From positions 1 through 36,326 of IMG/VR virus record IMGVR_UViG_3300048930_001394: DNA of 36,326 bases, one strand, 5' to 3'. Of the stretch, positions 1 through 36,326 are shown in pieces. The position numbers and the translations under genes were made by a program. The notes under the pieces are model-generated. The model had not been told where the DNA came from and searched no databases. It saw only the letters and a program-made list of their open reading frames with translations. This DNA is from a virus. Numbering within the stretch: the stretch's first letter is position 1; every line of letters starts with the position of its first letter.

Positions 1-99
1 TCACGTGGAGACGGCGCGCTGTTGGTCGAGGGTAAATTGACGAACGAGGAACCCGTCGTTGGTCGCCGCCTGCCAGATGACAAACTCCAGAAGTCTCAT
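1..99 (-). CDS. Small ORF, 32 residues, unknown
   Basis: The frame opens with ATG sharing bases with the TGA of the upstream 284-residue gene (ATGA overlap). It closes with TGA exactly at the first base of the window. The predicted peptide begins MRLLEFVIWQAATNDGF and is mildly hydrophobic at its N terminus. I recognise no family. Support comes only from the stop/start coupling, the same arrangement used throughout this phage. It could equally be a chance frame, or the remnant of a longer gene. Confidence 0.35.
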   Translation of the reverse strand: MRLLEFVIWQAATNDGFLVRQFTLDQQRAVST

Positions 100-950
100 T
101 CCTCATCGGCCTCGAGCACGTCATGGACCTTGAGGATGCGGTAGACCTTCGGCTTGCCCCCGACGGTTTCAACATCCAGATCGACCACGAAGAGCTTCTC
201 GTAAGGATTGCCCTCCGGGCGGGTGATCTCGTCCTTGATCCGCTGCCCGGCCAGGTCCGAGGCATAGACAAGCGCCCGCGGGACCTGATCGATACGCTCG
301 ACGATTCCTTTTTCGGTAGTCCGCTTGCCCACCTTCAGGTTGTCGATGCTCGACTGAAACAGGCGCATGATCACTCGCTCATGCTGCGATCCTGTTCGGT
401 CAGTCAGTTCCCGCCGCTGTGCGATAGCGTTCTGCTCGATCTGCCGCGCTTCTTCTTTCTTGACGACGAACTCGACCAAGACCGGACCATTCGAGTATCT
501 GGCTTGGACCGTGACCTTCCCATCGCTGTCCTGGGCGATGGCATGGATCGAATCAGTCATGTTCTTAAGCTGCTGTGTCGAGGCGTCTGGCACACGGCCC
601 CCGGGGACACGCAAGAGGTCGTAAAGACCCTTCATGTGCTTCACGAATGACACAGCGGTGTTGGTGTACTCGACCGTGCTTACGATCGGAGCGAGCGCCG
701 GCAACAATTGCAGGAGGATCGAGCCCTTCTGGATATCGACCAGGAGAAGCCGAGTTTCCTCGACGTCGATCCCCGGCCTTTGGGCCCGCATGTGGGTCTC
801 GTGCTCTCTCGCAAAGGCGGTCAGGGACGAAGTGAAATCGAGGAGATCGATCGGCTCTGCGTTTTCGATGACAATGACGATCTTCGCCGGGTCTTCCGCA
901 ATTCTCGTGACCTGAGGGAGCCGATCCCCGGAAAGGTTCCCCACAACCAT
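96..950 (-). CDS. Hypothetical protein, 284 aa, possible moron
   Basis: I do not recognise this protein. It is mostly soluble-looking, with a central hydrophobic stretch (about residues 70-115, beginning LLLVDIQKGSILLQLLPAL) and a charged middle (about 165-215). The C-terminal section looks beta-rich, with a KLFVVDLDVE segment and the acidic end EADEE. The start is supported by AGAGGTG eight bases before the ATG. It is separated from the dam gene by about 100 non-coding bases and has visibly lower GC than the structural genes. That fits a separately acquired and separately expressed cargo gene at the phage's mom-side end. Its function is unknown; a host-interaction or superinfection role would be a guess from position only. 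Confidence 0.75.
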   Translation of the reverse strand: MVVGNLSGDRLPQVTRIAEDPAKIVIVIENAEPIDLLDFTSSLTAFAREHETHMRAQRPGIDVEETRLLLVDIQKGSILLQLLPALAPIVSTVEYTNTAVSFVKHMKGLYDLLRVPGGRVPDASTQQLKNMTDSIHAIAQDSDGKVTVQARYSNGPVLVEFVVKKEEARQIEQNAIAQRRELTDRTGSQHERVIMRLFQSSIDNLKVGKRTTEKGIVERIDQVPRALVYASDLAGQRIKDEITRPEGNPYEKLFVVDLDVETVGGKPKVYRILKVHDVLEADEE

Positions 951-971
951 AACGCGCCACCTCTTTGGAGT

Positions 972-1016
972 TACAACTGCTGAAGAAAGCAGCCCGAAGG
1001 CAAGAAGGCAATTGCC
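972..1016 (-). promoter_or_regulatory. Short palindromes upstream of the 284-aa gene
   Basis: The gap between dam and the 284-aa gene holds a 5-bp-arm hairpin (CTGCT/AGCAG, 977-992) and a perfect 10-bp palindrome GGCAATTGCC (1007-1016). AT content here is higher than in the surroundings. An own promoter with an operator for the downstream cargo gene is plausible. I cannot assign convincing -35/-10 boxes. Confidence 0.25.
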
Positions 1017-1056
1017 ATGCGGGCTTCATCTACAGCGGCTAAGCAGCCATGGATCC

Positions 1057-1863
1057 TTACCCGCCTGTGATGATCAGCTCCCGCCTACCCGTCTGCGCCT
1101 TTCCTGCCGCGATGGTATAGGTCGTCTCCACCTCCTCCATCGCGAACCCAGCGAAGCACTCCCGCACCTCTGGCCGGTCGTTCAGGGACAGGATGAAGCG
1201 CCCTTGAAGGCCCCGTAAAGCCTCCGCGATCGCCGCGAATTCCTCCCGCCGGAAGACGTCCTTCCCATAGTCCCCCTCGCTGCCCCAATAGGGCGGGTCG
1301 AGGTAGAAGAGTGTTCCCGGCGCGTCGTAGCGCCGGATGAACTCCGCCCAGGGCAGGCACTCGATCAGGACGCCGGCGAGGCGGGTGTGCAGGTCCTCGA
1401 GCATCGGCTCCAGCGTGGTCAGGTTGAACCGCGCCGGCCGATCCTTCTGAACGCCGAAGTTCTTCCCCGACACCTTGCCGCCGAAGGCCGTGCGCTGGAG
1501 GTAGAGGAACCGCGCCGCCCGCTCGAGGTCAGTCAGGGTTGCAGGGTCGGTGTCGACCAGGCGGTTGAACTCGACCCGGGTGGTGAGCTGGAAGCGCAAC
1601 ACGTCGAGGAACTGCGGATAGTGCCGCTGCAGGATGCGGAAGAGGGTCGCGATGTCGCGCGAGATGTCGTTGATCGCCTCCGCCCGCGGCCGCAGTGTGC
1701 GACGAAGGAAGACCCCACCCATCCCTACGAATGGCTCCGCATAAAGGACGTGCGGAATGGCCTCGATTCGCTGGATGAGGCGGCGCGCGAGGTTGCGCTT
1801 TCCGCCGATCCAGGGGGCCACGGGTGCGACCGGATCAACCGGGTCGAGGGGCTCGGCCGACAT
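1057..1863 (-). CDS. dam: Dam-type DNA adenine methyltransferase
   Basis: D12-class (GATC-type) N6-adenine methyltransferase of 268 residues. It would transfer a methyl group from S-adenosylmethionine to adenine in phage DNA. Visible motifs are PWIGGKR near residues 17-23 (Dam motif around the AdoMet/DNA site), EPFVGMGGVF at 43-52 (AdoMet-binding) and the catalytic DPPYW at 189-193. Length is normal for Dam enzymes. The start codon lies inside the end of the upstream com gene (29-base overlap), preceded by GGGAG nine bases away. An inverted repeat brackets this start. In Mu this position is held by mom, and Mu-like prophages with dam replacing mom are known. By analogy translation should depend on Com. 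The likely role is protecting phage DNA from restriction. The GATC target is inferred from the family, not shown. Confidence 0.93.
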   Translation of the reverse strand: MSAEPLDPVDPVAPVAPWIGGKRNLARRLIQRIEAIPHVLYAEPFVGMGGVFLRRTLRPRAEAINDISRDIATLFRILQRHYPQFLDVLRFQLTTRVEFNRLVDTDPATLTDLERAARFLYLQRTAFGGKVSGKNFGVQKDRPARFNLTTLEPMLEDLHTRLAGVLIECLPWAEFIRRYDAPGTLFYLDPPYWGSEGDYGKDVFRREEFAAIAEALRGLQGRFILSLNDRPEVRECFAGFAMEEVETTYTIAAGKAQTGRRELIITGG

Positions 1864-1895
1864 TAGTTGGTACTCCCATGCCGCGATCCGGTCGC
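1826..1895 (-). promoter_or_regulatory. Inverted repeat enclosing the dam RBS and start codon
   Basis: The arms 1826-1836 and 1885-1895 are perfect 11-bp complements (GCGACCGGATC and GATCCGGTCGC on the coding strand), separated by 48 bases. The dam Shine-Dalgarno GGGAG and its ATG both lie inside the loop, and an 8-bp palindrome TCGGCCGA starts just after the ATG. The downstream arm covers the com stop codon. In Mu, Com activates mom translation by binding a structured RNA at the mom start. This stem is the natural candidate for the equivalent switch (inference). Confidence 0.55.
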
Positions 1896-2038
1896 TGGGG
1901 CTGGGGGCTCGAGGGCCTCAAATGATTGAAGTGGCGGCAGCGGGGGCACTTGATCGAGATCGTGCACCCCAAGGCGTCGCCCTCGACTTTGAATAGCAAC
2001 CGGCCGCAGCCGCAGCAACGGATTTCCCGAGACTCCAT
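1835..2038 (-). CDS. com: Com-like zinc-binding translational activator
   Basis: A 67-residue protein whose first 40 residues match the Mu Com pattern. It has a CxxC pair at residues 8 and 11 followed by RLLFK, and a second pair in KCPRC at residues 31 and 34, forming a four-cysteine zinc site. The tail after about residue 42 is proline- and arginine-rich. Mu Com is a small zinc finger protein that binds the mom mRNA near its start and opens it for ribosomes. Here the next gene is a Dam-type methylase overlapping com by 29 bases, the same geometry as com-mom. The adjacent 11-bp inverted repeat supports a translational-switch role. The start ATG has a GGAG about 11 bases upstream. Confidence 0.85.
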   Translation of the reverse strand: MESREIRCCGCGRLLFKVEGDALGCTISIKCPRCRHFNHLRPSSPQPQRPDRGMGVPTNVGRAPRPG

Positions 2039-2063
2039 AAGCAGAATCGCTCCAGTCTGGCCT

Positions 2064-2079
2064 TCCTCCCCGGGGAGGA
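2064..2079. promoter_or_regulatory. Perfect 16-bp palindrome upstream of com
   Basis: TCCTCCCCGGGGAGGA is a perfect palindrome centred between 2071 and 2072, about 25 bases before the com start codon. It lies in the 143-base non-coding gap between com and the upstream 102-codon gene. A 16-bp exact palindrome in a promoter position suggests an operator, or an RNA hairpin in the com leader. It does not resemble the 17-bp late-operon repeat. Confidence 0.45.
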
Positions 2080-2136
2080 GGGGCGGCCTTGAAGCTCTCC
2101 TGGTCGGCGGGGGCCCTCGTCAGATTGACCCCGTGT

Positions 2137-2177
2137 CGGGGGGTGTTCCACCACCCCCCGGCCCCCTTTCAGGGGCC
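2137..2177 (-). terminator. Double GC hairpin after the tail fibre operon
   Basis: Two strong inverted repeats lie immediately after the stop of the 102-codon gene. One is GGCCCC/GGGGCC with a 6-base loop (2160-2177). The other is a 9-bp stem CGGGGGGTG/CACCCCCCG with a 6-base loop (2137-2160). They share one base. Neither is followed by a clear T-run on the coding strand, so an attenuator, pause or RNA-stability element is as likely as an intrinsic terminator. They separate the structural operon from com-dam. Confidence 0.5.
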
Positions 2178-2181
2178 GTCG

Positions 2182-2490
2182 TCAGGAGCGCGGCCAACCA
2201 TCCACAGTCGCCTTGTGAACCCACCCGTCCTGTGATGCCGACAGGAACACGCCGACCTTCCCCTCGTCCCATGCAGGCGCGGCGGGATCGTCGGTCACAA
2301 TGACCTGCAGCCACGGTGGTAGAGGACCGTCGAGCGCGGCCAGCGCGGTCGGGCTGGGCGGGAAGTGGCAGAGCCAGTGTCCCTCGCCGCACTCGACAGT
2401 GAACTGCCCGGTCGGCAGGCCCACGGCGACGGCAAACTGGTCTGCCGCCGAGAGCAGCGCGACCGGCGCGATGATGATGCAGGACAGCAT
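2182..2490 (-). CDS. Hypothetical protein after the tail fibre, 102 aa
   Basis: Begins three bases after the tail fibre stop codon, with GGAG upstream of its ATG, and is clearly the last gene of the tail operon. The N terminus (MLSCIIIAPVALLSAADQ) is hydrophobic and could be a membrane segment or just a buried helix. The remainder contains several tryptophans and a cysteine pair (residues 34 and 41). I recognise no family. Position suggests a fibre-associated protein such as a chaperone or cap. Upstream composition changes suggest the fibre end is a recombination zone. Confidence 0.7.
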   Translation of the reverse strand: MLSCIIIAPVALLSAADQFAVAVGLPTGQFTVECGEGHWLCHFPPSPTALAALDGPLPPWLQVIVTDDPAAPAWDEGKVGVFLSASQDGWVHKATVDGWPRS

Positions 2491-2493
2491 GGG

Positions 2494-5211
2494 TCAGAAC
2501 TCCGGGGTGAGGGCGCGCAGGGACACGTTGTCGATCGCCCCGTCGAATGCGGTGTTTGCTTCGAATGCAATGCTATTGCCGGTGGCGGGAGCGACAAACG
2601 CATATGCATAACTGCCGTTTACGCTCAAAGGTGTGGGCGTCAGCAGGACTCTGCCGTAGACAAACACCGACGAGTTAAGGCGATCCGACAGATCAAATCT
2701 GAGAATGTATGCTTGCCCGGCAACCATCGGTAATTCAGCGTTGGTCTTCCTGATCGTTCCGTACGTCCCTGCTGTGTGGACTGCTTTACCCCCAACAACG
2801 TTCCAACCTGTTCCCGCTCCAAAATCCAACCAACCAGAAGTGCCACTCGAAAAATCTCCATTGGTCGCCAGTTCCGGCCCTTCGACCAGCCACCCCCCCG
2901 CGCCATGCGCCGCGAAGTACCGCATCGCCCGCGCCTGTTCCTCTGCTGACGGGTTGGCTTTCATGATCGCGTAGCCGACGAGCTCTAACCGCGAAGACCA
3001 CGGCACTGTCCCGACCGCGCGCAGAATGCCAGTCGGACAGCCAGACACGAGCACGCCGTCATCGAGAGCGGACAGAGGGCCGAGCTGCAGGACAGAGGGG
3101 GCGGCCAGCGTGATCGACGGGATGAGGAACGACCCGCCACGACCGAAGAGCGCGACCGCGACCGTGCCACCAGCGGCAAGCTGGTGCAGCAGCGCGTCGT
3201 CGGAGCCGTCGAAGGAGAGCAGGCCGAAGGACGTGACGCCGGATTCGGTGACGTCGGTCGGGGTGGCGCCGCGGCGCTGGTAGGCCGTGCGGGCATTGCC
3301 GACCTCCGCTTGGATATTGCGCATCCGCAAGGTTCCGGTGGTCGGCGCATCACACCCGAGACCCAGCCGGAAATTGACTGCGCCCCCCGTCGCTCCTGCG
3401 GTAAGGCTCAACGATACAACGTCGCCCTGCGATACAGTGGCAGACGCCGCGACCGGATTTCCGTTGATGCGATACTGCGAAGTAGGGCTTGAAAGAGTGC
3501 CGGTCCACCCGATCAGAGTCTGGGCCAGCGTTGACGCCCCTGTTAGCAACTCTGCGATGTACGATGCGGTGACGGTCTGACCCGGATTTACGGTGACGCT
3601 AGGCGCGTTCAGGAAAGGGCGGTTCGCGGACGCAGAGAAATCTATGAAACCCTCCCCGACAGCTACCACGGTCCCAGGCACACCGCTCATGCTGTATCCC
3701 GTCGGCGCGGTCCCCGGCGTGCCCGCCACCGCCCCTGCGAGATCGCTGTTCGTCAGAAGGTTCCGCACCTGCGCAGGCGCGCGACCCCACGTCGGGCGGG
3801 CGGCGGCGGTATTCTGGTAGGCGGGCCAGTTGAGGATTTCCTTGACGGAGACCCCAGCCACGGACCCCTCAGACCCAGCAGATATGGCACGAACGCGAAG
3901 GCCGTCTGTGGACGTTGCAACAACGATGCGGCGGGTGCCAGGTGCGTCAGTGGTATAGTCCGCTCCAACACCCGCGCCACCGAAGATAACTCGGAAGCTT
4001 GTGCCAGAGACAAAGTCCAGATCGGTCACCTCGACAAGATACGACTTTCCGACTGTGACGCCCGCAATCGCGCGGGAGATGTCGGCATTTGCACCGCCGG
4101 CAACGACCTGAGCGCGGCCTCCTGTGACAGACCAGCCCGTCCCCAAAGTCCATCCCGTAGCACTGTCAAAACCCGGATCAGGGTTCAACTCGCTTCCCAG
4201 CGTCAGCCCCTGCCAGTCATCCGCCGCCAGCGCCACCGCAGTCCCCGGCGCACTGACTGCCGTCACTCCGTCCGCGCCGAAGATCCGCGCGGTGTCGTGC
4301 GCCAGGATGAACACATTGGGCCCTGTCCCGCGCAGGGTCTCGGCGTTCCAGTTGCTGATGATCGCCATTGTCGACGTGGTGCCGCGCAGGCTGTCGGTCG
4401 CGGTCTGGCGCAGGCCAGTATCCCACCAGCCCGAGGGGACAGGGAAAGTGTAGGAGCCCTGCGAAACCAGGTGCAGGACATCCATGGGCGTGATCGCTGC
4501 CGCAGCGAGCTGCGCCGCTGCCTGCGCACCGAGGGCGATGTCCCGGGCGGCTTCGGCCCCCGTGCGGGCGGTCTGCGCGCCTGTCTGGGCGGTCTCGGCT
4601 GCGGTGCGAGCAGTCTGAGCGCCTGTCTGCGCGGTCTCTGCGCCCGTGCGGGCCGTTTCAGCACCGGTCCGAGCGGTCTCCGCCCCGGTGCGCGCCGTCG
4701 ATGCAAGGCCCGCTTGCGTGGTCGCGACCCCGGCCTGCGTCGTCGCGGTGGTCGCGGCGTCAATCGCCGTATCCCGCGCGCCCTCGGCCGCCACCTGAGC
4801 CGCCTCGGCATTGGTCTCGGCGGTCTCGGCATTCGTCTCTGCCAGCTCGGCCGCCGCCTGCGCCGCCTGCGCCGCATCCCGCGCCGCCTGGGAGAGCACG
4901 ACGTCGCCGGGAGTGATCGGCGGGGCTGCCGGCTTGATGCAGTCCGCCAGAGCCGCCGTTTCCGCCTCGGGCACGGAGATCGGGAACTGCCAGGTGCGCC
5001 CCGTATCGGCGACAAGACCAGTGTAGAGGCCCGGCATGAGTGGCACACTCAGTACACCGCTGCCATCGCTGATGGCGGTGATTTCCTTGGGCAGGACGGT
5101 CTTGCCATACTGGCCAACGACGCCGCCGGCGCGGATGACCACCTTTGTGTTCGGGGCAAGCGCGCCGGTCGGATCGATGAGGTGGCCAGAGACGATGCAG
5201 GTGTCGGTCAT
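2494..5211 (-). CDS. Tail fibre protein, 905 aa
   Basis: Large modular receptor-binding fibre. Residues 1-100 form a beta-rich N-terminal domain, probably attaching to the tail tip. Residues 105-240 are Ala/Thr/Glu-rich and helical, including near-exact seven-residue repeats of the TARTGAE type (172-228), a typical trimeric coiled-coil shaft. The rest contains at least two and perhaps three lectin-like beta-sandwich modules with the recurring pattern 'N-x-D/G-F-S...TGW...W-x-V-x-x-G-x-A', one near residues 340-460 and one at the very C terminus. Such modules bind carbohydrates in known tail fibres. The DNA of the last 110 codons is noticeably more AT-rich than the shaft, suggesting exchange of the receptor-binding tip. 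It starts with ATG overlapping the preceding small gene. Confidence 0.88.
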   Translation of the reverse strand: MTDTCIVSGHLIDPTGALAPNTKVVIRAGGVVGQYGKTVLPKEITAISDGSGVLSVPLMPGLYTGLVADTGRTWQFPISVPEAETAALADCIKPAAPPITPGDVVLSQAARDAAQAAQAAAELAETNAETAETNAEAAQVAAEGARDTAIDAATTATTQAGVATTQAGLASTARTGAETARTGAETARTGAETAQTGAQTARTAAETAQTGAQTARTGAEAARDIALGAQAAAQLAAAAITPMDVLHLVSQGSYTFPVPSGWWDTGLRQTATDSLRGTTSTMAIISNWNAETLRGTGPNVFILAHDTARIFGADGVTAVSAPGTAVALAADDWQGLTLGSELNPDPGFDSATGWTLGTGWSVTGGRAQVVAGGANADISRAIAGVTVGKSYLVEVTDLDFVSGTSFRVIFGGAGVGADYTTDAPGTRRIVVATSTDGLRVRAISAGSEGSVAGVSVKEILNWPAYQNTAAARPTWGRAPAQVRNLLTNSDLAGAVAGTPGTAPTGYSMSGVPGTVVAVGEGFIDFSASANRPFLNAPSVTVNPGQTVTASYIAELLTGASTLAQTLIGWTGTLSSPTSQYRINGNPVAASATVSQGDVVSLSLTAGATGGAVNFRLGLGCDAPTTGTLRMRNIQAEVGNARTAYQRRGATPTDVTESGVTSFGLLSFDGSDDALLHQLAAGGTVAVALFGRGGSFLIPSITLAAPSVLQLGPLSALDDGVLVSGCPTGILRAVGTVPWSSRLELVGYAIMKANPSAEEQARAMRYFAAHGAGGWLVEGPELATNGDFSSGTSGWLDFGAGTGWNVVGGKAVHTAGTYGTIRKTNAELPMVAGQAYILRFDLSDRLNSSVFVYGRVLLTPTPLSVNGSYAYAFVAPATGNSIAFEANTAFDGAIDNVSLRALTPEF
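4528..4698 (-). repeat. Degenerate 21-bp tandem repeats in the tail fibre gene
   Basis: About eight copies of a 21-base unit encode the heptad series TARTGAE/TAQTGAQ/TARTAAE (fibre residues 172-228). Third codon positions have drifted while the peptide is conserved, so the array is maintained as a coiled-coil shaft. It is a site where fibre length could change by slippage or recombination in 7-residue steps. Confidence 0.8.
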
Positions 5212-5438
5212 GGAGTGTCTCCTTCATCGCTGGCAGTCTTTCGCGCCTGTGCCCGGGCGGTCAGGACATCTTCCGGTACTGGCCGACCGTCAGAAGGGTC
5301 GAGGGCGCGGGTGATGTACCAATCGGTGTCAGCGAGGTACTGCCGCGCCGCCACCTGCTTGGCCTTGCGGACATCGTCGGCCGCCCGTTTCGCGCGGTCC
5401 GCCTCGGATTCTCGCTGGGTCCAGTCCACGCGGATCAT
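5208..5438 (-). CDS. Small tail-fibre-associated protein, 76 aa
   Basis: The ATG overlaps the stop of the upstream gene (ATGA). The protein is highly charged and helical in its first 35 residues and then carries the segment YLADTDWYITRALD followed by GRPVPEDV. This resembles a short motif common in the C-terminal parts of tail assembly chaperones and fibre-associated proteins, where 'D-W-Y-x-x-R...P...V...R' recurs. Its place directly before the fibre gene supports a role in fibre assembly. I assign the family tentatively. Confidence 0.7.
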   Translation of the reverse strand: MIRVDWTQRESEADRAKRAADDVRKAKQVAARQYLADTDWYITRALDPSDGRPVPEDVLTARAQARKTASDEGDTP

Positions 5439-5758
5439 GGCATCACCTTCGGCGGCAGGGGCACGGGTCCATCGCTTGTCAAGTGGATCGGCGCCGGGAA
5501 CCGCGCGGCCTCCGGCGCGTCGAAGGCGATGGGAAAGGTGAGCGGGATCTCGATCACATCGCCGATGCGGCGGATTTCGCCGCGGATCATCGGGCTCTCG
5601 ACTGCGCCACGAGGCAACACATCGCCATCCTGCATGGGCGAAAGGTCGAGCGGCGCGCCATTGATGAAGATCGTCGCGCCCGCAACCTCGGCCGAGAGCG
5701 AGAGGTCTTCCTCGGGTCGAACGATCAAGGGCCGAAGGATGATGCGCCAGGATATCAC
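5435..5758 (-). CDS. Hypothetical tail-region protein, 107 aa
   Basis: Start chosen at GTG, eight bases after GGGAGG and overlapping the upstream stop as GTGA; another GTG lies three codons upstream. The sequence is beta-rich, with ISWRIILRPL near the start, a short hydrophobic hairpin (AGATIFINGAPLDL) and a proline-rich C terminus. No family is recognised. It sits between a fibre-like protein and the small fibre-associated gene, so a structural or assembly role at the tail tip is likely. Confidence 0.7.
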   Translation of the reverse strand: MISWRIILRPLIVRPEEDLSLSAEVAGATIFINGAPLDLSPMQDGDVLPRGAVESPMIRGEIRRIGDVIEIPLTFPIAFDAPEAARFPAPIHLTSDGPVPLPPKVMP

Positions 5759-6696
5759 GTTGTCCACCTCCCGAAAGCGAAGGCCACGAGGAAGCAGGAA
5801 TCACCGGGGGAGAAGGTGAGCCCTCCCGTCGGCCGCACCTGAAACGTCGCTGAAGTGGCGGTGTGCGCGGACTTGAAAGCCTGCACCTGACGGATGTAGT
5901 TGGCCGCAAGGCCGCTGGCCACGTTTGAGGCGTTCACGGTGGACAGGAAGGCGATGGGACGGACTGCGGCAGTGCTGATGAACGATCCCGGGAAGTCCCA
6001 TGCGGTTGTCAGTACGCCGGAGCTGAAGTACCCGGCGGAGATATGGGTCGCGCAGAGCTGCGAGCCGTCGGCTGTCCGCAAGATCAGCCCGTCGATAGTG
6101 GTCGTCGTCTCGAACAGCGCGCCGTTCGGAAGTCCGCCAGACATCGAAACTCCGCCCACGACGTTCCCGCGCCGGTATGACCGGGCGAGCAGGTTCGCGG
6201 AGGCGTTATTGGCCAGTGCGGCAAGGGTCGGAAAGAGGACCGTGTCGGGGCTGGCCGGGGCATCCGGAATCGCGCGCAGCGCGGCAAGATATGTCGAGAC
6301 CGCACCGAGGTCGGTTTCCGTGAGGAGCCTGTCACCCGCAAGGAGCTGCAAGGACTCGAGCAGGAGGAGGTCGCGGCGGTTCTTCACCTGCGACTGCTTC
6401 TCTTCGAGCGAATAGCGGTCAACCACCACTGGGTCCAAATCAACCGGGGGCGGCGCATCGGGCGCTCCCCGCGTGTCGACGGTGTAGTCATAGGTACTGG
6501 CATCGCCGTCGAGGTCGGAGAAATAGGTACCCGCGGTGAGCTGGATGTAGCCAAAGCCGCCCGGGATATCGCTCACGGCATCCGCCAGACGGGCGGCGAA
6601 TGTGTCCTCAGGCAGGTCGTCGACGTCGAAGTCATCGACCACGGGCCGGGCGGCAGCCGTACCGAGGGATGAGTTGTAGACCGCAAACTTTGCCAT
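5755..6696 (-). CDS. Tail tip or fibre-like structural protein, 313 aa
   Basis: The N-terminal part (1-90) is acidic. A helical stretch at about 92-150 contains KNRRDLLLLESLQLLAGD and a proline/aspartate-rich linker (IPDAPASPD). The C-terminal half (150-313) is Ala/Ser/Thr/Gly-rich and beta-like, as in fibre and tip proteins. It is coupled to the J-like hub gene by sharing a TGATG. I do not recognise the family with certainty; position between hub and fibre indicates a distal tail component. Confidence 0.7.
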   Translation of the reverse strand: MAKFAVYNSSLGTAAARPVVDDFDVDDLPEDTFAARLADAVSDIPGGFGYIQLTAGTYFSDLDGDASTYDYTVDTRGAPDAPPPVDLDPVVVDRYSLEEKQSQVKNRRDLLLLESLQLLAGDRLLTETDLGAVSTYLAALRAIPDAPASPDTVLFPTLAALANNASANLLARSYRRGNVVGGVSMSGGLPNGALFETTTTIDGLILRTADGSQLCATHISAGYFSSGVLTTAWDFPGSFISTAAVRPIAFLSTVNASNVASGLAANYIRQVQAFKSAHTATSATFQVRPTGGLTFSPGDSCFLVAFAFGRWTT

Positions 6697-8975
6697 CAGC
6701 GCTGCACCACCCGGTAGCGCACCTTGATCCCGTTGATCTGGGCGTAGTTCGTCTTGCCGGCGAAGTCGCCGCGGCGGAATTCGACGTGGTAGGTGACCTT
6801 GCCGCCCGTCGTGTCGCCGTCTTCAGGTAAGTAGCACTTCGTATCGCCGACCCCCGCGACGACGCTGTAGGGTGTCTCTCCCTCCACCACCGTGCTACCG
6901 CGCAGGAGCCGGGCAATGGCAACGCAGTCCCCGCCCCCGCTCATCTTGAAGCCGATCGTGAACTCCACCCGATGGCCGATTGGGCGGTCGATCGTGATGC
7001 TGCGGACCCGCGTCCAGACCGTCTTCGAGGTCAGCTTCCATTTCGTGCTCGAGCTCGACTGACCCTTCTTCGTGATCGCGCCGCCGGCGATGTCGTCGGT
7101 GTTGGTATAAAGCGCGGGGGTCTGTGACGGGTCGCAGAGCGTCCAGGCGGTCCAGTTCGTCTGCCGCCCCGGTGCGACGAGTTTCGTGCGGCCCTCGTAG
7201 CCGGTTTTCGGGAGGATGCCCGAGGTGATCGTGACCGCGCCCGCGCTGACGTTCTGGGTCGATCCGCGGTTGATCAGGTTCCCTGCCCCGACGACCCGCG
7301 TCTCCCACTGGACGCCGGTCACATCGTCGAGGCCATCGGGATCCCAGACGTGACGGACGGCCGGGCGGCGGCCCGTGCCGGTCGAATCCACCACGCTCAC
7401 CGCGAGGAAGTCATAGCCCGGCACCGCCTGGGCGGCCGGGATATTGGTTCCCGGAGCGCTCGCACCGGAGGGCAGCCAGATCGTCCCCGGATAGGAATAG
7501 TCGTCGGGATCGACCTCCCTGAGGCCGAGCTTCTGGATGACCGTCAGCAGGTCGTCCGTCTGGGCGCTCACTTCGAAGACCTTGTCGGTGTACCCGTTGA
7601 TGGTGCTGGTCCAGCTGACCGTATCGAGCGGCTCAACGACGAAGGCGTCGGGTGGCAGCGGCCGCACGTGCCGGCGCCAGCGGCGGTTGTCGGCGGCGAG
7701 CGCCTTGGTTAGGCGCTGCACTTGGTCAGCATAGGGCACGGCCGGCAGGGCCAGATCGGCCACAAGGCGGCGCCCGCCGTCCTCGGCCTCCCAGGTGGCG
7801 TTGTAGCGCGGCGGTGCCGGCTTGCTCTCCCAACGGGACGCCGGCTCGGGATAAGTCGCCGAGACGCCGTTATATGTCTGGGCGAGCGCGGGGAACGGAC
7901 GATAATCCTCGGGCTGGGTGATGACCGCGTCCGCATCGCTCAGGAAATAGACCGGCAGCCCTGTTGCCCCGGCTCGCGCCTTCCAGGTGCCACCGATCTC
8001 GGCCAGGCGACCGGACGAGGCCTTCAGGAATTCTCCGATGATGTCAGCGGGAGGGCGGTTGACCTTCACCTCGAATCCCGCCCGAAACTGCGCCTCCGTT
8101 CCACCCGAGGCATTGTCGACGGCGCGGGCGCATTCGTTCATGGCGGCCGCCCAGCTCGCATAGGGCAGGCGAGAGGCCGCGAAGCCACCGCCCCAGACGT
8201 TCCCCCAAGGCAGGGTGATCCCCCGCATCACCTGGTGGATCAGGTTGAAGGCGTTGTTCGTCTGTTCCCAGGTCGAGGGTGTGGCCCAGCGGTGCGCACC
8301 ACTGCCCCCGGCCGTCGAATCCTTGCGGGGGTCGTAGAGGGGGATGCCGTCGAGGACGAAACGCCAGGCCGGGAAGCCCTGCCAGAGCTCGGGGTTGTAG
8401 CGCATCGTGACGATCGCGTAGCAGAGCCCGCGCCCGATCATGTCGGAGGACCAGGGCCGCTTCGGATAGCTGCCGTACTTGGCGAGCAGACCGGGGTCTG
8501 CAACCGTCTGCGACCCGTCGTAGAACTTGACCCAGCCATAGCCGTCGTAGCGGCCCTGCATCGGCGTTCCATAATCGGCATGTGCCGCGCCGCCCAGGGT
8601 GACGATTTCGCCGTCGAGGATCAGCTGGACGAGACTGCAGCCCGCCACGCAGCTCAGCCCGATCACATAGGTCAGGTAGGCGTTGGGCGTCTTGCCCGCC
8701 TCGCCATGGCTCATCGGCGGGCAGACCATGACACCGCCCGTGGCATAGCGGCCCATGATGAAGGAGGCGGGGTTGGTGCTGCCCGTGAGCGTCACGCTCG
8801 TCGAAATCCCGCCGCCCTGGCGCGCGGCGGCGCTGGTTCCCGACAGGGCCTGGATCAAGGCCGATGCGGCGACCGAAACGAGCATGCGCCCGACAATGCT
8901 GGTGACGAAGGTCCCGACACCGGCAGCTGTCGCGGACGCGGCGATCGCGCCGATGGCGGCTCCGACGGGCGGCAT
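6696..8975 (-). CDS. Central tail hub / J-like host specificity protein, 759 aa
   Basis: Large protein at the point where the hub (J-like) gene is expected, after the DUF2163-like and DUF6950 genes. Residues 1-45 are glycine/alanine-rich and hydrophobic, as in many J-like proteins. The middle (about 50-500) is rich in W, Y and G, with hub-like segments such as GRYATGGVMVCPPMSHGEAG. The C-terminal third (about 520-759) looks like beta-sandwich, fibronectin-type modules. It would form the tip of a non-contractile tail, take part in adsorption and DNA channel opening, and anchor the fibres. Start and stop are coupled to both neighbours. Confidence 0.8.
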   Translation of the reverse strand: MPPVGAAIGAIAASATAAGVGTFVTSIVGRMLVSVAASALIQALSGTSAAARQGGGISTSVTLTGSTNPASFIMGRYATGGVMVCPPMSHGEAGKTPNAYLTYVIGLSCVAGCSLVQLILDGEIVTLGGAAHADYGTPMQGRYDGYGWVKFYDGSQTVADPGLLAKYGSYPKRPWSSDMIGRGLCYAIVTMRYNPELWQGFPAWRFVLDGIPLYDPRKDSTAGGSGAHRWATPSTWEQTNNAFNLIHQVMRGITLPWGNVWGGGFAASRLPYASWAAAMNECARAVDNASGGTEAQFRAGFEVKVNRPPADIIGEFLKASSGRLAEIGGTWKARAGATGLPVYFLSDADAVITQPEDYRPFPALAQTYNGVSATYPEPASRWESKPAPPRYNATWEAEDGGRRLVADLALPAVPYADQVQRLTKALAADNRRWRRHVRPLPPDAFVVEPLDTVSWTSTINGYTDKVFEVSAQTDDLLTVIQKLGLREVDPDDYSYPGTIWLPSGASAPGTNIPAAQAVPGYDFLAVSVVDSTGTGRRPAVRHVWDPDGLDDVTGVQWETRVVGAGNLINRGSTQNVSAGAVTITSGILPKTGYEGRTKLVAPGRQTNWTAWTLCDPSQTPALYTNTDDIAGGAITKKGQSSSSTKWKLTSKTVWTRVRSITIDRPIGHRVEFTIGFKMSGGGDCVAIARLLRGSTVVEGETPYSVVAGVGDTKCYLPEDGDTTGGKVTYHVEFRRGDFAGKTNYAQINGIKVRYRVVQR

Positions 8976-9415
8976 CAGGCAGCCTCCCCGTCGGGGGACC
9001 CGAAGGCCGGGATTTCAAAGGCCCTTGAAGCGCTCTCGAACGGAACGAGCGCGAGACCCTCGGGCCGCAGGACGTAGATCCATTCGCCCTGGACGACGCC
9101 GAGCGCCGGTCCCCCTTCGCCCGCCACGACGGCGATGTCGCCGGCGGCAGCGAAGGAAGGCGGGATTTCGGTGAGGAGCGCGGCGACGGCCGCCACCTGG
9201 TCATTGATGCCCGCCGCGCGCAGGACGCGGAGGCCGCCCCGCCAGGTCGAATAGCGCCCCCGCCATTCTGCGGCCGGGTCGACGCCCGTCATCGCCTCGA
9301 TCGCACCGGCGGCGAAGAGCGCGCAATCGTGCTCGCCATAGGCAAAGGGGGCGCGGGCCTTTGTGGAGAGCCAGGCGGTCAGGCGGCCGCGCCAGTCATG
9401 GGTGCGGCGGATCAA
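8975..9415 (-). CDS. DUF6950-like tail protein, 146 aa
   Basis: The conserved core FAYGEHDCALFAAGAIEAMTG with the downstream GRYST segment matches the DUF6950 pattern. The Cys in the HDC motif resembles the NlpC/P60-type papain-fold enzymes found at this position in lambda-like and gene-transfer-agent tails. It may be a tail-associated peptidoglycan peptidase or a degenerate relative. There is no ATG before the domain. I use TTG at 9415, which overlaps the upstream TGA as TTGA, with a G-rich SD region just upstream. The exact start is therefore uncertain. Confidence 0.75.
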   Translation of the reverse strand: MIRRTHDWRGRLTAWLSTKARAPFAYGEHDCALFAAGAIEAMTGVDPAAEWRGRYSTWRGGLRVLRAAGINDQVAAVAALLTEIPPSFAAAGDIAVVAGEGGPALGVVQGEWIYVLRPEGLALVPFESASRAFEIPAFGSPDGEAA

Positions 9416-10017
9416 TCCTCGCCCCCCTGCCTGGATCCCCACCAGATCTTTCCCTTGGCGTCGGCGTAGCGCAGGAACCGGTCGCCCGAGGCACGGCGCT
9501 GGTATTCGTCGGCCCAGGTATCCGGGAGCGACCGGGTAAGGTCGCGGGCCGACGTCGCGATGACCAGCTTGCAGCTCGACGTTCCGCCACGCTCGGCCGA
9601 GGTCCATTCAACCTCGTCGACGGTGCCTTCGAGGAGCCGGTGCGGCGGGTCGGCGAGGACGCCAGTGGCGGGATCGAAGATGCCGCGATGGATCTGGACT
9701 GGCGCCCCTTTCGGATCCCAGCCCCGAATGAGCTGTGCGACTTCAGGCGTGAGCGTGGTGAGCCCGATCCGGTACATCCGGACGTCGAGACCCGTGGCTG
9801 ATTCAAGCGGCGGGATGTCGAGCAGGTTGCCCGCGCCATAGTAGAGGCGGCTCTCGCCCTCGACCGTGAAGGTTTCATGGTCGGCGCCGGTCCAGAGGCC
9901 CATGGTCTGGGCCGCGCCACTCGACCGGTTCCGGGCGGTCAGCCAGATGAAGAGGCGGACCTTCAGCCCCTGGCGGGCCTGTAGAAGGGCGAGGGTGTTG
10001 GAAGGGACCGACCGCAT
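9412..10017 (-). CDS. DUF2163-like tail protein, 201 aa
   Basis: Contains an N-terminal section with DVRMYRIGLTTLTPEVAQLI and a later beta-rich part ending RRASGDRFLRYADAKGKIWWG. The 'L...FT..D......T...Y.......' layout and position resemble DUF2163 proteins, the hub-adjacent proteins of gene-transfer-agent-type and siphovirus tails. The start ATG shares bases with the upstream stop (TGATG). Likely part of the distal tail/hub ring. Family assignment is by pattern only. Confidence 0.7.
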   Translation of the reverse strand: MRSVPSNTLALLQARQGLKVRLFIWLTARNRSSGAAQTMGLWTGADHETFTVEGESRLYYGAGNLLDIPPLESATGLDVRMYRIGLTTLTPEVAQLIRGWDPKGAPVQIHRGIFDPATGVLADPPHRLLEGTVDEVEWTSAERGGTSSCKLVIATSARDLTRSLPDTWADEYQRRASGDRFLRYADAKGKIWWGSRQGGED

Positions 10018-10673
10018 CAGCGCATCGCCTGCTGGAAGGCGAACTCGACCCCGTCCGTGATGGTGCGGCGGCGGCTGCCGGGGTCATAGCTGCCGGGCAC
10101 GATCACGGCCTTGCAGACGGGCCGGGCAAGGATGATGTTCAGGCCGGTTGTCACGCCGGCCGGCAGGGCAGGCTCGATGTCGAAGAGGGGAGTCAGGCCC
10201 GCGCCGCTCGCGGTCGTCCCGAGGACGGCCCGGAAGAGGCCCATGCGCACCGGGCCGGAGCCATAGTTCAAGCCGAACCGGTCGTAAGCGGAAATCGGAT
10301 AGTTGGCGGGCAATGCCTGGATACGGCACTCGCGCCGGTCCGTGCCGATCGTGTGGAGCGTCGGCGTCGATGGCCCGACAATGGTTCCCGTCGGGTCGAG
10401 GAGGGGAAAGGGCCGCTTGGCGTCGTAGCACATGAAGGTGCCGTCAGCTGCGAGGAGACGCTCGATCAATGCCGTGACCCGGCCCGCCTCCTCGTCCTTC
10501 ATCTTGCCGAGCCGGATGCGGCCTTGCCAAAGTCGGTCGGCCATGTCGGCCCGCAGCACTTCACCGCCGCGCGTCTGGTTGACGTCCACGGCCTCGGCGA
10601 GCGTCATCGACATCTCGGCGATGGGCAGCTGGTTCATGAACCCGGCGCGGTCGAGGGGAAAGGTGATCGCCAT
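10017..10673 (-). CDS. Distal tail protein candidate, 218 aa
   Basis: First gene after the tape measure gene, the usual place for the distal tail (Dit-like) protein. It is mostly beta-predicted. The N-terminal 90 residues contain LWQGRIRLGKMKDEEAGRVTALIERLLAADGTF, which I note only in outline: a strand followed by a helix, as in Dit-type galectin-like cores. The C terminus FAFQQAMR is typical of a packed terminal helix. It is coupled to both neighbours through TGATG. I infer the function from synteny. Confidence 0.65.
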   Translation of the reverse strand: MAITFPLDRAGFMNQLPIAEMSMTLAEAVDVNQTRGGEVLRADMADRLWQGRIRLGKMKDEEAGRVTALIERLLAADGTFMCYDAKRPFPLLDPTGTIVGPSTPTLHTIGTDRRECRIQALPANYPISAYDRFGLNYGSGPVRMGLFRAVLGTTASGAGLTPLFDIEPALPAGVTTGLNIILARPVCKAVIVPGSYDPGSRRRTITDGVEFAFQQAMR

Positions 10674-13015
10674 CAGCCGATCCTCGTCGGGTCGCTGTTG
10701 ATCGCCCGCACAGCGATCGGCAGGTCATAGGCCTTGAACTCGGCCAGGGCACGGTTCATCCCGCGATAGGCGGCCTCCTCGATCTCGGCGTTGCCGCGGG
10801 CCCCGCGCAGGTCGAACGTCGCATTCAGGGTATTGCCGCCCAGCGCCGCGCCACCGCCGCCCGCACCACCGCCGATCATCCCGCCCCGCGCGAAGCCCGG
10901 CAGGGGCGAACCCGCATTCATCGCCTCCAGCATCGGGCGATAGCGGGCGGTCGCAGCGGCGGTCACGACAAACTCGCCATTCGACCCCCACATCAGCACG
11001 TCGTCCGACGTACCCGTCCCGGGCCCGGTGATCATGCCGCCACCCGCCTTGCCGGGAAGCGCGGGCGCAGCCGTCCCTCCGTTGATCGAGCCGACGATCA
11101 TTTCGACGATCGATGAGCCGCCAAAGAGATCACCGAACGGACCTTCGCCCAGCAGAGCGCCCTGAAGCACCGCCTGCGCCAGCGCCGCCGCCGCCTTCAG
11201 CGCCGCCTCCTCCAGCGACATCGCCCCTGCCGCGATGTCCATCAGGACGTCGTTGCCGGTCTGGCCGACGAACTGCCAGGCCTGCGCCGCGCCGGACGCC
11301 TCGGCCCGGGACGCGGCATATTCCTCGGACACCTTGGCCATCGCTGCCGCATGTTCGTCGGCCGTGATGATCCCGGCCTCCCAGGCATCGTTCAGCGTGT
11401 TCTGGGCCTCTTCGTACTCCTGCGTTGCCGCGACCAGCGGGTCCAGCCGACCGAGCAGCGCGTCCGTGCGGTCCTGCAGCTGCTCCATCAGCCGCGCCGC
11501 TTCCTCGGCGGGATCACCGCCTCCACCGCCGCCGCGGGCACCACCTGACGGGGTCAGGTCGGTCAGCCCCAACTCGAATGGGCGGGTTGGCGGGGTCGGG
11601 CCGCTCCACTCACCGTCATCGGGGCCAGCTTGCGGAACGCCAGAGATCGGCGCCCCGGCCGGGCCCATCGCGGCTGGCGTCGAGGTGGCAAAAGTGTTGT
11701 AGGCGTTGACCGCGTCCCACAGGTTGCCCGCCAGGGCCGCCGCCATGGACACCGCACCGCTCAGCCAGCCTTCCGCGGGCTCCATCGCAGCAAGAAGGCC
11801 GAGAGCGGTTTGTGCGTCGTAGAGCTCCCCCGCGACGACTGAGGCTGCCGAAGAAAGCCGAAGTCCGGCATCGGCCGCCTCGTCGAGCGGTTCAGCCAGA
11901 TCAAGGGCCGCGAACTCCATGCCCTTGATGACAATGTCGAGAAGCGACTGATAGAGATCGTTTGTTGCTCCGTCAGCGCTCGAAAGGCCGTCCGTTGCGA
12001 TGTTGATCTGCCGGGCGAGTTCCTGGGCTGCTTCGGCCTGTGCCTCTGGCCCGACTGCATTTCCGACATCGCTGATCGCCATCGCCAATTGCTCGGCGGC
12101 GGGGCGGGTGAGGTCGAACTTTGTCATCAGATCCGACAGAGAGGTTTCATAGACCTCAAGGACCGTCAGCTGATCTTCCACTTGCAGAAGCGAACGATTG
12201 AGACCCAACGTCTCTGCCGAACCTGCGGTTGCGATTTCAGTCCTGAGCCTTGTGGCTTCGGCATTCAGGCGATTCAGTTCGTCAAAGACCGGTGCAAGCC
12301 CTTCGCGGGTCGTATCGCTGAACTTCCCGAACTGATCTGCAAAGCCGCTGGTGGCATCCGAGATCGCCATCTGCGTTTGGGCCGCGGCGATGTTGCGCTG
12401 GATCTCGAGGAATTCGCGGGCGGCGGCTGTCTGCTCCCCGAAGACATCCCGCAGTGCCTCGAACGGCTCGCTGAGCCGGTCCTGGGCGGACTTCAGGGCG
12501 GACAGGGCATCCGCCAGTCCCTCGATCTGGTCTTCGAGGCTGACGGCCTCCTCTCCCGCGCTGGTCAGCCATTGGATCATCGTTGCGCCGACCGCGATCA
12601 CGCCAACCGTGATCAGGTTGATGGGCGACAGCATGCCGATGAAAGCTGAGCCGAGCGCCCGCGCCGCACCGGCCGCGCCCATCGGCCCGATCACCTGGGT
12701 GATCTGCGTGCCCTGCTGGATGGCGAGCTGCAGCGGGTTCTGCCCGGCCGCGAGCATCATCCCGATGTCGTTGAACTGCGCGACGAGGTTGCCCGTCGCC
12801 CCAGCCGCGAGGGTTTGTGACCTCGCGAGTTGGGTGGTGGAGGTGGCCGCCGACCGTTGCGCGATTTCGACGGCCCGGGCCCCTTCGGCCGTCTTGCGCC
12901 CGGTGTCCTGCGCAGCGTCCCCGGCCTTGCGGACGGACGACGTCAGCGCATCGATCTCCGCCTTGGCGGCCTTCCCGCCCTGGGCGTCGAGGAGGAGACT
13001 GACCTTCGTCGTCAT
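10673..13015 (-). CDS. Tape measure protein, 780 aa
   Basis: Longest tail gene, placed directly after the frameshifting chaperone pair, as in lambda-like tails. The start ATG overlaps the previous stop (ATGA). Residues 1-100 form a long amphipathic helix rich in Ala/Glu/Lys. Residues about 135-200 carry hydrophobic segments (such as SPINLITVGVIAVGATMIQW). The central part is helical, and the C-terminal part is Gly-rich with GGGMITGPGTGTSDD-type turns, the usual end of tape measure proteins. It determines tail length and is ejected during infection. The moderate length predicts a tail of roughly 110-120 nm by the usual 1.5 Å per residue rule (inference). Confidence 0.9.
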   Translation of the reverse strand: MTTKVSLLLDAQGGKAAKAEIDALTSSVRKAGDAAQDTGRKTAEGARAVEIAQRSAATSTTQLARSQTLAAGATGNLVAQFNDIGMMLAAGQNPLQLAIQQGTQITQVIGPMGAAGAARALGSAFIGMLSPINLITVGVIAVGATMIQWLTSAGEEAVSLEDQIEGLADALSALKSAQDRLSEPFEALRDVFGEQTAAAREFLEIQRNIAAAQTQMAISDATSGFADQFGKFSDTTREGLAPVFDELNRLNAEATRLRTEIATAGSAETLGLNRSLLQVEDQLTVLEVYETSLSDLMTKFDLTRPAAEQLAMAISDVGNAVGPEAQAEAAQELARQINIATDGLSSADGATNDLYQSLLDIVIKGMEFAALDLAEPLDEAADAGLRLSSAASVVAGELYDAQTALGLLAAMEPAEGWLSGAVSMAAALAGNLWDAVNAYNTFATSTPAAMGPAGAPISGVPQAGPDDGEWSGPTPPTRPFELGLTDLTPSGGARGGGGGGDPAEEAARLMEQLQDRTDALLGRLDPLVAATQEYEEAQNTLNDAWEAGIITADEHAAAMAKVSEEYAASRAEASGAAQAWQFVGQTGNDVLMDIAAGAMSLEEAALKAAAALAQAVLQGALLGEGPFGDLFGGSSIVEMIVGSINGGTAAPALPGKAGGGMITGPGTGTSDDVLMWGSNGEFVVTAAATARYRPMLEAMNAGSPLPGFARGGMIGGGAGGGGAALGGNTLNATFDLRGARGNAEIEEAAYRGMNRALAEFKAYDLPIAVRAINSDPTRIG

Positions 13016-13374
13016 GACCGCGTTCCATTCAGACCGGCAAGCGCGCCAAACTCGACAGCCTGGATGCGGCTCCAGAGGTCGGGCGTCACGGCGATCCCGG
13101 CGAGGTCCAGCCCCGCCTTTGCGCCCGTGTAATCCAGTCCGAGAGCGATCATCCCTGTCTGCCCTGCCGCCATGCGCCATTGCGTCGAGACGCAGAGGAA
13201 GGCCTCTACTGCCGCGACATTTTCCGCCCAGACCCCTTCCTCGTTGTCACCGAGGTCGAGAGCCGCGATCTCGTCATCCCCGAGGCCCATGGCCCGCGCG
13301 TCTGCCGCAGCCCCGTCATCGACCGGGATCTTCGTGAGCCAGCCGCCCGCCCAGGCGCGGCCGGCCCAGCTCAG
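13012..13374 (-). CDS. Tail assembly chaperone extension (T part, DUF1799-like), made by -1 frameshift
   Basis: This frame is open from the slippery site at the end of the upstream chaperone gene to the stop that overlaps the tape measure start. It carries 120 codons and includes a DUF1799-like C-terminal part. Its first internal ATG is far downstream (13290), and the codons before it read like real protein (LSWAGRAWAGGWLTKIPV), so independent initiation would discard coding sequence. Fusion through a -1 shift gives a 227-residue G-T product, as in lambda, where G and GT hold the tape measure protein during tail assembly. Independent translation from 13290 remains possible. Confidence 0.8.
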   Translation of the reverse strand: MSWAGRAWAGGWLTKIPVDDGAAADARAMGLGDDEIAALDLGDNEEGVWAENVAAVEAFLCVSTQWRMAAGQTGMIALGLDYTGAKAGLDLAGIAVTPDLWSRIQAVEFGALAGLNGTRS

Positions 13375-13694
13375 TTTCCCACGCGGGCCTTCAGCACCGA
13401 CTTCCAGTAGGCCGCCTGCAGCGCCATCCGGATGTGTTGGAAGCCCAGCAGCTCCTCGAAGAGAGCGGGCGTGAAGGTGACGGGCTGGTCCTCGTCGTCG
13501 ACGAGCTCGTGCAGCTCGACCACGACGCGCCGAAGGAACGCCTTGAAGCCATCGACCGTGCGGGTCTCGGCCGCGAGCGCCTCCTCGTCCGAGATCGCCC
13601 GGAAGGTGGCGCGGAAGGATTGCGGCTCGTCGATCCCGTCGAGGACGAGCGGGACGGGCACGGTGAAGGTCGGGGTCTTGTTGATGCGCAGCAT
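13371..13694 (-). CDS. Tail assembly chaperone (G-like), 107 aa
   Basis: Small acidic, helical protein between tail tube and tape measure genes, the fixed place for G-like tail assembly chaperones. Its last codons are GTG GGA AAC before TGA, giving the slippery heptamer GGGAAAC. Most ribosomes would stop here to make the 107-residue form. A minority would shift to -1 and add 120 residues. The chaperone coats the tape measure protein before tube polymerisation and is absent from the finished virion in characterised systems. Confidence 0.8.
   Translation of the reverse strand: MLRINKTPTFTVPVPLVLDGIDEPQSFRATFRAISDEEALAAETRTVDGFKAFLRRVVVELHELVDDEDQPVTFTPALFEELLGFQHIRMALQAAYWKSVLKARVGN
13374..13380 (-). 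other. Programmed -1 ribosomal frameshift site GGGAAAC
   Basis: On the coding strand the heptamer G GGA AAC stands directly before the in-frame TGA of the chaperone gene. It fits the X-XXY-YYZ rule (GGG, AAA, C), and slipping back one base continues into the open T frame without an intervening stop. The lambda G-T site (GGGAAAG) is nearly identical. The GC-rich sequence following could provide a stimulatory stem. Confidence 0.8.
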
Positions 13695-13718
13695 GGTAGC
13701 CTCGTTTAGGGGATCAGG

Positions 13719-14654
13719 TCAGGTGCAGACGAGCGTCCACTGGTCGTCGCCAGCGTTCATCTGCGGCACGCCGCGGAGCTGCCACTCGACCGCCTCGTTG
13801 ACGTTCTGGATTCCGCCCGGTCGCTGGATCTGCAGGCGCGGCACGTTGAGCGTCACGATCTTGCCCGCACCGACGCCATGGGCCAGCGCGAGGACCTGCT
13901 CGGTCATGTTCTGCGCGAGCGTCCAGGGGTTGTAGGTGGACACGGCGACCGCTTCGACCTGCGCCTCGACGGTCTCGTTCCGGCTTTCGATCCAGAACTC
14001 CTCGGCGTTGATGAGGAGCCGGGGCGCCACGGTGTTGCCGAGGTCGAACATGACCGAGCGCATGACGAGCGCGGTGCCCCCGATCGTGAAGGTGGGCGTG
14101 TTCGTCCGGGTCGCCGCCAGCGGCTTCTGCCACCCGGTGAGCGTCGGGTTCGACCGCGCGGTCTCGGTCGGAAGCGCGAAGAAGCCCCAGAACTCGAAAT
14201 CGATCTTCGGCACGCCCTGCGCCGTGATCCCGAACTTCGCGTTGCCCCGCGCACCGGTGAGCACATGCCGGGTTCCGTCGATCCAGAGGTAGATGGTCAG
14301 TGACGAGTGGTTCGACGAGACAGGGTTGTAGGTGACGGAGACGCCAGCCGAGATGACCTCGGCGCAACCGCAGGCCCGCAGGAGCTTGCCCCAGGGCGGG
14401 GCGGTGCCCGCCGCGCCCGAGCCCGCGAGCTCGACCGAGAAGGAGAGTTTCTGGTGAACATCGACTGGGATCGTCGCATCGGCACCGAGCGCGTTGCGGT
14501 CGAGATCGCGGGCCAGATCCTGCCCTTCCATCGCGGAAAGGACGACGTTCTGCGCGAGAATCGCGTCCGCCGCGCCTGTGGGCACGGCGTCGGTGCCGTA
14601 AACGGTCTCGATCTTGGCGAGCAGGATCTTCGAGTTCCAGCGGCGGGCGGGCAT
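13719..14654 (-). CDS. Tail tube protein, 311 aa
   Basis: Begins RRWNSKILLAKIETVYGTDAVP, a start typical of siphovirus tube proteins of transposable phages (outline only). A beta-rich body follows, with an immunoglobulin-like C-terminal part. It lies upstream of the chaperone pair and tape measure gene, where the major tail tube gene belongs. No tail sheath gene accompanies it, unlike Mu itself, so the tail is of the non-contractile type. The ATG follows the stop of the preceding 59-codon gene by one base, with GGAGG upstream. Confidence 0.8.
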   Translation of the reverse strand: MPARRWNSKILLAKIETVYGTDAVPTGAADAILAQNVVLSAMEGQDLARDLDRNALGADATIPVDVHQKLSFSVELAGSGAAGTAPPWGKLLRACGCAEVISAGVSVTYNPVSSNHSSLTIYLWIDGTRHVLTGARGNAKFGITAQGVPKIDFEFWGFFALPTETARSNPTLTGWQKPLAATRTNTPTFTIGGTALVMRSVMFDLGNTVAPRLLINAEEFWIESRNETVEAQVEAVAVSTYNPWTLAQNMTEQVLALAHGVGAGKIVTLNVPRLQIQRPGGIQNVNEAVEWQLRGVPQMNAGDDQWTLVCT

Positions 14655-14655
14655 G

Positions 14656-14835
14656 TCAGGCCTCCTTCTCGTCCGGCGCGGCGGCCGGGGCTTCGGTCAT
14701 GTCGGCAGATGGCAGGGGGGCCGGACCGTCAGGAACCAGCGTCAAGCTACCGTCGGCTTCGCGGATGTAACTGCCCCCGGCCGTCGGCAGCGGCAGATCG
14801 GGAGCGGTAGGGGCGGCGGGTTTGGCACGGGTCAT
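14656..14835 (-). CDS. Small Pro/Ala-rich protein, 59 aa
   Basis: The frame starts with ATG overlapping the stop of the gp37-like gene (ATGA) and ends one base before the tail tube start. Its tail codons contain the GGAGG used by the tube gene. The peptide (starting MTRAKPAAPTAPDLPLP) is rich in Pro and Ala with a short central GGSYIREADGSLTLV segment and looks disordered. It occupies the place of Mu gp38. Function unknown. Coupling on both sides makes a real gene very likely. Confidence 0.75.
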   Translation of the reverse strand: MTRAKPAAPTAPDLPLPTAGGSYIREADGSLTLVPDGPAPLPSADMTEAPAAAPDEKEA

Positions 14836-15260
14836 TGCAGGATCCTCAACTGATCGGCGAGGGCGAACTCGGCCTGTGTGACGACGGTGCCCGCCGCAAG
14901 CGTGACGACGGCATCAGTGACGAGACGGAACAGGGACATCGCACCCGCGGGGGCCCAGCCGCACAGCGCGTCCCGGATCGCCTGGCGGGTCTCTTCGACG
15001 ACGTCGACAGCCTTGCCGCCTGTCTTCGTGTTGGTCCGGAAGACAAGGACGACAGCAACGGTCTCGTCGATGTCCTGGACAAAGGCGCCGGCCGAGGCAT
15101 TTACGGCACCGCCCCGCGTCCCGCTGCCGACGACATAGGCGGCGGGCGTGACCTGCGGCAGGCCGCCACTCGCCATGATGGCCGCGAAGGAGAGCGTCGG
15201 CTCGATGGAGCGGATCTGCGGGACCTCTGACTGCAGGCGGGCGATGACCTCGGGGACCAT
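14832..15260 (-). CDS. gp37-like tail terminator protein, 142 aa
   Basis: Similar in length, position and pattern to Mu gp37-family proteins. It opens with VIARLQSEVPQIRSIE, has a central GAFVQDIDETVAVVLVF strand pair and a C-terminal helix. In this layout the protein caps the tail tube or joins head and tail (family knowledge, with exact role inferred). It shares TGATG with gp36 and ATGA with the next small gene. Confidence 0.75.
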   Translation of the reverse strand: MVPEVIARLQSEVPQIRSIEPTLSFAAIMASGGLPQVTPAAYVVGSGTRGGAVNASAGAFVQDIDETVAVVLVFRTNTKTGGKAVDVVEETRQAIRDALCGWAPAGAMSLFRLVTDAVVTLAAGTVVTQAEFALADQLRILQ

Positions 15261-15688
15261 CAGATGAACCCCGTCAGCGACTCGGGCGTCAGCGGCCGTT
15301 CGCGGTCGGTGACCACGGCGCCGCCTGCGCCCTCATCCGCCGGCTCGACACCGGCGACGGAGAGGCGGATCGTTCCCGCCGCGATCTGTGCGAGCTGTTT
15401 CTCGGCGGACCTGTAGTCGGCCTCGATCTTTTCGTCGGGCTTGAAAGTGTGCAGCTTCCAGATCGTGACGGCGAGCGCGATGTCCGTCAGAAGCGGAGGG
15501 GTCGCCACGAGCGGCAGGACATAGCGGCCCTGCAGATAGCCGTCGATCAGGGCGTCCGCGTCGGCCAGGGCACGATTGATGACCGCCGTATCGATCATGT
15601 GGGTCGGGATCGTGGCCCTGTCCGTGACCGCGATCAGCATCGCTTCACCGTATCGGTCGGTCAGCTGGGCGAGGGTCGCGTAGGGCAC
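15260..15688 (-). CDS. gp36-like DUF1320 head-tail protein, 142 aa
   Basis: A clear DUF1320 protein, starting YATLAQLTDRYGE with a later DADALIDGYLQGRYVLPL block that is diagnostic of the family. These proteins act as head completion/connector components in Mu-like phages. The start codon is GTG, with AAGGACC about six bases upstream. The gene follows a 115-base non-coding gap with two hairpins, so it may be the first gene expressed after attenuation from the capsid genes. Confidence 0.9.
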   Translation of the reverse strand: MPYATLAQLTDRYGEAMLIAVTDRATIPTHMIDTAVINRALADADALIDGYLQGRYVLPLVATPPLLTDIALAVTIWKLHTFKPDEKIEADYRSAEKQLAQIAAGTIRLSVAGVEPADEGAGGAVVTDRERPLTPESLTGFI

Positions 15689-15730
15689 GTCACAGGTCCT
15701 TCAAAGGGGGCTTGCAGTGGTCTTGAAGTC

Positions 15731-15789
15731 GGCCCCGGCGCGTGCTGCGCGCACCGGGGCCTTGCTGTCCGCCCCGGTCTCGGCCGGGG
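15731..15789 (-). terminator. Tandem GC hairpins between gp35 and gp36
   Basis: Two stems stand in the 115-base gap after the gp35-like gene. One is CCCCGG/CCGGGG with a 6-base loop (15772-15789). The other is longer: an 8-bp GGCCCCGG/CCGGGGCC stem extended by further GC pairs (15731-15761). Neither has a T-run. They could reduce transcription from the abundant capsid message into the tail genes, or protect the 3' end of the capsid mRNA. Confidence 0.5.
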
Positions 15790-15803
15790 TCGGCATCGCG
15801 TCG

Positions 15804-16076
15804 TCAGGCACCCGGCAGGGGGTGATCCGTGACGACGAGAAGCGGGTCATCCTCAAGCCGGCGGATGTCATCCTCGGTCAGCTCGTCGGCGTCGATATCG
15901 ACGGGCTCGGGCCCGAACTTGCGGCCGATCCGCCAGCGCGAGGGCTGTTTGGCCACGACGCGCACAACGCGCCGGACCTTGTCGGCCTTGGCCTTGGGTT
16001 TTTCGGCGGAGGGCGGCGCAGGTTTTGTCACGGCATCCTTCCTGATCTCGTCGGCTTTCTTGGTCTCGTCGTTCAT
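15804..16076 (-). CDS. gp35-like (HI1506-related) protein, 90 aa
   Basis: The N-terminal 45 residues are Lys/Ala/Pro-rich and probably disordered. The C-terminal core RWRIGRKFGPEPVDIDADEL followed by LLVV is the recognisable signature of the small HI1506-related / Mu gp35 proteins that follow the major capsid gene. The ATG is preceded by GGAGAG. Its precise role in head formation is not established. Conserved position next to gpT suggests capsid stability or head completion. Confidence 0.75.
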   Translation of the reverse strand: MNDETKKADEIRKDAVTKPAPPSAEKPKAKADKVRRVVRVVAKQPSRWRIGRKFGPEPVDIDADELTEDDIRRLEDDPLLVVTDHPLPGA

Positions 16077-16103
16077 GATGTTCTCTCCGGGTCGGCTCAG
16101 TGA

Positions 16104-16165
16104 GGGGGCGGGCGCAATGCACCATCCGTCCGCCCCCCTGCAAAGCCGACCGCCGTCAGGCGGTC
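16104..16165 (-). terminator. Hairpins directly after the major capsid gene
   Basis: Just after the capsid stop codon stands a perfect 7-bp stem GACCGCC/GGCGGTC with a 4-base loop (16148-16165). It is followed by a second 8-bp stem GGGGGCGG/CCGCCCCC with an 18-base loop (16104-16137). There is no uridine run. A partial terminator or mRNA-stabilising structure behind the most abundant late product is the simplest reading. Confidence 0.5.
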
Positions 16166-16169
16166 ATGT

Positions 16170-17063
16170 TCAGGCGAGCCAGGGCACCACGAGAAGCTCG
16201 GCCGTGCCCTTCCACTCGTTGGTGATGCCGCCGGTGCCGTACTCGGAATTGAGGATCTGGCGACCCGCACTTTCGAGCGAGGGCGGAACAACGAGCAGGT
16301 TCGGGATCAGGCCGAGAGGCCGCCCGCCATCGCCCTTCATGTTCTGGATCGCCGCACGGCCGATGGCATAGTTCGCGCCGTTCAGCGTCTGGCGCGAGCC
16401 CCATGCCATCTGCGGGAACCCGTAGCCCACGTTGCAGCGCAGGTCGGCCCCATAGAAGAACATCCGGTCGTTGAAGACGTTGTCGTCCGTCGGGCGGTCC
16501 TTGTTCACGAACTCGACGGGCTTGCGCTCCTGGTAGATGATCGGCTTCACCGTCCGGTTGGTGCAGAGCAGGAACCAGGCCGTGCCGCCGCCGCCGTCCG
16601 TATTCGCGAAGATCGTGTCGTTGCCGTTGGCATCGGTGATCGGGTGGTCGGTGTCGAAGAAGAACTGGCCGTCCCAGCAGTTCGTGGTGAAGCCCGCGGC
16701 CAGAAGCGACCAGACGAGCTGCTCGGGCAGCGCCGCGGCGAGCTCGCCCAGTTCGGCGAACATGGTCGAGTACTGGCCGAGGTTGTCGTCCTCGATGTCA
16801 TTGCGGTCGACGCCGATCGTCTTCTCGAAGTGCCGGTTGGTGATCGAGTAGGAGCTCTCGGCCACGTTGTCGACGACACGCGCGCCGATCCATTCCCGCA
16901 TGCCGGCAAGCTTGCGAAGCCAGCCGTAGCGGCTCTCGAAGGTGGTCGATCGCACCGTCATGGCGACGCGGTCGCGCATGGTGGGTGCCATGCCGAGCCC
17001 ACGCTGGAACTCGGACTTGAAGCCGACGCGCAGGGCGTCGAGGTTCGGTTGGCTGATGATCAT
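16170..17063 (-). CDS. Major capsid protein (Mu gpT-like), 297 aa
   Basis: Typical Mu gpT protein. It opens with IISQPNLDALRVGFKSEFQRG and has a central stretch with SYSITNRHFEKTIGVDRNDIED (noted in outline). A later DGQFFFDTDHP segment is followed by the C-terminal MLEV-type strand. Length (297) is normal for the family. It builds the icosahedral shell around the scaffold encoded within gene I. It has a strong GGAGAG ribosome site and hairpins downstream, consistent with high expression. Confidence 0.93.
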   Translation of the reverse strand: MIISQPNLDALRVGFKSEFQRGLGMAPTMRDRVAMTVRSTTFESRYGWLRKLAGMREWIGARVVDNVAESSYSITNRHFEKTIGVDRNDIEDDNLGQYSTMFAELGELAAALPEQLVWSLLAAGFTTNCWDGQFFFDTDHPITDANGNDTIFANTDGGGGTAWFLLCTNRTVKPIIYQERKPVEFVNKDRPTDDNVFNDRMFFYGADLRCNVGYGFPQMAWGSRQTLNGANYAIGRAAIQNMKGDGGRPLGLIPNLLVVPPSLESAGRQILNSEYGTGGITNEWKGTAELLVVPWLA

Positions 17064-17074
17064 CCTGTCTCTCC

Positions 17075-17506
17075 TCAGGCAGCGCGGGTGATGGCTTCGT
17101 CGAGACGGACCCAGACGCCCTGGGCGTCGACCGCTTCGATGATGCCGGCCCGCGAGCGGGTGTTGGTGCCGTTGGTCTTGGCGACCTGGTCGTCGTCGGC
17201 GATCCAGGCGATGCCGCCCACATCCGCCTGGACGATCAGATCGCCCGCGGTGGAGTTGCGGAACCGCGCGGTGATCCCCGTCCGGTAGTTGACGTTGATC
17301 GCGCCGTTCGCCCCGGCGGTATTGTCGGCGGGTTCCTCGGCCATGCCGACGCCGAAGCAGCCGACAGCCACGGCCCCGCGGACGAGGAAGCCGGAGGCAT
17401 TGCGCATCACGAGGGCGCCCGCGAAGATCCGGGTGGAGGCACCCACGGGACCGGAACGGCGGTCGCCCTGCCAGGTCTGGGTGTTGCGGTCAGCGGTCAA
17501 CGGCAT
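17075..17506 (-). CDS. Head decoration or capsid-stabilising protein candidate, 143 aa
   Basis: Gly/Ala-rich, beta-predicted protein between the protease/scaffold gene and the major capsid gene. It opens PLTADRNTQTWQGDRRSG and contains GALVMRNASGFLVRGA and an ITARFRNSTAGD segment, a pattern seen in head decoration proteins of Mu-like phages. The start shares TGATG with gene I. I infer the function from position and fold character. Confidence 0.65.
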   Translation of the reverse strand: MPLTADRNTQTWQGDRRSGPVGASTRIFAGALVMRNASGFLVRGAVAVGCFGVGMAEEPADNTAGANGAINVNYRTGITARFRNSTAGDLIVQADVGGIAWIADDDQVAKTNGTNTRSRAGIIEAVDAQGVWVRLDEAITRAA

Positions 17507-18069
17507 CAGAGGGCCTCCTTCTGCTCGGCCTTGAGGGTTTCGAGATACTTGTCGGCGGGGATGCCGAGGAGCTCAGCCACCTGCCGCTGCTCGGCGTTCA
17601 GGCTGATCTCGCCCTCGGGCGGCGTGGCTGCGGGGATGGTGCCGCGGCCCGGCGGGACCGCCTGCATTGCCTTCAGTTCGCCTTCCACCCGCGCCGGGTC
17701 TTCCATGTGACGGGCGATGTAGTAGTCACGCCGCGACTTCGCGATCGGGTTGCCCCGGGCATGCTCGGCATCAAGGAAGGCCACCGCCCGGTCCTTCGCC
17801 TGCGCGGTCGTGACTTCGCTCAGCTTGCCGGTCAGTTCCAGGACTTGCGCCTGGAGCGCCACGATCTCCGTCGGCTTGACCGCCTTCGCAGCCGCCACGA
17901 CCTTGGCCGGGTCATCACCGGTCACGCCGAGCGCCACGCCGATCTCGGTCATTGCCGCCTGCAACGCGGTCGCCGGGGCGGCAGACGTCTTGTCGATTGC
18001 GGCAAGGATGTCCTCCTCGCTCGCCCCGGCCTTCAGGCCGAGCTTCTCCAGCACCTTCGTCAGGTCCAT
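17506..18069 (-). CDS. Nested scaffold protein (Mu gpZ-like), internal start in gene I
   Basis: An in-frame ATG at residue 157 of gene I (MDLTKVLEKLGLKAGASEED) is preceded by AAGAGGA about eight bases upstream. That is a better ribosome site than the one before full-length I. Translation here would give a 187-residue, mainly helical protein corresponding to the scaffold region. In Mu the scaffold Z is made in this way from the 3' part of I. Confidence 0.65.
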   Translation of the reverse strand: MDLTKVLEKLGLKAGASEEDILAAIDKTSAAPATALQAAMTEIGVALGVTGDDPAKVVAAAKAVKPTEIVALQAQVLELTGKLSEVTTAQAKDRAVAFLDAEHARGNPIAKSRRDYYIARHMEDPARVEGELKAMQAVPPGRGTIPAATPPEGEISLNAEQRQVAELLGIPADKYLETLKAEQKEAL

Positions 18070-18537
18070 GCCGGGTTCCTCTTGATGGTTGAGCGCGGTC
18101 AGGCCGCGCAGGTTCGGGCGGTTCACGAGCGAGGCCCGCAAGATGCGGATCACACGCTTGTCTTGGGTGATAGAGACGACCGGAGAGATGGCCCGGTAGG
18201 CCCTGTCCGAAAGAAGTTCACGGCCGGAGGCGTTCCACTCGACCTTGCCCCAGATGCCGTCGGCCCTCGCCTCCATGCCGACAATCCAGCCACGCGCGGG
18301 CGAGCTTTCACCCCGCGGCGCGGCGAGGTCGATCGCGTGGTTTTCGTCGATCGGGAGCTTGTCGGTATCGACAAACGATGCAGCGATCACCTCTTGCGAA
18401 CTGCCCACAATGTAGGGGCCGCGCGAGTCGACCGTCGCCGCGATCTCGGGGGGCAGGAGGTGGATCCATTCCGGCGCGTCAGTGGCGGCGGGGATATCCT
18501 GGCTGGCAAGCAGCGCGATGAGGGATGCAGCAGACAT
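17506..18537 (-). CDS. Head maturation protease (Mu gpI-like), 343 aa
   Basis: Phage I-type protease. The N-terminal half (about 20-150) has WIHLLPPEIAATVDSRGPY, IDENHAID and the ISPVVS segment typical of gpI. The C-terminal half is helical and scaffold-like. The protease processes scaffold and head proteins during prohead maturation. I start it at the ATG at 18537: a longer upstream frame would run through a 17-bp repeat that looks regulatory and gives low-complexity residues. It is the first gene of the head operon after that repeat. The ribosome site (GGCGG) is weak. Confidence 0.85.
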   Translation of the reverse strand: MSAASLIALLASQDIPAATDAPEWIHLLPPEIAATVDSRGPYIVGSSQEVIAASFVDTDKLPIDENHAIDLAAPRGESSPARGWIVGMEARADGIWGKVEWNASGRELLSDRAYRAISPVVSITQDKRVIRILRASLVNRPNLRGLTALNHQEEPGMDLTKVLEKLGLKAGASEEDILAAIDKTSAAPATALQAAMTEIGVALGVTGDDPAKVVAAAKAVKPTEIVALQAQVLELTGKLSEVTTAQAKDRAVAFLDAEHARGNPIAKSRRDYYIARHMEDPARVEGELKAMQAVPPGRGTIPAATPPEGEISLNAEQRQVAELLGIPADKYLETLKAEQKEAL

Positions 18538-18571
18538 GCCGCCAGTGTCGCGATACGACCCCGCGCGATCT

Positions 18572-18588
18572 ACGCACAACGGTTTGCG
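18572..18588 (-). promoter_or_regulatory. 17-bp operator-like repeat upstream of the head operon
   Basis: On the coding strand CGCAAACCGTTGTGCGT, identical to the copy before the lysis operon. The inner 16 bases form an imperfect palindrome (CGCA/TGCG outer arms, six of eight pairs match). It lies about 35 bases before the start of gene I in one of the few non-coding gaps. It is the best candidate binding site for the Mor/C-like activator. The promoter boxes themselves are not clear. Confidence 0.65.
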
Positions 18589-18648
18589 GGATGGGCTGCG
18601 CGAGGCGGGGCCGCGCCGCTGCAAGGTCACCCGGTCAGGGTCACCCCG

Positions 18649-19152
18649 TCAACCGCCATCTGCGATTTCGTTCCGGATCGCCCGTTCGATCGCTTCAACC
18701 ACAAGTGCGGAGGTCCGCTCTGACAAGCCAAGAAACGGCCTGGCCGGAATGTTGCCCCAAGGGATCGGTCCGCCGCGCTTCGTGCGGCCGGCCGCGCCCT
18801 GGGCCATTCCGAACTGCATTGCGGCTGCGTAGACGACATTGGTGGCGAGCCGCACGAAGTCGGGGCCGACCTCGGTGTGGTAGTTTTCCTCGCTGCTGAG
18901 CTCGCCCGTAGGCCCGTGAAGTGGCCGTTGATCAACCCTCAGGCCGCGCCGGGCATAGGCCTCCAGCGTGACGGCTGACTTCCGCGCCCAGGGCAGGCCG
19001 TCGGGTGAGGTTCCGCTGGCGAACCCCTCCATCACCCCGTCGAGCATCAGCTCGGCGATCTCGGCCATCACCGGACTCATGTCGGCCATCCGCGCTGCAA
19101 GCCGATCGAGGGCGGCCGCTACAAGAGCGTCGTTGATTTCGATGGTGATCAT
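18649..19152 (-). CDS. Virion morphogenesis protein (Mu gpG-like), 167 aa
   Basis: Phage virion morphogenesis family. It starts ITIEINDALVAAALDRLA, has the central core GTSPDGLPWARKSAVTLEAY, and ends with the PARPFLGLSE motif followed by a terminal helix, which are hallmark segments. In Mu, gpG belongs to the head and head-tail completion functions. Start taken at ATG with GGGAG upstream; a GTG five codons earlier is the alternative. It is the last gene before the non-coding gap with the 17-bp repeat, so it closes the preceding operon. Confidence 0.88.
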   Translation of the reverse strand: MITIEINDALVAAALDRLAARMADMSPVMAEIAELMLDGVMEGFASGTSPDGLPWARKSAVTLEAYARRGLRVDQRPLHGPTGELSSEENYHTEVGPDFVRLATNVVYAAAMQFGMAQGAAGRTKRGGPIPWGNIPARPFLGLSERTSALVVEAIERAIRNEIADGG

Positions 19153-19230
19153 GCCTAGGTCTCCCACTGTCGGCTGGCATCGAACGACCGCACTCGGGGT
19201 GCGGGAGCGCTTCGGGCGTTACGTGGACGG

Positions 19231-20496
19231 TCAGCCGGCGACCCTCTCGATCCAGAACGTGACCAGCGACAGCCGCTTGCGGCCGGTCCTCACCTCGAAC
19301 AACGCGACGATCCGGTCATTGCCGATCCGCCGCGTGTATTTCAGGATCGCCTGTCGTCCCTGACCCTCTTCGCCACGCTCGACCGTATCCGGCGAGATCA
19401 GCAGCTCGGCGAGAAGCCGGTAGTCGGCCGGCTCCACCGGCCGCTGGTTGCGGCTCGCTTCCAGCGCCGCGTCCGAATGACGGTTGCGGATGTGGATGAT
19501 GGCATCGCGGTCAACCGTGAAGTCGAAGCCTCTGGGATCGGTCCCTGTGAGCGCGCGCACTTGGTCGCGCTCGGCCGCGGTCAGCAGTCCCAGGGACCGC
19601 TGCGGCTCGACGTTGATTGCAGGATCGATCGGCGCGCCATTGCGCTCACCCAGCACGCGCTCGACGAAGCGGCGCAACTCGTTCTGTTGCGACGGCAGGC
19701 TCCGGAACGTCCGGGCGAAGAGATCGCCGGCACCATCGGGCAGATCCGCCATGAAGGCCTTGCCGACCTCATACGGCCAGTTCACGGCCTTCGCCGCCAT
19801 GGTCCGGATCGCGTCCTCGACGGTCCGGCCGGGCGCGTGGTCCCACCCCTTGCCGATCCCGGGCGGCGCGCCGGTCCGCGGATCGATCTTGTCCCAGTCG
19901 GCCGGCAGATCCTTGGACGGATCTCCGCCAAGGTCGCGGGCACCTGAGGGCGACATGGCACCCCGCACCTTGCACCGGCAGCCCCATCCGTTCGGCGGAT
20001 AATGGGCCACCCAGAACGGATGGTCGATCGGCACGACCAGGCCATTCCAGGCGAGGTGCTGGAGACGCGGATGCTCCGAACCGCTGTGGCGATAGACAAG
20101 GAGCTTGAAGCCGCGCGCCTTCAGCTGGGCCCAGCGGCCGGCTGCGTAGGCTGTCGAGACATTGGTGCGGTAGATGACCTTCATGCGCCAGGCTTCGCCT
20201 TTGGCGGTGCCCTCACCGGTCCAGCCGTGCCAGCCGTGCTTTTCGACGATTGCCCGAAAGTCGCTCTGGAAGGCGGTGAAGCCCGTCCCGTTGACCTTGG
20301 CCGCCTCGACCGCGGCGAGTAGGTCCGTGATCAGGTCTGCCTTGACCGCTCCGGCCACCATGCCGGCGCGGTCATGATAGGCCCCGGCATAGTCGTCCCA
20401 CCTTGCGGTCGGGATAGGATTGGCGATCCGCAGTCGGAGTGCCGCGATCATCTCCGGAAACGGGCGACGGAAATCGCCGATGAAGGGCTCAGCCAT
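19231..20496 (-). CDS. F-like minor head protein with C-terminal PBECR-type nuclease domain, 421 aa
   Basis: Residues about 30-180 are the Mu F / SPP1 gp7 head morphogenesis domain. This shows as IYRTNVSTAYAAGRWAQL, HPRLQHLAWNGLVVPIDHPF and the ending YPPNGWGCRC (Cys 173 and 175). These proteins sit near the portal inside the head and may enter the host with the DNA. After a linker, residues about 305-420 look like the PBECR family (Barnase-EndoU-ColicinE5/D-RelE fold). The signs are strands ending in DAIIHIRNRHSD with two histidines (335, 340), a helix, then ILKYTRR, IVALFEVR and LSLVTFWIE strands. PBECR domains are often appended to phage head proteins and are predicted RNases or toxins. 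Catalytic competence is inferred, not shown. Confidence 0.87.
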   Translation of the reverse strand: MAEPFIGDFRRPFPEMIAALRLRIANPIPTARWDDYAGAYHDRAGMVAGAVKADLITDLLAAVEAAKVNGTGFTAFQSDFRAIVEKHGWHGWTGEGTAKGEAWRMKVIYRTNVSTAYAAGRWAQLKARGFKLLVYRHSGSEHPRLQHLAWNGLVVPIDHPFWVAHYPPNGWGCRCKVRGAMSPSGARDLGGDPSKDLPADWDKIDPRTGAPPGIGKGWDHAPGRTVEDAIRTMAAKAVNWPYEVGKAFMADLPDGAGDLFARTFRSLPSQQNELRRFVERVLGERNGAPIDPAINVEPQRSLGLLTAAERDQVRALTGTDPRGFDFTVDRDAIIHIRNRHSDAALEASRNQRPVEPADYRLLAELLISPDTVERGEEGQGRQAILKYTRRIGNDRIVALFEVRTGRKRLSLVTFWIERVAG

Positions 20497-22132
20497 TCTC
20501 GGCGTCAACCTCTGCACGACCGCCAAGGTCGGCCGCCATCATCGCATCGGCCAGGATTGCCGCCAGCGTCCCGGCATCGATCTCCGGCAGCCCGACCTTG
20601 AGCATTTCGGCGAACTCGTCGAAGGAGGAGGCTGCGGCCAGCATCGCCTCGATCTTGCTCAGCATCGCCTCCATGCCCGGCGCTGCCTCGGTCGTCAGAC
20701 GATCCGTGATCACCTCGGTCGGAGCGGGAGGCGATAGGAGCCCCGTGGAGGCCCCTTCCGACTGCAGGGCCTCCGTCCCACGGACTTCGGCCTTACCCCC
20801 TTTAAAAAACGCTCCTACCCCCTTTAACGAACGCGTTCCGTTCGAGGGGGGCGGCTCAGGTGCCGTCTGCGGCCGCGCGTGGAGCGTTTCCTCGTCCGGA
20901 GCGGGGTCCGAAAGCCCGTATTTCGCGCGCATCTCCTGCATGCTGACCCGCATGCCGAGGGGGACGAGCTGGACGACCGCGTCGGTCAGCTGCTTGAGGT
21001 CCTCGGTATCCGGGCGGGCGATGACGAGACGGGGATAGCCCGTCCGCGGGTTGGCAGGCGGACCATACTCAAGATCCATCCAGGGCCGGATCAGGTCCCG
21101 GTTGATGATGGCGGCAAGCGCCCGCGCATCAGCCCGCTCGATATCCTCCTGGACCTGCCGATGTTCCTTGCCCGACCCAAGGCCCCCGGTGACGGCATCT
21201 GTGGTGGCGGTCTGACCGAGAACTGCCTTCGAGATCTGCTGGTCGAGCCAATCCGCCCGCTTCAGGTAGAGGTCGGACGAGGCCCCGACATTGGCAGTCT
21301 CCACGAACTCGATCTGCATGCTTTCGGGGATGATCGCCGCGCAGTCGCCCGCGATGTTCGACACCGCCCGGAACAGGGTGGCCCGATCCTCCTTCGACGC
21401 GTTCGGGCCGTACTTGCCCAGCCGCAGCGGCTGACCGAAGGTCTGGGTGAAGATTGCCCAGTCGCGCTGGGTATAGGCCTTGAACATCCAGCCCCAGGCG
21501 GCGATCCGCGCGATCCCCGACCGCATTGGCAGGCCCGACTTGGCCGACATGCGCGCGAAGATGAACTTGAAGGGGTCAAGCGGAACTTCCGATCCGGCGG
21601 CCTCAAGTCGGCGCGGCGTGGAGAGGTCCCGCCGATCAAAGCGGAACCAGCGCGGGTCGCGCCGTTCGAGGCGTTCGGGCCACCAGTCGCCGGCCGAGGT
21701 GTCCCAGATGATTTCGGTGAAGCTGTAGCCCTTCCCGATGGCGTCGAGCATGTCGAAGAGCTCGTCCTGCAACTCGTCGCGCTTCAGCCAGGCCCGGATC
21801 AGGTCGGCCTTGGCCGCGTCCTCGGGAGCATCGCTCGCGGCCTCGACCGTGATCTCGAGCTGCGCGACCGAGCGGCGGCGGGTGCCGAGGACGCCGATGT
21901 AATGCGGATCCCGTTCCTCGATCGCTTCGGCGAGGTCGAGGTAATCGACAGGGTCACCCTCGTCGGCCGCGCGCAGGATGGTTGCCAGCCGGGAGGGGTT
22001 GAGACCGTCGGCCGGATAGCCCGCGATCGGCGAGCGGACGCCGGAGAGCGTCGGCCCGGCCACCTCGGCCGTCAGGATGTCGTACTGGACGGGATTGCCC
22101 CACCGGTCCAGCAGTTGCGGTTTTCTCGCCAT
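20489..22132 (-). CDS. Portal protein (Mu gp29-like, DUF935), 547 aa
   Basis: DUF935 portal. It opens ARKPQLLDRWGNPVQYDIL and includes AIEERDPHYIGVLGTRRRSV and the WDTSAGDWWPERLERRDPRWF block diagnostic of the family. The long C-terminal region is low complexity (proline and charged residues). The portal ring is the DNA entry and exit channel of the head. Start taken at ATG at 22132 sharing TGATG with the terminase stop; a GTG one codon upstream is possible. Its end overlaps the F-like gene by eight bases. Confidence 0.9.
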   Translation of the reverse strand: MARKPQLLDRWGNPVQYDILTAEVAGPTLSGVRSPIAGYPADGLNPSRLATILRAADEGDPVDYLDLAEAIEERDPHYIGVLGTRRRSVAQLEITVEAASDAPEDAAKADLIRAWLKRDELQDELFDMLDAIGKGYSFTEIIWDTSAGDWWPERLERRDPRWFRFDRRDLSTPRRLEAAGSEVPLDPFKFIFARMSAKSGLPMRSGIARIAAWGWMFKAYTQRDWAIFTQTFGQPLRLGKYGPNASKEDRATLFRAVSNIAGDCAAIIPESMQIEFVETANVGASSDLYLKRADWLDQQISKAVLGQTATTDAVTGGLGSGKEHRQVQEDIERADARALAAIINRDLIRPWMDLEYGPPANPRTGYPRLVIARPDTEDLKQLTDAVVQLVPLGMRVSMQEMRAKYGLSDPAPDEETLHARPQTAPEPPPSNGTRSLKGVGAFFKGGKAEVRGTEALQSEGASTGLLSPPAPTEVITDRLTTEAAPGMEAMLSKIEAMLAAASSFDEFAEMLKVGLPEIDAGTLAAILADAMMAADLGGRAEVDAENG

Positions 22133-23616
22133 CACACATGTCCCCTGATCCGCGCGCCGAGCGGCTGGCGCAGCCAGTCGCCGTCTTCGCTGCCGTCGAA
22201 GTCATCCGGCCGGTCGCGCCATCCCCCGGGGCCCGCGCCCCGCGAGACCGCCGTGTAGGCGTATTCCGTCACGCCGAGGCTCGCGGCTGATATGGCCAGC
22301 GCCCCGGCCCAGAAGCGGTCGGCGTGGCCGTCGCTGTCGGTGTCGGCGATGAGCCGGCGTGTCCCCGTGACACCCACCTGACTCTTGATCGAATGCAGGT
22401 CCGACCTGAGCGCCGGGTCCCCGGCCGGGATGCGCGTCTTGCGGTCCTGCATCGATTCCTTGAGCGTCGTGGCCATGTCGAGCTTGGCGGCCGGCGTGAA
22501 GAGGATGCCTTCGACCCGCGTGCTGCCATGCCGCAGCTTGGCATCTTCCACCGGCTTCTCGCCCATGCCGGTCTGGTCCATCCGGAGCCGCACGACGCGG
22601 TACCGCTTCATCACGTCGTCGAGCAGGCGGTCCTGCTCGGCAAAGCTGATCCGGCGTTTCGCGATGATCTCGCGGGTGACGAGAACATCACCGACGAGTT
22701 CCACGACCCAGATCACGAAGAGGTCGTTCCGCGCGGCGATGTCGACGCCCACGAAGCAGAGGCCACCGGCATAGAGGTCAGGGTGCCCGGCCGTCTCCGA
22801 TTCGCAGGCCGAGATCAGGTCGTAATCGAGCCAGGCGCTGGCCTCGTCGAGCCAGGCCAGCTCGAACTCCTGTGCCCAGGCGTCCTGGTCGGCCATGCCA
22901 GAGCGCAACTCGTCGATGTTGACGTCCAGTCCCTGGCGGACCGCCTCGTAGATATCGACGTGGTGCTTGGACCAGCCGTTGTCCTGGGTGGTCATCAGCT
23001 CGTAGAACTTGTTCCCCTTGCCGTTCGGGGTCGAGATGACGCGGATCTTGTGACCGCCCCGCGCGGCGACAGGGAAGGCCGAACCCCAGATGCGGCGGCT
23101 GTCGGCATGGAAGGCGAACTCGTCGAGTAGCAGGTTGCCGCCAAAGCCTCGCGCCGAATCCGGGCTGGCCGAAAGAGCCACCACGCGGCTACCGCCCGGA
23201 AAATGCACCTCCTGCGTCTTGTAGCGCGCGTCCGGCACCTCGATCATGAAGGTTCGGTCGCCCTGGCGGACCTCCTTCACATGCGCCGGCACGTGGAACT
23301 CGTCTTCGGTGAAGATGGGTTTCGGGCGGTTTGAAAGGCCCTTCAAGACGGCGTAATAGGCCCGCGTCATCGGCTTGAGCGCGTCTTCCATCGCCTCCTT
23401 GGCGGTGGCCTCCGACCGCGACAGGATCGTCCAGCGCACCTTGCGCTTCTCGATCTCGGCCTTCGTGCAGTCGGCCACGATCTCCCCGTTCGCGCCGAAG
23501 GTCTTGCCCCCGCGCCGGGTGAACATGCCGATCTTGAACCGGCTCTGATCCTCGATCCATGCCCGCTGGTAGGGCAGGAACCGGATGATGGGGTTATCAG
23601 GGACAGAGGTGCTCAC
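22132..23616 (-). CDS. Terminase large subunit (Mu gp28-like), 494 aa
   Basis: DNA packaging motor. The ATPase domain has a Walker A variant TRRGGKTF at residues 33-40 and Walker B NLLLDEFAF at 161-169. The RNase H-like nuclease domain shows the acidic residues D292 (FVGVDIAARNDL), D347 (RMDQTG) and D433 (DGHADRF). Length is normal. It starts at GTG, overlapping the upstream stop as GTGA, with GGAGG upstream. It packages phage DNA by headful cutting after transposition. Here it is separated from the likely small subunit by an island of small genes. Confidence 0.95.
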   Translation of the reverse strand: MSTSVPDNPIIRFLPYQRAWIEDQSRFKIGMFTRRGGKTFGANGEIVADCTKAEIEKRKVRWTILSRSEATAKEAMEDALKPMTRAYYAVLKGLSNRPKPIFTEDEFHVPAHVKEVRQGDRTFMIEVPDARYKTQEVHFPGGSRVVALSASPDSARGFGGNLLLDEFAFHADSRRIWGSAFPVAARGGHKIRVISTPNGKGNKFYELMTTQDNGWSKHHVDIYEAVRQGLDVNIDELRSGMADQDAWAQEFELAWLDEASAWLDYDLISACESETAGHPDLYAGGLCFVGVDIAARNDLFVIWVVELVGDVLVTREIIAKRRISFAEQDRLLDDVMKRYRVVRLRMDQTGMGEKPVEDAKLRHGSTRVEGILFTPAAKLDMATTLKESMQDRKTRIPAGDPALRSDLHSIKSQVGVTGTRRLIADTDSDGHADRFWAGALAISAASLGVTEYAYTAVSRGAGPGGWRDRPDDFDGSEDGDWLRQPLGARIRGHV

Positions 23617-24296
23617 CCGCCACCTCCGATCGCCTTGGGTCCGTCCCTGCCCGCCATGCCGTGCGCCAGCTGAGGCTTGCCCCCGGCTGACCAGCCGAGG
23701 TTCTGGACGTGCCCGAGTTCCTTGCGGTGGGAGGCAAGCTTCTTGATCGGTACGGTGTCCGGGAAGAAACGGTTTAGCGCATTCTGTGCGGCCGACCGCG
23801 CCGCGGGTGACATGGACGGTCGGAAGAGTTCACTCAACCGCCAGATAAGCCGGAACACCATGCCCTTGGTGAAGTCCTCAACCGCCGCGCGTTTGCTGCT
23901 TGCCGTGCGTCGGTTCGTGTAGACGCGGGTCTTCTTGAAACCCGCCACCTCCGCGTCGATCGCGCGGTTGAGCACGGTGTAGAGGTAGACCGCGACCTCC
24001 GGTCCCGGCGATACACCCACAAACGTCAGAGCGCTTGATTTGCCGATCCAGTCCCGCACCACGGCTGTGTTCGTGAAGTCGGCGAGGCGCGACCAGAGCG
24101 GATCCCGCGCGCCGTTGCCGCGCGACTGTACCCGCACCGACTCCTTGCCGAACAAGACCTCCTCTTCGGTCAGCCCGTACTCCGCCATCAGCGCGGCCGC
24201 TTTTTCCGCCGCGGCCAGCGCTTCGGCTTCTGTGCACCCCGCACGGCTGGTCATCTTCAGGAGGGCCGCGATCTTGCGGCGGACGGCGTCGGTCAT
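23613..24296 (-). CDS. DUF2786 domain protein, 227 aa
   Basis: The first 45 residues (starting TDAVRRKIAALLKMTSRAGC with a following AEAEAA-type helix and AEYGLTEEEVL) match the DUF2786 domain. The rest resembles the extended DUF2786/DUF7168 proteins, with a Ser/Arg-rich basic region (KKTRVYTNRRTASSKRAAVE), often found in phages and plasmids. Function is unknown. It is coupled to the large terminase by GTGA overlap. The C terminus is Gly-rich and disordered. Confidence 0.8.
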   Translation of the reverse strand: MTDAVRRKIAALLKMTSRAGCTEAEALAAAEKAAALMAEYGLTEEEVLFGKESVRVQSRGNGARDPLWSRLADFTNTAVVRDWIGKSSALTFVGVSPGPEVAVYLYTVLNRAIDAEVAGFKKTRVYTNRRTASSKRAAVEDFTKGMVFRLIWRLSELFRPSMSPAARSAAQNALNRFFPDTVPIKKLASHRKELGHVQNLGWSAGGKPQLAHGMAGRDGPKAIGGGG

Positions 24297-24490
24297 AGGG
24301 CAACCCAAAGAAATACGATGCCAAGAAGGCAGGCCGCGGCTGCCAGGGCGAACGCCCGTTGCGCAAGGGGGTTCGCTGCCGGGAGCAGACCACGTGGTGT
24401 GCTTCGCCTTGCCCGATTGCGACGATAGGCCTGCAATTCGCGCTCCCGTTGCCCAAAAGCAGAAAGCCGTTGGCTCGATTTTCGCGGCAT
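24293..24490 (-). CDS. Small membrane protein, 65 aa
   Basis: The ATG shares TGATG with the upstream zinc-ribbon gene and has GGAGGA upstream. The stop overlaps the next start (ATGA). Residues 1-40 are strongly basic, and residues 47-65 form one hydrophobic segment (ALAAAACLLGIVFLWVAL) reaching the C terminus. This predicts a tail-anchored, single-pass inner membrane protein with its basic part in the cytoplasm. No family recognised. Confidence 0.7.
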   Translation of the reverse strand: MPRKSSQRLSAFGQRERELQAYRRNRARRSTPRGLLPAANPLAQRAFALAAAACLLGIVFLWVAL

Positions 24491-24702
24491 CAGCCGATCC
24501 TCCGCGGGTCACCACGCATGGCCGCCTCAAGACGGGAGAGGCGTGCCTCGATCCGGTCGAAGCGGGCGTTTGCGGACTCCGGCGTCTGAGCGACAGGTCG
24601 AAGTCCGCCATGCAGCGCAGGGTTCGAGGTCAAGACCCGGCACCTGTCACAAGGCACGTACCCATTCTCGAACCGCTCACAGTCAGGACAGGGGTTCGAC
24701 AT
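24490..24702 (-). CDS. Small zinc-ribbon protein, 70 aa
   Basis: Residues 1-31 contain two cysteine pairs (CPDC at 5-8 and CDRC at 28-31), a typical zinc ribbon. A C-terminal helix of coiled-coil character follows (ARFDRIEARLSRLEAAMRG). The start is supported by GGGAGG and overlaps the upstream gene by about 20 bases. This ribosome-site and start region is nearly identical to that of the upstream neighbour. Likely nucleic-acid or protein binding. Function unknown. Confidence 0.72.
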   Translation of the reverse strand: MSNPCPDCERFENGYVPCDRCRVLTSNPALHGGLRPVAQTPESANARFDRIEARLSRLEAAMRGDPRRIG

Positions 24703-24994
24703 GTGACCTCCCAGTACCTTGGACAGCAGCCCGCCGGAGATCCTCCAGTGTCTTGAGTCCACGCGACAGGGACCGCTCGATTGCGCTGTCCTCCTGGCGG
24801 CGGATGAAGACCTGATTGTGAAGCCTCTTCTGCAGGCCGTAGTACGTGCGACCATCGATCCACTGGCCGACGGCCATTCGGCTGATCAACACGGCCGTAT
24901 CTCGACAGACTTTGGCCAGGAAGCCATCGCGGCGTTCAAGATTGCGGGCCCATGCCGACAGGTCGTTTGCGACTTCTTCTGGGGTGGCCATCAT
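24683..24994 (-). CDS. Hypothetical helical protein, 103 aa
   Basis: Highly helical and charged, starting MATPEEVANDLSAWARNLE after a double ATG. It contains VGQWIDGRTYYGLQKRLHNQ and RQEDSAIERSLSRGLKTLEDL. I recognise no family. The start uses ATGATG overlapping the stop of the DUF6527-like gene, with GGGAGG about five bases upstream. It lies in the small-gene island between the terminase subunits. Confidence 0.7.
   Translation of the reverse strand: MMATPEEVANDLSAWARNLERRDGFLAKVCRDTAVLISRMAVGQWIDGRTYYGLQKRLHNQVFIRRQEDSAIERSLSRGLKTLEDLRRAAVQGTGRSHVEPLS
24700..24718 (-). repeat. Repeated RBS-start cassette, copy 1
   Basis: The coding-strand sequence GGTACTGGGAGGTCACATG spans the ribosome site and ATG of the zinc-ribbon gene. 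It matches 18 of 19 bases of 24992-25010, which forms the ribosome site and start of the neighbouring gene. Confidence 0.6.
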
Positions 24995-25284
24995 GCGACC
25001 TCCCAGTACCCGTTGCGCAGCCAGCCGTGCCAATGCCCGACGTGATGGACAGAGGGGTCGAGCGTCGGCTCTGTCCGAGATCCGTTCCAGCGCCAGGACG
25101 GCCGGTCGCCGCCCGGCTTGACCCCGTCACCAATGAGGATCCCGCCCTCCGTCCCGCAACCACAGGGGCAGAAGTAGCGGAACTCGAAGAGCCCGGGATG
25201 ATCGCGGCCGACGAGGATGAAACTGCCCGGGTGCCGGTTGCGGGCCCACGTCTCCCGGTCGGGATAATAGAGGGCGCGGATCAC
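24991..25284 (-). CDS. DUF6527-like protein, 97 aa
   Basis: Contains a cysteine cluster FCPCGCGTEGG (three Cys), followed by PSWRWNGSRTEPTLDPSVHH and GHWHGWL, the conserved pattern of DUF6527 proteins common in phages. The Cys/His residues suggest metal binding. Translation starts at GTG overlapping the upstream TGA (GTGA). An ATG reading further upstream gives only arginine-rich low-complexity residues, so I reject it. Function is unknown. Confidence 0.75.
   Translation of the reverse strand: MIRALYYPDRETWARNRHPGSFILVGRDHPGLFEFRYFCPCGCGTEGGILIGDGVKPGGDRPSWRWNGSRTEPTLDPSVHHVGHWHGWLRNGYWEVA
24992..25010 (-). repeat. Repeated RBS-start cassette, copy 2
   Basis: GGTACTGGGAGGTCGCATG, one mismatch from copy 1. 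It encodes the last codons of the DUF6527-like gene and supplies the ribosome site and start for the next gene. Confidence 0.6.
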
Positions 25285-25481
25285 TGGAGGGTCACCTCGC
25301 CCCGGGCCGTCAGGACCGCATGATCCCAGCCTTGATGCCAATCGGGCGGTTCGTCGGTCTCCTCGCCCGCCAGGAAGTCGGGACCGCCGCATGACAGGAT
25401 TTCGTCGGTTGTCAGTAGGTCGGCGACGTTGCATGTCACCCGTGCGGCCGCCATTCCGCGGCAAAAATCATCCCGGCTCAT
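25281..25481 (-). CDS. Hypothetical protein, 66 aa
   Basis: Begins SRDDFCRGMAAARVTCNVAD with the ATG sharing TGATG with the small terminase gene, and ends overlapping the GTG of the DUF6527-like gene. It is acidic with three cysteines and a tryptophan-rich stretch (DWHQGWDHAV). No family recognised. Coupling on both sides is the main evidence for expression. Confidence 0.65.
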   Translation of the reverse strand: MSRDDFCRGMAAARVTCNVADLLTTDEILSCGGPDFLAGEETDEPPDWHQGWDHAVLTARGEVTLQ

Positions 25482-26020
25482 CACGCGAACCCCATGATTT
25501 CGCGGGCGCGCTGGCGGAAGTCTTCGTCGATCTCGCCGGCGGCAGCGGCGGCGTCGAGCTTCGCGGCCTGCGCTTTGCGGTCCTTCTCCTGCATCGCTTG
25601 GGCGATGCCTGACGACGTCATGACGTCTTTCATCATGCGCGCGAGGAAGTGGAGGTTCTGCGGGCTGATCTCGGCGCCCTCTTTCGCGACCTCGGCCTGC
25701 ATGACCTTGAAGGCGAGCGTGGTCAGCATCTGGAAGAGCACGTTCTGGCGTTGCGCCTGATCGTCCATGCCCATCTCGCCCAACCATTCCTTGGCCCAGT
25801 CCGACGCCTGTTCCTGCAGCCTCACGAACTCGCGGTATTCCGAACCGAAGTCGTGGATCGCCGACTTGCGGATGCGCAGGTCAAGCCCGGCCTCTTCCAG
25901 GCGGAAGTTCAGGGCGTCGGCCAGCTCCTCGTACTGTGCGAAGCCACGGGCGCGCAGTTCCTCCTGCAACCAGGCGCGCAGCTCGGGGGGTAATAGGTCG
26001 ATCTTGCGGGGCGGGGGCAT
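25481..26020 (-). CDS. DUF3486 protein (Mu gp27-like), likely terminase small subunit, 179 aa
   Basis: Opens with PPPRKIDLLPPELRAWLQEE and continues with RKSAIHDFGSEYREFV, the DUF3486 signature of Mu gp27-type proteins. Such proteins combine an HTH-like N-terminal DNA-recognition part with long helices and are regarded as the terminase small subunit. The start at 26020 follows the previous stop by one base. The last third is a charged helix (KDRKAQAAKLDAAAAAGEI). It normally lies next to the large subunit but here is separated by six small genes. Confidence 0.85.
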   Translation of the reverse strand: MPPPRKIDLLPPELRAWLQEELRARGFAQYEELADALNFRLEEAGLDLRIRKSAIHDFGSEYREFVRLQEQASDWAKEWLGEMGMDDQAQRQNVLFQMLTTLAFKVMQAEVAKEGAEISPQNLHFLARMMKDVMTSSGIAQAMQEKDRKAQAAKLDAAAAAGEIDEDFRQRAREIMGFA

Positions 26021-26021
26021 C

Positions 26022-26327
26022 TCAGCGCCTCGGGCTCGGCCGCTGGATATCCGGGTGCGTCGCACGGCCGAGGGCGATATCCACCCCGCGGGCGGTGGCC
26101 GTGGCGACCTGGAAGTCCGGATTGCCGGCAAGCGTCACGAAGCCCTGTTCCGCCAGCCAGGCGAGCTCGGTCGTTGTCTGGTCGCGCGACGTGTCGATGC
26201 CGATGCTGTCGCTGTTGAGTACGTCGGTCAGGATCGACACATTCGAGGTGAAGGTCGGGCTGGCTTCGAGAAAGCGCAGGATCGCGAGGCGGCGATGCCT
26301 CTGCAGGGTTGCGGCGTAGTCGGTCAC
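26022..26327 (-). CDS. gp26-like (VpaChn25_0724 family) protein, 101 aa
   Basis: The pattern TDYAATLQRHRRLAILRFLE, then SILTDVLNS and TELAWLAEQGFVTL, matches the VpaChn25_0724 family, which occupies the Mu gp26 position. The helix-turn-helix-like arrangement with LAEQGFVTL suggests a winged-helix fold. It starts at GTG with GGAGG upstream and overlaps the gp25-like stop as GTGA. The role in Mu-like phages is not established. Confidence 0.78.
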   Translation of the reverse strand: MTDYAATLQRHRRLAILRFLEASPTFTSNVSILTDVLNSDSIGIDTSRDQTTTELAWLAEQGFVTLAGNPDFQVATATARGVDIALGRATHPDIQRPSPRR

Positions 26328-26668
26328 TTCCGGCCTCCGTCGAGCAGATGGTCTTCATGGCGGGTCACGATGTTTTCCAGGCGCAGCATGATTTTGGCGT
26401 TGCCCTCCATCACTGCCGACATCGCCTTGAGCTCCCCCTTCATCGCAGCGAGTTCTAGCTTCAGGTCGTGGATGTGATCCTTCGCCGGCAGTCCGGTCAC
26501 GGTCTGCTCCAGCGACTGGAGGCGTGTGTCGTGGCGATCAAGACGCGCGACGACCGACCCGATGCGCTCGTTCGTGGCTTTGCGGCCCATCTGGACCCAA
26601 CCGACAACGGCAAGAACGATGGTCACAATGACGCCCACCGTCACTGTCGGGTCGAAGATGAGGTTCAT
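26324..26668 (-). CDS. DUF2730 protein (Mu gp25-like), 114 aa
   Basis: One membrane helix near the N terminus (residues about 8-25, TVGVIVTIVLAVVGW). A charged coiled coil follows with regular leucines (RLDRHDTRLQSLEQTVTGL and LKLELAAMKGELKAMSAV). This is the layout of DUF2730. It lies between the holin candidate and the gp26-like gene, within or next to the lysis cluster, and could act in host lysis. The start ATG overlaps the previous stop (ATGA). Confidence 0.8.
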   Translation of the reverse strand: MNLIFDPTVTVGVIVTIVLAVVGWVQMGRKATNERIGSVVARLDRHDTRLQSLEQTVTGLPAKDHIHDLKLELAAMKGELKAMSAVMEGNAKIMLRLENIVTRHEDHLLDGGRK

Positions 26669-27060
26669 GCTTCCGCCTCGTCCTGACCTTGGCGTGTGGA
26701 CACTTGGCCCCCCACCTCGCGCAATTTGGCGCGTGCGAGGTCACGAAGCACATCGGGACTGGGCCCAAGCCTTGCGATCGACTCCGGAGAGCTGCGGAAG
26801 GCGTAGTCGAGGATGCCCTCGATCCGGGCATCCTCTTCGGCAATCCCCTCGGTTGCCAGCACCCCGGAGGTCAGCGCGCGATGCATCGCCTCGCGCCAGA
26901 TCTTCTCGGCCTGGACCCCCAGATGCTGCCGGATCAGGTCGGGCACGCCCGCGAAGGCGCGCTTCACCATCGACGCCATAATGCCGAAGAGGAGGACAAG
27001 AAGCCCCGCCAGCGCCTCGGTCAGGCGCGGCTCAAGGGCCGTCAGGAGGGAGTCGAACAT
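26665..27060 (-). CDS. Membrane protein, holin candidate, 131 aa
   Basis: The N terminus carries one hydrophobic segment of about 20 residues (EALAGLLVLLFGIMASMVK), followed by an amphipathic helical body of about 90 residues. This resembles phage holins of the LLH type, which place one membrane span before a long helical tail. It lies two genes downstream of the endolysin. ATG is preceded by AAAGGTC. Another lysis or membrane role is possible. Confidence 0.6.
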   Translation of the reverse strand: MFDSLLTALEPRLTEALAGLLVLLFGIMASMVKRAFAGVPDLIRQHLGVQAEKIWREAMHRALTSGVLATEGIAEEDARIEGILDYAFRSSPESIARLGPSPDVLRDLARAKLREVGGQVSTRQGQDEAEA

Positions 27061-27074
27061 GGATCAGACCTTTG

Positions 27075-27452
27075 TCAGAGAGCCGCGCGGACGGCGGCAT
27101 CCTTGGATTCGAGAAGCTTACGGAGCGCCACGCTCCGCTCCGGTCCGCGTGAAAGGACCAGGCACAGGGTGTTGGCGAGCTGAGCGAAAGGACGCGAGAC
27201 CTCGCGCAGGTTGTCAGGCAGATGCGCGAAGGCGAAGTATCGCAGGATCGGCTCTTCCCCGGCGAAGTCGATGGCCGGGGCGGCCCCCGGCTGCAGTTCC
27301 TCGACGAAGAGGCTCTGTGTGTCGTGGATGTGGATCGTCTGCTCGTGGCCCGGCTCCACCATGATGGGCGCAGTGGCGGCGCGGCCGACCGGGTGGACGG
27401 TCGTGATCCGGCAGGGCTTCTGGTGGGCCTGGACGAAGACAGTGGCGGTCAT
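27075..27452 (-). CDS. Beta-domain protein with candidate Acb2/Tad1-like hairpin, 125 aa
   Basis: Residues 1-65 form a beta-rich N-terminal part (VFVQAHQKPCRITTVHPVG and VEPGHEQTIHIHDTQSLFVE). Residues about 72-125 are two helices: YFAFAHLPDNLREVSRPFAQ, then RGPERSVALRKLLESKDAA. This layout, with the conserved 'PER-x-x-ALRKL-x-x-x-K/A-x-A' helix, resembles the helical hairpin of Acb2/Tad1 proteins, which bind cyclic nucleotide signals and blunt CBASS or Thoeris immunity. The N-terminal addition is unlike canonical Acb2 (about 95 residues) and may mark a structural or other function. It sits in the late operon between endolysin and holin candidate. I treat anti-defence as a hypothesis. Confidence 0.6.
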   Translation of the reverse strand: MTATVFVQAHQKPCRITTVHPVGRAATAPIMVEPGHEQTIHIHDTQSLFVEELQPGAAPAIDFAGEEPILRYFAFAHLPDNLREVSRPFAQLANTLCLVLSRGPERSVALRKLLESKDAAVRAAL

Positions 27453-27463
27453 AGGCAAACCTT

Positions 27464-28087
27464 TCAGGCGGCGTTGAGCCAGACGGGGACGTTGAAGCCG
27501 GGGCAGGCCTTGGCCGCCCACTCATTGTGGCCAGAGATCCGACGGATCGTCGTGCGCGTGCTGACAGCGGAAATGAGGCGCCGGAGCCGGGCATCCTGCG
27601 CAGTGGTGAAGTTCGACAGAAACCGGTCGGTCGAAGCCGATCCATGTCCGCCGAAAAGGCACACGTGGATCACGCCGCGATTGTGGCCCTCGACACCCGC
27701 CCCGATCTCGGTCTCGGCGCGACCCGGCCAGACCGCTCCATCTCGGTCGATCAGCCAATGATACCCGACTGTCCGCCAGCCCCGCGCCTTGTGCCAGCGG
27801 GTCACCTCAGCGACCTTGTCTGCCAGCGGCGCTCCCGCCATCCAGTCGGGCAGCGTGTCGGCGCAATGGACGACGATCTCGTCGACCAGGTAGCGGGCCG
27901 ATCCCTGATAGAGCCTGGGCGTCCCAGCGGGGAAGGTTACCGGCTCCGACGCGAAAACGATCGGCTCGCCCCGGTTGGCAATGCAAGCCTGCATCGCCTT
28001 TTCCGTCCGCGGGCCCCAGCGGCCGTCGATGGGGCCGACATCATGGCGCAGGCCCTGAAGGCCCTGCTGGACCAGTTTCAAGCTCAT
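27464..28087 (-). CDS. Endolysin, N-acetylmuramoyl-L-alanine amidase, 207 aa
   Basis: Residues 1-38 resemble a peptidoglycan-binding repeat (VQQGLQGLRHDVGPIDGRWG). The main domain (about 65-205) is the amidase_2/T7-lysozyme fold. VVHCADT gives zinc ligand H74, GYHWLID contains Y109/H110, and GHNEWAAKACPGF gives H187, K193 and C195. It cleaves the bond between muramic acid and the stem peptide and releases progeny from the cell. No signal peptide is visible, so it should need a holin, a candidate for which lies two genes later. It is the first gene of the lysis operon and follows the 17-bp operator-like repeat. ATG has GAGGT upstream. Confidence 0.92.
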   Translation of the reverse strand: MSLKLVQQGLQGLRHDVGPIDGRWGPRTEKAMQACIANRGEPIVFASEPVTFPAGTPRLYQGSARYLVDEIVVHCADTLPDWMAGAPLADKVAEVTRWHKARGWRTVGYHWLIDRDGAVWPGRAETEIGAGVEGHNRGVIHVCLFGGHGSASTDRFLSNFTTAQDARLRRLISAVSTRTTIRRISGHNEWAAKACPGFNVPVWLNAA

Positions 28088-28163
28088 GATCGGTACCTCA
28101 AGCAGCGGAGCCAGCGACGCGGCTGGATGCGCTCAGGGTAGGTCGCGCGCCCCCCGTAAAACC

Positions 28164-28180
28164 ACGCACAACGGTTTGCG
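28164..28180 (-). promoter_or_regulatory. 17-bp operator-like repeat upstream of the lysis operon
   Basis: Same sequence (CGCAAACCGTTGTGCGT on the coding strand) as at the head operon. It lies within the 104-base gap between the Mor/C-like gene and the endolysin gene, about 77 bases before the endolysin start. In Mu the C protein activates late promoters from dyad sites just upstream. These two copies would be the corresponding sites here. Confidence 0.65.
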
Positions 28181-28191
28181 CGGGAAGGCGG

Positions 28192-28581
28192 CTAGAACTC
28201 GAAAAGGTCTGGCTGGGAGGGAGGCGGCCGCTTCTGTCGGTCCACTTCCAGATAGGAGCGAACAGAGACGTTGCTGACGCGCACCTTGCGCGCGATCTCG
28301 TTCACGGACAAGCCCCGTGCGTGAAAGACCTGCGCCATCCAGGGCTTTGCAAGTGGATGCCGACGGGGGAGTGCCATCGCGGCCTCGGCGAGCGCGGCCG
28401 CGCCATCCGCGCCGATCACCGCCTCGATGTCCGCCCGAAGTTTCGGGTCGCGTGCGACATGCCGCTCCGATCCGCCAAAGGCGAGCAGGAACTCGATCGC
28501 TCCGTCGAGCCCGAGGATGCGGACATAGGGCTCGACGTGCGCCGGCGGTCGGGGGACGAGATGGCCCGGGTCGATGGTCAC
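28192..28581 (-). CDS. Mor/C-like middle/late gene activator, 129 aa
   Basis: The order of features follows the Mu Mor/C family. A first helical segment with ILGLDGAIEFLLAFGGSERHV carries the conserved GG turn, and ADIEAVIGADGAAAL follows. A C-terminal helix-turn-helix is GLSVNEIARKVRVSNVSVRS at about 90-109. These dimers bind dyads next to phage promoters and recruit sigma-70 RNA polymerase. Start is GTG overlapping the MT-A70 stop (GTGA), with GGAGG upstream. It is the last gene of the early operon, and the 17-bp repeat lies 11 bases behind its stop, which fits a switch from early to late expression. The tail (PPPSQPDLFEF) is disordered. Confidence 0.78.
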   Translation of the reverse strand: MTIDPGHLVPRPPAHVEPYVRILGLDGAIEFLLAFGGSERHVARDPKLRADIEAVIGADGAAALAEAAMALPRRHPLAKPWMAQVFHARGLSVNEIARKVRVSNVSVRSYLEVDRQKRPPPSQPDLFEF

Positions 28582-29141
28582 CCGAACCTCCCCACCTGGT
28601 CGCCCCAGACATCGCGGCCCGGCCATTCCTCACGGGCGAACAGCTCACAGGCCCAAACATCGGGGAGAAGCGCATCGACCATCGCGCGCGCCTCAGGCGG
28701 CTTGCGGGAGTGTTCGCGCCGACCCGCATCGATCAGGTTGCGGACGCTCCTTGACCGGATCGCCGGCGCACCGATCGTACCGATGAGAAAGGGTTCCGTC
28801 GCCGACCTCAGGAGGTACCCGGTCCCGAACGCGGTCTTGCCGCCTGGTGTGCGCTTCACCCAGGCGCCGCCCGTCTTGAATGTGAACCCCCACGCGGACA
28901 TGACCTCCATCGCCAGGGGCAGATGCGGCCAGGTGGTCCAGAGGAAGAGTAGGCAATCGGGGGCGGCAAGCTGGTCGACCGGGAGGGCCTTGATCGCATC
29001 GGGCGTCATCGTCGCGTAGTGCGCCTCAGGGCTTTTTGCGTGGCCCTTTGCGGACCGCATGTCATAGGCCCACGGCGGATCAGCGAGGATTGCGCCATAC
29101 TTGAAGGGGCTCAGACCCTCGAAAGGCCACGGCGCGATCAC
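28578..29141 (-). CDS. MT-A70-type adenine methyltransferase, 187 aa
   Basis: The catalytic DPPWAYD motif (residues 21-27), followed by the LLFLWTTWPHLP block and GTGYLLRSATEPFLI, identifies an MT-A70 family N6-adenine methyltransferase. It is compact (187 residues), as usual for phage versions. It would modify adenines in phage or host DNA. The start is GTG overlapping the upstream stop. Together with Dam at the left end, the phage carries two unrelated adenine methylases with different expression times, early and late. Confidence 0.9.
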   Translation of the reverse strand: MIAPWPFEGLSPFKYGAILADPPWAYDMRSAKGHAKSPEAHYATMTPDAIKALPVDQLAAPDCLLFLWTTWPHLPLAMEVMSAWGFTFKTGGAWVKRTPGGKTAFGTGYLLRSATEPFLIGTIGAPAIRSRSVRNLIDAGRREHSRKPPEARAMVDALLPDVWACELFAREEWPGRDVWGDQVGRFG

Positions 29142-29419
29142 GACCGCCGCTCCGCCCGAACGCGTCCGGTGCGCTTGTCGGGATGGTTGACCTTGAGAAC
29201 GGTCACCACGGTCTGACCTTCCAGCCGGAAGGCATAGCCGTCGATCACCACACCGCTCGCGCAGTCGACCTCTCCATCAGCAATGCGCGGGTCCTGCAGA
29301 ACCTTGTCCACACGGGCGGCGATCTCACGCCGCGCTTGCTCGATATCGATACCCTTGATCCGCTCCAGATAGCGGAGGACAGCATGGTCGGTGACGTACT
29401 GGACGCGGGGTTTCATCAT
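29138..29419 (-). CDS. Hypothetical protein, 93 aa
   Basis: Begins MKPRVQYVTDHAVLRYLERI after a double ATG that overlaps the GemA stop, with GGAG upstream. It contains a helix-strand order (HAVLRYLERIKGIDIEQARR, then strands VVIDGYAFRLEG and TVVTVLKVN) that recalls compact RelE/BrnT-like folds. I see no catalytic residues to support a toxin call. Unknown function; frequent in alphaproteobacterial phages as far as I can judge. Confidence 0.7.
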   Translation of the reverse strand: MMKPRVQYVTDHAVLRYLERIKGIDIEQARREIAARVDKVLQDPRIADGEVDCASGVVIDGYAFRLEGQTVVTVLKVNHPDKRTGRVRAERRS

Positions 29420-29862
29420 GAGCGCTCCGTGGGGATGCCCTCGCGGGCGCACCAGTCCTTCAGCGCGCGGATCACGTCGTTGATCTGCCCCGCCTCGCGG
29501 AGCGCATCGACGTCGATCGGCACCGATTGCCACTTTCCTTCGAACCGGGACCGGATGAAGGCATTGAGCCCCGCCCGTCCCGGCTTCTTCACCTTCCCGG
29601 CCTTCGACAGGAGACCCCAGAGGACATGGGCGTAGCGAAGGTCAGCCCGGGGGGCCTCGCGGCGCGGTTTCCGTGACGGTCGATGCTGGAACCCGTCCGC
29701 CTTCAGGCGGGCGAGCAGCGCCTCCAGTTCGGCGTCGGTCATGTCCGACATCGAAGCCTTGCCCGTCACCTGCAGCTGCAGGTCATGGCGGGCATCAGTG
29801 TCCAGGCCGAGATCGCGGCAAGCCGCGTGAATGGTCCGTTGAAGGGCGCGTGAAGCGGTCAT
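29416..29862 (-). CDS. GemA/gp16-like protein (DUF1018), 148 aa
   Basis: The DUF1018 pattern is visible: AACRDLGLDTDARHDLQLQV near the N terminus, MSDMTDAELEALLARLK, and FIRSRFEGKWQSVPIDVDAL with a final helix. In Mu the gp16/GemA product is reported to influence host gene expression and DNA supercoiling. The start I choose overlaps the stop of a 33-codon gene (ATGA). The longer reading upstream is not supported by a ribosome site. Confidence 0.82.
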   Translation of the reverse strand: MTASRALQRTIHAACRDLGLDTDARHDLQLQVTGKASMSDMTDAELEALLARLKADGFQHRPSRKPRREAPRADLRYAHVLWGLLSKAGKVKKPGRAGLNAFIRSRFEGKWQSVPIDVDALREAGQINDVIRALKDWCAREGIPTERS

Positions 29863-29960
29863 GGCAACAGCACTTTCGCGAGGATGAGCCACATTCCGAC
29901 ACCAAGGATGGCACCGGGAAAGACCCACCAGCCCGAGGGAAGGGGGCTGCTCCAACGCAT
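29859..29960 (-). CDS. 33-residue membrane miniprotein
   Basis: A complete frame of 33 codons opens at ATG with GGAGGG eight bases upstream. The ATG shares TGATG with the previous gene, and the stop overlaps the GemA start (ATGA). The product (starts MRWSSPLPSGWWVFPGAILG) has one hydrophobic segment covering about residues 10-32 (WWVFPGAILGVGMWLILAKV). Its shortness would make gene finders miss it. No family recognised; a membrane-acting early phage peptide is the natural guess. Confidence 0.7.
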   Translation of the reverse strand: MRWSSPLPSGWWVFPGAILGVGMWLILAKVLLP

Positions 29961-30238
29961 CAGTTCCGCCCTCCTTTGGCAGCAATTATGGCTTCAGTAA
30001 TTGCCTCAACTGTTGGCTGCTGTGTCCGCGCAACGCCCTTCCACAGCGCTTCGAGGAACTGCTCACCCAGTCTCTCCTCGGCCTCTGTAAGCGCCAAGCA
30101 GACTCCCAAAGCATCGCCCGCTGCCGCGGCGATCTCCATGTTGGAATGCGACTTGCGGAGTTCAGAGAGGAAGAGATGGATTTCGCCAGCCAGATCCGAC
30201 AATTCGAGACGGGCGGCGATGACCGTGGTGTGGGTCAT
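29960..30238 (-). CDS. Hypothetical helical protein, 92 aa
   Basis: The start ATG overlaps the previous stop (ATGA). The protein is nearly all helical and acidic (LAGEIHLFLSELRKSHSNME, then TEAEERLGEQFLEALWKGVA). No family or motif recognised. The higher AT content of this stretch compared with the structural genes suggests a different origin. Confidence 0.65.
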   Translation of the reverse strand: MTHTTVIAARLELSDLAGEIHLFLSELRKSHSNMEIAAAAGDALGVCLALTEAEERLGEQFLEALWKGVARTQQPTVEAITEAIIAAKGGRN

Positions 30239-30687
30239 TGTGATACCCCCGTATGTCCAGAGGCCCACTTCCTGCCTGCTCGCTCAAGTCCGACCGCCCT
30301 TCGAATCCGGCTGAATCCGTGGGTCTGCGGCGCGGCTGCGTCAGCATTGGCCTCGAAGACTTCCTGCGCGAGCTCCCAGATCGGCGCGATCCATTCATCG
30401 ACACGCGTCCGATACTGATCTCGCCTCCACAAAGGGTCCTGCAGCGCGTTGATCGCGACCAGATGCGCAGTCGCAATTTTGACCGAGGCAGCAGTTGTCG
30501 GATCGGTAATCGCAGCACCAACAATGCGGTCGATCTGCGCCCTAGATGGCATAGGCTCGTCCGTGATGGCCCAACTCGTACGCGCCTTAAGGGCGGGCGT
30601 TGGCACTAGACCAAAAGGTTCAACGCGGAAGTCAGGGTGATAGGGCAGCTCGATAAACTCTGGAAAGACAGGCACGATCCACTTCAT
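30235..30687 (-). CDS. Hypothetical protein, 150 aa
   Basis: The start shares TGATG with the GapR stop. It opens KWIVPVFPEFIELPYHPDF and contains a helical central section (VKIATAHLVAINALQDPLW) and a basic C terminus. I recognise no family. It sits in the coupled early operon, so it is expressed early. Its GC content is slightly lower than that of neighbours. Confidence 0.65.
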   Translation of the reverse strand: MKWIVPVFPEFIELPYHPDFRVEPFGLVPTPALKARTSWAITDEPMPSRAQIDRIVGAAITDPTTAASVKIATAHLVAINALQDPLWRRDQYRTRVDEWIAPIWELAQEVFEANADAAAPQTHGFSRIRRAVGLERAGRKWASGHTGVSQ

Positions 30688-30941
30688 CAGCCCATCCCCA
30701 GCGCGGCTTTGTACATGTCCAGCACCGCCTCTTCCTCGGCGATGTCGTCGCGGTCGCGCTTGCGCAGTGCGATCACCTTGCGCAGGATCTTGGTGTCGTA
30801 GCCGCGCCCCTTGGCCTCGGCCATGACCTCTTTCATCTGATCCTTGATGTCCCGGTCCTCGGCTTCGAGCTGCTCGTAGCGCTCAATGAAGGCACGCAGT
30901 TCCGCCCCCGCGTCCGGGTTGTCGAGGCTCGTGTCGGCCAT
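30687..30941 (-). CDS. GapR-like nucleoid protein (DUF2312), 84 aa
   Basis: A complete DUF2312/GapR protein. [20 protein letters not shown] opens the first helix, followed by [20 protein letters not shown], then RKRDRDD and the acidic helix [15 protein letters not shown]. In Caulobacter GapR is an essential, A/T-preferring protein of about the same length that binds overtwisted DNA ahead of replication and helps gyrase and topoisomerase IV. The phage copy is full length. It is translated with its early neighbours (TGATG overlap, GGGAGGG upstream). Why a transposable phage encodes it is discussed in the findings. Confidence 0.9.
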
Positions 30942-31201
30942 CACGCAACCCTCCCTGCGGCGTCCAGAGCATCGTCGCGCGCCTCGACGGCCTCCAGCGC
31001 ATCGGCGAGCCGCCGCAGCCAGGGCGCGGTCGCACGATGCACCTCTGACCCGTTGAACCGGTCGGAGGCTGCCTGGATGATCTCTTCCGAAGCGGCGTCG
31101 GTTGCGAGGAAGGACAGAAGGGGCATGACGTCGCCCTGATTGGCCCTCTTGCGGAGCTGGGCACCGATATCGGTGGCTGAGAGTTCAACCTGCATGGTCA
31201 T
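30941..31201 (-). CDS. Hypothetical protein, 86 aa
   Basis: Short helical protein ([55 protein letters not shown]). The ATG is coupled to the DUF3164 stop (ATGA), with GAGGGC upstream. No family recognised. It lies between DUF3164 and GapR in the early operon. Confidence 0.65.
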
Positions 31202-31854
31202 GCCCTCGCCAGATCGATGGAAATGGCCTGCCAGGGCGCATCGAAGCGTTCGCGCCGGTAGCAGCGCACATAGGTCTTGCTGCCCACGATCCGCATCGCA
31301 TCGCGGATTGCCTGCATGGCGCGCTTCCAGCGTTCGTCCTCGATGTCGAGGCGGAGCAGCATGAAGATCTCCGACCGATTGATCTGCCCGGCCTTGTCGG
31401 TGTTGAAGGCGCGGGTCACGATCGCCCGGATTTCAGCGCGGGCGTCAGCCGCCCATTCGTTGAGGCATTCATCGACAAGGCCCTTGGCAATCTGCAGCTC
31501 GGGCCCGAAATCGACGTGATCGGCGACCTGCACCTGCACCTTGAAAAGACCGTCGACGGACTGGAGCGTCTTGTTGCCCTTCTGCCCGCCGACGGTGGTG
31601 CTGTACTCTTGCGCGAGGAGCGCCTCGAAGGACCCGATGTCCTCGAAGGTATGCTCCTTGAAGCGTGCCACCTGAGCGGAAAGCGCGGCGGCAAAGCCGA
31701 TGATCTTCCGGACCGTCTCGTCCTCGAGAAGGTGCTGCGGCTTGATCAGGTCGACGGGGGTCAGGCCCCCCTTGCCGTCGCCCATGAAGACCTTGTCGCC
31801 GACGGTGGTCTTGCCGTCGGGGACGAAGTCCTCGGGATTGGTCTGCATCGTCAT
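31198..31854 (-). CDS. DUF3164 protein, 218 aa
   Basis: DUF3164 family, common in Mu-like phages in the early operon. It opens with MTMQTNPEDFVPDGKT, continues with the core HTFEDIGSFEALLAQEYSTT, GGQKGNKTLQSVDGLFKVQV, and ends with RWKRAMQAIRDAMRIVGSKT then the YVRCYRRE strand. I choose the ATG that overlaps the previous stop. The longer upstream frame is Arg/Pro-rich without coding character. Biochemical function is unknown; some relatives are mis-annotated as sulfate transporters. Confidence 0.85.
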   Translation of the reverse strand: MTMQTNPEDFVPDGKTTVGDKVFMGDGKGGLTPVDLIKPQHLLEDETVRKIIGFAAALSAQVARFKEHTFEDIGSFEALLAQEYSTTVGGQKGNKTLQSVDGLFKVQVQVADHVDFGPELQIAKGLVDECLNEWAADARAEIRAIVTRAFNTDKAGQINRSEIFMLLRLDIEDERWKRAMQAIRDAMRIVGSKTYVRCYRRERFDAPWQAISIDLARA

Positions 31855-32150
31855 GACTGGTCTCCGTTTCTGTAGGCTTCGGGAAGGACCCGCCGGTGCG
31901 GCGGGGGCAGGACGCCCGACAGGACGAGCATCCCCGCCATCGCGGCGATCTCCTCCATCGAGCAAAGGGTGGTGCCACGTTCGCCAAGGAGATCGACCTT
32001 AGCCACGCCCGAGGCGGCGAGGCGGATCATGTCCTCCTCGGACCAGCGGGTGGACTTCGTGCCACGGCGTGCGGCAAGGACCGTGTCGATCGCGGCCATC
32101 AGTTCGGCCTCGGAGGGAACACGGACAGCGGGTTTGGCGTGGTCAGCCAT
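31851..32150 (-). CDS. Hypothetical protein, 99 aa
   Basis: ATG at 32150 chosen for its GGAGGG upstream; it overlaps the previous gene by eight bases. The protein starts ADHAKPAVRVPSEAELMAAI and contains KSTRWSEEDMIRLAASGV and a hydrophobic helix (EEIAAMAGMLVLSGVLPPPH). No family assigned. It lies among the early DNA-binding genes. Confidence 0.65.
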   Translation of the reverse strand: MADHAKPAVRVPSEAELMAAIDTVLAARRGTKSTRWSEEDMIRLAASGVAKVDLLGERGTTLCSMEEIAAMAGMLVLSGVLPPPHRRVLPEAYRNGDQS

Positions 32151-32685
32151 GTGCGGCCCTCCGGTCGTCAGCATCATCCAGGACGGCATCGACAAGGTTG
32201 TCTTCGGCGACTTTGGTGAGGATGGACCGCGTGAGGTCGTCGAGCGTCATGCCACGACCCGCCGCGACGGGTCGCAGCCGCTCTGCCAGATCGCGGGACA
32301 GGTAACTCGTCCACGCTTTCTCGGCTGAGAAGCCGCCAGGCTTGAAACGCCCGCTAAAGGTGCCTTCATGCCGCGCCTTGTTGAGGTAGTGATAGACGGT
32401 GGCGACTGCACATCCGAGGTGGACCGCGATCTCTCGCGGGGGAATGCCCTCGCGGGCGAGCCGGATCGTCTCGTCCTCCCGCCTCACGCGCGGCCCGATG
32501 GTCACCCCGGTAGGGATGGGGCGTCGTGCGGGTGGCAGGAGACTGCGCTGCCGGGCCTTTGACAGGACCCGACCGACACTGTCACGGGACAGGCCGAGTT
32601 CGTCGGCGATCTCCCCGCGCTTCTTGCCAGACAGGGCGAGATCGATGACGTGCTGATGCCGGCGTGCATAGCGGTTGGCGTTCAC
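32143..32685 (-). CDS. Two-HTH DNA-binding protein, 180 aa
   Basis: Two helix-turn-helix units are visible, at about residues 20-45 (KKRGEIADELGLSRDSVGRV) and 75-105 (REIAVHLGCAVATVYHYLNK), both of the sigma-4/resolvase-like type. A C-terminal helical part follows (SRDLAERLRPVAAGRGM). The start is GTG with GAGGAG upstream, overlapping the previous stop as GTGA. It is a candidate early regulator, or a factor that binds phage ends or transposition intermediates. Target unknown. Confidence 0.75.
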   Translation of the reverse strand: MNANRYARRHQHVIDLALSGKKRGEIADELGLSRDSVGRVLSKARQRSLLPPARRPIPTGVTIGPRVRREDETIRLAREGIPPREIAVHLGCAVATVYHYLNKARHEGTFSGRFKPGGFSAEKAWTSYLSRDLAERLRPVAAGRGMTLDDLTRSILTKVAEDNLVDAVLDDADDRRAAHG

Positions 32686-33053
32686 TTCAACTCCTCCTTC
32701 GCCATGCGGGGGCAACGGTTGCATGCAATCCGCATCCGAACCCGCTCACTGGTTTCCGAGCTGTAGGTTCGGGCGAGGACCATCCAGTCGCGGCAGACCG
32801 CCGTCGAAATCTGCCCCCGGGCAGGACAGTTCAGCTTGGCCTGCATGAAGGTCCCGCGAACGAGGTCTTCAACAGCTGCGAGGTCGCCCTGGTACTTCTT
32901 GCGCAGCACGGTGGAGACGAGCGCGCCGGAGCGCCCGAGGCGCGCGGCAACCTTCGTCTGGCTGGCCGCTGTGCATTCTTCGGCGAGGCGAAGCACCCAG
33001 TCAGGGATCGCATCTCCCCATGCCTGCCGCGCCACTTCGACTGGCGCGCTCAT
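32682..33053 (-). CDS. Small HTH protein with cysteine cluster, 123 aa
   Basis: The first half carries an HTH (TKVAARLGRSGALVSTVLRK). The second half carries at least four cysteines (LNCPARGQIS, VCRDWM, ACNRCPRM) that could bind zinc or an iron-sulfur cluster. Start is ATG overlapping the previous stop (ATGA). It is part of a run of three DNA-binding-type genes behind MuB. I recognise it as a frequent Mu-phage early protein but know no assigned function. Confidence 0.7.
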   Translation of the reverse strand: MSAPVEVARQAWGDAIPDWVLRLAEECTAASQTKVAARLGRSGALVSTVLRKKYQGDLAAVEDLVRGTFMQAKLNCPARGQISTAVCRDWMVLARTYSSETSERVRMRIACNRCPRMAKEELK

Positions 33054-33625
33054 CGCCCGGCTCCCATGGTGAAGACCTCATGGGAGTTGGGGTCGAAGAT
33101 CTGCCGGGCGCGCTGGACCTGCGGTGCTCTCGGCCCGTTGTTGCGGACGAGGCGATACCGGGCGAGCTTGCCCTTCCTGCCTTCAGCCGCCTTGATCACG
33201 CGCAGGTAGCCGGCCGCGAAGAGATCCTTGCAGTAGGTCCGGGCGGTCCGCTCCTCGATCAGGATCGAAGCCGTCTGAACAAGCTCGGCCGCCGTGAACT
33301 CCTTGAGGATATACATCCCGCGCCAGAGCTGTTCCTTGACGGTGCCATTGACCGTGGGGCTCCCATCTTCACGCAGTCGGGGCGCCTCGATCCCGCAGTC
33401 CTTTTCGAGCCTCCACTCGAGAGCGGCGCCAGGAGCGGTCGGGACCGTCACGAGGAACCCCGCTGCCGTCAGCCCGCGGAGGTAACTCCGAGCGGTTTGG
33501 CGCGAACAGGATGCAGCGGTGGTGATTTCGCGGATGGTGAACGGCTTTCCATCCGGAAAGGCTCGGATGGCAGCCCACATCGCGTCCCTCACCGACGGCA
33601 CTTCATTGACGGGCTTGCGCGTCAT
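33050..33625 (-). CDS. Winged-helix-like protein, 191 aa
   Basis: Two winged-helix-like segments. The first is at about residues 12-60 (FTIREITTAASCSRQTARSY with LRGLTAAGFLVTV). The second is at about 95-150 (LKEFTAAELVQTASILIEER, TARTYCKDLFAAGYLRVI). A basic C terminus follows. The start ATG shares one base with the MuB stop (TGATG). This kind of tandem winged-helix protein recurs next to MuB in rhodobacterial transposable phages (as far as I recognise). It may help regulate the early operon or the transposition complex. Confidence 0.72.
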   Translation of the reverse strand: MTRKPVNEVPSVRDAMWAAIRAFPDGKPFTIREITTAASCSRQTARSYLRGLTAAGFLVTVPTAPGAALEWRLEKDCGIEAPRLREDGSPTVNGTVKEQLWRGMYILKEFTAAELVQTASILIEERTARTYCKDLFAAGYLRVIKAAEGRKGKLARYRLVRNNGPRAPQVQRARQIFDPNSHEVFTMGAGR

Positions 33626-34377
33626 CAGACCACCCTCCTCGGCGCCGGGGCTTCCCCGGAGAAGAGCGTGATCTTCCGCATGTCGTCTGCAGTGATGGTC
33701 GTCGCGCCAGTTGTCATGGCGTGTTCCGCGATCTGGCGGAGGTTCACGACGATGCGCCGGGCGCGTGCCTGCGATGCCTCAAGGACAATTTGGGCGGCTT
33801 CGGGCGAGATCTCCACGCCGGGGCATTTCAGGCGGGCAAGGAGACCGACCTCGCGAAGGTCGGCGGGCTGCGCCTGCACCCAGTCGAGCATGCGGTTGTG
33901 AACCCGCTCCCAGCGCCGAAGGGTCTGTGGCAAGTTCTCCTCCCCGATCAGGATCACGGTCCCCTGCGAACTCTCGTAGATGTCGCGGACGACACCGATC
34001 ATCCCGTCCTTTGCGACGAGGTCGGCTTCATCGATCAGGAGTGGACGACCGGACCGGCTCAGCTGGTCGCCGATCTGCTCAACCATGTCGCCGATGGTGC
34101 GGCCGGGATTGGTGATCCCCATTGACCGCAAGATCATCTCGGCCAGCTTCTTGCGCGACCAGGTAGATTTGACCTCGACCCAATAGGCGCGGGTCTCCTG
34201 CGCATTCCAGACCGCCGCGTAGGACTTGCCGTAACCCGATGGACCGAAAAAACATGCCAGTCCCGGCAGGTCAAAATCGCGGTTCATCACCCTGTTGATC
34301 AAGGCGTTCATCAGCATCACGTTGCGCAAGGGCGCCACGTTGCCGACTGTGTTGAAGTTTCCTGCTTCTTCCCTCAT
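33625..34377 (-). CDS. Transposition target-capture ATPase (MuB-like), 250 aa
   Basis: AAA+ ATPase with Walker A GPSGYGKS (residues 45-52) and Walker B LLIDEAD (113-119), followed by a sensor-type segment VILIGEENLP and a C-terminal helical bundle. MuB polymerises on target DNA with ATP, stimulates the transposase and gives target immunity. Start taken at ATG at 34377 with GGAGAG six bases upstream. A longer GTG start coupled to the transposase stop (GTGA) would add only Gly/Arg/Ser residues. This version lacks an extended N-terminal HTH such as that of Mu B. Confidence 0.92.
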   Translation of the reverse strand: MREEAGNFNTVGNVAPLRNVMLMNALINRVMNRDFDLPGLACFFGPSGYGKSYAAVWNAQETRAYWVEVKSTWSRKKLAEMILRSMGITNPGRTIGDMVEQIGDQLSRSGRPLLIDEADLVAKDGMIGVVRDIYESSQGTVILIGEENLPQTLRRWERVHNRMLDWVQAQPADLREVGLLARLKCPGVEISPEAAQIVLEASQARARRIVVNLRQIAEHAMTTGATTITADDMRKITLFSGEAPAPRRVV

Positions 34378-34433
34378 GATCTCTCCACTGCTTCTACTGC
34401 CGCCGCGGGGCCTGTCCGCCCCCGGCGGCGACT

Positions 34434-36308
34434 TCACCCGATGCCCTGCTCTCCAAAGCGCAAGAACATCGTCTTCTGAGCCTGGTATTCGGGGAGCCGC
34501 TGCATGCGGGCCCAGAACTCGGCATCCTCCTTCGAGACGACCTCACCGGCTTCCGAGCGGCGCTCGATAGCGAGAGCGCGGTAGAAGCGCTCCGCTGCGG
34601 TCTCGGCCGGGACGGTCGGCGGCGGGGGCCGCTTCTCGAACTTCACGTTGAAGACGTTGAGCCGTTCCTCATCCCGCGTGTCCGGCACCGGGATCGGACG
34701 TTCGATGACCGGCTTCCGCGTCCGGGCGGGGGACAGTTCCACAACCTTTGCGTCGACGAGCGGCGTCTCCGGCTTGGGAAGTGTGCGAAGCTCCGCCGCC
34801 CATTCGCCGACCGTGACGGGCCGGTGCATGTCGAGGTCCTTGCGGACAGACGCCCGTTGCTGCCGCTTGAGCCGTGCGGCGGTCTTTGCTCCGACGAGGT
34901 CGAAGAAGCCGACCTTTTCACGGCACTCCGCCGCCCCAAGGAACTCTCCGTCTATCGAATAGATGTAGAGGCCAGCGTGAAGGTCCTCGGGGTCGAACCG
35001 TGCGACCACCTTCTCGCCGACGTGCTCGTTCATCCAGTCGGCCCAGTAGCTGTTCTCGAACAGCTGGAAGGCGCCATGATGCTTGTGCAGCTTCCGGACT
35101 TCCTGACCCATCAGCCAGAGCCGATGCTGCTCAGGCGTCGCCTTGCGGATCGGCGCCACGGCATAGCTCTCGGCGAAGGTCTCGTCGAAGCTCCGGCCCT
35201 TGGCCGTGTCGGACAACCGGCCCGGCCGCGCGTTGTGCTCGGCAACACAGACCTCGACCACTTCGAGGAAGTCGGCCAGGGGAATGGCCCGGCTGCCATA
35301 GTCTTCCGGCTTGGCAAGCGTGTTCGGCCCGACATAGGCCCCGGCAAAGGCGGGGTGGCGCGCGATGTCATCAGCGAAGTCGCGAAAGGTCCGCTCGATC
35401 GGCTTCGCCTGGCCGTGGCCCGGCGTTGCCCAGTGGATCTTCACGCCGAGCTGGGGAAGGACTCCAAGCGCATCGTCTTCGCGGACTTTGAACCGGAAGC
35501 GCGTCGGGGTCCCACCGGTCAACCACTTGTTGGCGAACTCGCGGCCGTTGTCGAAGAGGCAATGCCGGGGAATACCCCATGTCTCGACGAGCTCGCCGAA
35601 GGCGGACATGACCGCCACCTTGTTGGGGTCGAGGTCGATCTTCCAGGAGAGGACCTTGCCCGAGAAGAGGTCTGTGAAGGCGACGATGTGCACCCGCACC
35701 GGCCGCTCAATCTCGGGCCAGAGCACGAAGACGTCGAGCTTGTGGCAGTCTGCAACCACGCCTTCGAGAGCAGAGAGGGAGGAGCGATCACGGATCTGGG
35801 GCGGGAAGCAGCGCGCCAGCCCCTTCTCGCCCTCCCGGGCGTAGACCTGCGTCACATGGGGGACGTGTTCCTTGAACCAGCGCAAGGTCGCCTGGTACTC
35901 CAGGAAGGCAAGCCCCTTGGCCTCGCACCAGCCGACGACCCGCCGATGGGCGGAGCGGAGGCTGGGCCCGCCGAGACGAAGATAGTCAGCCCGGATACGG
36001 TCAAGGAATTCAGGGCTGCAGATGGCGCGCTGGCGGGTCGGCTTGGTCGCGCGATGACGGGGGGCCAGATAGGCCAGCCAGTCAGCCTGGTCGATACCGT
36101 CGATCATCCCGATCCAGTTCCAGATCGAGCGGGCTGAAACTCCTTCCGGCTTGGCAACAGATGCCACCGCCAGCGCCCGCCCCATCGCCCCCTCCAGGCC
36201 GACCACCTGGTGGATCATCTTCAGGCGGGCCTTTGCCTTTGCCTTCACCGACTCGGGCAATCCGTCGAACCACGCCCACACGCCATCACGGTCGGAAGGA
36301 TTGCCCAT
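34434..36308 (-). CDS. DDE transposase (MuA-like), possibly lacking its N-terminus at the window edge
   Basis: The catalytic core shows all three acidic residues in their MuA contexts: D187 in ADCHKLDVFV, D253 in LFDNGREFANKWLTGG, and E305 in GHGQAKPIERTF. A core-adjacent segment with FRFKVREDD is also characteristic. The first 160 residues contain HTH-like helices (GVSARSIWNWIGMIDGID). The C-terminal region is basic and proline-rich, as in the MuB-contact domain. The enzyme cuts the phage ends and joins them to target DNA for integration and replicative transposition. The frame remains open upstream of the ATG up to the window edge, so MuA's first (enhancer-binding) domain may lie outside. 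The 624 residues seen may therefore be partial. Confidence 0.95.
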   Translation of the reverse strand: MGNPSDRDGVWAWFDGLPESVKAKAKARLKMIHQVVGLEGAMGRALAVASVAKPEGVSARSIWNWIGMIDGIDQADWLAYLAPRHRATKPTRQRAICSPEFLDRIRADYLRLGGPSLRSAHRRVVGWCEAKGLAFLEYQATLRWFKEHVPHVTQVYAREGEKGLARCFPPQIRDRSSLSALEGVVADCHKLDVFVLWPEIERPVRVHIVAFTDLFSGKVLSWKIDLDPNKVAVMSAFGELVETWGIPRHCLFDNGREFANKWLTGGTPTRFRFKVREDDALGVLPQLGVKIHWATPGHGQAKPIERTFRDFADDIARHPAFAGAYVGPNTLAKPEDYGSRAIPLADFLEVVEVCVAEHNARPGRLSDTAKGRSFDETFAESYAVAPIRKATPEQHRLWLMGQEVRKLHKHHGAFQLFENSYWADWMNEHVGEKVVARFDPEDLHAGLYIYSIDGEFLGAAECREKVGFFDLVGAKTAARLKRQQRASVRKDLDMHRPVTVGEWAAELRTLPKPETPLVDAKVVELSPARTRKPVIERPIPVPDTRDEERLNVFNVKFEKRPPPPTVPAETAAERFYRALAIERRSEAGEVVSKEDAEFWARMQRLPEYQAQKTMFLRFGEQGIG

Positions 36309-36326
36309 CGTCCCGGGTTCCGGCGT

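Follow-up and report, generated by a model that had tools for sequence, protein, structure and literature searches.

A small hairpin at the 3' end of com as a probable translational gate on an adenine methylase gene of a Mu-like phage and on other modification genes

A short hairpin at the 3' end of com, here termed the Com box, very likely places translation of the downstream adenine methylase gene dam under the control of Com, and this reading, drawn from comparison of related sequences, is the best explanation of the observations assembled here. More broadly, the Com box, often present as two hairpins about two RNA-helix turns apart, probably represents an undescribed family of cis-regulatory RNA, a portable translational gate on at least four unrelated modification enzymes (D12 and N6/N4 methylases, C5 methylases and Mom), with the inhibitory structure re-evolved for each target. 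The com-mom pair of phage Mu is a classic example of translational activation, so far treated as the peculiarity of one phage. A conserved Com box beyond Mu found no description in the literature searched, outside which subscription papers mostly fell.

Results

The window, by which we mean the whole stretch of DNA analysed, is the 36,326-base virus record IMGVR_UViG_3300048930_001394 (positions 1-36,326). Judged by its gene content, the phage is Mu-like and transposable: genes for a transposase (phrog_310) and a DNA transposition protein (phrog_296) lie at 33625-36308, and after them come, likewise on the minus strand, those for the terminase, portal, capsid and tail. Phages of Rhodovulum, Pelagibaca and Thiobacimonas have terminase genes with 73-79% identity to that of the window. 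The genes com and dam, the latter encoding a D12 methylase, are found near the right end of the phage, beyond the tail-fibre genes (Table 1). The original prediction had placed a Com-like zinc protein of 67 residues immediately upstream of dam and overlapping it, and this is what the gene pair displays: com lies directly 5' of the modification gene with an overlap of 29 nt, the layout of com-mom, and its product exceeds the cut-off of the Com zinc ribbon family, keeps all four cysteines in the family alignment and also matches phrog_6417 (translational regulator, E 3.7e-12) and phrog_13819 (gpCom). The closest solved structure to the dam product is DpnM (2dpm, E 1e-11), the PDB matches to DpnM and Dam being of low similarity. 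On the 3' side of dam, a 284-aa gene (96-950, minus strand) matches phrog_9226, a family of unknown function.

Table 1 Features of the com-dam region, in positions of the window
Feature	Positions	Strand	Description
com	1835-2038	minus	67-aa four-cysteine zinc protein, Com family; PF10122 Zn_ribbon_Com, 42.8 bits, E 3.6e-11, cut-off 22.9
dam	1057-1863	minus	268-aa D12-class adenine methyltransferase; PF02086 E 5.9e-20; phrog_56 E 3e-74
dam ATG	1861-1863	minus	start codon
dam ribosome-binding site GGGAG	1873-1877	minus	9 nt 5' of ATG; from sequence
Com box (box 2)	1883-1895	minus	13-nt GCGA-CCGGA-UCGC, in com 3' end; loop start 28 nt before dam ATG
Candidate second Com box (box 1)	1906-1917	minus	GGC-CCUCGA-GCC, 3 bp only; loop start 23 nt upstream of that of box 2
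Candidate inhibitory hairpin CGGCAU/AUGUCG	1858-1883	minus	ribosome site in loop, ATG in 3' arm; inferred
Upstream repeat arm (mRNA sense)	1885-1895	minus	inside com, within Com box 1883-1895
Downstream repeat arm	1826-1836	minus	in dam codons 10-13; 11-bp pairing with Com box possible, judged incidental

Alignment-based scans of viral and genome contigs gathered 149 distinct com loci; scans with a single Com protein had returned no match in viral contigs and one weak match in phage records. When the leaders were aligned side by side, they were seen to share a small stem-loop within the 3' portion of com, with boxes such as ACGC-CCCGA-GCGU, GCGC-CCGGA-GCGU and GCGC-CCAGGA-GCGC among the relatives. 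In the window its loop fits the C-NN-GA of the Mu Com motif, the closing C-G being replaced by A-U. Many loci carry a second hairpin, GGGC-CNNGA-GCCC, with the two loop starts 22 nt apart. The candidate box 1 of the window is probably such a second Com box, as it occupies the position homologous to box 1 of the tandem class; its three pairs are invariant in alphaproteobacterial relatives and receive no covariation support within the class of the window. The tandem covariance model R1 reached only 12.4 bits on the window (rank 2, not significant), so the class of the window needed a model of its own. This model, R2, trained on 21 alphaproteobacterial leaders with the window and locus L182 left out, finds a match at 1874-1921 (minus strand) with 42.9 bits, part of which conserved com codons account for (E about 6e-13; next best 12.8 bits). 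The window matched none of the curated families of Rfam 15, and at a relaxed threshold nothing relevant appeared.

Because the hairpins lie inside coding sequence, com was recoded synonymously as a control, with the protein fixed and local codon usage applied. In counts that, like the covariation statistics, ignore kinship among the loci, 123 of the 148 com ORFs carry a Com box where such recoding leads one to expect 15.7 ± 3.6, and tandem boxes occur at 47 loci where 0.06 would be expected. Among 49 tandem leaders picked by loop motif and register alone, uncurated, every stem pair is standard in most members, and double compensatory changes are found in all eight pairs of 38 clean tandem leaders, a set curated by eye, for which the value of 99.7% paired cells is therefore inflated. 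In the alphaproteobacterial class of the window (23 relatives), the closing pair, which joins two third codon positions, occurs as C-G, A-U, G-C, G-U and U-A.

The distance from the box loop to the downstream start is 28.6 ± 2.7 nt over 91 leaders (search limited to 22-39 nt), whereas the com stop lies anywhere between 56 nt ahead of the dam start and 77 nt past it; on these distances, the box is anchored to the start of the next gene and not to the stop of com. For the com-dam pairs the methylase start was fixed before the boxes were noticed, and in most of them a box loop stands 25-35 nt 5' of that start. Equal geometry is seen before D12 (39), N6/N4 (18) and C5 (10) methylases and before Mom (17), and since the same hairpin stands at the same distance before at least four unrelated modification genes, control of the Mu com-mom kind appears portable.

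Other arrangements around com were also observed. In loci L098, L101, L176, L179 and L217 and their relatives, the next gene does not overlap com and encodes a putative ATPase that is extended at its C terminus and matches Pfam ABC_tran, and a ParB-like gene follows Com in L097 and L178; both are candidates for further modification systems linked to Com. The partner class of L012, L031, L099, L174 and L190, about 300 aa long, starting MWLFVPP and without a Pfam match, may be either a reading frame that overlaps some other gene or an enzyme as yet unknown. In L181 (about 3856-3905) and L172 (about 3593-3648), a distant dam, which follows an intact pair of com and a C5-methylase gene at about 1 kb, is preceded by box-like stretches left over from the 3' end of a com and lacking the zinc-finger part; these may belong to a second mRNA under the trans control of a single Com, or to a decayed com.

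Of the 80 nearest Dam loci, only those with com give strong R2 matches. Likewise, a set of 248 genomes from a single bacterial family has PF10122 in seven, each with a box at the 3' end of com (7/7), and these seven include the six best R2 matches among the 248. Twelve weak R2 matches (23-26 bits) in com-less genomes look like chance, judged by those listed.

The predicted energetics of the leaders were compared with swaps, in which the downstream half is taken from a GC-matched relative. Over 72 leaders, box formation costs 4.26 kcal/mol in native RNA and 2.14 in the swaps (p 2e-5), that is, the surrounding native sequence destabilises the hairpin, as would be expected of a switch. Native RNA also has a less accessible start than the swaps (p 0.036), and when the box is forced, accessibility of the start recovers more in native RNA than in the swaps (p 0.016); reordering the first 14 codons alone removed the accessibility difference (p 0.26) and left the box cost significant (p 3e-4). 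The segment following the box pairs with the start region at -6.49 kcal/mol against -5.76 ± 0.22 in permuted combinations, and pairing of the box with downstream RNA is only marginally stronger than permuted across the family (-13.8 vs -13.2 ± 0.3). An exact 4-nt anti-arm between box and start occurs at 14 loci against 7.2 ± 2.3, a suggestive excess that concerns a minority of loci. The predicted family-wide competition between box and flank fits the Mu scheme, in which an inhibitory structure is relieved by Com. For the window itself the predicted switch effect is weak: forming the Com box costs only 0.38 kcal/mol, the candidate inhibitory hairpin has a low predicted occupancy of about 0.28, and a forced box opens the AUG but leaves the leading GGG of the ribosome site closed.

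The switch device had originally been taken to be an 11-bp perfect inverted repeat around the dam start, an inhibitory structure that Com would open. The repeat is exact (11/11, 48-nt spacer), it does enclose the ribosome site and ATG of dam, its upstream arm lies inside the Com box, it and that box are mutually exclusive, and the box-to-downstream duplex of the window, at -24.5 kcal/mol, is the strongest of 74 leaders. Nevertheless, the repeat stands at chance level. The window contains two repeats of at least 11 bp with a spacer of up to 60 nt, against about 1.2 expected in order-1 Markov sequences, and with the Dam protein fixed and its codons redrawn synonymously, such a repeat arises between 60 nt upstream and the first 72 nt of dam with P = 0.135. 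Folding of a 91-nt stretch gave a stability not above that of shuffles (z -0.94), and once slightly more flanking sequence is included, the 11-bp stem no longer features in the minimum-energy structure, its ensemble probability being 0.39. It is also not kept in relatives: of about 90 related leaders, L182 alone carries a counterpart, of 10 bp, whose downstream arm is built from other codons though the Dam proteins are 68% identical. Together with the near-permutation strength of box-to-downstream pairing across the family, these results make it improbable that the repeat is the structure opened by Com. As an RNA element it is ordinary, and we assign a low probability to its contributing to the closure of dam in the window. 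Hence the original idea of Com-gated dam translation draws strong support from comparative evidence, through the small hairpin, where the covariation looked for in related com-dam sequences is abundant, whereas the long repeat, for which covariation is absent, does not stand as the device. Feedback through GATC methylation in the arms, also suggested at that stage, finds no support: GATC is present 358 times in the window, where base composition would give about 114, so its presence in the arms is unremarkable, and GATC specificity of the dam product is at most putative, its score against the Dam subfamily model TIGR00571 being 83.6 bits, under the cut-off of 114.85.

Discussion

A different reading would be that Com control of dam has been lost, with translation coupled through the com-dam overlap and the boxes left as remnants. 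The overlap is indeed present in 45 of 47 pairs, dam leaders without com have no box, and most close Dam relatives are without com, which makes Com dispensable for this enzyme family. Such a loss is nonetheless very unlikely, given that the boxes are intact, show compensatory changes and hold a fixed spacing even where the com stop precedes the partner start. Still harder to believe is that the hairpins are a by-product of the Com C-terminal peptide LRPxSPxPxRPERD with no RNA function, for although the boxes sit at fixed com codons, chiefly in phases 0 and 2, and the stem is in part dictated by the codons CGN-CCN-GAN-CGN, the boxes are lost on synonymous redraw of com, the paired third codon positions covary, box position is tied to the partner start rather than the com stop, and the C-terminal tail of Com is unnecessary for RNA binding (PMC6483171).

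Gating of dam by Com through the small hairpin, the reading we prefer, can be put as a tentative mechanism in which com and dam would together be a modification cassette, gated by Com, in a transposable phage of the Mu type; both binding and activation by Com we infer from homology to Mu and from the motif. On the com-dam mRNA, Com would dock on the loop of the hairpin at 1883-1895 and perhaps also on the weaker hairpin at 1906-1917. Without Com, the hairpin segment would pair with neighbouring or downstream RNA, and this alternative pairing would keep the ribosome site and start of dam partly closed. Bound Com would then fix the hairpin and the start would open, such that dam would be translated only after Com has accumulated.

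An operator of the Mu com-mom type that is conserved, covarying and at a fixed distance from the start across unrelated modification enzymes suggests that phages must restrain self-modification whatever its chemistry. The comparison also yields a concrete definition of the Com binding site, it predicts which methylases are gated by Com, and the long-open problem of how Com opens the mRNA becomes testable in many natural variants.

For Mu, SELEX and probing have defined the Com target as CC(N)2-3GAG in a hairpin loop, with C-G as the only closing pair in SELEX, and Mu's own target is AUGC-CUGCGA-GCAU (PMC6483171). The window shares with Mu com-mom a Com-family zinc gene just upstream of and overlapping a modification gene, a hairpin loop of the form C-NN(N)-GA, and a similar distance from loop to start codon, 26 nt for mom and 28 nt for dam. 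The closing pair is A-U in the window and C-G in Mu, the loop has 5 nt rather than 6, and leaders related to that of the window have two boxes where one has been shown in Mu. The inhibitory hairpin of Mu, CCCAC/GUGGG, is clear, whereas the putative CGGCAU/AUGUCG of the window is similar in layout but a weak counterpart. Since the target in the window is a D12 adenine methylase and not Mom, the pair is better said to work like com-mom than to be com-mom.

The same overlapping pair is found in Pseudomonas phage B3, where ORF47 and ORF48 encode a Com-like protein and a DNA methyltransferase; for the regulation of this pair the literature searched held no description. Both Com boxes are present in B3, the nearer loop lying 25 nt before the methylase start, although its Dam is only 42.5% identical to that of the window. 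The adenine methylases Hin1523, Hia5 and Nma1821 reportedly occupy the mom position in Mu-like prophages, as Drozdz et al. are said to have described in 2012, and by description they resemble the dam of the window in being adenine methylases in place of mom. These enzymes are described as adenine methylases of Mu-like prophages with extremely short targets (PMC5399793).

Follow-up and report, generated by a model that had tools for sequence, protein, structure and literature searches.

The DNA analysed here, called the window, is a viral entry of IMG/VR that is 36,326 bases long and shows a Mu-like layout. The initial annotation had placed a gene at 27075-27452 and left out its strand. We found a real gene at this position on the minus strand, which we call P0001. 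Its frame runs from 27452 down to 27075, from an ATG at 27452-27450 to a TGA at 27077-27075, and encodes 125 amino acids and the stop, with no internal stop; the plus-strand frame over 27075-27452 is interrupted by a stop. The ATG is preceded, at a distance of 7 nt, by a ribosome-binding site (GAAAGG, 27460-27465) that overlaps with the stop codon of the amidase gene upstream, and 14 nt separate the stop of P0001 from the start of the next gene. A longer version of 148 amino acids, starting at an upstream GTG, was rejected because the ATG is served by its own ribosome-binding site and the extension runs into the amidase gene.

P0001 is part of a tight late cassette, as expected from the late lysis operon proposed for it. 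The cassette is headed by a late transcriptional activator (28192-28626, minus strand; phrog_836, E = 2.8e-19), followed by an Amidase_2 endolysin (27464-28087, minus strand; Pfam E = 3.2e-12, phrog_822 E = 1.6e-46), P0001 itself, a phrog_17576 protein (26665-27060, minus strand) and DUF2730. The phrog_17576 product, which by eye has one hydrophobic N-terminal segment, is perhaps a lysis protein. Directly upstream of the late activator lies a gene for an MT-A70 family DNA methylase (28578-29141), which possibly shields the phage DNA from restriction. A second contig, IMGVR_UViG_3300048833_000217, shows 100% identity across the 12.2 kb compared (21078-33251 of the window) and therefore provides no independent evidence.

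We modelled P0001 with AlphaFold2 as a single chain, using an alignment 43 sequences deep. The predicted protein is composed of two modules, both given here in minus-strand coordinates. The N-terminal beta module covers residues 1-62 (27267-27452) and contains five strands, at residues 2-8, 14-19, 30-32, 37-43 and 47-52; identical strands were obtained when the module was modelled alone (19 sequences, pLDDT 88). A poorly ordered linker connects it to the C-terminal hairpin domain, residues 66-125 (27078-27257). This domain starts with a short helix at residues 68-73 (27234-27251), ahead of hairpin helix 1 at residues 80-99 (27156-27215) and helix 2 at residues 104-124 (27081-27143), which according to the family alignments holds the conserved ERSVALRKLLESKDAAVRA motif. 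The block formed by the two hairpin helices has a pLDDT of 93-98. The beta-rich N-terminus and the C-terminal two-helix hairpin that the initial annotation had read from the sequence are thus both recovered by structure prediction. A Foldseek search against the PDB gave no significant match, and neither Acb2 nor Tad1 was among the matches listed. The top PDB matches, VHL and Ena2A, cover the beta module with a TM of about 0.6 for the isolated domain and E > 0.2, and we judged them non-specific. The viral matches were weak and included A0A411AWH0, an 'Acb2/Tad1 hairpin' protein (probability 0.99, E = 0.26, TM 0.68 by target).

The hairpin has relatives in many phages. Residues 65-125 of P0001 match phrog_1761 (E = 8.8e-24) and phrog_5120 (E = 3.6e-17), both with labels that carry no function. 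Through tblastn we found the hairpin in 317 phage records, usually at about 45-60% identity, with phages of Vibrio, Erwinia, Acinetobacter, Brevibacterium and Gordonia as the commonest carriers, and it also occurs in hundreds of IMG/VR contigs and in 25 records of a plasmid collection. Host genomes rarely contain it (2 out of 397 genomes of the family of Paracoccus). Most relatives are annotated as 'hypothetical protein'. The family consensus is PILxxFxYxHLPxxLQxVSxPFxxLAxxxxxxLPxxPERTVALRKLLESKDAAVRAAL, in which KLLESKDA looks more invariant than it is, having served as search seed. The literature searched contained no paper that mentions phrog_1761, phrog_5120, phrog_872 or PF24729 by name; as its coverage is partial, this absence is not proof of novelty.

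Most members of phrog_1761 and phrog_5120 consist of the hairpin alone, and apart from the identical contig mentioned above no second member of the hairpin family with a beta module of the P0001 type was found. The sister phage L167 keeps the gene order of activator, amidase, hairpin and phrog_17576. Its hairpin begins directly after the amidase, lacks the beta module and is 77% identical to that of P0001, a higher identity than those between the window and L167 for the amidase (66%), the phrog_17576 protein (36%) and the terminase (29%). The beta module is gained or lost as one unit, and the hairpin stands alone.

To relate P0001 to known proteins, we compared its hairpin with PF24729 (Acb2_Tad1_hairpin). 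The Acb2/Tad1 pattern claimed by the initial annotation could not be recovered from P0001 alone: searches against Pfam, NCBIfam and PDB sequences returned nothing useful, with no Pfam match at E <= 1. P0001 is therefore not a member of PF24729 by Pfam's own criterion, the curated cut-off being 27 bits, and the window genome holds no PF24729 match. Three of 30 relatives of P0001 matched PF24729 weakly (best E = 0.0073). Proteins of PF24729 proper include StellaBean gp101, a 'cyclic nucleotide sequestering protein' (59 bits), and T4 Vs.4 (71 bits). True PF24729 proteins match phrog_1454, T4 Vs.4 mainly phrog_717, and P0001-type proteins touch phrog_1454 near the hairpin turn (E of 0.08-0.24).

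The pattern did emerge between family profiles. A profile of 147 unique hairpins matched one of 69 PF24729-type sequences, both of them shallow (effective numbers of about 2.4 and 3.4), with an HH probability of 88.9%, a score of 31.8 over 34 columns and a single-comparison E of 2.4e-6, and the two were aligned with their hairpin turns in register. Of 100 column-shuffled controls, the highest reached a score of 18.5 and a probability of 12.4%, and the reversed profile scored 8.5. When the hairpin profile was compared with 16 families derived from the loci that were fetched, PF24729 was its sole non-self match (30.8 versus 12.2); this control is modest, as antisense frames account for several of the 16. 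The stretch common to the two groups, P.xxE[RK][ST]xAl.KLxE, covers the turn and helix 2. The hairpin family showed no direct similarity to a profile of four classical Acb2 sequences, PaP2 and T4 among them (probability 0.24%), whereas PF24729 aligns with the same four at 92.9%. When searched against the PDB, the hairpin family profile returned repetitive or unrelated helical matches only. The controlled profile comparison, together with the fusions described below, makes it likely that the hairpin of P0001 is homologous to that of Acb2 and Tad1, and its family is probably a distant branch of the Acb2/Tad1 hairpin clan.

Additional information came from the domains fused to these hairpins. Since beta-only and hairpin-only relatives were misaligned when MAFFT treated them jointly, the joint alignments were discarded and the two groups were aligned separately, as A5 and A6. 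The beta module, with the family motif MTTTVxVKANHGWPVxV...VHSxxDLxIHEVQP, is found at 22 IMG/VR loci, at most of them as the module alone and at some of them in the head-gene region. Its relatives in named phages are gp27 of EBPR siphovirus 2 and gp27 of RcKemmy, the latter beside a holin and an endolysin. A profile search with the beta module gave nothing in the 397 Paracoccus-family genomes, a weak result as only 15 candidates per genome were scored. In two distinct proteins the beta module precedes an Acb2-type hairpin: L346 (gene at 2013-2474, by eye just before a DUF1320-like head gene; PF24729 at 60.9 bits; fetched again as L361 and L368) and L383 (gene at 2501-2953; 55.8 bits). Both have Acb2 p26 as a weak PDB match, and L346 also Vs.4. 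The N-terminal module of P0001 is 39% identical to that of L346 (E = 2e-10) and groups with it in alignment A6. P0001 thus carries its divergent hairpin where L346 and L383 have an Acb2-type hairpin, after the beta module. In L379 and L380 the beta module is joined to a different C-terminal domain and is therefore not exclusive to hairpins.

A second partner of the hairpin is the 'YIGTK...SWSPK' domain (phrog_872/9467/32732), with the fuller motif YIGTK...GYxVVYEDGYxSWSPKxxFExAY. It is fused to the hairpin at four loci, in Vibrio phages 1.185.O, 1.183.O and 1.184.A and in L256 (4827-5171). Among 63 distinct proteins with this domain, which also occurs in loci of the range L264-L343, 25 have by motif a Tad2-type C-terminus, one of which was checked and matched PF11195 with 87 bits, and one, L271 (1198-1743), carries Tad1 (PF24729 28.6 bits; PDB Tad1 E = 8e-12). 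The SWSPK domain is possibly a general partner of phage sponges. Since two unrelated N-terminal partners are each common to the hairpin and to established sponges, these fusions are the strongest functional hint that we have.

We then looked at Y11, K26 and R67, which we take to be the ligand-contact residues of Acb2. In an alignment with PaP2 Acb2, these positions correspond in P0001 to F75, S86 and P104, and R85 corresponds to R122. The aromatic character of the first position is kept across the hairpin family, with either F or Y at F75. PF24729 relatives retain Y, R and R at the three contact positions. Like P0001, T4 Vs.4, a true Acb2, lacks R67 in this alignment. If the hairpin family binds nucleotides, as judged from these residues it would probably do so in another mode or bind another nucleotide.

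The comparison with known systems places P0001 close to several of them. Proteins of PF24729 (phrog_1454; StellaBean gp101) resemble it in length, in the two-helix hairpin, in the position of the turn, in the motif, in their scattered loci and in one N-terminal partner. Unlike them, P0001 falls below the Pfam cut-off, has (G/N)PE in place of SRE and RKLLESKDAAVRA in place of TKLEEAxMWANAAIAR. Its predicted helices at 68-73, 80-99 and 104-124 recall Acb2 (PaP2 p26, PDB 8h2j; T4 Vs.4, 7uq2), which is composed of one short N-terminal helix and a long antiparallel hairpin (PMC12043709), and the Acb2-type hairpins of L346 and L383 carry its type of beta module; however, there is no direct profile match to Acb2, and the equivalents of K26 and R67 are replaced. 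The architecture had been described as unusual, yet Tad1 itself has an N-terminal beta-sheet and, after it, two long helices (PMC12043709), and P0001, with predicted strands within residues 2-52 and then the hairpin, reproduces the layout of Tad1 (PDB 7uav, 8kbe and others; L271). What is unusual is that its beta module is of a non-Tad1 family, the one that groups with L346 and EBPR gp27, and P0001 has no Tad1 sequence match, in contrast to the E of 8e-12 of L271. The likeness to Tad2 (PF11195, DUF2829) is indirect, through the SWSPK partner present on relatives of the P0001 hairpin; the Tad2 fold is unrelated and Tad2 is no part of P0001.

The best single explanation of these data, to which we give even chances, is that P0001 acts as a sponge of nucleotide signals. 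P0001 would be a two-module accessory protein whose hairpin belongs to a branch not yet recognised by Pfam or by annotators. Starting from the gene, its modules and family, the predicted fold, the remote profile similarity and the shared fusion partners, we infer an oligomer in which the hairpins would pack together and form pockets between them. These pockets could sequester a nucleotide immune signal, either a cyclic oligonucleotide of CBASS or a product of the Thoeris type, and capture of the signal would inhibit the defence and let the infected cell survive until phage lysis. The beta module, present or absent at one locus in sister phages, would act as an exchangeable add-on and may stabilise the oligomer or complete the pocket. 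Counted against a sponge are the missing Pfam and PDB matches of P0001 itself, the lack of direct similarity between its family and classical Acb2, the replacement of K26 and R67, the shallowness of both profiles, and the absence of Acb2 and Tad1 from the Foldseek PDB matches listed. More tentatively, phrog_1761 and phrog_5120 might form a major, so far unrecognised branch within the Acb2/Tad1 sponges, with changed ligand contacts and perhaps another signal, equipped with swappable N-terminal modules that are also found on Acb2, Tad1 and Tad2.

The genomic position of the hairpin genes bears on a different reading, in which the Acb2/Tad1 hairpin fold does another job, for example as a lysis-cassette or late accessory protein that uses the conserved charged face of helix 2 (R111, E115, D118, R122) to bind a protein of the host or of the phage. 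Genes of the hairpin family repeatedly adjoin lysis genes, as in the window, L167, AGM16, phiNP and Vibrio phages 1.183.O and 1.184.A. The motif is also remarkably constant for an anti-defence gene, with about 45-60% identity over 58 amino acids across phages of unrelated hosts, and the presumed Acb2 ligand positions are lost. However, a role in lysis does not predict the hairpin genes that lie after the major capsid gene in Perlina and DumpsterDude, before the portal gene in martha or in early regions, and in Acinetobacter phage 133 the gene is near rIIA and gene 39. PF24729 genes are equally scattered, between lysin A and a membrane protein in Gordonia phage Jace, after the portal gene in Schomber and among replication genes in Scottie. 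The PF24729 sponges are also equally conserved in sequence, and the hairpin shares its fusion partners with sponges. We therefore consider another job for the fold possible and rather unlikely. The late placement of P0001, which had been raised as a point against an inhibitor, is no argument against a sponge because PF24729 genes are just as scattered, including the one in the lysis region of Jace.

Hairpins are common oligomerisation devices, and that of P0001 could be a mere handle for a beta module that does the work as a small binding or virion-associated domain, the link to sponges then being structural only. That the beta module occurs alone at the majority of its 22 loci, which in some cases lie in the head-gene region, fits such a role. 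In L167, however, the corresponding locus has kept the hairpin and lacks the beta module, the hairpin is the better conserved part, and most members of the family are hairpin only, which makes a mere handle improbable. Finally, convergence of two short helices with a similar helix-cap motif, to which the lack of a direct match to the family or to classical Acb2, the commonness of helical hairpins and the shallow profiles would lend some weight, is very improbable in view of a profile score far over those of shuffled, reversed and unrelated controls, a common stretch that spans the turn and helix 2, and two unrelated partner domains shared with sponges.

Should the hairpin family be a branch of the sponges, a hidden inhibitor would be present in many phages, and the altered contact residues would hint at a different nucleotide signal. 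The common N-terminal modules also suggest that sponges are built by phages out of exchangeable parts. The wider interest thus lies in a large unnamed hairpin family and its modular use, more than in the P0001 gene alone. According to PMC11722364, Acb1 and Acb2 are relatively rare among phage proteins.

Two further genes of the window are worth mentioning. A protein with DUF2786 and DUF7168 (23613-24503) lies directly ahead of the large terminase gene, a place where it was not detected in L167. The phage also encodes a GapR-like DNA-binding protein at 30687-30944 (PF10073, E = 1.1e-30).
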